64,000 bases of DNA from Candidatus Thiothrix sulfatifontis (GTDB lineage: Bacteria; Pseudomonadota; Gammaproteobacteria; Thiotrichales; Thiotrichaceae): positions 992,001-1,056,000 of the forward strand of contig CP094685.1 in assembly GCA_022828425.1 (NCBI GenBank), in the 5' to 3' direction. The translations under genes were made by a program, and so were the position numbers. Shown here piece by piece: positions 1-64,000 of the stretch (position 1 is the first letter of the stretch; every line of letters begins with the position of its first letter). The notes beneath the pieces were generated by a model. The model worked only from the letters and a program-made list of their open reading frames with translations, did no database searches and was not told the origin of the DNA.

Positions 1-970
1 AGCGCCGTTCATGCCTGCTGCACCAGTAGCGCCGGTAGCACCGTTCATGCCTGCTGCACCAGTAGCGCCGGTAGCGCCGTTCATGCCTGCTGCACCAGTA
101 GCGCCGGTAGCGCCGTTCATGCCTGCTGCACCAGTAGCGCCGGTAGCGCCGGTAGCGCCGTCTTCACCATCACAGCCATCGCGACCAGCAGCGCCAGTGG
201 CACCGTTCATGCCTGCTGCACCAGTAGCGCCGGTAGCGCCGTTCATGCCTGCTGCACCAGTAGCGCCGGTAGCACCGTCTTGACCGTCAGTACCATTGGT
301 ACCGTTCATGCCTGCTGCACCAGTAGCGCCGGTAGCGCCGTTCATGCCTGCTGCACCAGTAGCGCCGGTAGCACCGTTCATGCCTGCTGCACCAGTAGCG
401 CCGGTAGCACCGTCTTGACCGTCAGTACCATTGGTACCGTTCATGCCTGCTGCACCAGTAGCGCCGGTAGCGCCGTTCATGCCTGCTGCACCAGTAGCGC
501 CGGTAGCACCGTTCATGCCTGCTGCACCAGTAGCGCCGGTAGCACCGTTCATGCCTGCTGCACCAGTAGCGCCGGTAGCACCGTTCATGCCTGCTGCACC
601 AGTAGCGCCGGTAGCGCCGTCTTCACCATCACAGCCATCGCGACCAGCAGCGCCAGTGGCACCGTTCATGCCTGCTGCACCAGTAGCGCCGGTAGCACCG
701 TTCATGCCTGCTGCACCAGTAGCGCCGGTAGCACCGTTCATGCCTGCTGCACCAGTAGCGCCGGTAGCACCGTTCATGCCTGCTGCACCAGTAGCGCCGG
801 TAGCACCGTCTTGACCGTCAGTACCATTGGTACCGTTCATGCCTGCTGCACCAGTAGCGCCGGTAGCACCGTCTTGACCGTCAGTACCATTGGTACCATT
901 GGTACCGTTCATGCCTGCTGCACCAGTAGCGCCGGTAGCGCCGGTAGCGCCATTCATGCCTGCTGCACCA
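1..970 (-). repeat. 36-bp tandem repeats coding [12 protein letters not shown]
   Basis: Near-identical 36-bp units, each coding 12 residues of Gly-X-Y, fill this stretch on the minus strand. Variant spacers coding [11 protein letters not shown] or [11 protein letters not shown] recur in the same order more than once, so blocks larger than one unit have also been duplicated. Most unit differences are single synonymous changes (GCC/GCA), which points to recent homogenisation. Copy number is likely to vary between strains, and a short-read assembly could be collapsed here. Confidence 0.9.
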
Positions 971-2097
971 GTAGCGCCGGTGTATCCACGATCACCCTTG
1001 TCACCGCGATCACCTTTGTCGCCTTTCAAGCCGGTGTCGCCTTTATCACCCTTGTCACCGCGATCACCTTTGTCGCCTTTCAAGCCGGTGTCGCCTTTAT
1101 CACCCTTGTCGCCGCGATCACCTTTGTCGCCTTTCAAGCCGGTGTATCCACGATCACCCTTGTCACCGCGATCACCTTTGTCGCCTTTCAAGCCGGTGTC
1201 GCCTTTATCACCCTTGTCACCGCGATCACCTTTGTCGCCTTTCAAGCCGGTGTCGCCTTTATCACCCTTGTCACCGCGATCACCTTTGTCGCCTTTCAAG
1301 CCGGTGTCGCCTTTATCACCCTTGTCGCCGCGATCACCTTTGTCGCCTTTCAAGCCGGTATCGCCTTTATCACCCTTGTCACCGCGATCACCTTTGTCGC
1401 CTTTCAAGCCGGTGTATCCACGATCACCCTTGTCACCGCGATCACCTTTGTCGCCTTTCAAGCCGGTATCGCCACGGTCGCCCTTAGCACCTGTTGCGCC
1501 TGCTGATCCGGTGGCACCAGTAGCGCCGGTGTATCCACGATCGCCTTTGTCACCTTTGTCGCCTTTCAAGCCGGTATCGCCACGGTCGCCCTTAGCGCCA
1601 GTTGCGCCTGCTGATCCGGTGGCACCAGTAGCGCCTTGAGCGCCAGTTGCACCTTGTGAACCATAATTGCCATGACCACGCCCGTGACCAGTACCGTGAC
1701 TGTTGCCAGTACCGTGGCTGTTGCCAGTACCGTGGCTGTTGCCAGTACCGTTGCTGTTGCCAGTACCGTGGCTGTTGCCAGTACCGTGGCTGTTGCCAGT
1801 ACCGTGGCTGTTGCCAGTACCGTTGCTGTTGCCAGTACCAGTGCCGCAATCGTCGCCGCCTTGACCACCTTGGCTGCCACCGCTCTGCAACTGTTGCAGC
1901 ATCTGCATGATCATTTGCAGCAAGCTCATCAGCAATTGAGTGGTATCACCGCTCATCCCTGGTAGTGAACTAGCGCCACCCGTCATGGACGCAGTAGGTG
2001 TGCTTGAACCAGACGTGGAATTAGTGTTGCTGCTGCCATAGTTACCGCTAATCACTGAGTGATTGCTGGTGCCATTGAGAGTGTTGTAATTGGACAT
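1..2097 (-). CDS. Collagen-like repeat surface protein, C-terminal part outside window
   Basis: The minus-strand frame from ATG at 2097 stays open to the left edge (699 codons visible, no stop), with an AAAGGAG ribosome site just upstream. The product starts [18 protein letters not shown], then a Ser/Thr-rich stretch, a short Met/Gln/Leu-rich helix ([17 protein letters not shown]) at about residues 75-93, and Gly-Thr-Gly-Asn-Ser-His repeats. From about residue 147 it is continuous Gly-X-Y: first 18-residue units built on [18 protein letters not shown], then 12-residue units [12 protein letters not shown] with interspersed [11 protein letters not shown] and [11 protein letters not shown]. Gly-X-Y tracts of this type are known to fold as collagen triple helices in bacterial surface and filament proteins. 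No Sec signal peptide is evident, so the export route is unclear. Single Cys residues occur in GDDCG and GRDGCDG units. A surface or sheath role is inference. Confidence 0.88.
975..1480 (-). repeat. 54-bp tandem repeats coding charged Gly-X-Y
   Basis: Eight or so units of 54 bp code for 18 residues each, of the pattern [18 protein letters not shown]. Some units have Tyr (GYT) in place of Asp-Thr. The Lys-Gly-Asp triplets are the type known to stabilise collagen helices through Lys-Asp ion pairs in bacterial collagens. A further composite copy at about 1480-1640 mixes these with [16 protein letters not shown] units. Confidence 0.88.
1681..1845 (-). repeat. 18-bp tandem repeats coding GTGNSH
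   Basis: About nine 18-bp units on the minus strand code for Gly-Thr-Gly-Asn-Ser-His (His replaced by Asn in two units). They link the N-terminal region to the collagen-like part. The regular His spacing could bind metal, but that is only a possibility. Confidence 0.85.
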
Positions 2098-2461
2098 TTC
2101 TTGCTCCTTTGCCTTTACTAATAGTGGCTGAAGTCATTTCAGCCGCTTTTTATTATTCCGGGCGTAACAGCCTGAGTGATTCAGGGCTAACAGACGTGCC
2201 AAAGAATCCATATCAGACGTGCCGTTTCTGTTGCACGCGGAATAAATTTTGTCGCGCTCTGCTTTGAGTCATGGTGCGTTGCGCGATGCACTGGAGTATG
2301 TGTCAAGCTTTTTTGGTTGGTGATGGCAGGAGGGATGAAAGTTGCAAACTCGCTTACGAGCGGTGCAAATGCAGGTGTTGTTTGGGCGTTTACAACGGCA
2401 GATGATTCGCTGATGATGCGGTTTTAAGTATTCACCCATCATTTTAGAAGGTTGCTGCCTC
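2098..2461. other. Divergent intergenic region with hairpin and direct repeat
   Basis: There is no gene in this 364-bp gap between the collagen-like gene and the AmpG-like gene, which are transcribed away from each other. It holds an inverted repeat, GGCTGAA / TTCAGCC (2126-2132 and 2138-2144), followed on the plus strand by CGCTTTTTATT. This is terminator-like for rightward reading, although no rightward gene ends here. It also holds a 10-bp direct repeat CAGACGTGCC at 2191-2200 and 2214-2223, spaced 23 bp apart, which could be a paired regulator site. Promoters for both genes must lie here, but none is clear by eye. Confidence 0.5.
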
Positions 2462-4009
2462 ATGACTGAATCCTCTCCTGCCAAGCCGTTGAGCTGGGCT
2501 GAAGCGTTGCAAGCGTTTCTGCACCCGCGCGTTATCACGATGTTGTTCCTAGGGTTTTCGGCGGGGGTGCCGTATCTGCTGATTTTTTCTTCCTTGTCAT
2601 TGTGGTTGGGCGAGGCGGGCATTAAGCGTGAAGCAGTGACATTTTTCAGTTGGGCGGCGTTGGGATACTCGTTCAAGTTTGTGTGGGCACCGTTGATTGA
2701 TAAGCTACCGATTCCGTGGCTGACAGACGGTTTGGGAAAACGTCGGGCATGGTTATTGGTGGCTCAGTTGTTAATTATTTTGGCCATTGTGTTGATGGGA
2801 AGCATTGACCCGGCACTGGGTGCGGATCAGTTAGAGCTGATGGCAAAAGCGGCAGTGTTGTTAGGTTTTGCTGCCGCCACGCAAGATGTGGTGATTGATG
2901 CGTATCGGATTGAGTCAGCAGAAGTGCGCTTGCAGCCCATCATGTCATCGACTTATGTGGCGGGTTATCGCGTCGGGATGATTGTGGCGGGTGCGGGTGC
3001 GCTGTTTTTGGCGTCGGCTTGGGGGTCGGATAAAGGGCATTATGTGTATCTGGCTTGGCAATGGACATACCTGGTGATGGCCTTGACGATGTTGATTGGG
3101 GTAGTGACGACATTGCTGATTCCTGAGCCGCCAGCCCGTCAAACGGATAAGTATCACTACGCGACTTGGGATTATATCCGTTTGGTGTTGGTGTTTGCCT
3201 GTGCAGTGACGGGATTGATCAACACATTTTCCGAGACAGGAAAAGCCTTTGAAATATTACAGGCGTGGAGTGGCACTGATCCCGTTATCAAATTTGGTTT
3301 GGAGGCGTTACGTTTGCTACTGGCGGTGGGTGTGGCGGTGTTGATTGGTTGGGCGTTGGTCGCGTTGGGTGCGGTGAATCGGACGATAGCGCAGGAAACA
3401 TGGATTGAACCCATCGCTGAGTTTTTCCGGCGCTATGGCTTGAAAACAGCGCTGTTGCTGTTGGCTTTGATTGGTTTGTATCGGATTTCCGATATTGTGC
3501 CGGGCGTCATTTCTAACGTGTTTTATCAGGATTTGGGATTCAGTAAGCCAGAAATTGCGACAGCGGTGAAGACGTTTGGGGTGATTGTGAGTATTGCGGG
3601 TGGATTCTTTGGCGGCGTGTTTGCCAACCGTTACGGGGTGATGCGTACCTTGATGTTGGGGGCGATTTTGACCGCGCTTACCAATTTGGTGTTCGTGTGG
3701 TTGGCGTATGTGGGGCATGACGTGGTGGTGATGTACACCGCAGTGACGGCGGATAATTTGGCGGCCGGGTTCGCGAGTGCGGCATTCGTGGCGTTTTTGT
3801 CTTCACTGACCAGTGTGTCATTCACGGCGGTGCAGTACGCGATTTTTAGCTCGTTGATGACCTTGTTGCCGAAAACCATTGGCGGGTATTCCGGCACGAT
3901 CGTTGACAGTATTGGCTACCCCGGCTTTTTCACGTTTACCACCCTGATTGGGATTCCGGTGCTGTGGTTGGTGTGGGCGGTGGGTAAGCATTTGCAGGTG
4001 GAGCAATGA
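2462..4009 (+). CDS. ampG: AmpG-family MFS permease (muropeptide transporter-like)
   Basis: This 515-residue, very hydrophobic protein has about 12-14 membrane segments. The N-terminal stretch (LFLGFSAGVPYLLIFSSLSLWLGEAGI), a loop beginning ATQDVVIDAYRIES and the spread of transmembrane helices fit the AmpG/PAT branch of the major facilitator superfamily. AmpG in E. coli (491 residues) imports anhydromuropeptides released during wall turnover, for recycling. An AGAAGG sequence lies about 10 bases upstream of the ATG. The 3' end overlaps the convergent glycosyltransferase gene by 74 bp. Family membership is clear. The exact substrate is inferred, since other members of this branch have different cargo. 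Confidence 0.82.
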   Translation: MTESSPAKPLSWAEALQAFLHPRVITMLFLGFSAGVPYLLIFSSLSLWLGEAGIKREAVTFFSWAALGYSFKFVWAPLIDKLPIPWLTDGLGKRRAWLLVAQLLIILAIVLMGSIDPALGADQLELMAKAAVLLGFAAATQDVVIDAYRIESAEVRLQPIMSSTYVAGYRVGMIVAGAGALFLASAWGSDKGHYVYLAWQWTYLVMALTMLIGVVTTLLIPEPPARQTDKYHYATWDYIRLVLVFACAVTGLINTFSETGKAFEILQAWSGTDPVIKFGLEALRLLLAVGVAVLIGWALVALGAVNRTIAQETWIEPIAEFFRRYGLKTALLLLALIGLYRISDIVPGVISNVFYQDLGFSKPEIATAVKTFGVIVSIAGGFFGGVFANRYGVMRTLMLGAILTALTNLVFVWLAYVGHDVVVMYTAVTADNLAAGFASAAFVAFLSSLTSVSFTAVQYAIFSSLMTLLPKTIGGYSGTIVDSIGYPGFFTFTTLIGIPVLWLVWAVGKHLQVEQ

Positions 4010-4733
4010 CTGGGAGGTCTAGCTCGGTGTAGTGTTTTTTGGAAATGTGGCGATGATTTTGGTTACGATCAGTGCTTTGCGAGTTGTAGATGCTGTAAAT
4101 AATGCCTAAATCTTGTTCGATTTCGACTTGGCGGTAGGGGTGCAAAGTTCTAAGCGCTTCAATGGTGACGGTGTAGGGAATTGGCCCGGTGGTGCGAATT
4201 ACGCCCTTGAACCCGACGCCAACCGCAGCGGGGTTGTAGTGCAAAATGTTATGGAGCACTTGGCGAATTACCGCTTGCAGAAAAGGGTGTCCGGCAACGC
4301 CTATCACATGCCATTGTTGGAATTCACCGCGCTCAATTCCGGCGAGTTCCGGGTGTAGCCCCCAGCCGTAGTAGTTGTCGTCATCCCATTTGGAAAGAAT
4401 GTAGCGGTCATCGGGTAGCAGCACCGCATCTAACGGGCGGGTAATGGTGCTTTTCATGTCGAGATAAACCCCACCTTCGGCATAAATCAACAGATACCGA
4501 AACAGATCCGCCCGCGCTGCCCCGTAAGCAGGGTCGATGCATTGGTAGACGTTCAGTATGTCTTGCCCGTAGCGTTGCAGAATAAAAGCTTCAATATCCG
4601 CGTCGTCATACAGGCGGTATTCCCAAGTGGGGTTGAGTTGCTGAATCCGCTGAATATTGGCTTGCAACGGAGGCGGTAACGCGGTTTTGGTGAAATACGT
4701 TTGGTGAATAATGCGTGGAATACGTGTTTGCAT
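3936..4733 (-). CDS. Glycosyltransferase, Gly_transf_sug (OCH1-like) type
   Basis: This 265-residue cytoplasmic protein opens with IPRIIHQTYFT, the usual start of the DXD-sugar-binding glycosyltransferases related to OCH1 and capsular transferases. The central block AARADLFRYLLIYAEGGVYLD (about residues 92-112) is the hallmark of that family. Here the metal/nucleotide-sugar motif reads LDMKS, with Lys where many members have a second Asp; I recall the same variation in bacterial members of the family. It probably adds a sugar to a surface polysaccharide or glycolipid; donor and acceptor are unknown. The last 25 codons, Pro-rich, overlap the end of the AmpG-like gene tail to tail. No polysaccharide operon is nearby. 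Confidence 0.8.
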   Translation of the reverse strand: MQTRIPRIIHQTYFTKTALPPPLQANIQRIQQLNPTWEYRLYDDADIEAFILQRYGQDILNVYQCIDPAYGAARADLFRYLLIYAEGGVYLDMKSTITRPLDAVLLPDDRYILSKWDDDNYYGWGLHPELAGIERGEFQQWHVIGVAGHPFLQAVIRQVLHNILHYNPAAVGVGFKGVIRTTGPIPYTVTIEALRTLHPYRQVEIEQDLGIIYSIYNSQSTDRNQNHRHISKKHYTELDLPVIAPPANAYPPPTPTTAPESQSGW

Positions 4734-4835
4734 GGCTGTTTCCCTCGTGTTTCTAAGACATCAAGTTGACAACAGTTTAGGCGAGCAGCGGGCACGGGTG
4801 CAGTGCGGAGGCGACGAGTGTTACCAGTTTGCTTA

Positions 4836-6116
4836 CTAGCTGATAGTTTTGAACAATATTTGCGAATTGCGCTGGTAGTTGTACAGCGATTTTTTATTCG
4901 CAGGCAGTTCGTCCACGCTGCCTTTGACAAAGCCGCGTTCACGGAACCAGTCGGTGGTTTGCGTCGTCAGCACCAACAGGCGATGTTTGCCTTGGGTTTT
5001 GGCGAGTTGTTCCATGTGTTTAAGCAGTTTGTCGCCCCGATTGCCGCCTTGATAAGCGGCGTTTACGGCAAGGCAAGCCAGCTCCGCTACTTGCGGATCG
5101 GCGGTGTCATACAGCGCAACACAGGCAATGATTTCGCGGTCACGGATAATGATGCGGAAGTTGTGAATTTCCAATTCCAATTGTTCGCGGGAACGCTTGA
5201 TCAAAATACCACGCTCTTCCAGCGGGCGGATCAGTTCTAAAATGCCGCTGATGTCTTCCACCCCAGCGGCTCGCAAGCGCTCGAATTGTTCGGCGGCAAT
5301 CAGGCTGCCCACGCCGTCGCGGGTATACAATTCCAGCAGCAATGCGCCATCAATCTCGGCATCGAGTAGGTGGATGCGTTCCACTTGGTGTTCGGCGGCT
5401 TCAATCACGGCGGGGAGTAGTGAGTTGTAGGGCAAGCTCGCTTTGGCTTCTTCAAGGGTGAGTTCGTGCGGCAAATTCAGCGGCTGGTGGCTGAGGAAAA
5501 TCAGCTTGTCGGCTTTAATCGCTTGGGTGGCAGCCACCGCGACTTGTTCGTAACGTAAATTGTAGGCTTCGCCCGTCGGTGAATAGCCCATCGGCGAGAG
5601 CAGCACGATATTGCCGGAATCGAGTTGCTGCTGCATCAGCGTGTGATTGATTTTACGCACTTGTCCGCTGTAGCCGTAGTCGATGCCATCGCAAATGCCG
5701 AGCGGACGTGCCGTGATGTAATTGCCGGAAACAATCCCCAAGCCTTCATTATTCAGCGACGGTTGATTGAGGGCATGAGTCAGCAAGTTTTCGATGCGAA
5801 TGCGCAAAAAACCAATGGCTTCCTGCGCCGCGAGCAAGGAAGTGCTGTCGGTAATGCGAATGCCTTTGTGCAAGCGAATCGGCGTATTAGTGCGGTGCAG
5901 GCGTTCGTCAATTTGTGGGCGCGTGCCATGCACTAACACCAGCCGTGCGCCGAGGCTGGAAATGATGGCGAGGTCTTGCACAATTTGCCGAAAGCGTGGC
6001 GTGGCAATCACTTCACCCGCAAACGCGATCACGAAGGTTTTGCCGCGATGGTTGTGGATGTAGGGTGCGGCTTCGCGGAAAAATGTGACGCTGTGCGGGT
6101 TGGGTGCTGGCCTCAT
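4836..6116 (-). CDS. argA: N-acetylglutamate synthase
   Basis: Amino-acid N-acetyltransferase for the first step of arginine synthesis: acetyl-CoA plus glutamate gives N-acetylglutamate. The 426-residue length is near the usual ~440. An N-terminal amino-acid-kinase-like domain (FVIAFAGEVI..., LVLVHGTRPQID at about 55-70) is followed by a C-terminal GNAT domain (about 290-426, with CLAVNAAYQGGNRGDKLLKH as the acetyl-CoA loop). This is the classical ArgA layout. The kinase-like domain is catalytically dead in known ArgA proteins and carries the arginine feedback site. The stop codon of diaA upstream lies only 4 bp before this start, so the two are probably cotranscribed. Confidence 0.93.
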   Translation of the reverse strand: MRPAPNPHSVTFFREAAPYIHNHRGKTFVIAFAGEVIATPRFRQIVQDLAIISSLGARLVLVHGTRPQIDERLHRTNTPIRLHKGIRITDSTSLLAAQEAIGFLRIRIENLLTHALNQPSLNNEGLGIVSGNYITARPLGICDGIDYGYSGQVRKINHTLMQQQLDSGNIVLLSPMGYSPTGEAYNLRYEQVAVAATQAIKADKLIFLSHQPLNLPHELTLEEAKASLPYNSLLPAVIEAAEHQVERIHLLDAEIDGALLLELYTRDGVGSLIAAEQFERLRAAGVEDISGILELIRPLEERGILIKRSREQLELEIHNFRIIIRDREIIACVALYDTADPQVAELACLAVNAAYQGGNRGDKLLKHMEQLAKTQGKHRLLVLTTQTTDWFRERGFVKGSVDELPANKKSLYNYQRNSQILFKTIS

Positions 6117-6120
6117 CGCG

Positions 6121-6714
<594 letters not shown>

Positions 6715-7095
6715 TTAGCCCGCCTCGAAAGCGTTTTTGATCCAATTTATGTCGTTATCACCTTCCACCGCTACCACGTCGAAACGCGCTTGGGCGTTGG
6801 GGGCGCGGTATTGCAGGTAGTGTTGCGCGGTGCGGATGATACGCGCTTGCTTGCGTGGGTCAATACTGAGCAATGCGCCGCCGTAACGGGCGGTTTTGCG
6901 GTAGCGGACTTCGACGAATACGATAATGTCGCCGTCGCGCATGATCAGGTCGATTTCGCCCATTTTCAGGCGGTAATTCTGGTGCAGCAGGTGCAAACCG
7001 CTGGCTTGTAAGTGTTCACAAGCCAGTTGTTCGGTGCTGACGCCGCGTATGAGGTGCGGCGCTTGCGGCTTATTGTCCAACAGCTTGCGGCACAC
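6715..7095 (-). CDS. yraN: UPF0102 family protein YraN
   Basis: This 126-residue protein has the conserved core of UPF0102: NYRLKMGEIDLIMRDGDIIVFVEVRYR (here quoted in part: GEIDLI and VFVEVRYR). It resembles a Holliday-junction-resolvase-like nuclease fold, with Glu, Asp and the ExR element as probable active-site residues. The biological role of YraN is not established. Its start overlaps the end of lpoA by 26 bp and diaA follows after 3 bp, the conserved gammaproteobacterial arrangement. Confidence 0.9.
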   Translation of the reverse strand: MCRKLLDNKPQAPHLIRGVSTEQLACEHLQASGLHLLHQNYRLKMGEIDLIMRDGDIIVFVEVRYRKTARYGGALLSIDPRKQARIIRTAQHYLQYRAPNAQARFDVVAVEGDNDINWIKNAFEAG

Positions 7096-8587
7096 CGTTG
7101 GCGAAGGTGGCGAATAGCAGGGTGCGTTGGATTTGGCGATTGCCAGCTAAACGGATATTGCCGGTTTTGCCGTTGACTTGCGTGCTGGGGTTACGCGCAA
7201 TGCTGGGCAGGTTTTTGGCAATCAGGAACGCATCCATCCCCAGTGCAAACATGCGCGGGAATTGCGAGTTATTCAGAGTGCCGGATTGCAAGCCTTCCAT
7301 GACCCACGGGATTTCGGTGTATAAAATGCCGTCAAGATCGGCATCTTTACCGGGGTCAGTGCGCCCAGAAAAGATATGCGAGGTGGCGTAAATCGGCAGT
7401 TCCGGCGCTTGCGCGGCTAGTAACGGGCGCATTAAGCGGGCTTGGCTGGGGGAGGCGGCAAGAAATACCATGCTGGCACGGCCTTGCGTCGCCGCTAATG
7501 CATTTTGCACGTTTTGCAGATAGACGTTAGACGGCGCGTCGGGGAATTGCTGGATATTCACGACTTGCCCGCCCTTGGCTTGGTAGGCGGCACGGAATGC
7601 CCCGGAGATGCGATCTCCCCAACTGGAGGCGGGTGCTAACACAATGGCGGTGCGTAAGCCGCGTGCGCTGGTGGTTTCGGCGACTTGTTTGGCTTCATCT
7701 TCTGGCAATAAGCCGAATTGGTACAGCGCACCGGGGATATTGCGGCTATTGGTCAGGTAATTCAGGCTGAGCAAGGGTTTGGAGAGCACTTGCGGTTGCG
7801 CGAGGAGGTCGGCAAGGGATTCTTTATCCAATGGCCCGATGACAATATCCGCCCCATCCGCCACGGCGCGTTGGTATTGCGCCACGGCTCCACCGGCATT
7901 CACATCATAAACTTGTACGCTGGTTTCGCGGGCAACGCTGTTACGGGCGGCGTCGATACCCCGGTAGATTTCTTGCCCGACACTGCCCAATGAGCCGGAT
8001 TGCGGGAGGAGTGCGGCGACGCGCATGACGCTGGTAGGGACGAGAGCGGCTTGTACATTTTGAACGCCGGGTGCGCCGCCGCCCTTGCCACTGGCCATTG
8101 CTTGGGCGCGTTGTTGAATGTGTTTGACTTTTTCACGCAAAGCGGGAGAAAGCTCATCCAAATTGGTTGGTAAACTACGCAGTGCGAGTGTTGGGTTGTT
8201 TTGTTGCAAGGCGAGGAGTGCTTTGACATAGGCTTGGCGGGCGCGGTTTTCGCCATCCAGCGCGGCAGCGGGAACTTTTGCCAAATAGGTGTTGGTTAAT
8301 TTGGCATCACCGATAGAGGCAGCAATTTCAGCCGCTTGCAAAATGACACGCTCGCGTTGCGGCGTAGGGTAGCGGGCAGCAGCGGCGAAATAGGCTTGAG
8401 CGGCTTCGCGTTTTTTCCCCTGATTAAAGAGCGCGTTGGCTTGTTCAACCGTGGCATTGCCTTGCACAGATGAGGTGTCGTCGCTATTGATGAAGTCGTT
8501 GGGCGAACAGCCTTGCAACATGAATGTGACAGTTAATAATGCGATAGCGCAATATTTCAGAATGCTTGGGTGGCGTTGTGATGGCAT
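7070..8587 (-). CDS. lpoA: Penicillin-binding protein activator LpoA (lipoprotein)
   Basis: Outer-membrane lipoprotein that in E. coli activates PBP1A. The 505-residue product begins with a lipoprotein signal (ALLTVTFMLQGC, Cys at about 27). It then has a helical TPR-like N-terminal half (ANALFNQGKKREAAQAYFAAA) and a C-terminal periplasmic-binding-protein-like domain from about residue 190 (MRVAALLPQSGSLGSVGQEI, VIGPLDKESL). This two-domain layout is that of LpoA/LppC. It is followed, with overlap, by yraN and diaA. A TATATT at about 8624-8629 on the minus strand may be its -10 box. The usual divergent partner rsmI is not here but lies at 15604. Confidence 0.9.
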   Translation of the reverse strand: MPSQRHPSILKYCAIALLTVTFMLQGCSPNDFINSDDTSSVQGNATVEQANALFNQGKKREAAQAYFAAAARYPTPQRERVILQAAEIAASIGDAKLTNTYLAKVPAAALDGENRARQAYVKALLALQQNNPTLALRSLPTNLDELSPALREKVKHIQQRAQAMASGKGGGAPGVQNVQAALVPTSVMRVAALLPQSGSLGSVGQEIYRGIDAARNSVARETSVQVYDVNAGGAVAQYQRAVADGADIVIGPLDKESLADLLAQPQVLSKPLLSLNYLTNSRNIPGALYQFGLLPEDEAKQVAETTSARGLRTAIVLAPASSWGDRISGAFRAAYQAKGGQVVNIQQFPDAPSNVYLQNVQNALAATQGRASMVFLAASPSQARLMRPLLAAQAPELPIYATSHIFSGRTDPGKDADLDGILYTEIPWVMEGLQSGTLNNSQFPRMFALGMDAFLIAKNLPSIARNPSTQVNGKTGNIRLAGNRQIQRTLLFATFANGVPQAVGQ

Positions 8588-8660
8588 GGTCAGTCCTAGT
8601 ACCTAGTAATGGGGTATGGTTGCCAGAATATAGCATTTTTTGCTGGGTATGCAGCAGCAA

Positions 8661-8696
8661 TAAAAAGCCGTGCAGATTTCAATGTCACTGCACGGC
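8661..8696 (-). terminator. Rho-independent terminator after PEGA lipoprotein gene
   Basis: A perfect 9-bp stem (GCCGTGCAG, 8667-8675, with CTGCACGGC, 8688-8696) and a 12-base loop are followed on the minus strand by a T-rich tract (8661-8666). It lies about 70 bp past the stop of the gene ending at 8765. Confidence 0.85.
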
Positions 8697-8764
8697 AAAC
8701 TAGGATGGAGGGTCACTTATTGTATGATTGGCTGTGGTCAGTTGTTGTGCATCCTAGTGGTCAG

Positions 8765-9163
8765 TTAGCGACCTTTTTCCAGCGTCACTTTGACGGGATT
8801 AGGTTTTAAATCGTTGAGTGCGCCACTGGTCGCATCCACACCGATACCGATGACGCCGCCAAATACCGCGTTGCCGATCATGCCAGCGGTGCCGTTTTCA
8901 GAGACTTCAGGTGTTACCTGCACGGTGGCGGTTTTGTAACCCGGCTTTGCTACCATGACAGTCAACGCATTTTTGCGGGAAACTTTAAAATTGGCGGGGG
9001 TGGTGCCTGTCATGCCATTGGACAGCGTGACACTTGCCCCTGCTGGTTCAGATTCCACTTTTAAATCCTGTTCCGAACCGCGTGTGATGGTAGCGCAGCC
9101 GCTGTTTAACAGCGTAGTAGCCAAAATGAGAGTCAGTGCGGGCAGTTGCCAGTAACGTTTCAT
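8765..9163 (-). CDS. PEGA-domain lipoprotein
   Basis: The start is placed at ATG 9163 (MKRYWQLPALTL), because AAAAAGGAG lies just upstream; a longer reading from 9211 has no such site. The 132-residue product has a lipoprotein signal ending TTLLNSGC. It continues with VESEPAGASVTLSNGMTGTTP and VMVAKPGYKTATVQVTP, a PEGA-type beta-sandwich repeat often found in surface-exposed lipoproteins. A glycine-rich hydrophobic stretch (AGMIGNAVFGGVIGIGVDATSGA) and a Pro-Asn-Pro-Val-Lys-Val-Thr-Leu end resemble small outer-membrane lipoproteins of unknown role. It has its own terminator. Confidence 0.8.
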   Translation of the reverse strand: MKRYWQLPALTLILATTLLNSGCATITRGSEQDLKVESEPAGASVTLSNGMTGTTPANFKVSRKNALTVMVAKPGYKTATVQVTPEVSENGTAGMIGNAVFGGVIGIGVDATSGALNDLKPNPVKVTLEKGR

Positions 9164-9249
9164 AGGGTCTCCTTTTTGAATGCAATGAATAAAATGTTCA
9201 CGTTCAGGCATACGCTATCGACTCGTAAAAGGGGTTAAATCTATTACAT

Positions 9250-9271
9250 AAAAAAGCCTGAGCGATCAGGC
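9250..9271 (-). terminator. Rho-independent terminator after PH-like membrane gene
   Basis: GCCTGA (9256-9261) and TCAGGC (9266-9271) pair around a GCGA tetraloop. Six T follow on the minus strand (9250-9255). It lies 57 bp past the stop of the gene ending at 9328. Confidence 0.8.
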
Positions 9272-9327
9272 GGGAACTGCAAGCGTTACCGCTACAACTA
9301 GGATGGGTGCCTCTGTGCATGGGTGTT

Positions 9328-9900
9328 TTAACCAACATTAGCCAGCTCCGTCAGCATTCTTTCAATCTTCAGCGGATTTTTAATATTCAGAAAGCCAGTA
9401 TCTTCTGAATGCTCGTCTCCCTCAGAATCGCGCCATATTCTTTTTCCCAATAAAATATCACCCAAACCATTACTTTTATCTTTTCGATAAATATTTGAAA
9501 GTTGATGAGGATAATAACTTTTTATAAGACCTTTGCCATCGAACGCGATTGCTCTTTTATTGGTGATAATGTAAATAGTATTGCTTGTTTTCATAAATTC
9601 AACAATAGGGTTAAATAACATTGAAATTCCAATCAGCACGAATAGCAAACTAAACAAAAGAGAGCCGAGGCTGTCAATATCAATATTGTTAAAATCTGGC
9701 AATTTATAATCCATTTTGTGAAACATAAATGACACGGAAAAAACAGTCCATGGAATAGCGAACACAAAATAACTGGTTGAACGCGTTGTAAAAAATTGTG
9801 GTACGGGTTTATCAACCCACGTAATATGTTCACCTCGCACCAATTCACGGTTTACTTTGTCTTGAAGTCGCTGTGATATTTTTTTATCTTGCATATTCAT
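9328..9900 (-). CDS. Two-TM membrane protein with PH-like (bPH) domain
   Basis: This 190-residue protein has two hydrophobic segments, about 44-60 (SYFVFAIPWTVFSVSFMF) and about 80-100 (LGSLLFSLLFVLIGISMLF). A C-terminal region with NTIYIITNKRAIAFDG (about 107-122) is the typical strand pattern of bacterial PH-domain (bPH/YdbT-like) proteins, where a membrane anchor is followed by a cytoplasmic beta-rich domain. AGGA lies about 11 bases before the first ATG; a second ATG two codons later is less well placed. Base use is visibly more AT-rich than in neighbouring genes, which may mean transfer. Function unknown. Confidence 0.7.
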   Translation of the reverse strand: MNMQDKKISQRLQDKVNRELVRGEHITWVDKPVPQFFTTRSTSYFVFAIPWTVFSVSFMFHKMDYKLPDFNNIDIDSLGSLLFSLLFVLIGISMLFNPIVEFMKTSNTIYIITNKRAIAFDGKGLIKSYYPHQLSNIYRKDKSNGLGDILLGKRIWRDSEGDEHSEDTGFLNIKNPLKIERMLTELANVG

Positions 9901-9960
9901 AAAATAAAAATCCTCATTTGATATGGCGAAAATTACATGCCGCTTGGGATTGATAATGTA

Positions 9961-10923
9961 TTAGCGTTTGATTGAGCGGATGGCAGTGGCACGCTTCTGT
10001 AATGATACGGCTAAATCTTCCTTGTCGGTTTTTGAGTAGAGTTTTGCCAACCCTTCAAGGCTTGTGGCAACATTAGGATGTTCCGCTCCGAGCGCCTTTT
10101 CAAAAATTGCCAACGAACGTTTATGTAGAGGTTCGGCTCGCGTGTATTGACCTTGGGCATAATACATTAACGCGAGATTGTTTAAATTCGTGGCAACATC
10201 TGGGTGATCCTTTCCTAGCGCTTTTTCATTAATCGCCAGCGAACGTTTGTATAGCGGTTCAGCCTGTGTGTACTGACCTTGAGCGTCATACAGTGATGCG
10301 AGATTGTTCAAATTCGCGGCAACATATAGATTATCCGTCCCGAATGCCTTTTCGTAAATCGCCAGCGAACGTTTGTACAACGGTTCCGCTTGGGCATACT
10401 GACCTTGGTTGACATACAGTACTGCAAGGTTATTCAAGCTCTTGGCAACGTTTGGATGCTCCTCCCCCAATGCCTTTTCGTAAATCGCCAGCGAACGTTT
10501 GTACAGCGGTTCTGCTCGCGCATACTGACCTTGGGTATCATACAGTGCTGCAAGGTTATTCAGATTCGTGGCAACTTCTGGATGCTCCACCCCCAGTGCT
10601 TTTTCAGAAATTGCCAACGAACGTTGATACAGCGGTTCCGCTTGCGCGTACTGACCTTGGGTTTTGTATAATACTGCGAGGTTATTCAAGCTCGTGGCGA
10701 CATCAAGGTGATCCACTCCTACATTTTTTTCGGCAAGTTCAAGTGCCTTTTTCGTCATTACGACGCCATCCGCATAATGACCTGCATCAAGCAATTCCAT
10801 GCCTCGCTTATTGAGCTGTTCCCACTCGCTACCTGCTCCTTCTGCTGCAAACACAGGGAGTGTTCCCAGTAACAACAGTAATGCCAATTTGCCCCATTGC
10901 TTGATACCTTTGTGCCTATTCAT
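9961..10923 (-). CDS. Secreted tetratricopeptide-repeat protein (kinesin-light-chain type)
   Basis: A signal peptide (KLALLLLLGTLPVFAAEG, cleavage near 28) precedes about six 42-residue TPR units with the consensus HPDVATNLNNLALLYxxQGQY-AEPLYKRSLAI-EKALG. This is the TPR_10/TPR_12 pattern, with 42- rather than 34-residue spacing. Such repeats make protein-binding superhelices, so a periplasmic scaffold role is likely; the partner is unknown. Adjacent repeats are nearly identical at DNA level, so copy number may vary. It sits in a run of minus-strand envelope genes with modest gaps. Confidence 0.85.
   Translation of the reverse strand: MNRHKGIKQWGKLALLLLLGTLPVFAAEGAGSEWEQLNKRGMELLDAGHYADGVVMTKKALELAEKNVGVDHLDVATSLNNLAVLYKTQGQYAQAEPLYQRSLAISEKALGVEHPEVATNLNNLAALYDTQGQYARAEPLYKRSLAIYEKALGEEHPNVAKSLNNLAVLYVNQGQYAQAEPLYKRSLAIYEKAFGTDNLYVAANLNNLASLYDAQGQYTQAEPLYKRSLAINEKALGKDHPDVATNLNNLALMYYAQGQYTRAEPLHKRSLAIFEKALGAEHPNVATSLEGLAKLYSKTDKEDLAVSLQKRATAIRSIKR
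10050..10720 (-). repeat. 126-bp intragenic repeats of the TPR gene
   Basis: Five to six direct repeats of about 126 bp (42 codons) are recognisable by the recurring strings CGCCAGCGAACGTTTGTA and ACTGACCTTG on the plus strand. The repeats differ mainly at a few codons, which suggests recent expansion by unequal recombination. Confidence 0.75.
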
Positions 10924-11014
10924 ATTTCTATACCTTTAAGTTAATTAAAAACTGTCTTTGCATAGCTATACGCTAACAGGATACAAATAGGGTTAAGTGT
11001 TGCCTTACCAAAAT

Positions 11015-11239
11015 TTACATGACATTACCCATACCATTGGCATCCAGAAACCGCTGGTAATCAACAACCGTTTGCCGATGCTGTTTTTGTTGCAACCAGT
11101 TTTCAAAATCTGGCATATTGATTGGCTGCTTTCCAACTGGAGCAGTTTTATCCCAGTAGAAATAGCCTGCCACTAACAATATCAGCAGTGGCAAAAGAAT
11201 AAAGCCAACAAACTTTCGATAAGGACTTGTTGCGACCAT
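11015..11239 (-). CDS. Small single-pass membrane protein, unknown
   Basis: This 74-residue protein has one membrane segment (FVGFILLPLLILLVAGYFYW, about 11-30) and a short, mostly polar tail with Gln- and Asp-rich helices (PDFENWLQQKQH, DYQRFLDANGMG). Topology rules suggest a cytoplasmic N-terminus (basic residues before the segment) and a periplasmic tail. I do not recognise the family. It lies 54 bp downstream of the DUF2799 lipoprotein gene on the same strand and is probably cotranscribed. A weak GGAT lies upstream of the ATG. Confidence 0.55.
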   Translation of the reverse strand: MVATSPYRKFVGFILLPLLILLVAGYFYWDKTAPVGKQPINMPDFENWLQQKQHRQTVVDYQRFLDANGMGNVM

Positions 11240-11293
11240 TGCGGCATCATCCCTGTTGTAAAAAACGGTTAGGTCAACGATACACAGCCGTTG

Positions 11294-11809
11294 TTAATTG
11301 TCTAGTTCTTTTGATTGCTCCGGTACTGGGTTTTGCTCTGGTTCTTGTGGCTGTTCCGGTGCTGGTGTTTGCTTCGATTTGTTTGCGTTCTCCTGCTCTT
11401 TTAACTTTTTTTCTAATTCGCGAATTTCACTTTGTTGATGTGCCAATTTTTGCTGTATCAAGTAATAGTCGTATCCCTCAATGTAACCCTTCTTGAACGG
11501 TTCTGCTAAGCCCGGTTTGTCACATACTTTGGAATCGAAACTGCCGCGCTTGCCGACTTCCCTCCCGTTTTCATAAGTGCAGAATGCTTTTGCCCCTTGA
11601 TCATAACTCCGCTTATAAACTTGCTCGTTTGGCGTGATACCAATCTTGCCACAGTCTTTATTATAGTCCGCCAACCTGATGTCACGTCCTGCCATCGCAT
11701 CCGCATAACCCAAGCGTTCCCAATCGGCGGTTTTACATTCTTCCGGTTCCAAGGATGCACAAGATGCCAATAACAGGCTCAATCCCGAAATTATCATGAC
11801 GCGTTTCAT
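11294..11809 (-). CDS. DUF2799 lipoprotein
   Basis: The 171-residue product has a lipoprotein signal (IISGLSLLLASC, Cys at 17). It then shows the spaced Gly/Tyr/Cys pattern of DUF2799: ADWERLGYADAMAGR, DYNKDCGKIG, YKRSYDQGAKAFCTYENGREVGKRG, FKKGYIEGYDYYL. It ends in a charged coiled coil (HQQSEIRELEKKLKEQE) and a Pro/Glu/Gln-rich tail (PAPEQPQEPEQNPVPEQ), which is longer than usual for the family and may reach through or bind the cell wall. The function of DUF2799 is not known. Confidence 0.8.
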   Translation of the reverse strand: MKRVMIISGLSLLLASCASLEPEECKTADWERLGYADAMAGRDIRLADYNKDCGKIGITPNEQVYKRSYDQGAKAFCTYENGREVGKRGSFDSKVCDKPGLAEPFKKGYIEGYDYYLIQQKLAHQQSEIRELEKKLKEQENANKSKQTPAPEQPQEPEQNPVPEQSKELDN

Positions 11810-11846
11810 TATGAATATCCTCTTAATCTGGGTAAGTGTTTTGATG

Positions 11847-11883
11847 AAACTTTAAATTGAACAGCTCTAGTTAAGCTGTTCAA
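11847..11883 (-). terminator. Probable terminator after serine protease gene
   Basis: A perfect 10-bp stem, TTGAACAGCT (11857-11866) with AGCTGTTCAA (11874-11883), has a 7-base loop and is followed on the minus strand by TTTAAAGTTT. It lies 20 bp past the stop of the gene ending at 11904. The T tract is interrupted, so strength is uncertain. Confidence 0.65.
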
Positions 11884-11903
11884 TGCGGTGGGTGATACAA
11901 GTA

Positions 11904-13397
11904 TTAGCGGCGCTTGGTCAGCCAAGGTTTAAAGGTTGCAAATGATTTATCCAGACGCCCGTAATAGTCAATTCCCGTAGGATTAGCGCAGGAGGAGCTT
12001 CCACCCAGTAATACGCCGGTCACGAAGTAATTACCCTTGTCTTGCATCAACAGGGCTGAACCACTGCCGCCCGCCAACGCTACGCCTTTGGTCCATTGTA
12101 CATAAGCGAATTCCCCTTCTGAATCAAAGGGCAGGGTAGTCGTGGTTTGTTCATCTAACGGATTGCGCCCATTACCGATGACATAACCTTGGGAATATTT
12201 TTGTGGCCATGTAATTACCGCATTCAATACCAAGGACGCAAAGCCTGAATGGTGGATGCCAGCGACTGCCGATGCTGGTGGCATCCCATTCGCCGACCAA
12301 CCCGAAAACACCACGCCTGCCGGTGGCGCTTGGTTAAGTTGCAGCAACGTAGAATCTGCCTCAGGTCGTTTTGCCAACAATTGGCTGCCTAAATACGTTC
12401 TTTTTATTAATGTGTTGCCATCATTGGCATTACAGCCGCTGCTGGCAAAAAACCATGAAAACTCCATGCTCGCAGATTTTTTTTCATCGTTAATGCAATG
12501 ATTGGCGGTCAGAAAATAAGGCGTGCCGTCATCGCTATAATTGTTCAGCAAGGTTCCGGTGCAGAAACTGGTTTCACCCAACTCCGTTGTGAAAAAATAG
12601 CCCGCTACCGCTTTAGACTGAATCTGCAAGCCAGGTGATGCCTCACACGCCACATCGATTTGGCAAGCAAACGTATCCGCTTGTGTGGTTGCTTTTAAAT
12701 AGGATTCTTGCACTTCACCGGAAATAGGGTCGATTACTACATGGGATAGACGTTCAATGCGCATATCAAGGTCGCTGACTTGCGCGGTATTCGGTAAAAA
12801 TACTTCCATGCCCAGCGTATCGCCTTCAATGCTGGGCGACCAGAACAGGGTTTTATTGTCAGTATCTTTAGGTTGTGTCTGCATCGCGGCATGACCGTAA
12901 GGCCCCATCACGTTAGCAAGGTCTTGTGGGGCATAAAAGCGCAATTCTGCTCCTTGCGGTAACTCACCCATCCGCAGTAAAACCCTGACCCGCTTGGCGT
13001 TGGTGGATGTCAGCTTCATATGGGCAACCATCCCGCCTGCCACTGCATTCCACTGCCAGGCGCTTACTGCATTTAGCGTTTCTGGCAAATCACGCCCTAA
13101 CCCTACTCGCGTATTTTTCTCTTCCCCAGCAGCTTGCATTTGTTGCAATTCCGTCACTGAAAGTTCGGGCAATACCACCTCAGACACGCTGGGTGCTGCG
13201 ATTGCCGTGGCACTGCGCCCGGCACGTTTGGGTATCGTTACCGGGGGCAAGCGCAAGCTGGGGGGGAATGTTTGCAAGCTTTCCTGTTCGGCGTTAAACA
13301 TTTTTCCCGGTACTTGCAAAATTTCTTCAGCGTTGGACAAATTGGGTAGCATGGCGAGCGACACGCACAGGGTCAGCAACGATCGAAAATATTTCAT
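11904..13397 (-). CDS. Secreted trypsin-like serine protease (lysyl-endopeptidase type)
   Basis: The start is taken at ATG 13397 (MKYFRSLLTLCVSLAM), with GGAG 8 bases upstream; an in-frame GTG at 13406 is less likely. A signal peptide ends near NLSNAEE. A long N-terminal region (to about 245) with a beta-rich propeptide-like domain precedes a chymotrypsin-fold protease. Its triad is visible: His300 in TANHC, Asp348 in EADSTLLQL and Ser445 in GGSGSALL. Cys residues around TSFCTGT, NHC, SSGC and SSSCANP are spaced as in Achromobacter lysyl endopeptidase, which it resembles most. Substrate preference cannot be read by eye. It is probably exported by Sec and then perhaps by type II secretion, whose pseudopilins are encoded at 36-38 kb. 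Confidence 0.85.
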   Translation of the reverse strand: MKYFRSLLTLCVSLAMLPNLSNAEEILQVPGKMFNAEQESLQTFPPSLRLPPVTIPKRAGRSATAIAAPSVSEVVLPELSVTELQQMQAAGEEKNTRVGLGRDLPETLNAVSAWQWNAVAGGMVAHMKLTSTNAKRVRVLLRMGELPQGAELRFYAPQDLANVMGPYGHAAMQTQPKDTDNKTLFWSPSIEGDTLGMEVFLPNTAQVSDLDMRIERLSHVVIDPISGEVQESYLKATTQADTFACQIDVACEASPGLQIQSKAVAGYFFTTELGETSFCTGTLLNNYSDDGTPYFLTANHCINDEKKSASMEFSWFFASSGCNANDGNTLIKRTYLGSQLLAKRPEADSTLLQLNQAPPAGVVFSGWSANGMPPASAVAGIHHSGFASLVLNAVITWPQKYSQGYVIGNGRNPLDEQTTTTLPFDSEGEFAYVQWTKGVALAGGSGSALLMQDKGNYFVTGVLLGGSSSCANPTGIDYYGRLDKSFATFKPWLTKRR

Positions 13398-13553
13398 ATT
13401 CAACACTCCATTAAGAACATTAACTCTACAGTGGCGGGTACGCTGTTTTTTTCTATTCGGGGTTAAGGTTGAGCGCTAATTTTGAGTCAGGTGCTGAAAC
13501 GGGAGCTATGCTTATTAGGGATGATCATAAGTAAATAATAGAGGAGGTGTTTT

Positions 13554-15575
13554 ATGTCTACAGGTTTGGCTGTTGCCATTGTGTGTGCGCTTGCCGCGCT
13601 CACTTACGGTTTACTGACGACGCGCTGGGTGCTCGCCCGCCCGGAAGGGAACGCAGAAATGCGGCGTATTGCACAGGCTATTCAGGAGGGGGCGCAAGCC
13701 TATTTGAATCGTCAATACACCACGATTGCGGTGGTGGGAATTCTGCTGTTTGCGGTCATTTTCATTGCATTGGGTTGGCAAACTGCGATTGGTTTTGCGC
13801 TAGGTGCGGTGTTATCCGGTGCGACGGGTTATATCGGCATGAATGTGTCGGTGCGGGCAAATGTGCGCACGGCGGAAGCGGCCAAAGACGGTTTGAATGC
13901 GGCCTTGGATGTGGCATTTAAAGGCGGAGCCATTACCGGCATGTTGGTGGTTGGCTTGGCGTTGTTGGGGGTGGCGGGTTATTACGCGGCACTGACCATG
14001 ACCGGCACGTCATCGACCGATGCGATTCATGCTTTAGTGGGCTTGGCGTTTGGTGGTTCCTTGATTTCGATTTTTGCGCGGTTGGGCGGTGGGATTTTCA
14101 CCAAGGGCGCGGATGTTGGCGCGGATTTGGTGGGCAAGGTGGAAGCGGGAATTCCTGAAGACGATCCACGTAACCCGGCAGTGATTGCGGATAATGTGGG
14201 GGATAACGTTGGCGATTGCGCGGGGATGGCAGCGGATTTGTTTGAAACTTACGCGGTGACGATTATTGCGACCATGTTGCTCGGCGGCTTGCTGATGAAT
14301 GGTTCGGAAAATGCGATTGTGTACCCGCTGGTGTTGGGGGGCTTTTCCATTCTGGCGTCGATTTTGGGCGCTATGTTTGTGAAAGCGCGTACCGGCGGCA
14401 AGATTATGAATGCGCTGTATCGCGGTTTGGCGGTGGCAGGTGGGGCGTCACTGATATTTTTCTACCCTGTCACTGTGATTATGATGGGGGATAACCCGGA
14501 TTATTCGGTGAATGCGTTGTACGGCTCGGCGGTGATTGGTTTGGTGTTGACAGCGGCAATGGTGTGGATTACGGAATATTACACTGCTACCGAATACAGC
14601 CCGGTGCGGCATATTGCGCAAGCGTCGACCACTGGGCATGGCACTAACGTGATTGCGGGTCTTGGGGTGTCGATGCGTTCCACGGCTGCGCCAGTGTTGG
14701 CGGTGTGTTTGGCTATCTGGGGTGCTTATGAACTCGCGGGTTTGTACGGGATTGCGATTGCAGCAACCTCAATGCTGTCAATGGCGGGGATTGTGGTGGC
14801 GTTGGATGCTTACGGCCCGATTACTGACAATGCGGGTGGGATCGCGGAAATGGCGGGTTTACCAGATGATATTCGCAATATCACTGACCCGCTGGATGCG
14901 GTGGGGAATACCACAAAAGCCGTGACCAAAGGTTATGCGATTGGCTCAGCGGGCTTGGCGGCTTTGGTGTTGTTTGCGGATTATACTTATGCGTTGTCAG
15001 CGGCACATCAGACGGCCATGACCTTTGACCTTTCCAATCATTTGGTCATTATCGGTTTGTTTATTGGCGGGATGGTGCCGTATTTGTTTGGGGCAATGGC
15101 GATGGAGGCTGTGGGGCGTGCGGCAGGTTCGGTGGTGGTGGAAGTGCGTCGCCAATTCCAAACGATTCCGGGCATTATGGAAGGCACGGGTAAGCCGGAA
15201 TACGGCACTTGCGTGGATATGTTGACCAAATCGGCGATTAAGGAAATGATTGTGCCGTCATTATTGCCGGTGGCAGTGCCGGTGATTGTGGGGCTGACCT
15301 TGGGCGCACAAGCACTGGGTGGGGTGTTGGTGGGAACCATTGTGACGGGGATTTTCGTGGCAATTTCCATGACAACCGGCGGCGGTGCTTGGGATAATGC
15401 CAAGAAATACATCGAGGAAGGCCATTTCGGTGGCAAAGGTTCGGAGGCGCACAAAGCCGCTGTTACCGGCGATACCGTCGGCGACCCGTACAAGGATACC
15501 GCAGGCCCGGCAATCAACCCGTTGATCAAAATCATTAATATTGTCGCGTTGCTGATTGTGCCGTTGTTAGCGTAA
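13554..15575 (+). CDS. hppA: K+-independent proton-translocating pyrophosphatase
   Basis: Membrane-bound pyrophosphatase: hydrolyses PPi and pumps protons across the inner membrane. The 673-residue length and 15-16 membrane segments match the family. The substrate-binding acidic motif [13 protein letters not shown] is followed by [20 protein letters not shown] (about 200-220), and a second acidic cluster lies near the C-terminus ([18 protein letters not shown]). The K+-dependence determinant reads [10 protein letters not shown], with Lys455 in place of Ala; in known enzymes this Lys marks K+-independent proton pumps. An ideal GAGGAGG lies 7 bases before the ATG. A soluble pyrophosphatase gene is only 1.5 kb away. 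Confidence 0.96.
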
Positions 15576-15603
15576 GGTAGCGGTTCGTTGTTTGGGGAAT
15601 CGA

Positions 15604-16446
15604 ATGAAACAAGGCATTTTATATTGCGTGGCAACGCCTATCGGTAATTTGGCGGATATGACAGAACGTGCTAAACGCATCTTGGCGGAAGTGGATAAGA
15701 TTTATGCGGAAGATACCCGCGTGACCCGTGGCTTGCTCACCCATTTTGGCATTCAAGGGTCGTTGGCGAGTTTGCACGATTACAATGAGGCGGGGCGTGT
15801 TGCCAGTATCCAAGCCGAATTGGAACAAGGAATGCAATTGGCGTTGGTCAGCGATGCGGGTACGCCGTTGATCAGCGATCCCGGTTACAAGCTGGTTCAT
15901 GCCTTGGGGAATGCGGGCTGCAAAATCGTGCCGATTCCGGGGGCAAGTGCCTTGATTGCGGCGTTGTCGGTGGCAGGGTTGCCGACGGATCGGTTTGTGT
16001 TTGAAGGTTTTTTACCGGCAAAAGCGGTGTCGCGACGCAAATGGCTGGAAAGTTTACAGGATGAACCGCGCACTTTGGTGTTTTACGAATCCAGCCACCG
16101 CATTGCCGAGATGCTGGCGGACGTGGCAAGCACCTTGGGTGAGGAGCGCCCGGTGGTGGTATTGCGCGAATTGACCAAGCTGTTTGAAAGCATTTACCGA
16201 GGTAGCGCGGGTGAATTAGTCGCGCAACTGAGTACCGATACCAATATGTCACGCGGTGAATTCGTGGTGGTGGTGGCGGGTAAGGTGGCAAACGAAGATC
16301 AGGAACAACTCAGTGCCTTGCGTGCGGACAGTATTCTGGCGGTGTTGTTGGAAGAGTTGCCGGTGAAACAGGCAGCCGCGATTGCTGCCCGTTTGACCGG
16401 ATTGCCGAAAAACCAGTTATACAAGCAAGCGCTGGCGATGGTTTAA
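15604..16446 (+). CDS. rsmI: 16S rRNA (cytidine1402-2'-O)-methyltransferase
   Basis: SAM-dependent methyltransferase of the tetrapyrrole-methylase fold that modifies C1402 of 16S rRNA. The start is placed at ATG 15604 (MKQGILYCVATPIGNLADMT), preceded by GGGGA at 6 bases; a TTG at 15592 also opens the frame but lacks a site. Family marks: VATPIGNLADMT, IYAEDTRVTRGLL, LVSDAGTPLISDPG, FYESSHRI and the C-terminal LPKNQLYKQAL. The product is 280 residues, as usual. It starts 28 bp after hppA and its end overlaps the convergent DUF2058 gene by 4 bp. Confidence 0.94.
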   Translation: MKQGILYCVATPIGNLADMTERAKRILAEVDKIYAEDTRVTRGLLTHFGIQGSLASLHDYNEAGRVASIQAELEQGMQLALVSDAGTPLISDPGYKLVHALGNAGCKIVPIPGASALIAALSVAGLPTDRFVFEGFLPAKAVSRRKWLESLQDEPRTLVFYESSHRIAEMLADVASTLGEERPVVVLRELTKLFESIYRGSAGELVAQLSTDTNMSRGEFVVVVAGKVANEDQEQLSALRADSILAVLLEELPVKQAAAIAARLTGLPKNQLYKQALAMV

Positions 16447-17036
16447 GCGGCTGATTCTGGCGCTTCACTGGGTTCTTCGGGGCTATTGATGACAATGAGT
16501 TTGTCGGGGTCGAGTGCTAAAATTTGTTGCGCAATGTCGAGCGGAATCAGGCAACGTTTGCCGCCAAGGAAAATAATAGCGAGTTCGCCAGCGGCTAAGG
16601 CTTGCTGTTGGGCTTCGGTGACGTAGAGGTATTTGATGTTTTCGCCGACCACAAAATTGTAGCGAATGTCAGCATCGTCGACATTCTGTAGGTTGGCGCT
16701 GATGAGCGCGGCAACTTGTTCGCGGGTTTGTTTGCGGCGGGCGGCGATTTCGCGTTGGCGCTGTTCGGCTTGTTCGCGCTCTTCGCGTTCGGTTTTGGCG
16801 CGGGCTGCGTAAAATTGTTCAAGGTCGCTTTTTTCTTTGGGCGTTGGGCGTGGCGCTTTGATGGCGGGGCGTGGTGGTTTTTCTACCGGCACAGCAGGTC
16901 GGTTGTCGCGGCGCGGGGCTTGGTTGCGCGGTTGCGACTGCTGCCGAGGGGCAGGTTTAGGTTGATTCGCTTTTTCAAGCTGTTCTTCGGTGACTAACCC
17001 GGCTTTGAGGAGTTGGTCGCGTAATGAATGTGCCAT
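16443..17036 (-). CDS. DUF2058 family protein (YaiL-like)
   Basis: This 197-residue protein begins MAHSLRDQLLKAGLVTEEQL, the N-terminal signature of DUF2058. It then has a Pro/Gln/Arg-rich linker, a long charged helix (about 80-125; TEREEREQAEQRQREIAARR) and a C-terminal beta-rich part (YNFVVGENIKYLYVTEAQ, GKRCLIPLDIAQQIL). Family members are basic cytoplasmic proteins annotated as nucleoprotein or polynucleotide-associated, without a proven function. It is transcribed towards rsmI and away from ppa. Confidence 0.85.
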   Translation of the reverse strand: MAHSLRDQLLKAGLVTEEQLEKANQPKPAPRQQSQPRNQAPRRDNRPAVPVEKPPRPAIKAPRPTPKEKSDLEQFYAARAKTEREEREQAEQRQREIAARRKQTREQVAALISANLQNVDDADIRYNFVVGENIKYLYVTEAQQQALAAGELAIIFLGGKRCLIPLDIAQQILALDPDKLIVINSPEEPSEAPESAA

Positions 17037-17101
17037 GCTGTTCTCTTGAAATTGTCGACAAGTAATCGTGGTTAGTTGCTGTGGGAATCGCTAACAGGCG
17101 T

Positions 17102-17107
17102 TATAAT
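17102..17107 (+). promoter_or_regulatory. -10 box for ppa
   Basis: A perfect TATAAT lies 33 bp before the ppa start codon, in the divergent gap with the DUF2058 gene. The -35 side is weak (TTGCTG at 17076-17081, 20-base spacing), so strength is uncertain. Confidence 0.45.
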
Positions 17108-17139
17108 ACCGTGATTTTTACACAAGAGTAGAGTAAACC

Positions 17140-17694
17140 ATGAATATTGATAAAGTTCCTGTCGGGAATGACGTACCCCATTCCGTCAATGTGATTATTG
17201 AAATCCCGGCATTGTCTACCCCCGTGAAGTATGAATTGGACAAGGCGAGTGGGGCGTTATTCGTTGACCGTTTCCTGTCTACCCCGATGTTTTACCCGGC
17301 AAATTATGGCTTTATTCCGCATACTTTGGCAGAAGATGGCGACCCTACCGATGTGTTGGTGGTCACGCCTACGCCCTTGATGCACGGTTGTGTGATTCCG
17401 GTGCGCCCAGTGGGTATGTTGAAAATGTCGGATGAGTCCGGTATTGATGCTAAAATTGTAGCGGTTCCGGCACACAAGCTGTCTTCTGGGTACCGTGATA
17501 TTCACTCTTATGACCAACTGCCGCAATTGTTGTTGAGCCAAATTCAGCACTTCTTTGAGCGTTATAAAGAGCTGGATGCTGACAAATGGGTCAAGGTGGA
17601 AGGCTGGGCAGGTCTCGAAGAAGCGCAGCAAGAAATCATGAAGAGCATTGAGCGCTATAATACCGAGCAACCTGACGAGATTCCGTTTTCTTAA
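17140..17694 (+). CDS. ppa: Inorganic pyrophosphatase, soluble family I
   Basis: Hydrolyses cytosolic PPi to phosphate. The 184 residues match the hexameric bacterial family I enzyme. Landmarks: [17 protein letters not shown], the Tyr-rich strand [24 protein letters not shown] with the metal-binding Asp cluster (EDGDPTD, about 64-71), and [11 protein letters not shown] followed by the C-terminal [20 protein letters not shown]. Having both this and the membrane-bound enzyme (13554-15575) close together suggests PPi is either scrapped or used for proton pumping depending on conditions; that is inference. Confidence 0.96.
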
Positions 17695-17754
17695 GCCGTT
17701 AATCTGTTATAGTCGCCCGATTTTAGTTAGGGCAGACAGGATGCTCGCGAAGGT

Positions 17755-19737
17755 ATGAGCGATAGACCAATCAAATTAGAACGTGATGAGCAGCACATGT
17801 TCAACGTGCGGGCTATGGTCGCGGGCATTTTTATATTGTTTGCCCTGTTGGGGATCTTGGGGAGGGTTTACCAGCTCCAAGTCTCCGAGCACAACAAATA
17901 TTCTGAGCTTTCCCGCCAGCATTACCAGAAACGCATTCCCATTCCGCCTAACCGTGGTCAAATTTATGACCGTAACGGTGTGCTGTTAGCCGACAGCCAT
18001 ACGCAATACGTGCTTGAAGTGGTGCGCGATAATATCGGTGATGAAAATGCTGATGGCAAATCTTCGTTAGCCGATGTCGACATGTTCGTGGAACGTTTGG
18101 GCACGGTTATTCCCTTGGCGGAAAAAGACATACGCTTATTCAAAACACAAGCCCGCAATTTCAAATACCAGCCTATTCTCATTCGAGGCAATTTGACCGA
18201 GGAAGAACAGGCCATCTTAGCGGTAAACGGTCCGCGTTTTCGCGGTGCACGGGTGGAAAAGCGCATGGAGCGCTATTACCCTCTGGTCGAAACTGCCAGC
18301 CACGTCATCGGTTACGTGGGACGTATTGACGCCAGTGATTTGGGAAAACTCAATAAAGATGAATACATCGGTACCACTCACATCGGCAAAACAGGCATTG
18401 AAGCCTCACACGAAGCACGTTTACACGGTCAAGCGGGCTATCAGTTGATCGAGGTGGACGCCCACGGCAAGCAGCAAAAAGTCTTGAATAAAAAAGATCC
18501 GATCGGTGGTCAAGAGTTATTCCTTGGGCTGGATATTAACCTGCAAATTTTTGCTGAAAAATTATTAAAAAATGAGCGCGGCGCTATCGTAGCCATGGAT
18601 CCCAGCAATGGTGAAGTGCTCGCTTTGGCAAGTGTGCCGACGTTTGACCCCAATTTGTTTATTAATGGCATTTCGCAGAAAGATTACAGCACGTTGCGTG
18701 AAGACCCCGGTCGCCCTTTGTTTAACCGCGCCTTGCAAGGCACGTATCCACCCGGCTCGACCATTAAGCCGATGGTGGGGGTGGCGGGCTTGATTGAGGG
18801 TGTTATTACGCCTGGCAGTCGGGTGTATGACCCCGGTTTCTTTCGTTTGCAAGGCCAGAAACATGCGTTTCGGTGTTGGAACAAGCGCGGGCACGGTTCA
18901 GTGGATTTGAAATACGCGATTCAGCAATCGTGTGACACTTATTTTTACGATTTGGCGTACCGGATGGGAATTGACCGCTTTTCCACTGCCATGAAGCGTT
19001 TCGGTTTTGGTGAAAAAACCGGCATTGATTTGCCGTCAGAAGCGTCCGGGTTAATGCCGAGCAAAGAGTGGAAGGAAAAGCGCCACAAGCGCAGTTGGTT
19101 TCCAGGGGATACAGTCAACATTGGGATTGGGCAAGGGTATTGGTTGGCAACGCCACTGCAATTGGCTCATGCCACCACCATCATGGCGAATCGTGGGGTG
19201 CGTTTGAAGCCGCACGTGCTGCGTGGGGTGCGCACTGCGCGTAATCAGGAAGAGAGTATTCTTAAGCCGGAGCCGTTTCCGAGCGTTGAGGCGAAGGATA
19301 ACTATTGGTCGCTGACCATTCAGGGGATGGAAAACGTGATGCGCCCTGGCGGTACGGCACGGGCGGCGGGCGCGGGCGCGGATTACCGCATTGCCGGTAA
19401 GACAGGTACGGCGCAGGTATTCGGTTTGGCGGGCGGGAAATACAATGCCGGGCGCATTGCCAAGCGTTTGCGTGACCATGCGTTGTTTGTGGGGTTTGCA
19501 CCTGCGGATAATCCCAAAATTGCGGTCGCGGTGATCATGGAAAATGCGATGGGCGGCGGCGGCGCGACGGCTGCACCGTTGGCACGTAAATTAATGGATG
19601 CGTATTTGCTCCAGCAGTACGGTGAAAATATGTTAAAGCCCGCCGGTGAGGTGGCGCATCAGGAAACCGTGGCGATACCACCTGCCGAAGCTGAAAAAAA
19701 ACCCGCCAAGAAGAAAAAAACAGGAGGTAGACGGTGA
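17755..19737 (+). CDS. mrdA: Penicillin-binding protein 2, elongasome transpeptidase
   Basis: Inner-membrane transpeptidase that, with RodA, builds the lateral wall. The 660-residue protein has a membrane anchor at about 21-41, a PBP dimer domain (PNRGQIYDRNGVLLADS) and a transpeptidase domain with S335-T-I-K, the S-C-D motif (QQSCDTYFYD) and K549-T-G (GKTGTAQV). The C-terminus is a Lys-rich tail (EKKPAKKKKTGGRR). A TATAGT at 17708-17713 may be the -10 box. The rodA start overlaps this stop by 4 bp (GTGA), so the two are translationally coupled. Confidence 0.96.
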   Translation: MSDRPIKLERDEQHMFNVRAMVAGIFILFALLGILGRVYQLQVSEHNKYSELSRQHYQKRIPIPPNRGQIYDRNGVLLADSHTQYVLEVVRDNIGDENADGKSSLADVDMFVERLGTVIPLAEKDIRLFKTQARNFKYQPILIRGNLTEEEQAILAVNGPRFRGARVEKRMERYYPLVETASHVIGYVGRIDASDLGKLNKDEYIGTTHIGKTGIEASHEARLHGQAGYQLIEVDAHGKQQKVLNKKDPIGGQELFLGLDINLQIFAEKLLKNERGAIVAMDPSNGEVLALASVPTFDPNLFINGISQKDYSTLREDPGRPLFNRALQGTYPPGSTIKPMVGVAGLIEGVITPGSRVYDPGFFRLQGQKHAFRCWNKRGHGSVDLKYAIQQSCDTYFYDLAYRMGIDRFSTAMKRFGFGEKTGIDLPSEASGLMPSKEWKEKRHKRSWFPGDTVNIGIGQGYWLATPLQLAHATTIMANRGVRLKPHVLRGVRTARNQEESILKPEPFPSVEAKDNYWSLTIQGMENVMRPGGTARAAGAGADYRIAGKTGTAQVFGLAGGKYNAGRIAKRLRDHALFVGFAPADNPKIAVAVIMENAMGGGGATAAPLARKLMDAYLLQQYGENMLKPAGEVAHQETVAIPPAEAEKKPAKKKKTGGRR

Positions 19738-20846
19738 TTAACAGTTTGTTGCCTTCGTGGTTGATTGTGGCGCTACAACGCGTGGATGCGGTATTGCTGG
19801 CGGTTTTGTCGTTATTGGTCTTTCTGGGCTTGGCGACGCTCTACAGCGCCAGCGATGGCAATATGGAGCAGGTGCAACGCCAAATGGTGCACTTTTCGAT
19901 TGGCTTGGGTTTGCTGGTGCTGTTTTCGCAAATTTCCAGCAAAACCTTGCGGCAGTGGTCGATCTGGTTGTACGGGATTGGGGTTGTATTGCTGATTTTG
20001 GTGTTGATTATCGGCGTCACTAAAAAAGGAGCGACCCGATGGTTGTACATTGGCGTTGACGTACAGCCTGCGGAAATCATGAAATTGGCGGTACCGATGA
20101 TGGTGGCGTATTACTTTTCTGAGAAACCGTTACCACCACGTTTTGTTGATATTGTGATTGCGCTGATATTGGTATTGGTACCCATGCTATTGGTGATGAA
20201 GCAACCGGATTTGGGAACCGCTTTGTTAATTGCGACGTCAGGTTTTTTTGTGATTTATCTGGCGGGGATGTCCTGGTGGTTGATTGGCGGGGCGGTTGCT
20301 TTTGTCACGATCGCCGCACCGTTGTTGTACTTTTTTGGGATGCACGATTACCAACGCAAGCGAGTTGATACACTTTTGAATCCAGAATCGGATTTGTTGG
20401 GAACTGGATACCATATTTATCAGTCAAAAATTGCGATTGGTTCGGGTGGGGCGTATGGAAAAGGTTGGATGCAAGGCGATCAGGCGCATCTGGACTTCCT
20501 ACCCGAACGGCACACAGACTTCATTTTTGCGGTTTTTGGTGAAGAATTCGGCTTAGTCGGTAATTTGATTTTAATGGGCTTGTACCTGTTTATTATCTGG
20601 CGAGGCTTATATTTAGCCAGTAAAGGCGAAGATACTTTTGCACGTCTACTGGGCGGCAGTTTGAGTGTGTCATTCTTCTTTTACCTGTTTGTGAATACCG
20701 GCATGGTCAGCGGAATGCTGCCGGTGGTGGGAGTGCCACTGCCTTTAGTGAGCTACGGGGGAACCTCGGTGGTTACGCTGATGATGGCCTTCGGTATCAT
20801 TATGGGAATGAAGAAACGTAAACGCATTTATCAATGGGATGGCTGA
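19734..20846 (+). CDS. rodA: Rod-shape SEDS glycosyltransferase RodA
   Basis: Peptidoglycan polymerase of the SEDS family, partner of PBP2. The 370-residue protein has about 10 membrane segments. Signatures: GATRWLYIG, the catalytic-loop Asp in MKQPDLGTALL, IAIGSGGAYGKGW, FLPERHTDFIFAVFGEEFG and PLVSYGGTSV. It begins with GTG inside the mrdA stop. The order mrdA-rodA-mltB-rlpA-dacA is the usual one in Gammaproteobacteria. Confidence 0.96.
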   Translation: MINSLLPSWLIVALQRVDAVLLAVLSLLVFLGLATLYSASDGNMEQVQRQMVHFSIGLGLLVLFSQISSKTLRQWSIWLYGIGVVLLILVLIIGVTKKGATRWLYIGVDVQPAEIMKLAVPMMVAYYFSEKPLPPRFVDIVIALILVLVPMLLVMKQPDLGTALLIATSGFFVIYLAGMSWWLIGGAVAFVTIAAPLLYFFGMHDYQRKRVDTLLNPESDLLGTGYHIYQSKIAIGSGGAYGKGWMQGDQAHLDFLPERHTDFIFAVFGEEFGLVGNLILMGLYLFIIWRGLYLASKGEDTFARLLGGSLSVSFFFYLFVNTGMVSGMLPVVGVPLPLVSYGGTSVVTLMMAFGIIMGMKKRKRIYQWDG

Positions 20847-20901
20847 AAACGGATTTTCATGCTTTCCCCCCAGCAGTTTGGAGACGGAGGCTATGAAAAT
20901 C

Positions 20902-22098
20902 ATGCACGATTCTGTTCAAAGGCATAAATCACTGGGTAAGCTGGTGAGCGTGGTATTAATCGGCGGGGTGTTAGGGGGCTGCGCGGCGAGCCCACAATGG
21001 CCGTGGGTATTCGCGCCACCTGTTGCGAATGCGCCGTCTAGCCAACAGCAAAACGGTTCACCTTCCAGCGTGATTAGGCAGACGGTAGTGACACCGCCGA
21101 TGGGGGGCAATATCCCTGCTCAGCAGCAGCCTCCGATTTCGACAACACCTCGCCAGCCGGTGAATACGCCTGCCGGATTGCGTGGCGACTACGCCAATTA
21201 CCCCGCGATGCGCCAATTCATTGGGAAAATGAATAACCAACACGGTTTTGACATTGCGTTTTTGGAACAGACGTTTTCTGGGGTGCAACGGGATAAAGAG
21301 GCGTTGACCAAGGCAGGCGCACCGACGGAAGGGCAGGTATGGCGTGCCTATCGCCCCATTTTCTTGACCGAAGAGCGCATTAGCGGCGGGGTGGATTTTT
21401 GGAACCGCAACGCTGCTCTGTTGGATGCGGCGACGCGCCAATACGGGGTGGATACGGAGTATTTGGTGGCAATTATTGGGGTGGAAACGCAGTACGGTAA
21501 AAATACTGGCAAGCACAATACCTTGCAAGCATTGACAACATTAGGCTTTGATTTCCCGCGTCGTGCCAGTTTTTATCAGAAAGAACTGGAACAGTTTTTG
21601 CTGTTGTCGCGTGAAGAAAAAGTACGCCCCCAAATTTTCAACGGGTCTTATGCCGGAGCGATGGGGCTAGGGCAATTTATCTCCAGCAGCTACCGCAGTT
21701 ACGCGGTTGATGGCAACCGCGATGGCAAGCGTGATTTGTGGAGTCCGCAAGATGCTATCCCCAGTGTCGCGAATTATTTTGCAAAAAATGGCTGGAAACG
21801 CGGAACAGGGGTGGCAGTTCCGGCTTATGTTTCGGGTGGTGGCTATGCTAGTATTGCCGAAACCAGTCCGAAAAAACCTTCGCGTACTTTGGCTGATTTG
21901 GCCGCGAAAGGGGTAAGGCCGCAGGGGGCTATTAATTCGGCTAAAGTGAGTTTGATTAAACTGGAAGGCACTACGGATGAATACTGGGTAGGCGGGGATA
22001 ATTTCTATGCCATTACCCGTTATAATCCCAGTGTAAAATACGCGATGGCGGTGCATCAGCTTGCGCAGGAAATCCGTAAGCGTAAGTTTGGTTTTTGA
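20902..22098 (+). CDS. mltB: Membrane-bound lytic murein transglycosylase B
   Basis: Cleaves glycan strands of peptidoglycan to 1,6-anhydro-muropeptides. Starts are possible at 20839, 20893 and 20902; 20902 (MHDSVQRHKSLGK) is preferred because GGAGG lies 11 bases upstream and it gives a clean lipoprotein signal ending IGGVLGGC. A Pro/Gln-rich linker follows to about residue 90, then the MltB domain: AIIGVETQYGKNTG (catalytic Glu in VETQYG), GAMGLGQFISSSYRSYAVDG with the EF-hand-like DGNRDGKRDLW, and the C-terminal NFYAITRYNPSVKYAMAVHQ. It is followed by a terminator, so rlpA may be expressed partly on its own. Confidence 0.93.
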   Translation: MHDSVQRHKSLGKLVSVVLIGGVLGGCAASPQWPWVFAPPVANAPSSQQQNGSPSSVIRQTVVTPPMGGNIPAQQQPPISTTPRQPVNTPAGLRGDYANYPAMRQFIGKMNNQHGFDIAFLEQTFSGVQRDKEALTKAGAPTEGQVWRAYRPIFLTEERISGGVDFWNRNAALLDAATRQYGVDTEYLVAIIGVETQYGKNTGKHNTLQALTTLGFDFPRRASFYQKELEQFLLLSREEKVRPQIFNGSYAGAMGLGQFISSSYRSYAVDGNRDGKRDLWSPQDAIPSVANYFAKNGWKRGTGVAVPAYVSGGGYASIAETSPKKPSRTLADLAAKGVRPQGAINSAKVSLIKLEGTTDEYWVGGDNFYAITRYNPSVKYAMAVHQLAQEIRKRKFGF

Positions 22099-22126
22099 TG
22101 ACGGTAGTGATAATAATAGTGGCATG

Positions 22127-22157
22127 ATCCACGCATCATTGCGTGGATTGGTTTTTT
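22127..22157 (+). terminator. Rho-independent terminator between mltB and rlpA
   Basis: ATCCACGC (22127-22134) and GCGTGGAT (22141-22148) pair around a 6-base loop; TGGTTTTTT follows. It sits 28 bp past the mltB stop and 33 bp before the rlpA start, so it can act as an internal attenuating terminator in the operon. Confidence 0.85.
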
Positions 22158-22189
22158 CAGTGGGCAATGATAAGAAGCTGGACAATACG

Positions 22190-23017
22190 ATGACAATAAA
22201 CTGGCGATTTTCGGGAGTCTTATTGGCTTCCATGACTATGGGGTTGATGGCTTGCAGCGGCAATGGTGCTAAAAAAGAAGCGGTCAGTGCGCTACCGCTT
22301 CCAGCCGGGTCGAATGCTGGAGATCGTGCGCCGTGTGGCAATGATCCCGCTTACACAATCGAAGGCAAAACATACCAAGTGCTTGATTCGGCGGCTGGTT
22401 ATGCCGAGAAAGGCACGGCAGCGTGGTACGGCGCAGAATACCAAGGCACTGCGACCGCTGGTTGTGAAGTGTTTGACATGTATAGCTATTCTGCGGCACA
22501 CCGCACGTTGCCTTTGCCCAGTTTTGCTAAAGTGACTAATCAACAAAATGGTCAGCACATTATTGTGCGTATTAATGATCGTGGCCCGTTTGAGAGCGGC
22601 GATTTAATTCAGCTATCGTTTGCTGCCGCAAATGCGTTGGGGATTAAGGCGAAAAGCGGTGCGCCGGTTGAGGTGGCTGCTATTCCGCCTGAACAATTAC
22701 CGCCGGAACTTCAGGCCGCTACCGCTAAGCCTAACGCGCTGCCGCCACTGGCTAAAACAGCGGAGCCGGTGGATAAGTCCAAGCCTTATTATGTGATCGC
22801 CGGTACGTGGCCGGATCGCAATACTTCGCTGGATATGTTTGTGCGTCTGACTTCGGTTGGGCTGGCGAAAACAGAAATGGCGACCGCGCAACAAGAAGGT
22901 CGCGAAATGTATCAGGTTCGGGTTGGACCTTTATACAACCAAGATCAAATTGATAACGTGAAAGATATACTGCAAAGTAATGGCTTGGCGAATTTCAAGG
23001 TGGTTGCTGGTAAGTAA
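22190..23017 (+). CDS. rlpA: Septal ring lytic transglycosylase RlpA (lipoprotein, SPOR domain)
   Basis: The start at ATG 22190 (MTINWRFSGVLLASMTMGLMAC) gives a lipoprotein signal; the frame is open further upstream to 22061, but that part overlaps mltB and the terminator. The 275-residue product has a double-psi beta-barrel (EKGTAAWYGAEYQG, ASGE-like region replaced by ATAGCEVFDMYSYSAAH, and VRINDRGPF, where the conserved Asp of the RlpA site lies) and a C-terminal SPOR domain (YYVIAGTWPDRNT... VRVGPLYNQDQIDNVKD), which binds denuded glycans at the septum. The altered ASGE motif (TATAGCEVFD) could reduce or shift activity. Confidence 0.9.
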   Translation: MTINWRFSGVLLASMTMGLMACSGNGAKKEAVSALPLPAGSNAGDRAPCGNDPAYTIEGKTYQVLDSAAGYAEKGTAAWYGAEYQGTATAGCEVFDMYSYSAAHRTLPLPSFAKVTNQQNGQHIIVRINDRGPFESGDLIQLSFAAANALGIKAKSGAPVEVAAIPPEQLPPELQAATAKPNALPPLAKTAEPVDKSKPYYVIAGTWPDRNTSLDMFVRLTSVGLAKTEMATAQQEGREMYQVRVGPLYNQDQIDNVKDILQSNGLANFKVVAGK

Positions 23018-23036
23018 TTCAGTAAAAGGATTGTTA

Positions 23037-24278
23037 ATGTTTATAAGGATTCTTAAACCGTTATTGTTAGCAGGGTTGCTGGCTGGCGGCATCGTGATGG
23101 CTGCCCCTGAGTCGGCTGCGCCGAGTACGGGCGAACCGGCTCCTAAAGATATGTCGACTGCGCCGTATAATGATCCGAATATTCCGCCGGAAATTATTGC
23201 GATGGCACCCGGTGTCCCCGAAATTGAGGCGAAGAGCTATTTGCTGGTCGATTTCCAAAGCGGTGAAGAGCTGGCGGGCATTAACCCCGGAATGCGCGTG
23301 GAGCCAGCCAGTATCACCAAGCTGATGACCGCTTATCTGATCTATCAGGATTTGGGCAAGGGCAAGGTGAAGCTGGAAGATGAAGTGCTCATCAGCGAAA
23401 AAGCGTGGAAAATGGAAGGCTCGCGCATGTTTGTTGAGCTGGGAAAAAAAGTACCGTTTGAGAAATTGCTTAAAGGCATGATTATTCAATCCGGCAACGA
23501 TGCGGCGATGGCGCTAGCGGAGCACGTGGCGGGCAGTGAAGAAGTGTTTGTACAGCGCATGAATCAAACCGCGCTGGAGTTGGGGATGCAAGATACCCGT
23601 TACATGAATGTTACTGGCTGGCCTGCCAACGATCACTACACCACGGCGCGTGACATTGTGCGGTTAGTCGAAGCGTTGGTGAATGATTTCCCAGAGTATT
23701 ACAAGCTGTATGCGCAGAAAGAATTCAGCTACAACAATATTAAGCAGCAAAACCGCAATCGCTTATTGTGGCGCGATGCCACGGTGGATGGCTTGAAAAC
23801 CGGGCATACCGAGTCGGCGGGTTATTGTTTGGTGGCTTCCGCTAAGCGTGACACCATGCGCTTGATTTCAGTGGTATTGGGTACCAAAAGTGAAGAAGCC
23901 CGTGCTAACGTGAGTCAGCAATTGTTGGAATACGGTTTCCGCACGTTTGAAACGCACAAGTTGTACGGTGCGGGCGCGGTGCTCGATAACGTGCGCGTCT
24001 GGAAGGGTGAAACCACGCAAGTGCCTGCCGGGGTGGTGGATGATTTGTTTGTGAGCATCGTGAAAGGCCGCTATGACCAATTGAAAGGCGGCATACAGCT
24101 TGATAAAGGCATTGACGCCCCCATTAAACGCGGTGACGCACTGGGCAAAGTGATTATTACGGATCAGGAATTAGGCAAAGTCGTCAAGGAAACCCCCTTA
24201 TTGGCGTTGGAAGATGTCAGTGAGGGCGGCTGGTGGCGGCAGGTGATGGATGGTATCCAGAAGTTGTTCGCGGATTGA
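23037..24278 (+). CDS. dacA: D-alanyl-D-alanine carboxypeptidase (PBP5/6 type)
   Basis: Removes the terminal D-Ala from pentapeptide side chains in the periplasm. The start is ATG 23037 (MFIRILKPLLLAGLLAGG), with AAGGA 7 bases before it; a signal peptide follows. The three active-site motifs are S92-I-T-K, S152-G-N and K254-T-G. After the catalytic domain comes the beta-rich PBP5 C-domain and an amphipathic anchor (GGWWRQVMDGIQKLFAD). The product is 413 residues, as usual for PBP5/6. It is directly downstream of rlpA. Confidence 0.95.
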   Translation: MFIRILKPLLLAGLLAGGIVMAAPESAAPSTGEPAPKDMSTAPYNDPNIPPEIIAMAPGVPEIEAKSYLLVDFQSGEELAGINPGMRVEPASITKLMTAYLIYQDLGKGKVKLEDEVLISEKAWKMEGSRMFVELGKKVPFEKLLKGMIIQSGNDAAMALAEHVAGSEEVFVQRMNQTALELGMQDTRYMNVTGWPANDHYTTARDIVRLVEALVNDFPEYYKLYAQKEFSYNNIKQQNRNRLLWRDATVDGLKTGHTESAGYCLVASAKRDTMRLISVVLGTKSEEARANVSQQLLEYGFRTFETHKLYGAGAVLDNVRVWKGETTQVPAGVVDDLFVSIVKGRYDQLKGGIQLDKGIDAPIKRGDALGKVIITDQELGKVVKETPLLALEDVSEGGWWRQVMDGIQKLFAD

Positions 24279-24300
24279 TAGCGCAAGCGTGAGGTGAGCG

Positions 24301-24582
24301 GTGGAACGTTTCGGACAGCAGGAAGAGTTAATACTGGAATTTCCCTGTGATTTCCCCATCAAAATAGTGGGGCGGGCAGACGCGGAATTTCACGTGCGCA
24401 TTTGTGAAATCGTATGCCGCCATGACAACGATTTTGACCCCGAAGCGCATGTACAGCGCCGTGACAGTTCGGCGGGTAAATACCACAGCTTGACCGTGAA
24501 GTTGCGGGCAACCAGTAAGCAGCAAATTGATGCGGTGTATCAGGATTTAAAAGCCTGTGAGTTGGTGTTGTGGGCGTTGTAA
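24301..24582 (+). CDS. ybeD: UPF0250/DUF493 protein YbeD
   Basis: A 93-residue ACT-like protein ([51 protein letters not shown]). It starts at GTG behind GAGGTGAG. YbeD sits between dacA and lipB in most Gammaproteobacteria and is proposed to be a small regulator of lipoate metabolism, without proof. Its end overlaps the GTG start of lipB by 13 bp. Confidence 0.9.
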
Positions 24583-25232
24583 GCGCCGCTGCTTTAACGA
24601 CAACCTTATCCATTCGTCAACTAGGGCTGCTGGAGTATGTTGCGGTTTGGCAGCAAATGCAGGCATTTACCCAGCAGCGTGTAGCGGATACGCCCGATGA
24701 AATTTGGTTGGTACAGCATCCTCCTGTTTTCACTTTGGGGCGTAATGGCAAAATGGCGCATGTGTTAGCGCCCGGTGATATTCCCGTGATTCCAATTGAT
24801 CGCGGTGGGCAGGTGACGTATCACGGCCCTGGGCAATTGGTGGCTTATCTGTTGTTGGATATTCGCCGTAAAGCGTTGGGGGTGCGCGAGTTGGTGACAG
24901 CGATTGAGCAAGCGGTAATCGACTTGCTGGCGCATTATGGCATTACCGCTTTAGGGGATAGAGAGGCGCCGGGGGTTTATGTGGCGGGGCGCAAAATTGC
25001 GGCGTTAGGTCTGCGCATTTCCAAAGGCTGCACTTACCACGGTTTGAGTTTGAATGTAGCGATGGATTTAGAACCCTTTTAGCGCATTAACCCGTGTGGT
25101 TACGCGGGCTTGCAGGTGACGCAGTGCGAAGATTTAGGCGTACAGCAACCTTTAGCAGACTTGGCTCACGCATTGTGCGATTGTCTCGCGCAACGCCTGC
25201 ATTATTCCAACGTCATTTGGGCGCAAACTTAA
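24570..25232 (+). pseudogene. lipB: Octanoyltransferase lipB with in-frame amber codon
   Basis: LipB moves octanoate from acyl-carrier protein to target lipoyl domains. The frame shows normal LipB features: [20 protein letters not shown], then [19 protein letters not shown] with the catalytic Lys, then [15 protein letters not shown]. At 25080-25082 a TAG replaces the residue usually Ser or Leu in this position. The same frame then continues perfectly with RINPCGYAGLQV (catalytic Cys), and ends at TAA 25230-25232 after SNVIWAQT, overlapping the coq7 stop. So the lesion is a single nonsense codon, not a frameshift, and it removes the catalytic Cys. It may be a true pseudogene, a suppressed amber or a base error. 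Confidence 0.85.
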
Positions 25233-25873
25233 ACGTAGTAGGCGCTTTTTGTCATTGTTTTGGACAGCAGCGGCATCAGTAATTTGCGTGCGAGAAATGG
25301 CAATTTAGCACCACCGGCTTGCATCGCCACTTCAGCATGGTGTTGTTCGTCGGCTTTCATTTTTTGCAGAATAGCCATGTCGGACAAGGCGTGTGGAGGG
25401 AGGCGCTTAATGTGGTCTTCCAAATGTTTAACAACTTGATCTTCGGTTTCTTTGACAAAACCCAAACTCCATTTGTCACCAATTTTGCCTGCAACGGCGC
25501 CGATGGTGAATGAACCCCAGTAGAACAGCGGGTTCAGCAGGCTTTTGCGTCCGCCCAGCTCGTGCAGGCGTTTTTCTGTCCAGTTCAGGTGATCATTTTC
25601 TTCCATGGCAGCGCGTTCCATCTGCTCACGGATGTCTGCGCGGTTAGCCGTTAATGCCTGCCCCCGGTATAAACCTTGGGCAGACACTTCACCGGCATGG
25701 TTAATGCGCATCAGTCTGGCGATCAGTGCGTGCTCGTCTTCATTGAGCGGAGCCGTTTCAGGCATACCCGTCGCTGGATTGGGGCGTTCTGTTGTCGGTG
25801 CGGTGGCGTGAACCACACGCAACGACTGGTCGACTTCGGCTAGAATATTATCCAACAGACTGAGTTTGCGCAT
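25229..25873 (-). CDS. coq7: Demethoxyubiquinone hydroxylase Coq7
   Basis: Di-iron hydroxylase of ubiquinone synthesis, converting 2-polyprenyl-3-methyl-6-methoxy-1,4-benzoquinone. The 214-residue protein carries ferritin-like ligand motifs: RINHAGEVSAQGLYRGQ (Glu), EENDHLNWTEKR (ExxH) and ADEQHHAEVAMQAGG (ExxH type). The length is typical of bacterial Coq7. It indicates aerobic ubiquinone-based respiration. It is transcribed towards lipB with overlapping stops, and lies 15 bp downstream of the dsbA-like gene. Confidence 0.93.
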   Translation of the reverse strand: MRKLSLLDNILAEVDQSLRVVHATAPTTERPNPATGMPETAPLNEDEHALIARLMRINHAGEVSAQGLYRGQALTANRADIREQMERAAMEENDHLNWTEKRLHELGGRKSLLNPLFYWGSFTIGAVAGKIGDKWSLGFVKETEDQVVKHLEDHIKRLPPHALSDMAILQKMKADEQHHAEVAMQAGGAKLPFLARKLLMPLLSKTMTKSAYYV

Positions 25874-25888
25874 TTTACTCTCCTACAC

Positions 25889-26542
25889 TTAGTTGGACTC
25901 GCGTTTCACTAAGTAATCAACAACTTGCAATAAAGTTTCTTCACTGCCAACCATGCTAGGGCTAGTGCGATATTTGCCATTCACAATGATAACTGGCACG
26001 GAATCAGCTTTGGATTTTTCACCCACTTCTTTGGCGCGAGCCATCATGGTCTTCATTTCCATTGAGTTTAATGCGCCCTTCACCTGCTCCTCCGTAAAGC
26101 CTAATTCACTGAAAAAGCGAATCATGGCGTCATCATCGTTAATTCTACGGCGCTGTTTTTGTAAGGCTTCAAAGATTTTTATATGAATATTTTTGCTGCC
26201 ATCGGTATCAAGCATTTGCCCAACATAGAACAATTTGGCGTGGTATTCCCAACGTGGGCTGAGGGTAGCAGGCACACGTTGAAAGACCACATTGTCAGGC
26301 TTTTGGCTGAGGAACTTCTCAATTGTGGGTTCCAGCGAATAGCAATGCGGGCAGCCGTACCAGAATAAATCAACGACTTCGACTTTTCCCTCAGGGGCTT
26401 GCGTGGGAATGGTCGGTGATAAGGTAACGTAATGCGTACCTTCCTTGAACTCTTGCGCTTGACTGGCTTCGGGAATACAGCCCGTCAGCGCAAACAGTGC
26501 TGCCATCATAAAGCCGAGGGTGTGGCTTAATGTGCGTTTCAT
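25889..26542 (-). CDS. DsbA-type thiol:disulfide oxidoreductase, probable lipoprotein
   Basis: This 217-residue thioredoxin-fold protein has the DsbA active site FWYGCPHCYSLEP (CPHC at about 65-68). The signal peptide ends LFALTGC, so it is probably a lipoprotein, unlike soluble E. coli DsbA. It has the helical insertion of DsbA and the cis-Pro loop (DSVPVIIVNGKY). Its place next to ccsB and resB suggests it handles disulfides of apocytochromes c, although it could equally be the general periplasmic oxidase; no dsbB is in view. Confidence 0.87.
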   Translation of the reverse strand: MKRTLSHTLGFMMAALFALTGCIPEASQAQEFKEGTHYVTLSPTIPTQAPEGKVEVVDLFWYGCPHCYSLEPTIEKFLSQKPDNVVFQRVPATLSPRWEYHAKLFYVGQMLDTDGSKNIHIKIFEALQKQRRRINDDDAMIRFFSELGFTEEQVKGALNSMEMKTMMARAKEVGEKSKADSVPVIIVNGKYRTSPSMVGSEETLLQVVDYLVKRESN

Positions 26543-26633
26543 TGGTTTATTATCTCCCTTTTGTGTTTATTAAAAATACTATTAATTAGTTACTTGCTTA
26601 TGTAACTCGCCCTATTTAGAGAAGGTGTGGTGC

Positions 26634-27812
26634 TTAAAGTTCACCGTAAGAATGCAGGCCAGAGAGGAACATATTCACTCCGAGGAACGCAAACAACGTG
26701 ACGAATAAACCAACAATCGCCCACCAAGCCATGGGGGTACCACGCCAACCTTTTGAGAAGCGTAAATGCAGCCATGCAGCATAGTTTAACCAGACGATTA
26801 ATGCCCAAGTTTCTTTCGGGTCCCATGACCAGTAACCGCCCCACGCTTCAGCCGCCCACATTGCACCGAGGATGGTCGCAATGGTGAAAAACGCGAAACC
26901 TAATGCAATGGCTTTGTAAGTTATATCATCGAGCATTTCCAATGGCGGCAAGCGAGTTGCCATTAAGCCATTGGCATTACTTTTTTGCCCGTGATGTTTC
27001 AATAAGTAAGCGACGCTGGTCATCGCTGCCAAAGCAAATGAACCGTAGCCAATGAAGTTAGCCGGTACGTGAATTTTCATCCAGTAGCTTTTCAATGCAG
27101 GTACTAATGGTTGAATTTCATGCGCACCTTTGGCATAGCTGTACCACAGCAAGAAAGCAACAGCCGCACTGATCACCAACAACACAAAGCCGCCGAGCGA
27201 ACGATTTTTATACTTGCCCTCATAGAACATGTATAGCAAGCCGGTGATAATGCTGAACAGAATAAAGACTTCGTACAAATTACTCACCGGAATGTGACCG
27301 AACTCAGGATCGATCAAATAAGACTCATACCAGCGTACCATCAGCCCCGTCAAACCCATCACCAAGGCTACCCACGTCATGGAAGACGCGGTTTTCAAGG
27401 TGAACGCATTGTTGGCGAACAGCCCAGCGAAGTAAGTCACGGTCGCCATTACAAACAAAGCGCTCATCCACATCACGGCAGATTGGCTGGATACTAGAAA
27501 TTTCAAGCCAAAAACTTGCTCCGCATTGGCGTAATTACCGGCATACAACCAAATACCCAGCAAGCTTAACAAGGCGACAGCGATAGTGTAGGGGCGAAAA
27601 GCTTTCCAGTACCAACCCAAGCCTATCAAAGACGGTGTGGTGAGCGCGAGAATGCCGATTTCGTATTCATCCATCACACTGCCGTATTGGAAGAATACCC
27701 AGACACTGGCAGCGATGACTAGCGCTGCCCACAACCAATCCGACAAGCGCAATTGCTGAAATAGACTGGGTTGATCAATAAGAGAATCAATGGTTTGTTG
27801 GGGAGTTGACAT
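26634..27812 (-). CDS. ccsB: System II cytochrome c maturation protein CcsB/CcsA
   Basis: Haem export and ligation subunit of System II. The 392-residue membrane protein has about 8 membrane segments and the tryptophan-rich haem-binding WWD motif AAEAWGGYWSWDPKETWALI (about 324-343), flanked by His residues (HVPANF, WLHLRF). The start overlaps the resB end by 26 bp. Its presence with resB shows the organism matures c-type cytochromes by System II, which fits the cytochromes c at 29897 and 61658. Confidence 0.93.
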   Translation of the reverse strand: MSTPQQTIDSLIDQPSLFQQLRLSDWLWAALVIAASVWVFFQYGSVMDEYEIGILALTTPSLIGLGWYWKAFRPYTIAVALLSLLGIWLYAGNYANAEQVFGLKFLVSSQSAVMWMSALFVMATVTYFAGLFANNAFTLKTASSMTWVALVMGLTGLMVRWYESYLIDPEFGHIPVSNLYEVFILFSIITGLLYMFYEGKYKNRSLGGFVLLVISAAVAFLLWYSYAKGAHEIQPLVPALKSYWMKIHVPANFIGYGSFALAAMTSVAYLLKHHGQKSNANGLMATRLPPLEMLDDITYKAIALGFAFFTIATILGAMWAAEAWGGYWSWDPKETWALIVWLNYAAWLHLRFSKGWRGTPMAWWAIVGLFVTLFAFLGVNMFLSGLHSYGEL

Positions 27813-29796
27813 GTTTCACCTCTTGTTTCATCACTTGCTGGAACAAATCCTGCAACTGTTGGAAATAACGCTCAAATTCTGGCTGATTGCGATTACTGCT
27901 ACCGGCCACCACGATTTCCGCTTGGTTATTGCCCAGCGGTTTAATCCATACCCATATTCTACGATGCGCCACGTAAAACAGGAGAAATACCCCTATTGTT
28001 AGCATGAGACTACCGAAGTAAACCACGTCTTTGCCGGGCGAGCGCGTGATTTGCAGACCAGACGCTTCAATCTGCTTAAAACTGCTCATGTGAATTATCC
28101 ACGGCGAACCGTAAGCAGGCAGTTTATCCATCGCCAACAAGCTATCGTCAAAGAACAACCAATCCTGCTCCGTAGGCTCTGTCGTCACCCCTTCTTGCTT
28201 GAGGGTTTCTTTGTAAACCTCACGCAAGGAAGCGTTCAGCACCTTCATGAAAGCTTCGGCGGCGCTTTGCTGCTTGTCTTGCGGGAATTTTGCCGCAATC
28301 TCTTGCATAATGCCTTCAGACCCTTTGGTCACAAATTGTGCTGTGAGGCGTTGCATCGACTCCACAATTTGATTTTCAACCGCCGGGTCAGCAACGGTAG
28401 TTTGTTGCATCGAGTTACGCGTGGTCTGAAGAGCCGATTGTTTCACCAATTCAGTATTTTTTACATTGGACAAAAACCGCATAAAGCGTTCCATGCCACC
28501 TTTCGGGTCAACCGGGATGTGCAAATAACGGAAAGGTTCGTTCGGCGTGGCGCGTACCCCACTGATGTAATAATTTTGCCCCTTGATGTTTAAGGGGTTC
28601 ATGTAATTTTGGTATTCCAGCGCCTGCCCGGTAGCGTCACGCAATTTGAACGTAACGCTAGGGCCCACGTTCTTTTTGTCGATTTTGCCAGTTTCGTCTT
28701 CCATGTCATTGATGTTGAAGAGGCGGAAATCGTTAATCTCTAACTTATATTGCTGATCGGAACTGGTGAGCGTGTAATCACGGAAAACTTTGCCATCCAC
28801 ATCCTGCGAGGCATAGCGATTATCCAGTGAATTCAATCGCAACTTGAGTTCAGAGCCGCCATCACCAAAGTTTGCTTGATAAATCGCGACGCCGTTATGC
28901 ACCAGCGGATGATTAACCGAAATCGTGGTTTCCAGCGGTGCATTCAGCGCTTTGTCATGGATTACAATGTCGCTCTCGAACGACTTAGGCTGCCCCGTGC
29001 TGTAATGTTCAACCCGGAATTCTTTGACTTCCACCTCAAACGGCAGGTGTTGCACTAAATAGCCATCCCGTACCGGCTGGAAAATAATATTGGCGCGATT
29101 GCCTTCCGGTATATCGACAGAACCACGGTATGAAAAACTGCTGTCCGACAGTTGACTGACGGCAGGAACTTCAGATGCAGGAATATTGCGGGTTTCAGGC
29201 TTCAGATTGCCCTGCCATTCCGCAATCATAATGGGCAGACGGCTATCCATCAAACCGCCAAGAAAAATCACAATCATACCAAGGTGCGTCAGCCAGTAAC
29301 CCCAGTGGTTAGCACCGCCTTTCATACCTGCCACAACGGTGTGATCTTCCGTTACTTTTTGACGCGTTTTGAAGCCTTGCGCCTGCAAAATTCGAATGGC
29401 TAATGCTTGCGTGGCGTCAGCATCTTGCACGCTGCTCAGAGCTGCTTGATGTTTCATGGCACGCAGGGATTTTTCCTGCACATTTTCGCGAAAATGCCGC
29501 AATTCGCGGATAATGTCGGGCGTGTTACGCCCCACACAGGTGGCAATTGAAACCACCAAAAAAGCCAAGATAGCCAAAAACCACAATGCTGAATAAACAT
29601 CGTATAATTCCAGTGATTTAAATAAATCGAACCAGAAAGGGCCGAATTTTATTTGATAACTGGTGTAGGGTTGGTTCTGTTGCAGTACAGTGCCAATCAC
29701 CGAGGCGATAGCAACTACCACCAGCAAACTGATGGCTAAATTCATCGAACCCAGAAAACTAATAAGGCGTGCGTTGGAGCTTGGCGAGTTTCTCAT
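27787..29796 (-). CDS. resB: System II cytochrome c maturation protein ResB/Ccs1
   Basis: The start is placed at ATG 29796 (MRNSPSSNARLISFLGSMNLAI); the frame is open to 29856, but the first 20 codons are unlike the family. The 669-residue protein has three N-terminal membrane segments (IGTVLQQNQPYTSY between the first two), a large periplasmic domain (PSVTFKLRDATGQALEYQNYMNPL) and a final membrane segment near 600 (SLMLTIGVFLLFYVAHRRIWVW). It works with CcsB to deliver reduced haem and apocytochrome. No clear ribosome site precedes the chosen start. Confidence 0.92.
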   Translation of the reverse strand: MRNSPSSNARLISFLGSMNLAISLLVVVAIASVIGTVLQQNQPYTSYQIKFGPFWFDLFKSLELYDVYSALWFLAILAFLVVSIATCVGRNTPDIIRELRHFRENVQEKSLRAMKHQAALSSVQDADATQALAIRILQAQGFKTRQKVTEDHTVVAGMKGGANHWGYWLTHLGMIVIFLGGLMDSRLPIMIAEWQGNLKPETRNIPASEVPAVSQLSDSSFSYRGSVDIPEGNRANIIFQPVRDGYLVQHLPFEVEVKEFRVEHYSTGQPKSFESDIVIHDKALNAPLETTISVNHPLVHNGVAIYQANFGDGGSELKLRLNSLDNRYASQDVDGKVFRDYTLTSSDQQYKLEINDFRLFNINDMEDETGKIDKKNVGPSVTFKLRDATGQALEYQNYMNPLNIKGQNYYISGVRATPNEPFRYLHIPVDPKGGMERFMRFLSNVKNTELVKQSALQTTRNSMQQTTVADPAVENQIVESMQRLTAQFVTKGSEGIMQEIAAKFPQDKQQSAAEAFMKVLNASLREVYKETLKQEGVTTEPTEQDWLFFDDSLLAMDKLPAYGSPWIIHMSSFKQIEASGLQITRSPGKDVVYFGSLMLTIGVFLLFYVAHRRIWVWIKPLGNNQAEIVVAGSSNRNQPEFERYFQQLQDLFQQVMKQEVKHVNSPTNH

Positions 29797-29827
29797 ACCA
29801 CAAAATCGTCTTGACAGAATGAACAGA

Positions 29828-29864
29828 TTAAAACAACAAAGGGTGGCAAAAGCCACCCCTTGTT
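29828..29864 (-). terminator. Terminator after cytochrome c4 gene
   Basis: Two 13-base arms (29835-29847 and 29852-29864, core GGGTGGC/GCCACCC) with a 4-base loop and one mismatch are followed on the minus strand by GTTTTAATC. It separates the cytochrome c4 gene from resB downstream. Confidence 0.75.
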
Positions 29865-29896
29865 CTACAGTAAAATATTACCGAATGGTAATGCCA

Positions 29897-30508
29897 TTAC
29901 TGCAAGCCAGCCATGTACTCCGCGACTGCTTCAATCTCGGCATCTGTCATGCCTGCGGCGATATTGCGCATCATTTTGCCAGGGTCATTGGCGCGTTCAG
30001 TTTTATGGAAATTGTTCAACTGAAGCTTGATGTAAGACGCGTGTTGACCGTTGATCGCCGGGAAGTTAGCCGCAGGGTTGCCAGCACCGTTCGGGCCGTG
30101 GCAAGCAGCACAAGCAGCAACACCAGTGGCATTGTTACCACCTTTGTAAATCTGCTCACCCAGTGCGACTTTGGTTTTGTCTGCTTCGCCGGGTTTCTTC
30201 ACCTGAGAAGAGAAGTAAGCCGCCAAGTCAGCCATGTCTTGATCGCTCAAAGGCTTTGCCATTGGCGTCATCAGCGCGTTGACCCGCTCATCGTGTTTGA
30301 AGTTCATTAACTGCTTCAAAATGTAGCTTGGGTGTTGACCTGCCAGTTTAGGCCATTCAGGATTAACGCTGTTGCCGTCTGCACCGTGGCAGGCTACGCA
30401 TGTCGCGGATTTGGTTTTGCCTGCTTCAGCATTGCCACCTTCTGCCCAAGCAGAAGTAGCGATACTGACAGCCAAGCTACTCAGTACAAGCATGAGTACT
30501 TTTTTCAT
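29897..30508 (-). CDS. Dihaem cytochrome c4
   Basis: Periplasmic electron carrier, commonly donor to terminal oxidases. The start is ATG 30508 (MKKVLMLVLSSLAVSIATSAWA), with AGGAG 9 bases upstream and a signal peptide; a longer frame upstream is not supported. The 203-residue product is a tandem duplication of one cytochrome fold, with haem motifs CVACHG and CAACHG and a Met ligand in each half (ALMTPMAKPLSDQDM and ANDPGKMMRNIAAGM). The location beside the System II genes fits a respiratory role. Confidence 0.93.
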   Translation of the reverse strand: MKKVLMLVLSSLAVSIATSAWAEGGNAEAGKTKSATCVACHGADGNSVNPEWPKLAGQHPSYILKQLMNFKHDERVNALMTPMAKPLSDQDMADLAAYFSSQVKKPGEADKTKVALGEQIYKGGNNATGVAACAACHGPNGAGNPAANFPAINGQHASYIKLQLNNFHKTERANDPGKMMRNIAAGMTDAEIEAVAEYMAGLQ

Positions 30509-30816
30509 AATCGAAGTGCTCCTAATATCTACAAAATCTGTCATGTTTTTGCACAACACCCGGTGACTCCCCATGTTCACTGAATGCCACACGTTGCCTA
30601 ACCGTCTTCTCGCGGTTGTGGCAATTGCTTGCAATCATACCGAGTGCATCTTAATCTGCACCCAACCTGACGCAGGCATACCATATCCACACGCTCTACA
30701 GCTTTCCCAGTGTCTCCCTTTTCGCGGTGGCGGAAAAGGTATTCTGAAAAAAACGAATGAATTGTACAACATATTCTGCTTGTATTCCGCAAAAAATATT
30801 AGAGAACGCTAACGTT
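30509..30816. other. Divergent intergenic region, cytochrome c4 / engB
   Basis: This 308-bp gap separates two genes transcribed outward. I see no gene in it. A hairpin with arms CCTTTTC and GAAAAGG around a GC-rich loop lies at about 30716-30740. No convincing promoter pair was recognised. Confidence 0.4.
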
Positions 30817-31416
30817 ATGAACAGCTATTACCAACAGGCTACTTTTTTGCAAAGTGCCACTACCCACAAAACGCTGCCTGCTGAGGGCGGTTTAGAAATT
30901 GCCTTTGCTGGGCGTTCTAATGCCGGAAAATCTAGCGTAATCAATCGCGTATGCTCGCAAAAGTCGTTGGCAAGAACCAGTAAAACGCCCGGCAGAACCC
31001 AGTTGATCAACTTTTTTCAGTTACCCGACGCGCATTTTTTGGTGGATTTGCCCGGTTACGGCTACGCCAAAGTACCGGAAGCCGTGAAACTAGAATGGCA
31101 GAAGTTCATCGAATCGTATTTGACACAGCGAAATACCTTACGCGGGATGGTGTTGGTGATGGATATTCGCCACCCGATGACCGATTACGATCAGGCGATG
31201 TTGCGCTGGGCACGCAATAGAATGTTGCCGGTGCATGTGCTGCTCAACAAATCGGACAAGTTGACACGCGGGGCGGGAATGAATGTGTTGTTGCAAGTAC
31301 GCAAAACTTTAGCGGATTACGGCATGGCTTCGGTACAAACATTTTCCGCGCTTAGCAAGCAGGGACTGGATGAGTGTTGGGATACTTTGGACAAATGGTT
31401 GGGGAAGGGGGGGTGA
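30817..31416 (+). CDS. engB: Ribosome biogenesis GTPase EngB (YsxC/YihA)
   Basis: Small essential GTPase needed for late 50S assembly. The start is ATG 30817 (MNSYYQQATFLQSA). The 199-residue product has G1 GRSNAGKSS, G2 KTPGRTQLINFF, G3 DLPGYGYAKVP, G4 LNKSDKL and G5 FSALSKQG, which is the full EngB set. It is monocistronic and divergent from cytochrome c4. Confidence 0.95.
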   Translation: MNSYYQQATFLQSATTHKTLPAEGGLEIAFAGRSNAGKSSVINRVCSQKSLARTSKTPGRTQLINFFQLPDAHFLVDLPGYGYAKVPEAVKLEWQKFIESYLTQRNTLRGMVLVMDIRHPMTDYDQAMLRWARNRMLPVHVLLNKSDKLTRGAGMNVLLQVRKTLADYGMASVQTFSALSKQGLDECWDTLDKWLGKGG

Positions 31417-31464
31417 AGTGTTCAGGATGAGTTCATTTCCCTAGGGGTATCCTCTTCCTAGTAA

Positions 31465-31605
31465 GAAAAAGGAACCCCGGCCAAACAGGGGGTCTAAAAA
31501 GCCGGGGTTTAACGAACAGGTCTGGATTGGGGAAACCAAACCTGTGTCCGTAAACAAGAAACACCGATGCCGGGCTTAAGCATCATTCAGCATGTTTCTT
31601 GATAT
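31465..31605 (-). ncRNA. Candidate structured RNA or structured 3' UTR with terminator
   Basis: The 317-bp gap between engB and the HtrA gene holds no ORF but has three hairpins. HP1: AACCCCGGC (31473-31481) pairs with GCCGGGGTT (31501-31509), followed on the minus strand by CCTTTTTC; this is a good minus-strand terminator. HP2: 31517-31525 pairs with 31536-31544, 8 of 9 pairs. HP3: AAGAAACA (31556-31563) pairs with TGTTTCTT (31593-31600), enclosing GATGC/GCATC and itself enclosed by TCCGT/ACGGA. They can end the HtrA transcript, as a structured 3' UTR, or form a separate ~140-base minus-strand RNA. It does not look like 6S RNA or another class I know. HP1 alone makes the terminator call firm. 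Confidence 0.45.
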
Positions 31606-31733
31606 TTCACGGAAACTTTTAATAAATTAAATATATCTTAAATCTACTAAGATAGTAACGCATTCCTGCCTGTTATAAAAATAAAATACTTTAATGAGAA
31701 ATGAATCCCTAGTGATGGGTGTGTGTCCACCTA

Positions 31734-32900
31734 TTAACGCAATTCTTTTTCCCAGAAAGGTTGAGCCACTGCATTGCGCAGATTGTCAGTGCGAGCAGGA
31801 GCGGCAGACTTCTCTGCCTTGGACGGTTCAATAATGACCGTGATATTCCTTGGGCGACCCGCACGTAACAACGTCATGTTGACTTCTGTGCCTACTCGCA
31901 AATCGCCGATTATGTTTTTGACATCAACTGCACCCTGAACATTTTTATTATTCATTTTTACCACGATGTCACCGGCTTCGACACCGGCTTTTTCAGCAGG
32001 AGACCCCACCAGAACTTGGTTGATAATCGCGCCTTCGTTAGGTTTGATGCCAAAGTCACGCGCCATTGCGGTATCAATGTCTTGTACTTCAACCCCCAAT
32101 TGACCACGCTCAACATTGCCGTATTGAACAATTTGGGTGATAACGCCCGCAGCGGTATTGATCGGAACCGCGAAGCCAATGCCCAAATTGCCACCCGCTT
32201 GATCACCAAGAATAGCGGTGTTAATGCCGATCAGTTCGCCATTTAAATTAACCAATGGGCCGCCCGAATTGCCTAGGTTAATCGGTGCATCTGTTTGAAT
32301 AAAGTTCTCGTACTCGCTGATGCCGGGGTTGCGGTGCAAGGCGCTGATGATGCCCGACGTTACCGTTTGACCAATGCTGTAAGGGTTGCCGATTGCTACC
32401 ACGAAATCCCCTACTCGCAAACGGTCGGAGTCGCCAAAGCGCATGGCGGTTAAGCGTTCCGATGGAATTTGTAGCACCGCTAAGTCAGCACGCGGATCGA
32501 TTCCCACCACTTCTGCGAGGTATTTGCGCCCATCTTTCAGGGTAACGTGAATCGCGTCGGCACTTTCAACCACGTGGGAATTGGTGAGTATGTGACCACG
32601 TTGTGCGTGAATAATCACGCCGGAACCTGTGCCGTTGATGCGCCGCTCGCCCGGAGGGGCATCCCCGAAAAAGCGTTTGAAGAAAGGATCGTTCAGCAAG
32701 GAATCGTCAATTGGTTGGCGGCCTTCGGTGGCAATGTTTACGACGGCCGGGGTAACTTTCTCCAGCATCGTGGCCAGTGACGGCAATGCTTGCCCATTAA
32801 TTTCAGTCGGCAACGCGCCAGATACCGCACTGGGTGCAGCAATCGGCAGGATAAAGGCAGCCAATAAAACTATCTTGGACGTGAGGGGTAACATAGCCAT
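31734..32900 (-). CDS. HtrA-family periplasmic serine protease with one PDZ domain
   Basis: Envelope quality-control protease. A signal peptide (about 1-29) is followed by a trypsin-like domain with His109 (NSHVV), Asp139 (RADLAVL) and Ser212 (GNSGGPL), then one PDZ domain (about 265-360; RGQLGVEVQDID, SPAEKAGVEAGDIVVK). DegP and DegQ normally carry two PDZ domains in about 450 residues; this 388-residue protein has one, as in DegS, but with a cleavable-looking signal and a longer Ala-rich C-tail (AEKSAAPARTDNLRNAVAQ). So it is neither classical DegQ nor clearly DegS. Confidence 0.9.
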   Translation of the reverse strand: MAMLPLTSKIVLLAAFILPIAAPSAVSGALPTEINGQALPSLATMLEKVTPAVVNIATEGRQPIDDSLLNDPFFKRFFGDAPPGERRINGTGSGVIIHAQRGHILTNSHVVESADAIHVTLKDGRKYLAEVVGIDPRADLAVLQIPSERLTAMRFGDSDRLRVGDFVVAIGNPYSIGQTVTSGIISALHRNPGISEYENFIQTDAPINLGNSGGPLVNLNGELIGINTAILGDQAGGNLGIGFAVPINTAAGVITQIVQYGNVERGQLGVEVQDIDTAMARDFGIKPNEGAIINQVLVGSPAEKAGVEAGDIVVKMNNKNVQGAVDVKNIIGDLRVGTEVNMTLLRAGRPRNITVIIEPSKAEKSAAPARTDNLRNAVAQPFWEKELR

Positions 32901-32965
32901 TTCTACTTTTCTCGGTGTGGAGTATTCAATGTTTTCAGACAGTTATCCGAGGATAAGGTTCCTTG

Positions 32966-33877
32966 TCAAGTGAGGTGCTGTCGGGGGTTCCAAGTGAACA
33001 GCGTTTTCATTTTCGCATAATACTCTTTTTGTTCCGCCGTATCAGCAGGCGGGGTACTAACTTGTAGCACGATATACAAATCGCCAGCTTCTTGTCCTGC
33101 AAGGCCGCGTCCTTTCAGGCGCATTTTCCTGCCGGATTGCGAGCCGGGTGGGATTTTTAAGCTTATTTTACCCGCCAGTGTTTTGACGGTGACGGTTTCG
33201 CCGAGTGCGGCTTCCCACGGTGCAATCGGTAAGTCGAGGTAAATGTGGCTGCCTTCGCGTCGGTAGAGGGGGTGTTCCGTCAGCTTAACTTTTAAAAATA
33301 CATCGGCTCCGTGTGCGCCTTTTCCGGGAATGCGGATTCTTTTGTCTTCGGAGATGTCAGGTGGAATGCGGATTTGCACACTGTCTCCCGTCGGCAGGCG
33401 CACCGTTTTTAGCCCACGGTAAATGTCTTCTATACCAATGTCTAAGGTGGCAGCAGCGGAGGTGGCGTGTGCGGCATTGGCATTTCCGCTTGAATTGCGC
33501 CGCAAGCTGCCACCGAATAAGCCTTCAAAAAAATCACTGAAGCCAGAAGCGGACTGCTGATTATTGACACCACGCCGCGCAATGCCTTCAAAAAAAGACG
33601 CATCGAATTGCGGGGAATTATTATTCCAGCTTGGCGGCGGTTTGAAGTTTTGACCGGCACGCCATTCAGCACCCAGTTGGTCGTAACGGGCGCGTTTGGT
33701 CGGGTCGCTTAGGACTTCATTGGCTTCATTGATTTCTTTGAAGCGTGCCTCGGCGCCTTTTTCTGCATTGCGGTCAGGGTGGTATTTGGCTGCCATGCGC
33801 CGAAACGCTTTTTTAATGCTGTCTTGATCAGCGTTGCGTTCCACCCCTAATGTTTTGTAGTAGTCCTTGTATTCCAT
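32966..33877 (-). CDS. cbpA: DnaJ-class co-chaperone CbpA
   Basis: J-domain co-chaperone of DnaK. The 303-residue protein has an N-terminal J domain with the HPD motif (KYHPDRN, about 32-38) and a Gly/Phe/Ser/Asn-rich linker (SFFEGIARRGVNNQQSASG). The C-terminal substrate domain lacks the DnaJ zinc finger (RLPTGDSVQIRIPPDISEDK, FLKVKLTEHPLYRREGSH). That layout is CbpA rather than DnaJ. No cbpM follows. It lies 65 bp upstream of the HtrA gene on the same strand, so a stress-related unit is plausible. Confidence 0.88.
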   Translation of the reverse strand: MEYKDYYKTLGVERNADQDSIKKAFRRMAAKYHPDRNAEKGAEARFKEINEANEVLSDPTKRARYDQLGAEWRAGQNFKPPPSWNNNSPQFDASFFEGIARRGVNNQQSASGFSDFFEGLFGGSLRRNSSGNANAAHATSAAATLDIGIEDIYRGLKTVRLPTGDSVQIRIPPDISEDKRIRIPGKGAHGADVFLKVKLTEHPLYRREGSHIYLDLPIAPWEAALGETVTVKTLAGKISLKIPPGSQSGRKMRLKGRGLAGQEAGDLYIVLQVSTPPADTAEQKEYYAKMKTLFTWNPRQHLT

Positions 33878-33903
33878 TTCATACCTCTGCCCCGAAGTCT
33901 ACG

Positions 33904-33931
33904 ACAAAAAACGCCGCAGGCGCGGCGTTTT
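33904..33931 (-). terminator. Terminator after yicC
   Basis: AAAACGCCGC (33908-33917) and GCGGCGTTTT (33922-33931) pair around AGGC. A T run follows on the minus strand. It lies 31 bp past the yicC stop. Confidence 0.88.
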
Positions 33932-33961
33932 CTGACGAACTATGCACTGATCTTATCACCG

Positions 33962-34828
33962 TTATTCAATGTTTTGCACTTGCTCGCGGATTTGTTCGAT
34001 CATCACTTTAAGATCAACGGCGGCTTGCGTGGTGTCAGAATCGTTCGATTTGGAGGCGAGGGTATTGGCTTCGCGATTGAGTTCTTGCATTAAAAAATCC
34101 AAGCGCCGCCCGACGGGTTCGTCGCGTTCCAATACGGCATTGATTTCATCCAGATGCGCCATCAGGCGGTCGAGTTCTTCTTCCACATCCAGCCGTTGCG
34201 CCAAGATAACCAGTTCTTGCTCAATACGGTTGTAGTCGGGGGAAATGCTGAGTTCTTCAATACGGTTGAGGATTTTTTCGCGTTGCGCGGCAACGATGCC
34301 GGGGCGGTGTTTGCGAATCCGCACGGTAATTTCGGCAATTTGATCAAGGCGTTGGTAGATGAATTCGGCAAGGCGTTTGCCTTCGCGTTCGCGCATTTCC
34401 TGCAAATCATCGAGCGTGTCTTGCAGCAAAGCTTTAGCGTGAGCGCTGAGGATGTCTTTGTCGGGAGCGATGTCTTGTGCCACGCCCGGCCAGCGTAAAA
34501 TATCGACCGCTTTGAGGGGTTCGGGGTTGTCGGTAATGGTTTCCAATTGGCGGCAGGCAATGATCAGGGCGCGTGCCAGCGGTTCATTGATGCGAATTTC
34601 GTTGGTGTTGCCGGTGGTGGGCGTGAAGCGCAAGCTGGCTTCAAACTTGCCGCGCTTGAGGTTGGTTTGGATGGTTTCGCGGAAACTGTTTTCTTGACTG
34701 CGGAATTCTTCGGGCAAACGCAGGCTGATGTCGAGGTAGCGATGATTAACGGTGCGGGCTTCCCATTGGAGTGTGCCGTGTTCAATGGTCAGTTCGCGGT
34801 GAGAAAAGGCCGTCATGCTGCGAATCAT
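33962..34828 (-). CDS. yicC: YicC family endoribonuclease-like protein
   Basis: This 288-residue protein starts MIRSMTAFSHRELTIEHG and has WEARTVNHRYLDISLRLPEEF. It ends with DEINAVLERDEPVGRRLDFLMQELNREANTLASK, which is the strongly conserved YicC C-terminus. Long helices in the middle fit the known oligomeric fold. E. coli YicC has been linked to RNA degradation, including RyhB turnover; that role is from the family, not visible here. It is the last gene of the comF-side minus-strand run. Confidence 0.92.
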   Translation of the reverse strand: MIRSMTAFSHRELTIEHGTLQWEARTVNHRYLDISLRLPEEFRSQENSFRETIQTNLKRGKFEASLRFTPTTGNTNEIRINEPLARALIIACRQLETITDNPEPLKAVDILRWPGVAQDIAPDKDILSAHAKALLQDTLDDLQEMREREGKRLAEFIYQRLDQIAEITVRIRKHRPGIVAAQREKILNRIEELSISPDYNRIEQELVILAQRLDVEEELDRLMAHLDEINAVLERDEPVGRRLDFLMQELNREANTLASKSNDSDTTQAAVDLKVMIEQIREQVQNIE

Positions 34829-34861
34829 GGGTGTTTGCTTCCAATTTATTGGGGGTAGGGC

Positions 34862-35554
34862 TTAATGGTAGTCGATTTGTGGGTCAAGTTCATGCTTTTG
34901 GCGCAAGATAGCGCGGGCGCACGACCAGATGTCAACATGCGCAACGCCTTGTGCGCGTAATACTGCCGCCAATTCACGGGCGGTTGCGCCGGTGGTGATA
35001 ACGTCATCAAAAATCGCAATGTGGCGGTAGGGGAGTGAGGTGTGCAATTGAAAAGCTTGATGCACATTGTGTTGACGCTGGCTGGCATCCAGTTCGGTTT
35101 GCGGCAGGGTAGATTTGCGGCGCTGAATGGGGCGTGTCAGCAGTGGAATGCCCAACTGCTTGGCGAGCGGGCGTGCCAGTTCCAGCGCTTGATTAAAGCC
35201 GCGTTTGTGTAAGCGGGCGGTATGCAACGGCACCGGCAGGATGGCATCCGGCACTTGCGTTAATTGTGGCAGAATGCCGGTGGCGGTTAATTCACCGAGG
35301 GTGGCGATTTCGCGCAAATTTCTACCAAATTTAATGCCAAGTAATAAGCTGCTGATCGGTGCTTGGTAAGCAAATGCGCTCACACTGGCGGTGCAGCCGG
35401 GTAATGGGCGCTGATCTTCGGCGGATAACCAAGGCAATTCAGCATGGCAATGCTGGCAGAGCGGGTAGCCGGGAATACGGGTTTCCCCGCAAAAAGCACA
35501 ACTGGGATTGAGGTGATGGCACAGTGTTTGCCAAGGTTGTGCGAGGTATTTCAC
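34862..35554 (-). CDS. comF: ComF family amidophosphoribosyltransferase-like protein
   Basis: The 230-residue protein has an N-terminal Cys pair (CAFCGETRIPGYPLCQHC, two CxxC motifs at about 20-36), a probable zinc site. A phosphoribosyltransferase fold follows with the PRPP loop HIAIFDDVITTGATARELA (about 178-196). ComF proteins take part in DNA uptake and transformation in some bacteria, with a late cytoplasmic role. Its start overlaps the rhombosortase stop by 4 bp. Confidence 0.9.
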   Translation of the reverse strand: MKYLAQPWQTLCHHLNPSCAFCGETRIPGYPLCQHCHAELPWLSAEDQRPLPGCTASVSAFAYQAPISSLLLGIKFGRNLREIATLGELTATGILPQLTQVPDAILPVPLHTARLHKRGFNQALELARPLAKQLGIPLLTRPIQRRKSTLPQTELDASQRQHNVHQAFQLHTSLPYRHIAIFDDVITTGATARELAAVLRAQGVAHVDIWSCARAILRQKHELDPQIDYH

Positions 35555-36150
35555 GGTTTGGTAATGCCTTGCCAGTGCGTGAAGATGCTCAGGAGCAGTG
35601 CGCCTGTCATGCCGTAAATATGCGCGGCGTAAATCACGGGCGCTTCGATTAAGCTCGCGGAAGCTGATTTACCGCCTAGCCACCAATCCCATCCCGTTTT
35701 GCCGCAAACGCCGAATAAGATAATGGCGGCGGTTAGCCAGTCGCGCTGTTGTAAACGGGATAGGCCGCCCAGCATAAACAAGCCGTACAGAATCCCCGAA
35801 AAGCCTGCGTACCAAATGACAGCAGGGCTAAACCACCACAAGCCCGCGCCGACACAGAGTGCCAGCCAACCGATTTGCAGCAGTTGGGTGCGGATGCGGA
35901 ACGGCAGGGGCGCAATAAACGTTAGCAGCCACAAGCCCGCTAAATTCAATAATAAATGCCAGTGATTGGTGTGCACCAGACTGCCTGACCAGAAACGCCA
36001 ATATTCTCCGGCAACGATGGCGTGACGGTAATACAATAAACTGTCATGAAAAAATTGTAATAATGGTAGCAACACCGTGAAAATGATGGCGATAATGCCC
36101 GTATGGGTGCATTTGCGGAGCATGGCGGTGGCGTCTGACGTGTGCAACAT
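35551..36150 (-). CDS. rrtA: Rhombosortase (rhomboid-like intramembrane protease)
   Basis: This 199-residue membrane protein has about six segments. HTNHWHLLLNLAGLW (about 55-69) is the rhomboid HxxxxHxxxN element, YAGFSGILYGLF carries the catalytic Ser (GFSG, about 114-117) and AAHIYGMTGALL the catalytic His. The small size and pattern fit rhombosortase, which processes proteins with a GlyGly-CTERM tail. Those proteins are usually type II secretion cargo, and pseudopilin genes start 50 bp away on the other strand. No GlyGly-CTERM protein was recognised in the window. A plain rhomboid protease is the alternative. Confidence 0.78.
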   Translation of the reverse strand: MLHTSDATAMLRKCTHTGIIAIIFTVLLPLLQFFHDSLLYYRHAIVAGEYWRFWSGSLVHTNHWHLLLNLAGLWLLTFIAPLPFRIRTQLLQIGWLALCVGAGLWWFSPAVIWYAGFSGILYGLFMLGGLSRLQQRDWLTAAIILFGVCGKTGWDWWLGGKSASASLIEAPVIYAAHIYGMTGALLLSIFTHWQGITKP

Positions 36151-36207
36151 GGTAAACAGTATGCCAGAATCGTGAGAATCAAATCTTGTTTATGAGGATG
36201 AGTGGGC

Positions 36208-36630
36208 ATGAGTATGAAGAAGACCGGGCAACGTAAGCCAAGTCAGGCGGGTTTTTCCTTAACCGAATTGATGATCGTGATTGTGATCATCGGCATTTTG
36301 CTGGGTTTGGTGTTCAGCAATCTGAACGTGATGGGGGATGCGCAAAACCTGAAAGCCAAAAAAGAAGTCGGTGACTTGAAAATTAAGCTGGAAATGTATC
36401 GCGCTGACAACGGCACTTTCCCCGCTTCTGGGTCATTGAATGCCTTGGTGAATAATCCGGGAAATGCACCGCGCTGGCGGCAATACATGAAGACATTGCC
36501 GAAAGACCCGTGGGGCAATGATTACCGCTACCTGAATCCGGGTACGCACGGTGATGAAATGGAGGTTTACAGCATTGGGCCGGACAAACGTGAAGGCAAT
36601 GAAGACGATGTGGGTAGCTGGCAGTTATAA
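36208..36630 (+). CDS. gspG: Type II secretion major pseudopilin GspG
   Basis: Main pseudopilin of the secretion piston. GAGG lies just upstream; both a GTG at 36202 and ATG at 36208 are possible, and ATG is preferred. A short basic leader ends QAG, then FSLTELMIVIVIIGILLGLV follows, with Glu at +5 as needed by the prepilin peptidase. The C-terminal half is clear GspG: YRADNGTFPASG, LPKDPWGNDYRYLNPG and SIGPDKREGNEDDVGSW, including the calcium-binding loop. Downstream pseudopilin genes overlap it closely. Confidence 0.93.
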   Translation: MSMKKTGQRKPSQAGFSLTELMIVIVIIGILLGLVFSNLNVMGDAQNLKAKKEVGDLKIKLEMYRADNGTFPASGSLNALVNNPGNAPRWRQYMKTLPKDPWGNDYRYLNPGTHGDEMEVYSIGPDKREGNEDDVGSWQL

Positions 36631-37135
36631 GCACTCGTGCGCTCACCAGCAGGGATTTTCCTTGCTGGAAATGATGATTGTGATCATGGTCATCGGTATT
36701 TTGTATGCCTTGGCGGGGTCAATGTTGAATTTGTCGATGTCTGACCCGTTGAATGAAGAGGTGACGCGCTTACGTGAGCGCGTGCTGATGGCGCAGGATG
36801 AAAGCATCGTGCGCTCTCAAGCCTTGGCGTTGGGTTTTGGGGAAACGGGTTACGCTTTTTTTGCGCAAAATGATCAGCTTCAGTGGGAGTCATTGGATAA
36901 AGATGGCTTGCTGAAAGCCCATGCGTGGAACGGCGGTTATGAGCAGGTGCTGTATTTACAAGGGCAGGCGGTTAGCTTGCCGGATAATGATAACATTCGC
37001 CCGCAGGTTTTCATTTTGCCCACGGGGGAGATGATGCCGTTTGAATGGCATTTGCGCGATAACACCCAACGTGAGCAAATCGTGATGTTCGATAATGTCG
37101 GGCGCGAAGTTGCGCGTGCGGCGGAGGCCAACTGA
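36608..37135 (+). CDS. gspH: Type II secretion minor pseudopilin GspH
   Basis: The start at ATG 36608 (MWVAGSYKHSCAHQQG) overlaps gspG by 23 bp and gives a 16-residue leader before FSLLEMMIVIMVIGILYALAG; an ATG at 36599 is also possible. The rest is beta-rich, with DNTQREQIVMFDNVGREV at the end, as in GspH. Its place between GspG and GspI supports the name. Confidence 0.85.
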   Translation: MWVAGSYKHSCAHQQGFSLLEMMIVIMVIGILYALAGSMLNLSMSDPLNEEVTRLRERVLMAQDESIVRSQALALGFGETGYAFFAQNDQLQWESLDKDGLLKAHAWNGGYEQVLYLQGQAVSLPDNDNIRPQVFILPTGEMMPFEWHLRDNTQREQIVMFDNVGREVARAAEAN

Positions 37136-37136
37136 G

Positions 37137-37526
37137 ATGCGGCAGCAAGGTTTTAATCTGATCGAAATTATGTTTGCGTTGCTGTTGCTAGGGTTGGTCA
37201 TTTCGGTCAGCGTGGAAACCAGTAGCGGTGATTTTGCCAGTTACCAGCGCATGAAAGACACGACGTTGGCGCGTTGGGTGGCGTTCAACCAGCTTGCGGT
37301 GGTGCAGACGAGCAAAGGCTTTCCGGCAACGGGCAAGTCTGAGGGTAAAGCTGACATGGGGCTGGATAAGTGGCAATGGCAGCAGGAAGTTTTAGCAACG
37401 CCTGATCCTGATTTGCGCAAGGTAAAAGTGAGCGTATTCCGCGAAGGGCTGCCGCAACAAATTCTGGCGGTGGAGTTGGCTTATGTGGCGAATCCTCAGC
37501 CTAAAGTGCGGAAGGTGGGGCAATGA
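37137..37526 (+). CDS. gspI: Type II secretion minor pseudopilin GspI
   Basis: ATG 37137 lies 1 base past the gspH stop, with GGAGG upstream. A five-residue leader (MRQQG) is followed by FNLIEIMFALLLLGLVISVSVE. The 129-residue length, the Leu-rich helix and a small beta domain with W-Q-W-Q-Q-E and KVKVSVFREG fit GspI. It overlaps gspJ by 4 bp. Confidence 0.86.
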   Translation: MRQQGFNLIEIMFALLLLGLVISVSVETSSGDFASYQRMKDTTLARWVAFNQLAVVQTSKGFPATGKSEGKADMGLDKWQWQQEVLATPDPDLRKVKVSVFREGLPQQILAVELAYVANPQPKVRKVGQ

Positions 37527-38149
37527 GGTTACGCAACCGTGGCTTTACGTTGGTGGAGTTGATGATTTCATTGGCGATTTTTTCCCTGATGATTTCCTTG
37601 GCGTATCAGTCGGTGAATATGTTGCTGGATGTGGGGCGGCAGGTGGAGCAGCCACAAGCCGAATTGCAGCAGTTGCAGCGGGCCATGGTGTTTATTGAGC
37701 GGGATATGCGCCAATTGGCGTTGCTGCGGCCTCAGCAGGAGAGTTTTCAGTCAATTGGTGCGCCTAAGCCTAGCAATAGCATTGCTCAGCCGGAAGATAT
37801 GGGGGTATTGCTGGAGTTTACACGCGGTGGACACCCGGATGTGGCTTGGCAGTTGCGGGCTTCGGGGCAAATGCGCAGTGGCTTGCAGCGGGTGCGTTAC
37901 GTGGTGGAGGAAGGTAAGTTATTGCGGCAAACGTGGAATTTGGTGGATCACGTTGAGCAAGCAGAACCCGTGTCGCTGACATTGCTGGCAGAAATAGAAG
38001 GTGAGCCACGCTTGCGGTTTCAGGCGGGCAGAGGCGGCGAGTTCAAGGAGAGCTTGCCAACAGAGCGTTCGATGTTAACGGCGGTAGAGTTTTCAGTGCA
38101 GCACAAGCGCTTCGGGATGCTGCGGCGGGTCTTTACCGTGTATTTATAA
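37523..38149 (+). CDS. gspJ: Type II secretion minor pseudopilin GspJ
   Basis: This 208-residue protein with leader MRLRNRG, then FTLVELMISLAIFSLMISLAYQSVNMLL, has the GspJ features RAMVFIERDMRQLALLRP, LQRVRYVVEEGKLLRQTW and the C-terminal VEFSVQHKRFGMLRRVF. Length and order fit. GspK, which normally follows and completes the pseudopilus tip, is missing here; the next gene is an RND adaptor. Confidence 0.88.
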   Translation: MRLRNRGFTLVELMISLAIFSLMISLAYQSVNMLLDVGRQVEQPQAELQQLQRAMVFIERDMRQLALLRPQQESFQSIGAPKPSNSIAQPEDMGVLLEFTRGGHPDVAWQLRASGQMRSGLQRVRYVVEEGKLLRQTWNLVDHVEQAEPVSLTLLAEIEGEPRLRFQAGRGGEFKESLPTERSMLTAVEFSVQHKRFGMLRRVFTVYL

Positions 38150-38317
38150 GAATGTACTAATACTCCTGAGGGGGTTACTGGAATTCAATAGCGTTAGACG
38201 CTATAGTTCTGCCTAGATTATTCAGAGGGTTTGGAGAGGGGGCGGGTACAGATAGTGTAGCCAGCAGCCTTTTTTGCGCCTTCGAGATCATACCGCTTTG
38301 AGGAAAAAAGACCGCTA

Positions 38318-39466
38318 ATGAGGATAACAACAACTACACTGAGGTTGCTATTGTTGGTGCTTAGCATTGTCGGTGAAATGCCTACGGTGGCGCGAGCTGC
38401 TGAAATTGTGCGCGTGGAAGCGGTGACGTCGTTGTCTAGCTCGGTCTTGGGAAGTACGGTTATTCCTTATCGCGAGGTAACGTTGTCAGCCCAAGTGCCG
38501 GGTGCGGTTAAATTTGTGTCGGGTGAGGCAGGCTCAGGTTTTAACCAAGGTGACGTGATTGTGCGTATAGATGAGTCGCAACTCACGGCAAAGCGCAACG
38601 CGGTGCTGGCGCAAATTGCGATTGCTCAGGCAACCGTGCAAAACGCGCAGGCGCAATATACCCGTGAGTTGATCTCACCGCGCAGCAAAGACATTGGGGC
38701 GATGCCGGGGTTTGGCTTGCCTGCTATGTTTGACATGGCGATGGTGCGCCCGTTTGCAGACTCTCTGATGGGTAATTATGACTCCGATATGGGGCGTTAC
38801 TCGGATTTAATGCGTAGCGCTACCGATGTTTCGCAAGCGCAAAGCAATTTGCAGCAGGTTATGTCGCAATTGCAAGAAATTGATGCGGCTTTGGGCGACA
38901 CGAAATCGGTAGCACCGTTTGAAGGCATTGTGCTGGAAAAATTGGTCGAGGTCGGCGATACGGTGCAGCCGGGGCAGCCGTTGATCAAGTTTGGGTACGT
39001 GAAGTACAAGCGTTTGCAGGCAGATGTGCCTTCCGGTCTGGTGAGTAATTTGCGGGTGGGGATGATTATTCCTGCTAAACTTGACAGTAAAACCACGATA
39101 ATGGTGAAACTCTCGCAAATTTACCCGGTTGCTGACCCTAGTCGTCACACCGTAACGGTAAAATTCGATTTGCCAGTGGATGCAATAGCAGCGCCGGGCA
39201 TGTACGCTGAGGTATACTTGCCGGAAACGCAAGCAGGTGATGCTAAAATCGTGGTTATTCCCAAAACGGCTTTGTTGCGGGGGCGTAGCCTGCCTAGCGT
39301 TTTGGTTGTGAAAAATGATAACACTTCCGAGTTGCGCTTGGTGAGATTGGGCGCTGAACAAGAGAAGGGTAAGATAGAAGTGGTCTCCGGTTTAAGTGCA
39401 GATGAGCGCGTGATTGATAAACCACCTGCTACCGCGTCTTCTGGTTGGATGCCACATACAGAATAA
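38318..39466 (+). CDS. RND efflux periplasmic adaptor (membrane fusion protein)
   Basis: This 382-residue exported protein (signal peptide to about residue 28) has the adaptor layout. A barrel-sandwich half (YREVTLSAQVPGAVKFVSGEAGSGFNQGDVIVRID; quoted in part: LSAQVPGAV and GFNQGDVIVRID) is followed by a long helical hairpin (AKRNAVLAQIAIAQATVQNAQ ... VSQAQSNLQQVMSQL), the second half (APFEGIVLEKLVEVGDTVQPG) and a beta-barrel (HTVTVKFDLP, GMYAEVYLP, VVIPKTALL). Between the two helices lies an unusual ~50-residue insertion rich in Met, Pro and Gly (GAMPGFGLPAMFDMAMVRP). It begins the operon-like run to 47795; the permease follows 39 bp later. Confidence 0.88.
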   Translation: MRITTTTLRLLLLVLSIVGEMPTVARAAEIVRVEAVTSLSSSVLGSTVIPYREVTLSAQVPGAVKFVSGEAGSGFNQGDVIVRIDESQLTAKRNAVLAQIAIAQATVQNAQAQYTRELISPRSKDIGAMPGFGLPAMFDMAMVRPFADSLMGNYDSDMGRYSDLMRSATDVSQAQSNLQQVMSQLQEIDAALGDTKSVAPFEGIVLEKLVEVGDTVQPGQPLIKFGYVKYKRLQADVPSGLVSNLRVGMIIPAKLDSKTTIMVKLSQIYPVADPSRHTVTVKFDLPVDAIAAPGMYAEVYLPETQAGDAKIVVIPKTALLRGRSLPSVLVVKNDNTSELRLVRLGAEQEKGKIEVVSGLSADERVIDKPPATASSGWMPHTE

Positions 39467-39505
39467 ATGATGAATACGATTTCCCCGCTAGGAATGTAAC
39501 TGATT

Positions 39506-42500
39506 ATGAATGATTCGCCGCACAACGCCGCTTCACCTCAGCACCCGCAACACAATTTGGGTATGGCGGGGGCAATGGCTAAAGCCTTTATCACATCGCC
39601 ACTGTCGTTATTGTTATTATTGGCTTTTTTTGCCGTTGGTGTATTGGGGATGTGGGTAACACCGCGTCAGGAAGACCCACAGATTTCGGTGCCGATGGTG
39701 GATGTTTTTGTGCGCTATCCCGGCGCGTCAGCCCAAGAAGTCGAAAACCTCATTTCCCGTCCGTTGGAAAGCATCTTGTCAGAAATGACAGGTGTTGATC
39801 ACGTTTATTCTTACTCAGCACGCGAACAGTCGATGGTGACGGTGCAGTTTATCGTCGGTGAGGAACTGGAATCTTCACTGGTCAAACTGTATGACAAATT
39901 GGCATCGAATAAAGACCGCATTCCCTTGGGCGTGCAAGAACCGCTGGTGAAGCCGAAGGGTGCGGATGATGTGCCGCTGGTGACGCTGACCTTATGGTCG
40001 AATCAAGTGGACGATGCCAATTTGCGGTTGGTGGCTTTGGATGTGTTGCAAAGCCTGCGTGAGGTTGAGAATACCAGCCAGAGTTTCATTGTCGATGGGC
40101 GTCACGAAGAACTCAAGGTGGAAATTTTGCCAGAACGTTTGGCGACCTTCGGGGTGTCGTTGGAGCAGGTGGCTAACGCTATCCGCATGGCAAATTCTGA
40201 GCGCAATACCGGGTCAGTTGAACCTGATGAGCGCGTTTTCAAGGTTTACAGTGGTGCATTTTTAAGTTCTGCCGAAGACGTTAAACGGCTGATGGTGGCG
40301 GTGATTGATGACCGCCCCGTGTACGTGCGTGACGTGGCTACGGTGACGGAAGAGCCAAGCGACGCGGGACGCTCGGTCGGGTATTACACTGGCAATGTTG
40401 TGGCAGAAGGGGCAGAGAAGGCGGATAACGCACCTGCGGTGACCGTGGCGATTGCGAAAAAACACGGCACGAACGGGGTGGATGTTGCCGAAGCGGTGTT
40501 GGCGAAGTTAGAAGCACTGAAGGGTCGGATTATTCCTGATAATGTGAATGTTGAAGTAACCCGTAATTACGGTGAAACCGCGAAGGCGAAAGTTAATGAA
40601 TTGATTTTCAAGCTGTTCGTGGCAACCGGCATTGTGACCGTATTGGTGTGGTTTTTCTTGGGTTTCCGGGCGGCGGGCGTGGTGTTGATCGTTATTCCGG
40701 CGGTGATTACCACCACGGTATTCGCGGCGTGGTTGATGGGCATGACGATCGACCGGGTGAGTTTGTTTGCGTTGATTTTTTCCATTGGGATTTTGGTGGA
40801 TGACGCCATTGTTGTTGTGGAAAATATTTACCGGCGTTGGTTATTGATTGAAGACACCGATGTTGAAACAGCGGTCGATGCCGTGCGTGAAGTGGGCAAT
40901 CCGACAATTCTGGCGACCGGCACCGTGATTGCGGCTTTATTGCCGATGGGTTTTGTCAGCGGCATGATGGGGCCTTACATGTTGCCTATCCCGGTATTGG
41001 GTTCGGTGGCGATGGTGATTTCGTTGTTTGCGGCATTTGCGTTTACACCTTGGTTGACCAACCGCTTCAAACCGTCTTTGAAAAGTTTGCATGAAGCCGC
41101 CGAAAAAGAGCATAAACAGGCGGCACGCATGGAAAAGTTGTTCCGTGGAATGATTGTGCCGTTGGTAAGCGATAAGAAAAAAGGTTACGCTTTTTTATTC
41201 TCGATTATTGTGGTGTTTTTTGCATTCATGTTGCTGTTTTACCCGCTGCAATCGGTACGGGTGAAAATGTTGCCGTTGGACAATAAGCCAGAATTCAACG
41301 TGGTTTTGAATATGCCGGAAGGCACCGCATTACCCGTGACCGCCAATTTAGTGCATTCAATGGCGGCTAAATTGAAAGACATTCCTGAGGTAACGGCGCT
41401 ACAGACTTATACAGGCACTGCTTCGCCATTCAATTTTAACGGCTTGGTGCGTCATTATTATCTGCGTCAGCAGTCTTGGCAGGCGGATATTCAAGTGCAA
41501 TTGACCGACAAGCACGACCGTAAGCGCACCAGTCACGAGATTGCGGTGGAGGCGCGTGCTTTGTTGCAACCGTTGCTAAAGGCAACGGGGGGCAAATTGC
41601 AGGTGGTGGAAATGCCGCCAGGCCCGCCCGTGTTACAGTCGGTGGTGGCAGAGGTTTATGGCCCGGATGCGAATACGCGCCGCCAAGTTGCGGCTGATTT
41701 GACTAAGTTATTCGATCAGGCGGAAAACTTGGATGACGTGGATAATTTGATGGAAGAAGACCATGAAATCTTGCGTTTCATTGTGGATTCCGACAAAGCA
41801 CAACGCAATGGCATCACCGCCGAAACGGTGAACCGCACCTTAGAAATGGCGATGGGTGGCTTTATTCTTGGCGATATTAAGAAAAATGCATTGATCGACC
41901 CGACACGCATTGTGATGCAGGTGCCATTGAGTGCGCGTTCACAAATTTATCGCTTGTCACAATTGCCGGTAACGAACCAGATTGGGCAGTTCGTGCCATT
42001 GCACGAATTGGGTACGTTTGTGTTTGATAAACAAGACAAGCCGATTTACCGCAAAGATTTACGCGCCGTTGAATACGTGACTGCTGAAACCGTTGGGCGC
42101 TTGGCTGCTCCGGTGTACGGTCAAGGGCAGGTGGAAACCTTGTTGGCAGAATTCAATAATGGCGAAGGCTATCGTTCACCCGACGGTACGTTGTTGATGA
42201 ATGAGGCTTATTGGTTGAAGTCACCCCAAGGCGTGGAAAGCAAAACAGCGTTTGAATGGGGCGGTGAGTGGACGGTAACGTGGGAAACGTTCCGCGACAT
42301 GGGCATTGCATTTGCGGCGGCATTGGTGCTGATTTATATGTTAATCGTGGCGCAATTTGGTAATTTCACTTTGCCTGCGATTATCATGGCGCCGATTCCC
42401 TTGACGCTGATCGGGATTGTGCCGGGACACTGGCTGATGGATGCGGAGTTCACGGCAACGTCCATGATCGGTTTCATTGCGCTGGCGGGAATTATCGTGC

Positions 42501-43201
42501 GCAATTCCATTTTGTTGGTGGATTTTGCCCGCGAAGCCGTGCTAAGCGGTGAAAGCGTGCTGGAGGCTGTGATTCGTTCTTGTGAAGCACGCACCCGTCC
42601 GATTATTATTACGGCATTGGCTTTGTTTGGTGGCTCGATGGTGATTTTGTCAGACCCTATTTTCCAAGGCATGGCGGTATCGCTAATCTTTGGTGGGGCC
42701 GTCGCCACCTTGCTTACGTTGTTGATTATTCCATTGGGTTGCATCAGTGCTGGCGATTCCTTGGGCGGATTACCGCCAGTGGGCGGCAGTGGCGGTGGTT
42801 CCTCCAGCGGACATGCCGTCGCCAGTGAGACGCGCAAGTCAACATCCGGCAAAAGCACTGGGACAGCAGTCAAAGATGTCTTGGTTGACACGGGTATGTA
42901 CCTGCTGTCGATGTTGGGTAGTTTGTTGATGGGAATCATTGCTATTTTTGCAGCATTGCGTAAGTCATTGCAAAAGCCCAAAGCCCAAGAAACGGCGAAA
43001 CCCCAAGCGGTGCGGCAATCGTCTGAACCAGTAAGGGCTACGGAAAAACCGCCCGTTGCAGCACCGGAAGTAAGCACCAATAAAGCTGAGATTAGCACGA
43101 CTATTCAACAACAAGATGAGATGCCTTTGGGTTCGGTCGAACCGCAAGAGCGTAAGAAATCCTCCGCTAGACGGGGAATAAAACTCAAGACGGATATTTA
43201 A
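39506..43201 (+). CDS. RND efflux permease with unusual C-terminal extension
   Basis: The first ~1075 residues are a normal RND permease: N-terminal helix, two large periplasmic porter domains (VDVFVRYPGASAQEVENLI), TM4 with GILVDDAIVVVENIYRRW (proton-relay Asp pair) and the second-half helices (GLAGIIVRNSILLVDFARE-like block, here ALAGIIVRNSILLVDFARE). The DD motif and pattern fit drug/organic-solute (HAE1-like) rather than metal pumps. Beyond the last usual helix comes ~155 extra residues: a Gly/Ser linker (VGGSGGGSSSGH), one more hydrophobic segment (GMYLLSMLGSLLMGIIAIF, about 1130-1150), and a Lys/Pro/Ala-rich tail ending KKSSARRGIKLKTDI. The substrate is unknown. No outer-membrane channel gene is adjacent. 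Confidence 0.9.
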   Translation: MNDSPHNAASPQHPQHNLGMAGAMAKAFITSPLSLLLLLAFFAVGVLGMWVTPRQEDPQISVPMVDVFVRYPGASAQEVENLISRPLESILSEMTGVDHVYSYSAREQSMVTVQFIVGEELESSLVKLYDKLASNKDRIPLGVQEPLVKPKGADDVPLVTLTLWSNQVDDANLRLVALDVLQSLREVENTSQSFIVDGRHEELKVEILPERLATFGVSLEQVANAIRMANSERNTGSVEPDERVFKVYSGAFLSSAEDVKRLMVAVIDDRPVYVRDVATVTEEPSDAGRSVGYYTGNVVAEGAEKADNAPAVTVAIAKKHGTNGVDVAEAVLAKLEALKGRIIPDNVNVEVTRNYGETAKAKVNELIFKLFVATGIVTVLVWFFLGFRAAGVVLIVIPAVITTTVFAAWLMGMTIDRVSLFALIFSIGILVDDAIVVVENIYRRWLLIEDTDVETAVDAVREVGNPTILATGTVIAALLPMGFVSGMMGPYMLPIPVLGSVAMVISLFAAFAFTPWLTNRFKPSLKSLHEAAEKEHKQAARMEKLFRGMIVPLVSDKKKGYAFLFSIIVVFFAFMLLFYPLQSVRVKMLPLDNKPEFNVVLNMPEGTALPVTANLVHSMAAKLKDIPEVTALQTYTGTASPFNFNGLVRHYYLRQQSWQADIQVQLTDKHDRKRTSHEIAVEARALLQPLLKATGGKLQVVEMPPGPPVLQSVVAEVYGPDANTRRQVAADLTKLFDQAENLDDVDNLMEEDHEILRFIVDSDKAQRNGITAETVNRTLEMAMGGFILGDIKKNALIDPTRIVMQVPLSARSQIYRLSQLPVTNQIGQFVPLHELGTFVFDKQDKPIYRKDLRAVEYVTAETVGRLAAPVYGQGQVETLLAEFNNGEGYRSPDGTLLMNEAYWLKSPQGVESKTAFEWGGEWTVTWETFRDMGIAFAAALVLIYMLIVAQFGNFTLPAIIMAPIPLTLIGIVPGHWLMDAEFTATSMIGFIALAGIIVRNSILLVDFAREAVLSGESVLEAVIRSCEARTRPIIITALALFGGSMVILSDPIFQGMAVSLIFGGAVATLLTLLIIPLGCISAGDSLGGLPPVGGSGGGSSSGHAVASETRKSTSGKSTGTAVKDVLVDTGMYLLSMLGSLLMGIIAIFAALRKSLQKPKAQETAKPQAVRQSSEPVRATEKPPVAAPEVSTNKAEISTTIQQQDEMPLGSVEPQERKKSSARRGIKLKTDI

Positions 43202-43219
43202 TCTGTAAGGAAGACTAGC

Positions 43220-43903
43220 ATGAAGAGAGTTAACAATAAGCAACGGGCTACTGCCGTTGCCGCAGTAGTGACGTCTGCGGCGGTGTTTTTGTTGAGCGCC
43301 AATGCGTGGGCAGAAGCCGCAGCCGACTTACCGCCCCCACCGCCTGGCCCGTTCATTACTGAGGATGCTGAGACGATGACGGGTTCTGCCGGTACGTCTG
43401 CGACAACAGCGGCTCCCGCAGCACCTGCTGCTGCGGCACCAAGTGCTCCGCCTGTACCTGCGACGCCAGAAATGCAAGAAGCACCAGAAGCACCAGCAGC
43501 GCCGACCGCGCCAGTGGCTACCATGACCGCACCTGAAGTGCCAGTGGCTCCGGCAGCGCCTGCGATGCCAGCGCAACCCGAAGCACCTACGGCAGCACCA
43601 GCCGTGGCTGCGGCAGCACCTGCTGCGCCAGCACAACCTGAAGTCCCTGCTGTACCAGCGGCTCCGGCAGCGCCAACCGCACCTGACGCGTCCGCAGCAC
43701 CGACCGCGCCACCGATGCCGCATCCACCCGGTTCCTACTACTACTTGTACGCTATTCCAATGCCACAAGGCGCACCGGGTTACGGTAACGCTGCTGGCAC
43801 ACCACCGGCACCAACTACAGTGCCGCCGGTACAAGGTCAGCCACTGCTGCAAGGTGTTTACCCGATGCCGATGCCAGCGGCGCCAGCACCTGTGCAACAA
43901 TAA
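43220..43903 (+). CDS. Exported Pro/Ala-rich low-complexity protein
   Basis: This 227-residue protein has a signal peptide (VAAVVTSAAVFLLSANAWAEA, cleavage near 33) and PPPPPGPF. A long Ala/Pro/Glu/Thr-rich stretch (about 55-165) of AAPAAPAAPTAPD type follows, then a tyrosine-rich end (GSYYYLYAIPMPQGAPGYGN) and more Pro/Gln. No fold is recognisable; it is probably an extended periplasmic or surface linker. Its Tyr/Pro end resembles the tail of the coiled-coil protein at 45583 (PYYGYYAPN). It starts 19 bp after the permease stop, so it is part of the same transcription unit. Confidence 0.7.
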   Translation: MKRVNNKQRATAVAAVVTSAAVFLLSANAWAEAAADLPPPPPGPFITEDAETMTGSAGTSATTAAPAAPAAAAPSAPPVPATPEMQEAPEAPAAPTAPVATMTAPEVPVAPAAPAMPAQPEAPTAAPAVAAAAPAAPAQPEVPAVPAAPAAPTAPDASAAPTAPPMPHPPGSYYYLYAIPMPQGAPGYGNAAGTPPAPTTVPPVQGQPLLQGVYPMPMPAAPAPVQQ

Positions 43904-43968
43904 TACCCTTACCCGTAACCCCGCCCCTGTGGGCGGGTTGCCGATGCAACCAAACGAAGAGAGCTTTA

Positions 43969-44592
43969 ATGATCACGCTGATTGGCAACCTCAAAGGGGG
44001 CACTGGTAAGAGTACCATAACGTTTAATTTGGCGTTATGGGTGGCCACGCGCCACAATAAGCACGTGGTGGTGTATGACCTTGATCCGCAAGGAACCACC
44101 AGTGATGCGTTTGAAATTCGTCAGGAAGAAGGTTTTTTACCTGCGATTGCCCCACTCACGTCTGTTAGTGATCTGGGTGCGCAAGATAATAAATCTGAAG
44201 TATTGGTAGACATGGGTTTGGCTGACATGGCGGCTGTTGAGACTGCAATTAGCAAAGCAGAGCGCATTATTTTGCCGGTGGCACCCAGTCAAGCGGACAT
44301 TTGGTCTACCCAACGTTTCCTGAAAATGATTGAGGATATTCGTCAGGGGCGTCCGGTTGAAATACTTGGCGTCATTAACCGCGCGGATACCCATCACGCC
44401 GTTCGCGAGACATCAGAAGCGGCTGAAGCGATGCAATTGCTGCCAGGCGTGCGTTTGCTAGAGCAACGTTTGTACATGCGTACCACGTACCGGCGTTCCT
44501 TTAGTGAAGGTTTGGCGGTGTTTGAAATGGAGCCGCGTTCCAAAGCGGCGGTAGAATTGGATGCATTGGGACGCGCTTTGTATCCGGCATAA
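43969..44592 (+). CDS. Orphan ParA/MinD-type ATPase
   Basis: This 207-residue P-loop ATPase has the deviant Walker A NLKGGTGKST (residues 7-16, both signature Lys present), Walker A' DLDPQGTTSD and a Walker-B-like LVDMGLAD, so it belongs to the ParA/MinD/McdA class that forms nucleotide-dependent gradients on nucleoid or membrane. No ParB, no centromere-like repeats and no MinE are beside it, so it is not a plasmid or chromosome partition gene. It has no C-terminal amphipathic MinD-like helix that I can see. In this operon it probably positions a protein complex, as PpfA and McdA do for others; that is inference. Confidence 0.85.
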   Translation: MITLIGNLKGGTGKSTITFNLALWVATRHNKHVVVYDLDPQGTTSDAFEIRQEEGFLPAIAPLTSVSDLGAQDNKSEVLVDMGLADMAAVETAISKAERIILPVAPSQADIWSTQRFLKMIEDIRQGRPVEILGVINRADTHHAVRETSEAAEAMQLLPGVRLLEQRLYMRTTYRRSFSEGLAVFEMEPRSKAAVELDALGRALYPA

Positions 44593-44633
44593 ACATTATT
44601 TTTAATAAATCTGGGGTTTTTAAGGAGATTCAG

Positions 44634-45368
44634 ATGCATATTTTAGGTTGGTTAATGAAACATCCGATTTTGTTGGCATGGTTGCTGGCAATCATAGCCA
44701 TTTTGTTGAACTTCAGCATGGGCACCAAGTCAGTTGAAGACGGTAATGAGGTTGCAATGACGCATGAGTCGCCTGCGGCAGAACACCAAGCGGCTGCCCC
44801 GGCACCGGCACCTGTGGTTGAGGAAAAGCCAGTTCAAGTAGCAGCAAACCCGGCACCTGCGCCAGTGGTTGAAGAAAAGCCAGTTCAGGCACCTGCCCCT
44901 GCACCTGCGCCAGTGGTTGAGGAAAAGCCAGTTCAGGCACCTGCTCCAGCCCCGGCACCTGCGCCAGTGGTTGAGGAAAAGCCAGTTCAGGCGGCTGCTC
45001 CAGCCCCGGCACCTGCGCCAGTGGTTGAGGAAAAGCCGGTTCAAGCAGCAGCCCCGGCACCAGTCGCTAATCCGGCGGATTTGTTACGCGCTGCTCGCGA
45101 AGCTTACTGGGCAAATGAATTAGACAAAGCAGTAGGTCTGTACAACGACTTACTCAAGCAAGCTCCGGACTCTTTGGAGTACCAAGGTGAGTTGGCAAAT
45201 GTGTACTGGAAGCAAGGCAATGCACAGCAAGCTGCTACTTTGTTTGCTGAAGTCGCGCCAAAATTGGCTGCACAAGGTCGTGTCACCGAAGCATTAAACA
45301 TGAAGTTGTACGTGGATATGGTGAACCCTGAGCTTGCCAAGCAAATTGATGCTGCACTGAAAAAATAA
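44634..45368 (+). CDS. Membrane-anchored TPR-like protein with Pro/Ala repeat linker
   Basis: TAAGGAG lies 7 bases before the ATG. The 244-residue protein has one membrane anchor (ILLAWLLAIIAILLNFSMG, about 12-30). A linker of five to six repeats of APAPAPVVEEKPVQA type (about 55-145) follows, then a C-terminal helical domain with a TPR-like helix pair (LLRAAREAYWANELDKAVGLYNDLLKQAP; quoted in part AREAYWANELDKAVGLYNDL). The anchor and repeat linker would hold a TPR binding domain away from the membrane, like TonB-type spacers. It starts 41 bp after the ParA-type gene. A 214-bp gap follows it. Confidence 0.75.
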   Translation: MHILGWLMKHPILLAWLLAIIAILLNFSMGTKSVEDGNEVAMTHESPAAEHQAAAPAPAPVVEEKPVQVAANPAPAPVVEEKPVQAPAPAPAPVVEEKPVQAPAPAPAPAPVVEEKPVQAAAPAPAPAPVVEEKPVQAAAPAPVANPADLLRAAREAYWANELDKAVGLYNDLLKQAPDSLEYQGELANVYWKQGNAQQAATLFAEVAPKLAAQGRVTEALNMKLYVDMVNPELAKQIDAALKK

Positions 45369-45582
45369 AGCCGGATAGCCGTGTGTCAGTAGTTGTGCAG
45401 GATTAAGTTATCATATCTTGACCTGCCGCTACTGCCACAGGCCTCGTAAAAGAATAAAATATTAGGGATGTTTGGGAGATAAAATTCATGAAGAACACAT
45501 TGAATAGGGCGTAATACGCATTCACAGTTAGCCGAGATGTTATCTAAGGAGATAGATTGCGCCTCGAAATCAGGAGTCAAGT

Positions 45583-46347
45583 ATGAAAACGAATGAGAAA
45601 TCCGCAGGGATTAACGACATTGAAGCTGAGTTACACGGTGTCGAAGATGAATTGCAGGATTTTGAGGAGCGCCAGGTCAATGTAACCCAAACCTTGCAAA
45701 TGATTGTTTACCCCGCCATGGTAGCGTTCATTATTCTTTCTGCCTATGGCTTCTATTTGGTGCAATCCCTTACCACTGACGTCCACCGCCTCACGTCGAC
45801 CATCGAGAATATGCACAACTCGGTTGATACCAATATGACGAAAATGTCGAGTTCCATTCAGTCAATGAACACCCAAATGGGGAGTTTGGTGAATTCAACT
45901 GGCCAGATGACCAATAACATTGTTGGCATGAATAGCAGTACTCAAGACATGGCGGGCAATATTCAGCAAATGAATGCATCCACCCAGAATATGGCTGTCT
46001 CAACTTACAATATGCAACGCGACATGTGGAGCATGAACAAAAATATTTCCGGGCCAATGAAATTGTTTAATAAATTCAGCCCATTTGGTAATGATTCTAC
46101 CGCCCCTTACGTGGTGCCGCCACCCGCTGCCGCCGCCCCTTATTATGGCTACTATGCCCCTAACACTGCGACGCAAGGTGTTGCGGTTCAACCGCAACCT
46201 GTACCTGTACCTGTGGTTGCGCAGCCAGTGGTGGAAACGCCTGCGAATCAAGTCCCAGCACTTGATTCTACAACAGCAAAAGACGGACACAGTTCGCTGA
46301 TAACAGAAGACGGCAAATTTGTCTCATTATTGGAAGTTAAAGGATAG
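45583..46347 (+). CDS. Membrane protein with methionine-heptad coiled coil
   Basis: This 254-residue protein has an acidic cytoplasmic N-terminus (IEAELHGVEDELQDFEERQ), one membrane segment (IVYPAMVAFIILSAYGFYLV, about 41-60) and a long coiled coil (about 70-155). In the coiled coil Met recurs every seventh residue through nine heptads (for example TGQMTNNIVGMNSSTQDM), with Ile/Thr/Met at the other core position and mainly Asn, Ser, Gln, Thr outside. A Pro/Tyr-rich tail (PYYGYYAPN) and a C-terminal SSLITEDGKFVSLLEVKG follow. It resembles a chemoreceptor only in layout; there is no signalling domain. The dynamin-like gene starts 2 bp after its stop. Confidence 0.72.
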   Translation: MKTNEKSAGINDIEAELHGVEDELQDFEERQVNVTQTLQMIVYPAMVAFIILSAYGFYLVQSLTTDVHRLTSTIENMHNSVDTNMTKMSSSIQSMNTQMGSLVNSTGQMTNNIVGMNSSTQDMAGNIQQMNASTQNMAVSTYNMQRDMWSMNKNISGPMKLFNKFSPFGNDSTAPYVVPPPAAAAPYYGYYAPNTATQGVAVQPQPVPVPVVAQPVVETPANQVPALDSTTAKDGHSSLITEDGKFVSLLEVKG

Positions 46348-46349
46348 TT

Positions 46350-47795
46350 ATGACACCAGCCAAGCGCATGGAGCAACGCCTAAAGCGGTTGCAGGAACAC
46401 CTGAGACGTGAAAATCCGGTGTTAGTCGAAGCAGTCAACCAGTACCGCGAACTGGATGCTGTTGCTCAAAAGCTTGGCTTGTTGCACGGCGGAGAATCCT
46501 ACGCGACGCAAATTTCGTGGTGGCCGATGATTTCGGTACTGGGGACGTTTTCAGCAGGTAAATCCAGTTTTATTAATACCTTTTTGGACATGGATTTGCA
46601 GCGCACCGGGAATCAGGCGGTCGATGACCGTTTCACCGTGATTACTTTTAGCCCAGATAATCAGGTGCGTACTTTACCCGGTTTGGCATTGGATGGCGAT
46701 CCGCGTTTTCCTTTCTACCAAATCAGTGAAGACATTGAGAACGTTTGCAAAGGTGAAGGCGCAAAAATAGACAGTTACCTTCAGATGAAGGTTGCACCCA
46801 GTGAAAAGCTGCGCGGTAAAATTTTGATTGATTCACCGGGGTTCGATGCTGACGAACAGCGTAAAGCCACCTTAAGAATCACCGATCACATTATTGAATT
46901 ATCCGATTTGGTGATGGTGTTTTTTGATGCCCGCCACCCGGAACCGGGCGCAATGCAAGACACATTGGAGCATCTGGTTAAAGGTGCAATGCGCCGCAAT
47001 GACAGCAGCAAGTTCCTGTTTATTTTGAATCAAATTGATACGTCAGCGCGTGAAGATAACCTTGAGGATATTGTGTCCGCTTGGCAAAAAGCGCTGGTAC
47101 AGCAAGGACTCTCTGCGGGCAGTTTCCATATTTTGTTCAACGACAAATTGGCTGTACCCGTCGCCAATGAGAACGTCTGGGCGCGTTACGTGGCAAAGCG
47201 CGACGCGGATTACCAGCGCATTATGGCGCGTGTGAATGGGGTGAACACTGAGCGTGTTTACCGCATTGTGGGGGCAATGGAATCACAGGCGAACGCGATT
47301 GAACAGCAAGCCGTGCCGCGTATCCGTGAAGCATTGCAGCGCTGGCGCAAACAAGTGCTGGCAGCCGACGGGCTGGTATTTGGTTTGTTAGCGGTGGCTC
47401 TGGTGGCAATGAGCATTGAGTTTGGTTATTGGGAAGGGTTGCTATTCAATCCGCCTTGGCTGGCAGCGTTTGCGGGCAATCTTTGGGCGACTGTCGGTGT
47501 GTGGGTTGTGATCACGTTATTGGCGCTAGGAATGCATTATTGGATTCGTCAGCGTTTGGCAAAGCGTATCGCGGCAACCCTTAGCACCAATGAATCTTAT
47601 GGCAATTTGTCAACCGCTTTTCTGAAAAGCACTCCCTTCTGGCGCAGTATTTTCCAATCATCACCGGCAGGCTGGGGTGGCAGAACGCGTCGACGGTTAG
47701 ACACTATCCGTCATGCCACAGACCGTTTTGTGCAGCATTTGAATGACCGTTTTACGAGCCCTTCCGGTGAGCAACAAAAACCTAAATCTGCTTAA
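46350..47795 (+). CDS. Dynamin-like GTPase with two membrane segments
   Basis: This 481-residue GTPase has G1 GTFSAGKSS (residues 65-73), RFTVITFS (switch I Thr), G3 DSPGFD and G4 LNQID, the pattern of the Dynamin_N/EHD-type large GTPases rather than of Era or EngA. After the G domain and a helical region come two hydrophobic segments (about 350-370 and 385-412; LVFGLLAVALVAMSIEF and LWATVGVWVVITLLALG), and a basic tail (GGRTRRRLDTIRHATD). Bacterial dynamin-like proteins bind, tether or remodel membranes. Its start nearly touches the coiled-coil gene and its end overlaps apbE. Confidence 0.85.
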   Translation: MTPAKRMEQRLKRLQEHLRRENPVLVEAVNQYRELDAVAQKLGLLHGGESYATQISWWPMISVLGTFSAGKSSFINTFLDMDLQRTGNQAVDDRFTVITFSPDNQVRTLPGLALDGDPRFPFYQISEDIENVCKGEGAKIDSYLQMKVAPSEKLRGKILIDSPGFDADEQRKATLRITDHIIELSDLVMVFFDARHPEPGAMQDTLEHLVKGAMRRNDSSKFLFILNQIDTSAREDNLEDIVSAWQKALVQQGLSAGSFHILFNDKLAVPVANENVWARYVAKRDADYQRIMARVNGVNTERVYRIVGAMESQANAIEQQAVPRIREALQRWRKQVLAADGLVFGLLAVALVAMSIEFGYWEGLLFNPPWLAAFAGNLWATVGVWVVITLLALGMHYWIRQRLAKRIAATLSTNESYGNLSTAFLKSTPFWRSIFQSSPAGWGGRTRRRLDTIRHATDRFVQHLNDRFTSPSGEQQKPKSA

Positions 47796-48798
47796 AGCCT
47801 TGTGCTTAGGCGCATTGTTGTTGCTTGCTGGGTGTGAGCAACGCAGCTCTGCATGGCAGCTAGAAGGAATGCAGGGCACCGCGCTTTGGCATGTCACCCT
47901 GACTGATCCACCCGAACGCCTCACGCAACCCGAATTACAGACGGGCTTGAACCAGACTTTTGCCAAAACTAACCAATGGTTGGCGACGTGGGATGAAACC
48001 TCGGTATTGGCACAATTTAACCGTTATCAAGGAACGGATTGGTTTGCCGTTGCCCCGGAATTGGCGCAGTTGGTTGAGCTAACCTTGCAAATTAGTCAGC
48101 AAAGTAATGGTGTGTACGATGTAACGGTCGGGCCGTTGATTAAACTTTGGGGGTTTAATTCACACGAAAGCAAAACAGTTGTGCCCGAGCAAGCCGCTAT
48201 TGATGCGGCACGGGCGAAAGTGGGCTATCAAAAATTGCAAGTGCGCTTGGAGCCACCGGCCCTACGCAAGTCGCAAGCGGATATTCTGGTAAATCTTTCC
48301 TCTGTCGCTGACGGTTTTGCGGCTGATCAAGCCGGGCGCTATCTCGAGACGTTAGGCGTGCACGATTACATGGTGGAAATTGCGGGCGAAGTACGCACCC
48401 GTGGGGTGAGTCCGCGTGGGGATGCATGGCGCATTGCGATTGAAAAGCCCGTTGAAGAGGGGCGAGTGATTCAGCAAGGTGTTGATTTGCAAAACGCAGG
48501 CTTGGCAACCTCCGGGGATTACCGCAACTTTTTTGTCAAAGGTGGCAAACGCTATTCGCATACCGTGAATCCCGCAACAGGCGCTCCGGTGACGCACGCT
48601 CTCGCATCCGTATCCGTAGTCGCAGCAGAAGCAACTTTGGCAGATGCTTACGCGACATTACTAATGGCATTGGGTGAACAGCAGGGCAAAACATTTGCTG
48701 ACGCGCACGGCATTAATGCTTATTTTATTTGGCGAACTGACCAAGGGTTTGCAACAGCCGATACAGCGGGTTTTCGGCGGGTATTGCGCGAAAAATAG
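47743..48798 (+). CDS. apbE: FAD:protein FMN transferase ApbE (lipoprotein)
   Basis: Attaches FMN covalently to Thr in periplasmic targets such as RnfG/NqrC-type flavoproteins. The 351-residue reading from ATG 47743 overlaps the dynamin-like gene by 53 bp; a GTG at 47767 would shorten this and is also possible. The lipoprotein signal ends ALLLLAGC. ApbE landmarks: NQTFAKTNQWLATWDETSVLAQFN, VTVGPLIKLWGF, SVADGFAADQ, VEIAGEVRTRG and SHTVNPATGAPV, with Mg2+-binding Asp/Thr residues near the end (ATLADAYATLLMALG). No flavinylation target is next to it. Confidence 0.9.
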   Translation: MTVLRALPVSNKNLNLLKALCLGALLLLAGCEQRSSAWQLEGMQGTALWHVTLTDPPERLTQPELQTGLNQTFAKTNQWLATWDETSVLAQFNRYQGTDWFAVAPELAQLVELTLQISQQSNGVYDVTVGPLIKLWGFNSHESKTVVPEQAAIDAARAKVGYQKLQVRLEPPALRKSQADILVNLSSVADGFAADQAGRYLETLGVHDYMVEIAGEVRTRGVSPRGDAWRIAIEKPVEEGRVIQQGVDLQNAGLATSGDYRNFFVKGGKRYSHTVNPATGAPVTHALASVSVVAAEATLADAYATLLMALGEQQGKTFADAHGINAYFIWRTDQGFATADTAGFRRVLREK

Positions 48799-48957
48799 TA
48801 GCAGAAGCTAAATGCTAAGGCAGTTTTTAACAACAGTTTTGCTCGATTTTCTGCAACTGACTTATTTTTGTTCAAATCATAATTCCCTGTTTTTAATTGG
48901 TATTTTATCCGGCTTATCTTGCTGCGGCGAAAATGTGCCAACGATTTTTCTAAGCTA

Positions 48958-48966
48958 TGCTATAAC
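48958..48966 (+). promoter_or_regulatory. Extended -10 promoter upstream of first DUF1566 gene
   Basis: TGCTATAAC fits an extended -10 box (TGnTATAAT), 63 bp before the start at 49030, in an AT-rich 231-bp gap with no gene. The same TGCTATAA octamer precedes the second DUF1566 gene at a near-equal distance. Confidence 0.5.
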
Positions 48967-49029
48967 TTTTTCTAGCCTGAATGATTAGGGCTGAAATTTC
49001 TTTGTTTAGAATATATCAGGATAATAGTT

Positions 49030-49839
49030 ATGCCAGAAGTTTTTGCTCCCAAACAAATCCCAGTAATTAAAAACAGCGGACTCGTGTTGGCGATGGTTTT
49101 GTGTGCATCCCTACTGAGTGCGTGTGATTGTGACGGCGATTGTGATGCGGTCAGCGCAAACAGTGCGAGTGCCGTTAGTCCTGCGGTCACTACGCCTACA
49201 CCTGTTGATCCTCCAGCAGTAGTCACACCTGTTACACCAGTAGCCCCACCAGCCGCTGCTAGGTGTGCTGATCCCCGTTTTTGCAAAATTGGCAGCACAG
49301 GTGCGGTGTTAGACGATTCTGCAACGTCATGGTCTTGCGTACAAGATAAGCTGCTTGGTACTTTCTGGGAAGTTAAAACGGATGATGCCGCTTTACGTGA
49401 TAAAGATTGGACTTATGCAAAGACAGGAGCGGCTGGTACATGTGGCGGCACGTTAGCGGTATGCTCGCCTAGCACTTATGTAACGGCAGTGAATGCGGCG
49501 CCGACGCGTCCTTGTGGCACGACTCGGACTTGCCGCTTGCCTACGCATCCAGAATTGATTTATTTGAGTTTTCCTGATGCATTGTTGACACCTGTTGCAG
49601 CCGGAGTGCCGACCACTGCTGGTAAAGTGACAAGTACCACGACGGGTTATACGCCGCCTGCCGCCTTCTTCCCTGATATTGTGGCTGATGGTTTCTACTT
49701 TAACTCTGGTGATGCACGCCAAGTTGCTTACGGTGTTTCTATCCCCGCTGGCAGTAGCGTTGACGCGATTAGTTTATTAGGAATGGCTCCGGCGGTTGGC
49801 TTAGATCTCGCTGGTCATATTCGTTTGATTTGCGAATAA
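49030..49839 (+). CDS. DUF1566 lipoprotein
   Basis: This 269-residue exported protein has a lipoprotein-like signal (LVLAMVLCASLLSAC, followed by DCDGDCD), a Pro/Val/Thr linker (TTPTPVDPPAVVTPVTPVAPP) and a Cys-rich C-terminal domain with FWEVKTDDAALRDKDWTYA, YVTAVNAAP, TCRLPTHPELIYLS and GHIRLICE. These are marks of the DUF1566 (Lcl C-terminal) fold, found in many secreted and surface proteins with unknown ligand. Its usual Tyr-Trp-Ser-Ser element is degenerate here. It is a relative of the next gene. Confidence 0.78.
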   Translation: MPEVFAPKQIPVIKNSGLVLAMVLCASLLSACDCDGDCDAVSANSASAVSPAVTTPTPVDPPAVVTPVTPVAPPAAARCADPRFCKIGSTGAVLDDSATSWSCVQDKLLGTFWEVKTDDAALRDKDWTYAKTGAAGTCGGTLAVCSPSTYVTAVNAAPTRPCGTTRTCRLPTHPELIYLSFPDALLTPVAAGVPTTAGKVTSTTTGYTPPAAFFPDIVADGFYFNSGDARQVAYGVSIPAGSSVDAISLLGMAPAVGLDLAGHIRLICE

Positions 49840-49852
49840 TATGTTTTAAGTA

Positions 49853-49879
49853 AGGGCGAAGGGTGCTTCCCTTCGCCCT
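49853..49879. terminator. Strong hairpin between the two DUF1566 genes
   Basis: An 11-bp perfect stem (AGGGCGAAGGG, 49853-49863, with CCCTTCGCCCT, 49869-49879) lies 14 bp past the first gene's stop. There is no T tract on either side, so intrinsic termination is uncertain; it may protect the 3' end. Confidence 0.55.
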
Positions 49880-49958
49880 ACAGATTGTTGCCGTGCTTAC
49901 CACTTATCATAAAAATTATTGCGTATATATCAAAAAAACCTGCTTTTCTTCTGTGCTG

Positions 49959-49967
49959 TGCTATAAA
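49959..49967 (+). promoter_or_regulatory. Extended -10 promoter upstream of second DUF1566 gene
   Basis: TGCTATAAA, an extended -10 type box, lies 57 bp before the coding start region. Together with the copy at 48958 it makes common control of the two lipoproteins likely. Confidence 0.48.
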
Positions 49968-50024
49968 TATTATTGTTGCTTCTGAAAGGTAACGCATTAA
50001 CTAATTATTTTATAGGGCAGGATA

Positions 50025-50870
50025 ATGACTATGTTAACAACAGCACAATCCAACATGAATTTTTATAAAAAAAGTGGGCTTTTTTTGGCAGTCGCACTTT
50101 CCGCTTCTCTACTGACTGCTTGTGGCGGCGGTGGTGGCACGGCAGCAACTGCTGATACAACACCGATTACAACTACTCCAACAACACCAGTTGTAACTAC
50201 TCCTGTTACGACTCCCCCTACAACGCCGATTACGACAACCCCCACAACGCCTGCAGCGAAAACATTTACTAAGCTAAATCTCACGGGTGCTGCTTACGTG
50301 GCAGATGGCGTTCAAACGATCGGTTGTGTTCAGGATTCTCAAACCAAGAAGTTCTGGGAAGTAAAAACCAATGCTGCTGATGTAACAAAATCTGATTTCC
50401 GTGATGTCGATTACGGTTATTTCTGGGGTGTTAATGTCGGCTCCACGGCTGGCACGCCTGCCATTTCCAATGCGACTGTAGCGACAAGTGCATGTTCGAG
50501 TGTGGGTTCCGCGTTGACCAAGTGTAATACAGACGCTTATGTCAAGGCTGTGAATGCGATGAATACTGGCAAAGGCTTGTGTAACAAAACAACTTGGCGC
50601 TTACCTACATCGGCTGAATTGTTAGGATTGCTGGATACTAGCAAGACCACTGCACCTTATATTTACAGTGATTTGGGCAGTACTGCATTCGATGGTAGCG
50701 ATACCGATGGTCGTCCGTTTGTGTATGCGTATTGGTCTGCTACCGCAGTTGCTGGGGCGCCGTCGCAACGCGAAGCGGTAAGCTTCTCTAATAAATTGGC
50801 AAACGGTCAAATTAAAGCGCATAACATGGTTGATCAGATCAATGACCACATCCGTCTGATCGCTGATTAA
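50025..50870 (+). CDS. DUF1566 lipoprotein
   Basis: This 281-residue paralogue of the previous gene may start at 50025 or at ATG 50031, which is better placed after AGGA. The signal ends SASLLTACGGGGG (lipoprotein). A low-complexity Thr/Pro linker (TTPTTPVVTTPVTTPPTTP) leads to a DUF1566 domain: CVQDSQTKKFWEVKTN, RDVDYGYFWGVN, WRLPTSAELLGLLD, YAYWSATAVAG and DHIRLIAD. The domain is complete and canonical here, unlike in the first copy. It probably acts as an outer-membrane or surface-attached binding module. Its 3' end overlaps feoC by 4 bp, convergent. Confidence 0.8.
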   Translation: MTMLTTAQSNMNFYKKSGLFLAVALSASLLTACGGGGGTAATADTTPITTTPTTPVVTTPVTTPPTTPITTTPTTPAAKTFTKLNLTGAAYVADGVQTIGCVQDSQTKKFWEVKTNAADVTKSDFRDVDYGYFWGVNVGSTAGTPAISNATVATSACSSVGSALTKCNTDAYVKAVNAMNTGKGLCNKTTWRLPTSAELLGLLDTSKTTAPYIYSDLGSTAFDGSDTDGRPFVYAYWSATAVAGAPSQREAVSFSNKLANGQIKAHNMVDQINDHIRLIAD

Positions 50871-51133
50871 GAGCGGGTAGGAAACCACTGAAGCGGCACA
50901 TCGCGCTTCACCCACTCGTAGTGTGTGGCGGCCTTAGTGCCGCCACAACTGTTTTTGCCGCAGCCGCCACTGCTACACGTACCCGCTGCTTGTTCGCGAA
51001 TTTTGCCTTTGCGTTGCCAATAGTGCAGAGCAAAACGCGCAGTATCCGCTGCAATGTCGAAATGGGTAGCAACTTCCGTCAAGTTGGCGCTACCGCGCTG
51101 TTGCAGGTAATCGCGAATTTCCCCTAATAGCAT
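50867..51133 (-). CDS. feoC: FeoC-like regulator
   Basis: The start is placed at ATG 51133 (MLLGEIRDYLQQRGSANLTE), with GGGG 10 bases before it; the frame is open to 51187, but that part lies deeper inside feoB. The 88-residue product is a small winged helix (EVATHFDIAADTARFALHYWQRKGKI) followed by a Cys-rich wing, CSSGGCGKNSCGG, a possible iron-sulfur or metal site as in FeoC proteins. FeoC affects FeoB level or activity in enterobacteria. Its start overlaps the feoB end. Confidence 0.85.
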   Translation of the reverse strand: MLLGEIRDYLQQRGSANLTEVATHFDIAADTARFALHYWQRKGKIREQAAGTCSSGGCGKNSCGGTKAATHYEWVKRDVPLQWFPTRS

Positions 51134-53396
51134 CTGGTTTGTTCCCCACTCGATAAAAAGCATACACCGCCGCCGCAAACGCGCCAAGCACCGCTGTTAC
51201 CCACAACAATGATTGCGTGGGGTGTTGGCTGAAGGTTGCAGTTTGGTAAAACACCGTTGCCGCCCCGTAGCCCAAGCCGGTGCTCCAAGTGACACCCAAT
51301 AATGCCCAACGCGCCCCAACTTCGCGGTACATCGCGCCCGTCGCTGCCACGCACGGAAAATACATGAGGATGAACAGCAAATAAGCAAACGCCCCGATTT
51401 TGCCATCAAAATGCTGATTCATCGCAATAAACGTGGCACTGCTGACTTCGGGTTCGGTATCAATCGTCCCAAAACCCAAGGGGTCGCCCACATTCGCCAG
51501 CGCCTCGGCGAGGTTGGTGGGAATGGTTGCGAAGGCATCTTGCAAACCCGCGCTGACACTGAAAACGGGCGCGGTTTCGGGCGCAAGTTCCGCGCCAGTA
51601 TTCATCTGGCTGTACAACGCATCCAATGTGCCGACGACCACTTCTTTTGCCAGCAATCCACTAACAATGCCAACGGTGGCAGGCCAGTTATCTTGCTGAA
51701 TGCCCATAGGTGCAAATACCGGCGTTATGGTTTTAGCCGCAGCACTCAACACCGACTTTTCGGTATTTTGGTTGCCGAAACTGCCGTCAGTACCCAAGTT
51801 GTTGACCACGTTAATCACCATGACCACCATGACAATCAGTTTGCCCGCGCCAACAATAAAGCCGCGTAACTTGTTCCAAGTATTGATCAAAATATTGCGT
51901 AAACCCGGTACTTGGTAGGTTGGCATTTCCATCACGAAATGATCAGCGCCGCCTTGCAGCAAGGTTTTGCGCATAATCAACCCGGTGAGAATCGCAAAGC
52001 CAATCCCGATTAAGTACAGCAGGAACACAATATTTTGCCCACCACTCTGGAAAAAGGCCGCCGCAAATAAGGCATAAACGGCTAAGCGTGCACCGCATGA
52101 CATAAACGGTGCCATTAACACGGTGAGGATGCGTTCACGCGGGCTGTCCAAAGTACGGGTAGCCATGATCGCAGGGACATTGCAACCAAAGCCCACAATC
52201 AGTGGCACGAATGCTTTGCCGGATACGCCAAGTTTGCGCATAAACTGATCCATCACAAAGGCGGCGCGTGCCATGTAACCGGATTCTTCCAGCAAGGTCA
52301 AAAATAGATACAGTGCCGCAATAATTGGGATAAAGGTTGCCACCACTTGCAAGCCACCACCCAAGCCATCCGCCAGCAGGGTAATCAACCATTCGGGTGT
52401 GCTAATGCTGCTCAACAGATGCCGTACTCCATCGACTGCCAAGGTTTGCGCACTGAGGTCAAAGAAATCAATGAATGCGCCGCCAAGGTTGATACTGAAC
52501 AGGAATAGCAGGTACATCATGACCAAAAAAATGGGAACGCCTGTCCAATGACCCAGCACCCAACGGTCGACTTTATCGGAAAGGGTGCGGCTGATTTTGC
52601 CGCGTTCTTGCGTCACGTCTTGTGCAATGCGGGTTGCCAGATCAAAGCGGGCATCTGCCAGCAAAAAATCGAGTTCCTCGTGCGTTTCCACTTCTACTTG
52701 TTGATGCAGAGGCGCAATTTCTGGCGCGGTCTGCTGGGTTTGCAAGGCTAACAGCGCGTCAACCCGCGACAGGCCTTGCGTTTGTAACTGTTGCAGCGCG
52801 TTTTCAACACTTGCATGGTAGGCAATGTCAAAATGCAGGGTGGAATAACTGGGAATGTAGTGGCAAATCGCGTGATGAACCGGGTGCAAATCCTTGTCTT
52901 GGCGCAGCGAAACCGGGATCACCGGACAACCCAGACGCTCGTGCAAGGCTTGCACGTCAATTTTTCTGCCGCGCCGTTCGGCCACATCCATCATATTGAG
53001 CAATACGATCATCGGCACGTTCAACTCGCGTAATTGCAGCGTGAGGTATAAGCCGCGCTCTAGCGTGCTGGCATCCACAATATTGATGTACAGGTAATCC
53101 GGGTGTTGCTGCACAAACTGCCGCGCGACCAGCTCATCCGCTGAGGTGTCGCTGTAATCGAGTGAATACGTGCCGGGGAGGTCAACGACATTTAAATCTT
53201 CGTTGAGCAAGCGGCATTGGCCTTCCTTGCGTTCAACAGTGACACCCGGCCAATTGCCGGTACGTTGGCGTGCGCCGGTGAGCAAATTGAATAGCGTGGT
53301 TTTGCCCGCGTTGGGGTTGCCGAGCAAGGCAACTTCACGATGCAGGGCGTTTCGGGGACACCGTTTTTCGTTGGCGTTACAACATTCCTGCGCCAT
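51090..53396 (-). CDS. feoB: Ferrous iron transporter FeoB
   Basis: Fe(II) permease. The 768-residue protein has an N-terminal G domain with G1 LLGNPNAGKTTLFN, G3 DLPGTYSL and G4 LNMMD, a helical GDI-like region and a C-terminal polytopic domain with the Gate motifs (GFGCNVPAIMATRT, FMSCGARLAVYALF). A short Cys-rich start (ECCNANEKRCPRN) precedes the G domain. It lies 3 bp downstream of feoA. Confidence 0.96.
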   Translation of the reverse strand: MAQECCNANEKRCPRNALHREVALLGNPNAGKTTLFNLLTGARQRTGNWPGVTVERKEGQCRLLNEDLNVVDLPGTYSLDYSDTSADELVARQFVQQHPDYLYINIVDASTLERGLYLTLQLRELNVPMIVLLNMMDVAERRGRKIDVQALHERLGCPVIPVSLRQDKDLHPVHHAICHYIPSYSTLHFDIAYHASVENALQQLQTQGLSRVDALLALQTQQTAPEIAPLHQQVEVETHEELDFLLADARFDLATRIAQDVTQERGKISRTLSDKVDRWVLGHWTGVPIFLVMMYLLFLFSINLGGAFIDFFDLSAQTLAVDGVRHLLSSISTPEWLITLLADGLGGGLQVVATFIPIIAALYLFLTLLEESGYMARAAFVMDQFMRKLGVSGKAFVPLIVGFGCNVPAIMATRTLDSPRERILTVLMAPFMSCGARLAVYALFAAAFFQSGGQNIVFLLYLIGIGFAILTGLIMRKTLLQGGADHFVMEMPTYQVPGLRNILINTWNKLRGFIVGAGKLIVMVVMVINVVNNLGTDGSFGNQNTEKSVLSAAAKTITPVFAPMGIQQDNWPATVGIVSGLLAKEVVVGTLDALYSQMNTGAELAPETAPVFSVSAGLQDAFATIPTNLAEALANVGDPLGFGTIDTEPEVSSATFIAMNQHFDGKIGAFAYLLFILMYFPCVAATGAMYREVGARWALLGVTWSTGLGYGAATVFYQTATFSQHPTQSLLWVTAVLGAFAAAVYAFYRVGNKPDAIRGNSRLPATAR

Positions 53397-53399
53397 GGC

Positions 53400-53639
53400 T
53401 TACTCCTGAACGTGAACCATAATGTGATCGGTAATAGTACGCCCAAGGCTGATGCGATTGTTACCATTACCCAAAACAATATCGCCATTGCGGTTGCGCA
53501 ATATGTCGATGCGTGAACCTTTGCCGATACCCATGCCTAATAAGCGGATACGCGTGGCATTGTCGGTTTGAATGACGTAAATATGGGCGGAACTGCTTTC
53601 CGTCAAGGTCGAGAGAGGTCGGGCATCGGCTAAGCTCAT
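53400..53639 (-). CDS. feoA: Ferrous iron transport protein FeoA
   Basis: This 79-residue SH3-like protein (MSLADARPLSTLTESSSAHI; IRLLGMGIGKGSRIDILRNRNGD; GRTITDHIMVHVQE) is a typical FeoA. It is the first gene of feoA-feoB-feoC and probably interacts with FeoB. A Fur-like box lies 20 bp upstream. Confidence 0.93.
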   Translation of the reverse strand: MSLADARPLSTLTESSSAHIYVIQTDNATRIRLLGMGIGKGSRIDILRNRNGDIVLGNGNNRISLGRTITDHIMVHVQE

Positions 53640-53658
53640 GCGCTGGCTACCTGCATCT

Positions 53659-53677
53659 GAAAATGATTCTCAATTTT
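53659..53677 (-). promoter_or_regulatory. Fur box upstream of feoABC
   Basis: GAAAATGATTCTCAATTTT matches the 19-bp Fur consensus at 13 of 19 positions by eye. It lies 20 bp upstream of the feoA start, where an iron-loaded Fur would block transcription. Confidence 0.65.
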
Positions 53678-53732
53678 ATATCACATTTTCTTAATATTCA
53701 AGTTGCGTTGAACATTTTAAATAATCATCGGT

Positions 53733-53826
53733 CATAATCGGTGATACAGGCATTGATACGCTGGTATCAAGTCGTGGACTCCTCCGACAATCTTCCTCCC
53801 CGAACATTAGGCGGGGAGGTGTTTTT
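53733..53826 (+). ncRNA. Candidate small RNA divergent from feoA
   Basis: The 199-bp gap between feoA and the next gene contains, in rightward order, a possible promoter (TTGAAC 53708-53713, CATAAT 53733-53738, 19-base spacing), a perfect hairpin TTGATAC (53753-53759) / GTATCAA (53764-53770) with loop GCTG, and an 8-bp GC-rich stem CCTCCCCG (53795-53802) / CGGGGAGG (53812-53819) followed by TGTTTTT. The last is a good intrinsic terminator with no upstream gene to end, since feoA points the other way. An RNA of about 85 bases would fit. The Fur box lies ~50 bp from this promoter, so iron control is possible but not shown. Confidence 0.5.
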
Positions 53827-53850
53827 CCGCCACAGCTTATGAGGGCTACT

Positions 53851-54420
53851 GTGAAAATAATTCATTACTGTGTGTCAGCGTTGCTCTTGTTCGCCTTAGC
53901 GGGATGTGAGCGGCTGGAACAAGACATGCTATCCGCACCCGATGATACCTCGATTGACCGTTACGGCTTGGATACCGTGAAGCTAGGCGAAAAACGCCCA
54001 GAGGCAGCCAAGCAATTGCAGGCGTTGCTCGATCAGCCGATGCAATGCAAACCCGGCAAAACCGGCCTAGGCGACAAACGCAAAGCCTACCGCTTGGAAG
54101 AATGCACCGCCACGCCAACCAATGGCACTGTCGGCAAATTATGGAATGAGCCACTCGGTTTCTTCAAAGCCGTGTTTGTGGAAGACCAATTGTGCAGTTT
54201 GGAATTGCAACTGAATACGAGCGGCGATTACGAAGCCTTGTACGACGCGCACGGCAAAAAAATTCTGAATCTGTTTGGCAAGCCCGATGAGGCCAAATCC
54301 ACGGGAGTATTGTGGCAGCGTGAGACCGACGAAGCCACGCTCAAAGATTTAGGTGATGGCAAAGTCAGGCTGGAAATTCGCAATAAGCAAGTCATGCAAG
54401 CCTTGCATCACCAAGGATAA
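53851..54420 (+). CDS. Lipoprotein of unknown function
   Basis: GTG 53851 is preferred (MKIIHYCVSALLLFALAGC), since GAGGG lies 6 bases before it; ATG at 53839 would also open the frame. The lipoprotein signal ends FALAGC. The 190-residue mature region has DTVKLGEKRPEAAKQLQALL, two spaced Cys (MQCKPG, LEECTATP), LWNEPLGFFKAVFVEDQLC, and KILNLFGKPDEAKSTGVLW. This looks like a small alpha/beta lipoprotein; I do not recognise the family. It lies downstream of the candidate RNA and upstream of rluE. Confidence 0.68.
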   Translation: MKIIHYCVSALLLFALAGCERLEQDMLSAPDDTSIDRYGLDTVKLGEKRPEAAKQLQALLDQPMQCKPGKTGLGDKRKAYRLEECTATPTNGTVGKLWNEPLGFFKAVFVEDQLCSLELQLNTSGDYEALYDAHGKKILNLFGKPDEAKSTGVLWQRETDEATLKDLGDGKVRLEIRNKQVMQALHHQG

Positions 54421-54491
54421 GGAAGGGCAAAGGGGGCAGGCGGGGCATAATGTTGGTATGATACTGGCGTCATGGATTCACCAGTGTTGTT

Positions 54492-55031
54492 ATGCCCCGC
54501 ATTATTTTATTCAACAAACCGTTTGACGTACTCTGCCAATTTACCGATCAGGAAGGCAGGGCGACACTCGCCGACTACATTCCCGTGCCGGATGTTTACA
54601 CCGCCGGGCGTCTTGATCGCGATAGCGAAGGCTTGCTGCTGCTAACCGATGATGGCAGTTTGCAACACCGCATTGCCGACCCCAAACACAAAACCAGCAA
54701 AACCTATTGGGTGCAAGTCGAAGGTGTGCCGACCGATGCCGCTTTGCAGCCCTTGCGCCAAGGCATTCGCTTGAAAGATGGCATGACACGCCCGGCAGAC
54801 GTGCGCGTCATGGCTGAGCCGCCCGGTTTGTGGGCGCGTGTACCACCGATTCGGGTGCGCCAAAGCATTCCTGATACGTGGTTGGAAATCACCATCAGTG
54901 AAGGGCGTAACCGGCAAGTACGACGCATGACCGCCGCGATTGGCTTTCCTACCTTGCGCTTGATTCGGTATCGGATTGGGCAATGGACATTGGATGGCCT
55001 GGGCAGCGGGGAATGGCGGGAAATACGGTAA
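54492..55031 (+). CDS. rluE: 23S rRNA pseudouridine synthase RluE-type
   Basis: Makes pseudouridine in 23S rRNA (position 2457 in E. coli). The 179-residue protein has no S4 domain and begins with [15 protein letters not shown]. The catalytic [17 protein letters not shown] (Asp in GRLDRD, about residues 37-42) and [21 protein letters not shown] are the RsuA/RluE-subfamily motifs. The lack of S4 and the length point to RluE rather than RluB/RluF/RsuA. Confidence 0.88.
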
Positions 55032-55043
55032 AAGGGTGTTGAG

Positions 55044-55071
55044 GTAGAGACGCAAGATTTTGCGTCTCTAC
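55044..55071. terminator. Convergent terminator hairpin after rluE
   Basis: GTAGAGACGCAA (55044-55055) and TTGCGTCTCTAC (55060-55071) form a perfect 12-bp stem with loop GATT, between the convergent rluE and the small exported-protein gene. T tracts are short (GGGTGTTTT on plus; CTCAACACCCTTTT on minus). Confidence 0.7.
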
Positions 55072-55078
55072 GGGTGTT

Positions 55079-55270
55079 TTACTTGCAAGCCACGTCTTTG
55101 GTGCTGGTATCTTCAAAATGCAGACGGCACACGCCCGGCGCAATCACTTCGTTTTGCACAATCACTTGGACAGTGCTTTTGGTGGTTGGAGCCGAGGCCA
55201 ATTGATCAGAGCTGGCAACCGCCGCAAAAACGGTCAGTGATAAAGTAAGTGTAACGGCAAATTTAAACAT
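55079..55270 (-). CDS. Small exported protein, unknown
   Basis: The start is ATG 55270 (MFKFAVTLTLSLTVFAAVAS), preceded by AGGAG; the frame is open to 55306. The 63-residue product is a signal peptide plus about 42 mature residues with two Cys (GVCRLHFED and DVACK), probably a disulfide. No family recognised. Confidence 0.6.
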   Translation of the reverse strand: MFKFAVTLTLSLTVFAAVASSDQLASAPTTKSTVQVIVQNEVIAPGVCRLHFEDTSTKDVACK

Positions 55271-55434
55271 TTTCTTCGCTCCTATTCTATTAGCTGGTCG
55301 GGTCATCTGGTCTTAATCGTTTGCGTCTAGCGCATGAGGGGTATTATGCGCAAACGCTGGCGTGACCTCTGTGATAGCTAACACGTTTTTAGGTACATAG
55401 TGCGGAAGTTGATGCTTTAAAAATTAGCTGTTGA

Positions 55435-58400
55435 TCAATGTGGGTGAGTCGGTTCGCGCGAAGTTTCACCCTTCAGCACAAACTGGCGGTACAGCAACGG
55501 CAACAAAATCAGCGTCAAAATCGTCGCGCTAAGCAACCCGCCGATCACCACCGTTGCCAGCGGCTTCTGAATTTCCGAGCCGGGGCCGGTGGCAAACAAC
55601 AACGGTACTAAACCCCATGCCGCAATACTGGCGGTCATTAACACTGGGCGCAGGCGACGCAATGCCCCTTCGCGTACCACCGCCGTGCCTCGGTAGCCTT
55701 GCTGATGCAATTGGTTGAAAAATGTCACCAATACCACGCCGTTGAGTACCGCAATCCCCAGCAGTGCAATGAAACCTACCGACGCGGGTACGGATAAATA
55801 CTGCCCAGAAATCCCCAGACTAAAAATGCCACCAATCAACGCCAACGGCACATTCGCCATCACCAGAACGGTTTGGCGCACATCCCGAAACGTCAAAAAC
55901 AGCAGCAAGCCAATCATGGCAAGCGCAATCGGCACCACAATCAGCAAGCGTTGCGCCGCCCGTTGCTGGTTCTCGAATTGCCCGCCCCACGTAATGCTGT
56001 AGCCGGTCGGCAAGGTCACGTTAGCGGCGACGGCAGCTTGGGCTTCTTCCACAAAACTCACCAAATCGCGCCCCGCTACATTGCTTTGTGCCACCACGAA
56101 ACGGCCGGCATTTTCGCGTTTAATCGCCAAGGGACCTTCGGTGCGGACGAGTTTTGCCACCTGATCAAGGCTGATAATGCGTCCGTCGGGCAGTGTTAGG
56201 CGGATTTGCTGCAAGGCTTGGGGCGCTTGGCGCAATTCGGCAGAACCGCGTAATTGCAGCGGAATGCGTCGCCCTTCTTGCTGGATAATGCCAATGATTT
56301 CACCTTCGAGCTGGGTGCGTAATAGGCTGGCAATGTCGTCTACCGATAGCCCAAAGCGTCCGGCGGCTTGGCGGTCAATTTCGGCGCGTAGGTATTGCAC
56401 GCCCGCGTTTTTCTGGGTGTAAACGTCGGATGCACCGGGGATTTTCTCCAAAATCGTCACGATTTGCTGTGCCAGATCGCCCAACACTGCCAGATCCGTG
56501 CCGAAAATTTTGATGGCGACATCGCCACGACTACCCGTCAGCATTTCGGAGACGCGCATATCAATCGGTTGGGTGAAGTTGTAACCCACGCCGGGGAATT
56601 TTTCTAACACTTGACGGATTTCTTCTTGCAGCCATTCTTTATCCGGCGTTCGCCAGGTTTCGCGGGGCTTTAACACCAGAAAGCTGTCGGTTTCATTCAG
56701 GCTCATCGGGTCAAGACCGAGTTCGTCCGAGCCGACCCGTGCGACGATGCGCTCAATTTCTGGGATGCTATCCAGCAAGGCTTGTTGCACCCGCAAGTCG
56801 GTTGCGACGCTTTGATCCAGACTGATTGAAGGCAGTTTTTCCAATTGCACCAGCAAGTCGCCTTCATCCATCGTCGGCATAAAGGTTTTACCAATCAAGG
56901 GGTAAGTAGCGCCTGCGCCTAACATCACCGCGATGGTGAGGATATAAACCAAGCTAGGGCGTTTCAACGCGGCATCTAACACCGGCAAGTACACGCGGCG
57001 CGACACGCGCAATAGCCACGGATCATTGTGTGCCGCTTGCTTGAGCAACCACGACGCCAGTACCGGAATCACCGTCAATGCCAACAGCAAGGAGATGGAC
57101 AGTGCAAACACAATGGTCAGCGCGACCGGCGAGAACAGCTTGCCTTCCAACCCTTCCAGCGTCAGCAGTGGCAGGAATACCAAGGCAATAATGACGATGC
57201 CGATGCTGACGGGGGAGGACACTTCTTGCACTGCCCACAAGACTTTTTGCCGCTGCGGGGTTTTGGCGTTTTCATCGTCATGTGCCAAATGTGCCACGAT
57301 ATTTTCAACAATCACCACCGCCGCATCCACCAGCAAGCCGATGGCAATGGCTAAACCGCCCAAACTCATCAAGTTGGCGGATAAACCAAATTGGCGCATC
57401 AAAATGAACGTGCCTAACACCGATAGCGGCAAAATCAATGCCACCACGAACGCCGCCCGCAAATTGCCCAAGAACGCGAACAAAATAATGCCGACCAACA
57501 CAAACGCTTCCAGCAAGGCTTTACTGACGGTGTGAATCGCTTTATCGACGAGGGTGGAACGGTCGTAAAACGGCTCAATGGTGACACCGGGCGGCAAGGT
57601 TTGGCTGATTTCAGCGAGTTTGGTTTTGATATTGGTGGTGAGTTGCCCCGCATTTGCGCCGCGCAAGCTCAGTACCAAGCCTTCGACCGCTTCGCCCTTG
57701 CCGTTTTGGGTGACTGCGCCGTAACGGGTGAGTTCGCCGAGGGTGACTTGCGCGACTTGCCCGACGGTGACGGGTACGCCGTCCACGCTTTTGATGACAA
57801 TGTGGCGCAAGTCGTCTAGCCCGTTGATGCCGCTTTCGATACGCACCACCCAAGTTTCTTCGCCTTCATTGACGCGCCCCGCGCCATCGTTGCGGATATT
57901 GGTGTTCAGCGCGGTACGCAAATCGTCCAAGGTTAAGTGACGAGCGTTGAGGGCGGCTAAATCGGGGGTGATTTCAAAGGTGGTGGCACGTCCGCCAAGC
58001 GCGTTGACATCGGCAACACCGGGCAGGGCGCGAAGTTGGGGGCGAATCGTCCAGTCCAGCAAGGTGCGTTTGTCTTGCAGCGGCAAATCGCCTTCCACGG
58101 TGAACATGAAAATTTCGGAGAGCGGGGTGGAAATCGGGGCTAAACCGCCAGTCACATTGTCAGGCAAATCGTTTTTGACGTTGGCAAAGCGTTCCGCGAC
58201 TTGGCTACGCGCCCAGTAAATGTCCGTGCCTTCGGCAAAGTCGAGGGTGATGTCGGTGAGGGCGTATTTGGAGACACTGCGCAACACGACTTGGTTGGGT
58301 ATCCCCAGCAATTCGGTTTCGACGGGTTGGGCGATTCGCGCTTCGACTTCTTCGGGGGTCATGCCGGGGGCTTTGAGGATCAGCTTGACTTGCGTGGTGG

Positions 58401-58527
58401 ATACGTCGGGAAACGCATCAATCGGCAGTTCCTGAAAGGTGCGGACACCAAACACGGTGAGTAGCACGGTCAAACCGAGAATCAGCCAGCGTTGTGCGAG
58501 GGAAAATTCAGTGAGCCAGTTAAGCAT
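55435..58527 (-). CDS. Heavy-metal efflux RND permease (CusA/CzcA family)
   Basis: This 1030-residue RND permease of the HME group has 12 membrane segments and two porter domains. TM4 carries AIAIGLLVDAAVVIVEN, the VDAA-VVxVEN signature of metal pumps, and the protein has FRTFQELPIDAFPDVSTTQVK at its start and the MSLNETDSFLVLKPRE region near a methionine-poor cleft. The CusA three-Met site is not obvious, so Zn/Co/Ni-like (Czc) or broader substrates are more likely than Cu/Ag. It follows the adaptor gene by 3 bp. Confidence 0.92.
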   Translation of the reverse strand: MLNWLTEFSLAQRWLILGLTVLLTVFGVRTFQELPIDAFPDVSTTQVKLILKAPGMTPEEVEARIAQPVETELLGIPNQVVLRSVSKYALTDITLDFAEGTDIYWARSQVAERFANVKNDLPDNVTGGLAPISTPLSEIFMFTVEGDLPLQDKRTLLDWTIRPQLRALPGVADVNALGGRATTFEITPDLAALNARHLTLDDLRTALNTNIRNDGAGRVNEGEETWVVRIESGINGLDDLRHIVIKSVDGVPVTVGQVAQVTLGELTRYGAVTQNGKGEAVEGLVLSLRGANAGQLTTNIKTKLAEISQTLPPGVTIEPFYDRSTLVDKAIHTVSKALLEAFVLVGIILFAFLGNLRAAFVVALILPLSVLGTFILMRQFGLSANLMSLGGLAIAIGLLVDAAVVIVENIVAHLAHDDENAKTPQRQKVLWAVQEVSSPVSIGIVIIALVFLPLLTLEGLEGKLFSPVALTIVFALSISLLLALTVIPVLASWLLKQAAHNDPWLLRVSRRVYLPVLDAALKRPSLVYILTIAVMLGAGATYPLIGKTFMPTMDEGDLLVQLEKLPSISLDQSVATDLRVQQALLDSIPEIERIVARVGSDELGLDPMSLNETDSFLVLKPRETWRTPDKEWLQEEIRQVLEKFPGVGYNFTQPIDMRVSEMLTGSRGDVAIKIFGTDLAVLGDLAQQIVTILEKIPGASDVYTQKNAGVQYLRAEIDRQAAGRFGLSVDDIASLLRTQLEGEIIGIIQQEGRRIPLQLRGSAELRQAPQALQQIRLTLPDGRIISLDQVAKLVRTEGPLAIKRENAGRFVVAQSNVAGRDLVSFVEEAQAAVAANVTLPTGYSITWGGQFENQQRAAQRLLIVVPIALAMIGLLLFLTFRDVRQTVLVMANVPLALIGGIFSLGISGQYLSVPASVGFIALLGIAVLNGVVLVTFFNQLHQQGYRGTAVVREGALRRLRPVLMTASIAAWGLVPLLFATGPGSEIQKPLATVVIGGLLSATILTLILLPLLYRQFVLKGETSREPTHPH

Positions 58528-58530
58528 GGG

Positions 58531-59613
58531 TTATTCCTCCGCCTCTTGCCACTTGGCTTTGAGGGCAGCAACGCCTTTGGTGGCAATGCGGCTGTCGGCT
58601 GGCAAGCCGCTGATGGTGGCTTGGGTGTCGTTTTGTTGCACAATTTTGACGGCGGTTGGGGTGAAACCCTCTGCACTTTCGGTGAACACATACGCTTGAT
58701 CGCCCGACCATACCAAGCCGCTGGTGGGGATGCTGGCGGCGGCTTCCCCTGCATTGCTGCTGCTTTGCAAGGTGACTTTGACGGTTTGCCCCGGATGTAG
58801 GGTGGTGCTGTCTTCCTGCGTTATATCCGCTCGCACGATGACGTTTTGGGCATTATCCAAAGCGGGTTGCAAGGCGCGAACCGTGCCGCTGAGTTGGCTG
58901 TCGCGGATTGTGACGGTTTGCCCCGCTTGCACGTCTTTGGCTTGGGCGGGGGTGAGGGGGATTTCTAAACTGAGTTGACGCAAATTGCCGATTTTGACCA
59001 GCGCGGCGGGGGCTTCGACCCGTTGCCCCGGTTCGACCATGGTTTCCAGTATCCAGCCGCTGATGGGGGCGGTTAGGGTAATTTCGGCGCTGTCGCTGCC
59101 GGGTTTAACGCCGAGCAAGCGTAAGGTGGCAATCGCGGCTTCCTGATCGGCTTGCGCCAATTTGACGTCGTTTTGAGTCAGCAGCCAGGTGTTTTTGGCG
59201 ATTAGCCCTTGATCTGCCAGCCGTTGGTCGCGGGCGGCATTGTCGGCGGCGAGTTGGTATTTGAGGCGGGCTTGCAGGTATTGGCGTTGTGCCTCCACCA
59301 CGTCGGGGGAGGAAAGCGAGGCTACTTTGTCGCCCGCTTTGACGGTTTCACCGGCTTGATGCAGTAAGGTGGTGATGAGTCCATCGGCGGGTACGGCGAC
59401 CACGCGCACACTGGAGGGCGGTAACATCACTTGCGCATTCACTTCCAGCGCGGTGTTGGCACTGGCGCTGACGGCGGTGAGTGGCGTGACCTCGATGCCG
59501 AGCGCACTGCGTTGTTCCGCTGGCACAGTTATGGTGGCGGCGGCGGTGGCAATGCTGGGCAGTAGCAAGGCTAGGCTCAATAGGCTGGGTCTTATTTTAG
59601 GGATCACGGGCAT
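58531..59613 (-). CDS. RND periplasmic adaptor (CusB/CzcB family)
   Basis: The 360-residue exported adaptor (signal peptide to about 24) has a lipoyl/barrel pair (VRVVAVPADGLITTLLHQAGETVKAGD), a helical hairpin (DVVEAQRQYLQARLKYQLAADNA) and beta-barrel region (LTLTAPISGWILETMVEPGQRVEAP). It is the HME-type partner for the permease just downstream. No CzcC-like outer-membrane channel is present in the window. Confidence 0.9.
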   Translation of the reverse strand: MPVIPKIRPSLLSLALLLPSIATAAATITVPAEQRSALGIEVTPLTAVSASANTALEVNAQVMLPPSSVRVVAVPADGLITTLLHQAGETVKAGDKVASLSSPDVVEAQRQYLQARLKYQLAADNAARDQRLADQGLIAKNTWLLTQNDVKLAQADQEAAIATLRLLGVKPGSDSAEITLTAPISGWILETMVEPGQRVEAPAALVKIGNLRQLSLEIPLTPAQAKDVQAGQTVTIRDSQLSGTVRALQPALDNAQNVIVRADITQEDSTTLHPGQTVKVTLQSSSNAGEAAASIPTSGLVWSGDQAYVFTESAEGFTPTAVKIVQQNDTQATISGLPADSRIATKGVAALKAKWQEAEE

Positions 59614-59694
59614 TCACTCTGGTTGGGTCGTAACCAGAGTATATTAGCTCATTCTAATCGTTGGCAGGCGGCAAAGGGTCAGTCGGGGGCGTTT

Positions 59695-59710
59695 TAGGGC
59701 ATTTGCCCTA
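59695..59710. promoter_or_regulatory. Palindrome TAGGGCATTTGCCCTA
   Basis: A near-perfect palindrome (two central bases off) lies between the adaptor gene and the first LuxR-type gene. Its 12-bp core recurs, in reverse complement form, at 60299-60310 on the other side of that gene. It may be an operator. Confidence 0.4.
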
Positions 59711-59717
59711 CCGTTGA

Positions 59718-60221
59718 TCAGTTGAGAAAGTCTTCAAAGAACCACGCGGCGAATTCGTGTCGCCCGTTCAGCCCCGATTTGCGGTAGAGGGCAATGGCTT
59801 GCTGGCGCACGGTTTTTTCTTTGGTATGGCGGATGCTGGCTATCTCATCAAAGCTCAAGCCTTTGAGCAACAGCAGGGCAACTTCTTTTTCAGTGGGGCT
59901 GAGTTCCCATTCGTGCAATTGTTCATGGATAACGGCGACATAGCCTTTGCCCGCTTGTTGCAGCTTGCTGTGCAGGTCAGAAATGCGGGCGTGCGAGTGG
60001 TGTAATTGACTGTGGAGTTGAGTGATTTCGCGTTGCTTGCGGTAGTTTTCCCACATTAAATACCCAACCCCGATAAACGAGATAATGACCACAACGGCAT
60101 CCACAAGGTTATGCAGTAGCGGGCGGTCAGCATGATAAAGATCAAGACTGAAGCCATAAGTGTGCAAAATGGCAACGCTGAACAGCAATGCGATAAGAAA
60201 AATGTCTCGGGAACGGAACAT
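59718..60221 (-). CDS. Membrane-anchored LuxR-type transcription regulator (copy 1)
   Basis: This 167-residue protein has two N-terminal membrane segments (about 8-25 and 37-56), a helical coiled-coil linker (KQREITQLHSQLHHSHARISD) and a C-terminal LuxR/GerE-type HTH with LSPTEKEVALLLLKGLSFDEIA, then KEKTVRQQAIALYRKSGLNGRHEFAAWFFEDFL. Signal sensing in the membrane and DNA binding at the end make a one-component regulator. Its HTH is almost identical to the copies at 60437 and 63811. No receiver or ligand domain is seen. Confidence 0.87.
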   Translation of the reverse strand: MFRSRDIFLIALLFSVAILHTYGFSLDLYHADRPLLHNLVDAVVVIISFIGVGYLMWENYRKQREITQLHSQLHHSHARISDLHSKLQQAGKGYVAVIHEQLHEWELSPTEKEVALLLLKGLSFDEIASIRHTKEKTVRQQAIALYRKSGLNGRHEFAAWFFEDFLN

Positions 60222-60298
60222 CTGGCCTGTGCCTGTGCGGGTGTTTTAACGAACCATTGATTCTAGGGGATGACGCTTTGGATGCAAAGCAACTTGTT

Positions 60299-60310
60299 GG
60301 GCAAATGCCC
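60299..60310. promoter_or_regulatory. Palindrome GGGCAAATGCCC
   Basis: A perfect 12-bp core, reverse complement of the core at 59697-59708, is located in the divergent gap between copies 1 and 2 of the LuxR-type gene, where promoters of both must lie. Candidate autoregulatory site. Confidence 0.4.
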
Positions 60311-60436
60311 TACACCGGCAGCATCTGTCAAATTTTGCATAGAAATGCGGCGTATGCCCACTGTACTGGTGGGTATTTAACATGAAATGGTGCAAGCGTT
60401 CGGTTTGAAGCAGTCACCACGGAAGGAATACGCCCT

Positions 60437-60949
60437 ATGCCCCGCACCAATGAATTATTTTTCATCAATCTGCTGATCATTATCACCCTGCTGAATATTT
60501 ACGATTTTTACAACGACTATGGCGAGTATCAGAACGGTGAGTACAGCATCGTTAATCTTGCTTTGGAAGCTTTCGTTATTCTGGCGTCAACGTTGGGGAT
60601 TGCCTTCCTGATTCGCGTGATTCAACAGCGCGGACGGGAAGTGGATACCCTGCGTCAACAGTTGAAAACCACCCGCAAAGACCTGAGTGAAACCAACGAT
60701 AAAATGCGTCAGGCCAGCCGCCAATACAGCGAGGTGATTCAAGAACAACTCACCACGTGGGATTTCACCCCCAGTGAGAAAGAAATCGCGCAGTTATTGC
60801 TCAAAGGATTGAGTTTTGACGAAATCGCGAGTGTGCGTGATTCCAAGGAAAAGACCGTGCGCCAGCAAGCCACTGCCATTTATCGCAAATCAGGCTTGAA
60901 TGGACGGCACGAGTTTGCGGCATGGTTTTTTGAGGATTTTCTGCATTGA
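60437..60949 (+). CDS. Membrane-anchored LuxR-type transcription regulator (copy 2)
   Basis: This 170-residue paralogue of the gene at 59718 is divergent from it. Membrane segments lie at about 8-23 and 42-62; the coiled-coil linker (QQRGREVDTLRQQLKTTRKD) and HTH (FTPSEKEIAQLLLKGLSFDEIASVRDSKEKTVRQQ; quoted in part LLLKGLSFDEIASVRDSKE) follow. The N-terminal sensor part differs much more from copy 1 than the HTH does, so the copies probably see different signals and bind similar sites. It precedes the cytochrome b561 and fcc genes. Confidence 0.88.
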   Translation: MPRTNELFFINLLIIITLLNIYDFYNDYGEYQNGEYSIVNLALEAFVILASTLGIAFLIRVIQQRGREVDTLRQQLKTTRKDLSETNDKMRQASRQYSEVIQEQLTTWDFTPSEKEIAQLLLKGLSFDEIASVRDSKEKTVRQQATAIYRKSGLNGRHEFAAWFFEDFLH

Positions 60950-60975
60950 GACAAATGTACCTTAGCGATTTAGCC

Positions 60976-60993
60976 AAGGCCGGAGTCGGCCTT
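60976..60993 (+). terminator. Terminator-like hairpin after LuxR copy 2
   Basis: AAGGCCG (60976-60982) and CGGCCTT (60987-60993) pair around GAGT, 27 bp past the stop. A T run is lacking, so it may be weak and allow read-through into the cytochrome b561 gene. Confidence 0.5.
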
Positions 60994-61081
60994 CTGCGAG
61001 GTTTGTCGGTTGGTGCTGGCGAGTTTTTCCTGCACGCTGAGCCGATGGATACTCATTTGGATTGAAATTAGGAGAGTCGTT

Positions 61082-61624
61082 ATGCCCGATACGTTAAAAC
61101 GTTACAAGCCCTTCCCGATTGCGTTGCATTGGTTGACTTTGCTGCTACTGATAGCGGTTTATGCTTGCATCGAACTGCGCGAGTTTTACCCCAAAGGCAG
61201 TGACCCGCGCAATGCGTTGAAAAGCTGGCATTTCATGCTGGGCTTGACTGTCTTTGGCTTGACTGGGCTGCGTCTGGTGGTTCGCTGGTTGAACCCACCA
61301 CCACCCAATCAAGCCGTCGTTCCTGCTTGGCAACGGCTATTCGCCAGCACCACGCATATCGCTTTGTATGTTTTGTTGCTGGCAATGCCACTGTTGGGGT
61401 GGGCGATCCTCAGCGGGGAAGGCAAAGCGCTCATCTGGTTCGGCTTGGAATTGCCCGCACTGATTTCCCCTGACAAAGAGCTTGCCGGTTGGTTGGAAGA
61501 CTTGCACAGCACAGTAGGAACCATGGGCTACTTTTTGATCGGTTTTCACGCCGTCGCTGGCTTGTACCATCACTACATTCAGCGTGATAACACCTTGCTG
61601 CGGATGTTGCCGCAGCAGGGATAA
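61082..61624 (+). CDS. Cytochrome b561
   Basis: The start is ATG 61082 (MPDTLKRYKPFPIALHW), with GGAG 7 bases upstream; a longer reading from 61010 is not supported. The 180-residue, four-segment membrane protein has the haem-ligand His pattern ALHWLTLLLL, SWHFMLGLTVFGLTG, STTHIALYVLLLAMP and GFHAVAGLYHH. It transfers electrons across or in the inner membrane. It is directly upstream of the flavocytochrome c genes, which suggests that sulfide-derived electrons might be passed to it. Confidence 0.9.
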   Translation: MPDTLKRYKPFPIALHWLTLLLLIAVYACIELREFYPKGSDPRNALKSWHFMLGLTVFGLTGLRLVVRWLNPPPPNQAVVPAWQRLFASTTHIALYVLLLAMPLLGWAILSGEGKALIWFGLELPALISPDKELAGWLEDLHSTVGTMGYFLIGFHAVAGLYHHYIQRDNTLLRMLPQQG

Positions 61625-61657
61625 CCCAACAACGACACATTAATTGGAGATAAATGC

Positions 61658-62119
61658 ATGAAAATCAGCAGAAATGTTTCCCTAGCGCTAATGCTAGGGA
61701 CTCTATTGGCAGCGTGTGGTGGCGGTGGAACGACCACTACCAGCGATGCCAACATCAATACGGATACTACCAGCACAGGCAGCGCCAGCAGTGGCACTAA
61801 CACTGGCAGCACTGTTACTACCGTCACCACGCCCGCCGCGACTGGCACGGCACCCGCTATCAATGCACCCGATGGAGCGCGGTTGTTGGCGTCACAATGT
61901 TTTCAATGCCATGGCATGAATGGCGTTTCTGCCACCGGCATTGAGAGCATTGCAGGCGATAGCGCCGCAGATTTGATCGAAGAAATGCTTGAAATGAAAT
62001 ACAGCACCAAGATCGACATTATGCATTATCAAGCAAAAGGCTACAGCGAAGCTGAAATCCGCTCAATGGCGCAATATTTATCTGCCCTGCCCAAAGACCC
62101 TAACGGAGGTAACGACTAA
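61658..62119 (+). CDS. Monohaem cytochrome c lipoprotein, probable FccA-type subunit
   Basis: This 153-residue protein has a lipoprotein signal (LMLGTLLAACGGGG), a Thr/Ser/Gly linker (about 25-70) and a cytochrome c domain with CFQCHGMNG (CxxCH) and a Met ligand probably in MLEMKYSTKIDIMHYQ; the end YSEAEIRSMAQYLSALP is typical class I. In Allochromatium the FccA subunit has two haems; here one, as in Chlorobium. Its stop overlaps the start of the flavoprotein gene by 1 base, so they are coupled. Confidence 0.85.
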   Translation: MKISRNVSLALMLGTLLAACGGGGTTTTSDANINTDTTSTGSASSGTNTGSTVTTVTTPAATGTAPAINAPDGARLLASQCFQCHGMNGVSATGIESIAGDSAADLIEEMLEMKYSTKIDIMHYQAKGYSEAEIRSMAQYLSALPKDPNGGND

Positions 62120-63369
62120 TGGCTAACCTAAATCGTCGTCAATTTTTACAAACTTTGGGGTTGGCATCCGTGGCGGGTGCGGCACTCAGTTTCAGCCAAC
62201 TCAGCCGGGCAGCGGGGGCGCGTCCGCATGTGGTGGTGGTCGGTGGTGGTTTTGCGGGTGCAACGGCTGCGAAATATTTACGTTACTGGTCAAATGCCAT
62301 TGATGTGACTTTGGTGGAACCGAATGCCACGTATTATTCGCCGATCCTCAGCAATTTGGTGTTGAATAACCAGCGCAATTTGGGGCAAATCAGTTTCAAT
62401 TACAACGCCTTGGCGCAGAAATACGGGGTGAAAGTAATTCAGGAATGGGCGGATAGCATTAATGCACCCAACCAGTCGATTACTTTGCGTAACGGCGCGG
62501 TGCTGAATTATGACCGCTTGATTGTCGCACCGGGTATCCAGTTCATGGATGTGCCGGGTTTGGACAGCAATAAAATCCCTCATGCTTGGCAAGCCGGAGC
62601 ACAAACCACTTTGTTGCAGCAACAACTTGCGGCGATGCCTGCCGGTGGTTCGTTTGTGCTGACCATTCCTGCTACGCCTTACCGTTGCCCGCCGGGGCCG
62701 TATGAACGCGCTTGCGTGGTAGCGGATTGGTTACGCACCAACAAGCCCGGTTCCACGGTTGTGGTGTTGGATGCGAACCCGGCGATTACGGTTGAGCCCA
62801 CCATTTTTGGGACTGCGTTTGCCGAATACGGGGTGCAATACGTGCCGAATGCCAGTTTGCAGCGGGTGGATTCTGAGCAACGCATCGCGTACACCAGCGC
62901 GGGCGAATTCAAAGCCAGCGTATTGAACGTGATTCCACCGCAACGCGCGGGCGATTTGGTCATCAATTCCGGTTTGGCGAACGTGGGCGGGCGTTGGGCG
63001 GGGGTGAACCCGTTGAGTTACGAATCCACCGCAGTGCCGAATATTCACATTTTGGGGGATTCGCAAGGCACAGCACAACCCAAAGCCGGGCATATTGCCA
63101 ATGCGGAAGCCAAAGTGTGTGCAGATGCGATTTTGCGTTTGCTGGCAGGGCAGCAGCCTTATGCTGCGCCGGTGACGAATTCGGCGTGTTACAGCCCGAT
63201 TTCCAGCAATACCGTGTCGTGGTTGACGGCGGCGTATGCGTATGATTTGGCGAGCGGCACCATGAAGTTAGTGCCGGAATCTTTCGGTGCCGCCGCCGCG
63301 CCCAGCAATAAGTATTACAACCGCATGTTTGATTGGACCACCAATCTGTTCAACGACACTTTCGCTTAA
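62119..63369 (+). CDS. fccB: Sulfide dehydrogenase flavoprotein (FccB-type)
   Basis: Periplasmic flavoprotein oxidising sulfide to sulfur/polysulfide and passing electrons to cytochrome c. The 416-residue product has a Tat-like leader with NRRQFLQTLG. The FAD-binding VVVVGGGFAGATAAKYLR (about 37-54) is followed by the FccB loop LVEPNATYYSPILSNLV, the Cys in PYRCPPGPYE and the Cys in NSACYSPISSNT, the disulfide pair known in flavocytochrome c, and C-terminal INSGLANVGGRWAGVNPLSYE and HILGDSQGTAQPKAGHIANAEA. Sulfide:quinone reductase is excluded by the Tat leader and adjacent cytochrome. Confidence 0.94.
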   Translation: MANLNRRQFLQTLGLASVAGAALSFSQLSRAAGARPHVVVVGGGFAGATAAKYLRYWSNAIDVTLVEPNATYYSPILSNLVLNNQRNLGQISFNYNALAQKYGVKVIQEWADSINAPNQSITLRNGAVLNYDRLIVAPGIQFMDVPGLDSNKIPHAWQAGAQTTLLQQQLAAMPAGGSFVLTIPATPYRCPPGPYERACVVADWLRTNKPGSTVVVLDANPAITVEPTIFGTAFAEYGVQYVPNASLQRVDSEQRIAYTSAGEFKASVLNVIPPQRAGDLVINSGLANVGGRWAGVNPLSYESTAVPNIHILGDSQGTAQPKAGHIANAEAKVCADAILRLLAGQQPYAAPVTNSACYSPISSNTVSWLTAAYAYDLASGTMKLVPESFGAAAAPSNKYYNRMFDWTTNLFNDTFA

Positions 63370-63399
63370 ACACCATGCTGACGTAAAGTTTGTGCTTGG

Positions 63400-63421
63400 A
63401 TGCCGGGTTTCAGCCCGGCAT
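63400..63421. terminator. Convergent hairpin after fccB
   Basis: ATGCCGGG (63400-63407) and CCCGGCAT (63414-63421) pair around TTTCAG in the gap between fccB and the convergent hypothetical gene. No T tract; termination is likely but not certain. Confidence 0.55.
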
Positions 63422-63715
63422 TCAGCGTTTACCCAAACACCCTTCAATGCATTGCAGCACCTCACGTTGCATGGCGGGTCTGTCACGAATCCGCAAATGC
63501 GCACTTAAAAAAGACACCACCCGTTGCGCCAGCCGCTGCCGGTCATCCGCTGGCGCAATCACCGCTGCGTACAAATGCTGATCGTGTTCCAAAAAGCTGC
63601 AAGTTAAGTTGTGAAGCACGGTATCATCGTGGACGACGTGCATTGAAAAGCTGCGGGAATGTTTACTGACGGTGATAAACGCGTCCCGCGTGGTCGCAAT
63701 AGCGGGGTTCTTCAT
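63422..63715 (-). CDS. Hypothetical protein
   Basis: The start at ATG 63715 (MKNPAIATTRDAFITVSKHS) has GGAG 6 bases upstream; an ATG at 63736 is less likely. The 97-residue protein is probably cytoplasmic, with a beta-rich first half (FSMHVVHDDTVLHNLTCSFLEHD) and a helical end (RQRLAQRVVSFLSAHLRIRD; VLQCIEGCLGKR). No family recognised. It lies just downstream of the third LuxR-type gene, in the same direction, so it may be its partner or target. Confidence 0.6.
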   Translation of the reverse strand: MKNPAIATTRDAFITVSKHSRSFSMHVVHDDTVLHNLTCSFLEHDQHLYAAVIAPADDRQRLAQRVVSFLSAHLRIRDRPAMQREVLQCIEGCLGKR

Positions 63716-63810
63716 GAAATGCTCCAGCAGTATCAATAAAATAGTGGATTGTTGCGGTTTTGTGAAAAAGCATAGCCCTACAGCCGGGGGTGTGCAATGC
63801 AGTCAGCGAC

Positions 63811-64000
63811 TTAACCGAGAAAATCCTCAAAAAACCACGCCGCAAATTCATGCCGCCCATTCAACCCCGATTTGCGGTAAATGCTGCTGGCTTGTTGGCG
63901 CACGGTTTTTTCCTTGGTATCGCGCACACTGGCGATTTCTTCAAAACTCAATCCTTTAAGCAATAACAGTGCCACGGCTTTTTCGCTGGGGGTTAAGTCC
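63811..64000 (-). CDS. Membrane-anchored LuxR-type regulator (copy 3), 5' part outside window
   Basis: The last 62 codons of a minus-strand gene enter from the right edge and end at TAA 63811-63813. The translation DLTPSEKAVALLLLKGLSFE, then EIASVRDTKEKTVRQQASSI, then YRKSGLNGRHEFAAWFFEDF is nearly identical to the HTH ends of the genes at 59718 and 60437. The N-terminal membrane part is expected beyond the edge. Confidence 0.88.
   Translation of the reverse strand, partial: DLTPSEKAVALLLLKGLSFEEIASVRDTKEKTVRQQASSIYRKSGLNGRHEFAAWFFEDFLG

Follow-up and report, generated by a model that had tools for sequence, protein, structure and literature searches.

The locus lies in a window of 64,000 nucleotides from the Candidatus Thiothrix sulfatifontis genome, where lipB follows genes for a D-Ala-D-Ala carboxypeptidase and a DUF493 protein and meets the convergent coq7. 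Read directly from the sequence, the lipB reading frame occupies 24570-25232 on the forward strand and is interrupted at codon 171 by a TAG at 25080-25082; it is open both 5' and 3' of this codon and ends with a TAA at 25230-25232. There were no Rfam matches in the window. The features are, in window positions:

22980-24278, forward strand: D-Ala-D-Ala carboxypeptidase (dacA-like) gene, upstream of lipB
24301-24582, forward strand: DUF493 (ybeD-like) gene, overlapping the start of lipB
24570-25082, forward strand: 5' part of lipB, 170 codons plus the TAG, with the Lys of GRKIAALG and without the presumed catalytic Cys
24993-24995, forward strand: Lys of the GRKIAALG motif, lipB codon 142
25083-25232, forward strand: 3' part of lipB, in frame and open to the TAA; codons 172-190 equal to those of the sister genome G013, codons 191-220 strongly diverged
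25095-25097, forward strand: Cys of NPCGYAG, lipB codon 176 (TGT), aligning with the PCG of structures 1w66 and 2qht
25139-25140 (approximate), no strand: edge of a low-divergence tract (about 23.0-25.14 kb) common to G013 and G014
25229-25873, reverse strand: coq7, its 3' end overlapping the lipB stop

When searched with the LipB model NF010922, the 170-residue piece scored 265.3 bits and the 49-residue remainder 32.9 bits, and because the two match consecutive stretches of the profile (4-163 and 165-208), both parts belong to one gene. This confirms a first-pass annotation of the window, which had described the frame as intact on both sides of the TAG. Read through, the frame reached 314 bits with NF010922 (cut-off 235) and 192.6 bits with TIGR00214 (cut-off 83.55); judged by these profiles it is a LipB-type octanoyltransferase, predicted to transfer octanoate from ACP to lipoyl domains. 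We take the Lys of GRKIAALG to have a catalytic role, and likewise the Cys of NPCG, presumably the acyl carrier. With the standard code the product ends at codon 171 and so lacks this Cys, as the first-pass annotation had stated of the truncated 170-residue product, and there is no in-frame ATG, GTG or TTG for a restart between the TAG and the Cys codon. The same annotation had put the TAG directly before the Cys; it is indeed upstream, but five codons away. Compared with known LipB octanoyltransferases (NF010922, TIGR00214; structures 1w66, 2qhs and 2qht), the read-through frame has the same whole-length match, the same Lys and Cys motifs and the same DUF493-lipB gene order, whereas the TAG at this distance from the Cys codon was seen in no other copy examined. 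A study cited in PMC10332631 names LipB in its title as acting via an acyl-enzyme.

lipB was found in all 16 Thiothrix genomes searched, with 17 copies in all. Codon 171 is CAG in 13 copies, CTG in two, CAA in one and TAG only in the window, that is, Gln (n = 14) or Leu (n = 2) in the 16 copies of the 15 sister genomes. The closest relatives by lipB match are G014 (93% identity; CAA) and G013 (92%; CAG); CTG occurs in G002 and G009, and CAG in the remaining 12 sister copies. Since G013 carries CAG in identical surroundings (the eight neighbouring codons printed are the same as in the window), the simplest reading of these alignments is an ancestral Gln codon changed by one C-to-T transition (CAG to TAG). 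An origin from a Ser or Leu codon, as first proposed, does not agree with the Gln of the nearest relatives, Leu being confined to G002 and G009. Two other genus matches contain stops: the TGA inside the G011 match is that gene's own end, and the two stops in the second G001 copy fall within a replaced 3' end. The G001 genome has two copies of dacA-DUF493-lipB of at least 2.1 kb (L015 and L018; G001:C1, at about 514 and 528 kb), which are 98% identical and about 13.5 kb apart, and the second lipB copy has lost its 3' end.

Across the order, TIGR00214 matched in 57 of 63 genomes (43 of the 46 more complete ones). All 58 matches span the model positions around codon 171, and a stop lies inside only the one in the window. 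Nor was a stop at codon 171 present in any of 80 further lipB loci, which, being the best 80 of at least 588, do not form a random sample (one, L019, is probably the same gene as that of G002 in the genus set). Of these loci 79 were read by motif, and the 80th (L021) has Lys; the 79 carry R (n = 17), Q (n = 16), L (n = 11), H (n = 11), S (n = 8) and seven other kinds of residue (n = 16). With 12 different residues in this alignment, site 171 is evidently very tolerant. Among plasmids, 11 records were matched, all distantly (about 65-73% identity), and no paper on an amber codon in lipB was found among the literature matches listed.

To place the stop in time, we compared the region with G013. 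The lipB genes differ by few amino acids in the first 170 codons and by many in the last 30. Synonymous divergence (dS) is 0.35-0.56 in the three genes before dacA and then falls to 0.135 (dacA), 0.20 (DUF493 gene) and 0.21 (lipB codons 1-170). It is 0 for codons 172-190 and 1.70 for codons 191-220 (dN 0.25; the dS is rough, resting on 19 synonymous sites), while coq7 has 0.66 and the gene after it 0.65. The number of differences per 100 bases rises abruptly at about 25140. Because dS jumps at this point and stays high through coq7, the divergence of the 3' end reflects a likely recombination edge, and decay of the 3' end after the stop is out; there is no excess of amino-acid over synonymous change after the stop of the kind expected from pseudogene decay. 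The tract of about 23.0-25.14 kb was thus most likely exchanged with the G013/G014 lineage, with its edge within lipB. Relative to G013 and G014, dS is about 0.14-0.21 in the dacA-DUF493-lipB tract (window 23000-25140) and 0.35-1.2 in the surrounding genes. The TAG falls within the tract, 57 bases upstream of the edge, and neither G013 nor G014 has it although the tract is common to them, so the stop is younger than the common ancestor of the tract and most likely arose after the exchange. The 57 bases from the TAG to the edge are unchanged from G013; at the upstream rate (28 in 510) about three changes would be expected, too few for proof of constraint.

We tentatively read the TAG as a recent null or leaky lipB allele in the sequenced population, with a probability of roughly 0.45. 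The reading that the base is wrong or unrepresentative is nearly tied with it, the two standing about even: a consensus error, or a minority allele of a mixed population, would leave the living cells with a Gln codon and an ordinary LipB. The source of the sequence gives this reading weight. The genome is a single contig of 3,692,320 bases, and PMC9319827 describes it as the circular chromosome, of the same length, of the metagenome-assembled 'Candidatus Thiothrix sulfatifontis' KT (GCA_022828425.1), obtained from nanopore reads by Flye assembly, hand closure and two rounds of Pilon correction with Illumina reads. The main text of PMC9319827 uses the word 'coverage' once, in a reference title, and gives no read coverage under that word. 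In addition, the other 57 lipB matches of the order are all uninterrupted, and the lipoyl system is otherwise whole with no detected back-up, so that selection against a null allele is expected.

A gene-by-gene comparison was used to judge the quality of the bases. ORFs of at least 100 aa in 800 kb of G013 were searched against 800 kb of the genome under study (G000), keeping matches of at least 80% identity. A total of 214 of the 724 ORFs were matched, of which 201 were intact, four partial (single pieces each), seven with a stop and two split. The seven with a stop are lipB, one at 958621 in a 5' extension, one at 1549487 opposite what we take to be a nifW-like gene, and four with stops at codons 2-37, after which a Met follows and the match runs on; these four are taken as start extensions. 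Inspection by eye traced one of the two split rows to a 7-base deletion in a presumably alkene-reductase-like gene, the other to a 5' extension in front of an intact, presumably pdxH-like gene. The deletion (near 939760 of G000, L155) breaks a gene that is whole in G013. Leaving the four partial matches aside, lipB is the sole clear mid-gene point nonsense in the 214 compared genes, and these genes contain no clear single-base frameshift. Single-base indels are the usual nanopore error, and the lack of clear ones here suggests that the assembly is not badly polished and that correction worked. In the converse search 191 of 211 were intact, with 12 rows containing stops, three split and five partial. 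An earlier comparison (400 kb each, ORFs of at least 80 aa, at least 70% identity) had matched 211 of 391 G013 ORFs, seven with stops and four split; two of these rows were short or poor, one a split ORF of 88 aa and the other an ORF of 80 aa that contains two stops (1045569-1045578). Extension to 800 kb added little because gene order is not kept. The hexamers TTTCAG, TTCAGC, TCAGCG and CAGCGC are no rarer in the 800 kb of G000 than in the 800 kb of G013, so nothing suggests that C is systematically miscalled as T in the lipB context. Both results speak against a wrong base, while an isolated substitution error, or a population that is mixed at the TAG, is still compatible with these assembly checks.

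Recoding of the amber codon, or a new decoding system, is not supported by the genome sequence. The locus shares with amber recoding (suppressor tRNA or reassigned UAG) an in-frame TAG with conserved flanks, but otherwise it differs. The suppressor tRNA suggested as a check by the first-pass annotation did not appear: none of the 41 tRNA matches (37 distinct sequences) in the genome has a CUA anticodon, in a scan with 163 first-look candidates of which 13 were left unscored. For KT, PMC9319827 gives 41 tRNA genes in its text and 47 in its table. The tRNA-Cys (L119:1498-1571) has four pairs rather than five in its anticodon stem by a simple count, the only tRNA of the set to do so. The RF1 gene (prfA) is whole, with 361 codons and no stop; TAG is an ordinary terminator, ending 76 of 635 ORFs of at least 150 aa in 800 kb of the genome; and no other clear mid-gene TAG was found in the 214 compared genes of the 800 kb (about 22% of the genome), lipB alone being affected.

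It is also unlikely that the TAG is a stable allele, read through often enough by misreading Tyr, Trp, Leu or Gln tRNAs to give a working LipB. Site 171 would accept many residues, and the base after the TAG is C; as reported in PMC5289835, tRNA-Gln misreads UAG in E. coli, and C after the stop raises read-through in yeast. However, C is also the commonest base after ordinary TAG ends (27 of 77, in a second count of open frames), and while Table 1 of PMC5289835 lists seven near-cognate anticodons for UAG, the genome has only three of them (Leu-CAA, Trp-CCA and Tyr-GTA). Gln-CUG is absent, the tRNA-Gln having the UUG anticodon only, and neither the whole RF1 nor the missing CUA tRNA favours efficient read-through. 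RNA structure around the stop is nothing unusual (z +1.3), a search for inverted repeats was negative, and nothing points to programmed read-through. That a free-living bacterium makes its sole octanoyltransferase only via amber read-through, with total protein lipoylation set by the efficiency of termination, we regard as quite improbable.

The partners of LipB are whole in this genome, namely LipA (331 aa from its ATG), GcvH (128 aa), AceE (885 aa; pyruvate dehydrogenase E1) and two E2 proteins with ETDK and ESDK, which we take to be lipoyl-lysine motifs. The second E2 gene (ETDK type; L240:1936-5459) comes after that of polynucleotide phosphorylase and has no E1 gene directly before it. As for the second lipB or lplA that had been proposed as a check, none was detected with three families: PF21948 matched this lipB alone, PF03099 gave only a weak match to lipB and one further frame, which PF21948 does not match and which is a biotin ligase by its TIGR00121 score (174.2 bits; cut-off 83.1), and PF16917 had zero matches in the genome. 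We therefore found no candidate for another LipB/LplA-type attachment enzyme by these profiles. A second, weak LipA match was considered as LipS and rejected, being a biotin synthase. According to PMC10332631, Proteobacteria have LipB, never LipM. Since the partners are whole and no second enzyme was found, the lipB product should matter and its loss should be costly. The whole lipoyl carriers and LipA beside an interrupted lipB would also fit another, undetected enzyme that attaches octanoate or lipoate and makes lipB dispensable, which the profile results and the identity of the biotin synthase leave as the least probable explanation.

Part of a lipB loss could be bypassed by a putative pyruvate synthase-like operon (PorC-PorA-PorB, at about 543.7-546.9 kb), which would provide acetyl-CoA without lipoate. 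PorC, PorA and PorB score under the best equivalog cut-offs, and PorC passes TIGR02175, a subfamily model. In the genus, PF01855 is over the cut-off in 13 of 16 genomes and matches at any level in 14, with none in G001 and G013 (some of the matching frames are long and could encode other enzymes). All 13 genomes also carry lipB. Pyruvate synthase as a special adaptation to the loss of lipB is thus not supported, as it is widespread in the genus.

For the reading of a recent null or leaky allele, then, the following course is proposed. A single recent C-to-T transition in the Gln171 codon would have put an amber stop into lipB, the only octanoyltransferase gene found. The 170-residue product would lack the catalytic Cys, and the allele would be null, or at best leaky through background misreading of UAG. 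The base would be real, and the cells would survive on residual read-through and/or on acetyl-CoA from the pyruvate synthase-like enzyme during autotrophic growth. Codons 172-190 unchanged from G013, the apparent tolerance of site 171, the isolation of the stop and its probable age, younger than the ancestor of the tract, are consistent with such an allele; against it stand the metagenome assembly as the source and the whole lipoylation partners, given which losing the sole LipB would be expected to do harm. The first-pass annotation had offered read-through, another ligase or a wrong base. These alternatives were rightly chosen, but they omit a true null allele, which an autotroph equipped with a pyruvate synthase-like operon as well might survive.

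The locus resembles other cases in assembled genomes in which a point nonsense has made a housekeeping gene a pseudogene or null allele, with a single transition that is recent, isolated and free of signs of decay. It differs in that no back-up for lipB was detected, so that a true null would be expected to carry a cost. Should the base prove wrong, the case warns against taking a lone stop in a metagenome assembly for biology. Should it be real, a natural population would be living with a lipB that is broken or barely leaky, although the rest of its genome still seems to require the gene, and one could ask what minimum of LipB is enough, or whether a ferredoxin-linked pyruvate enzyme can substitute.
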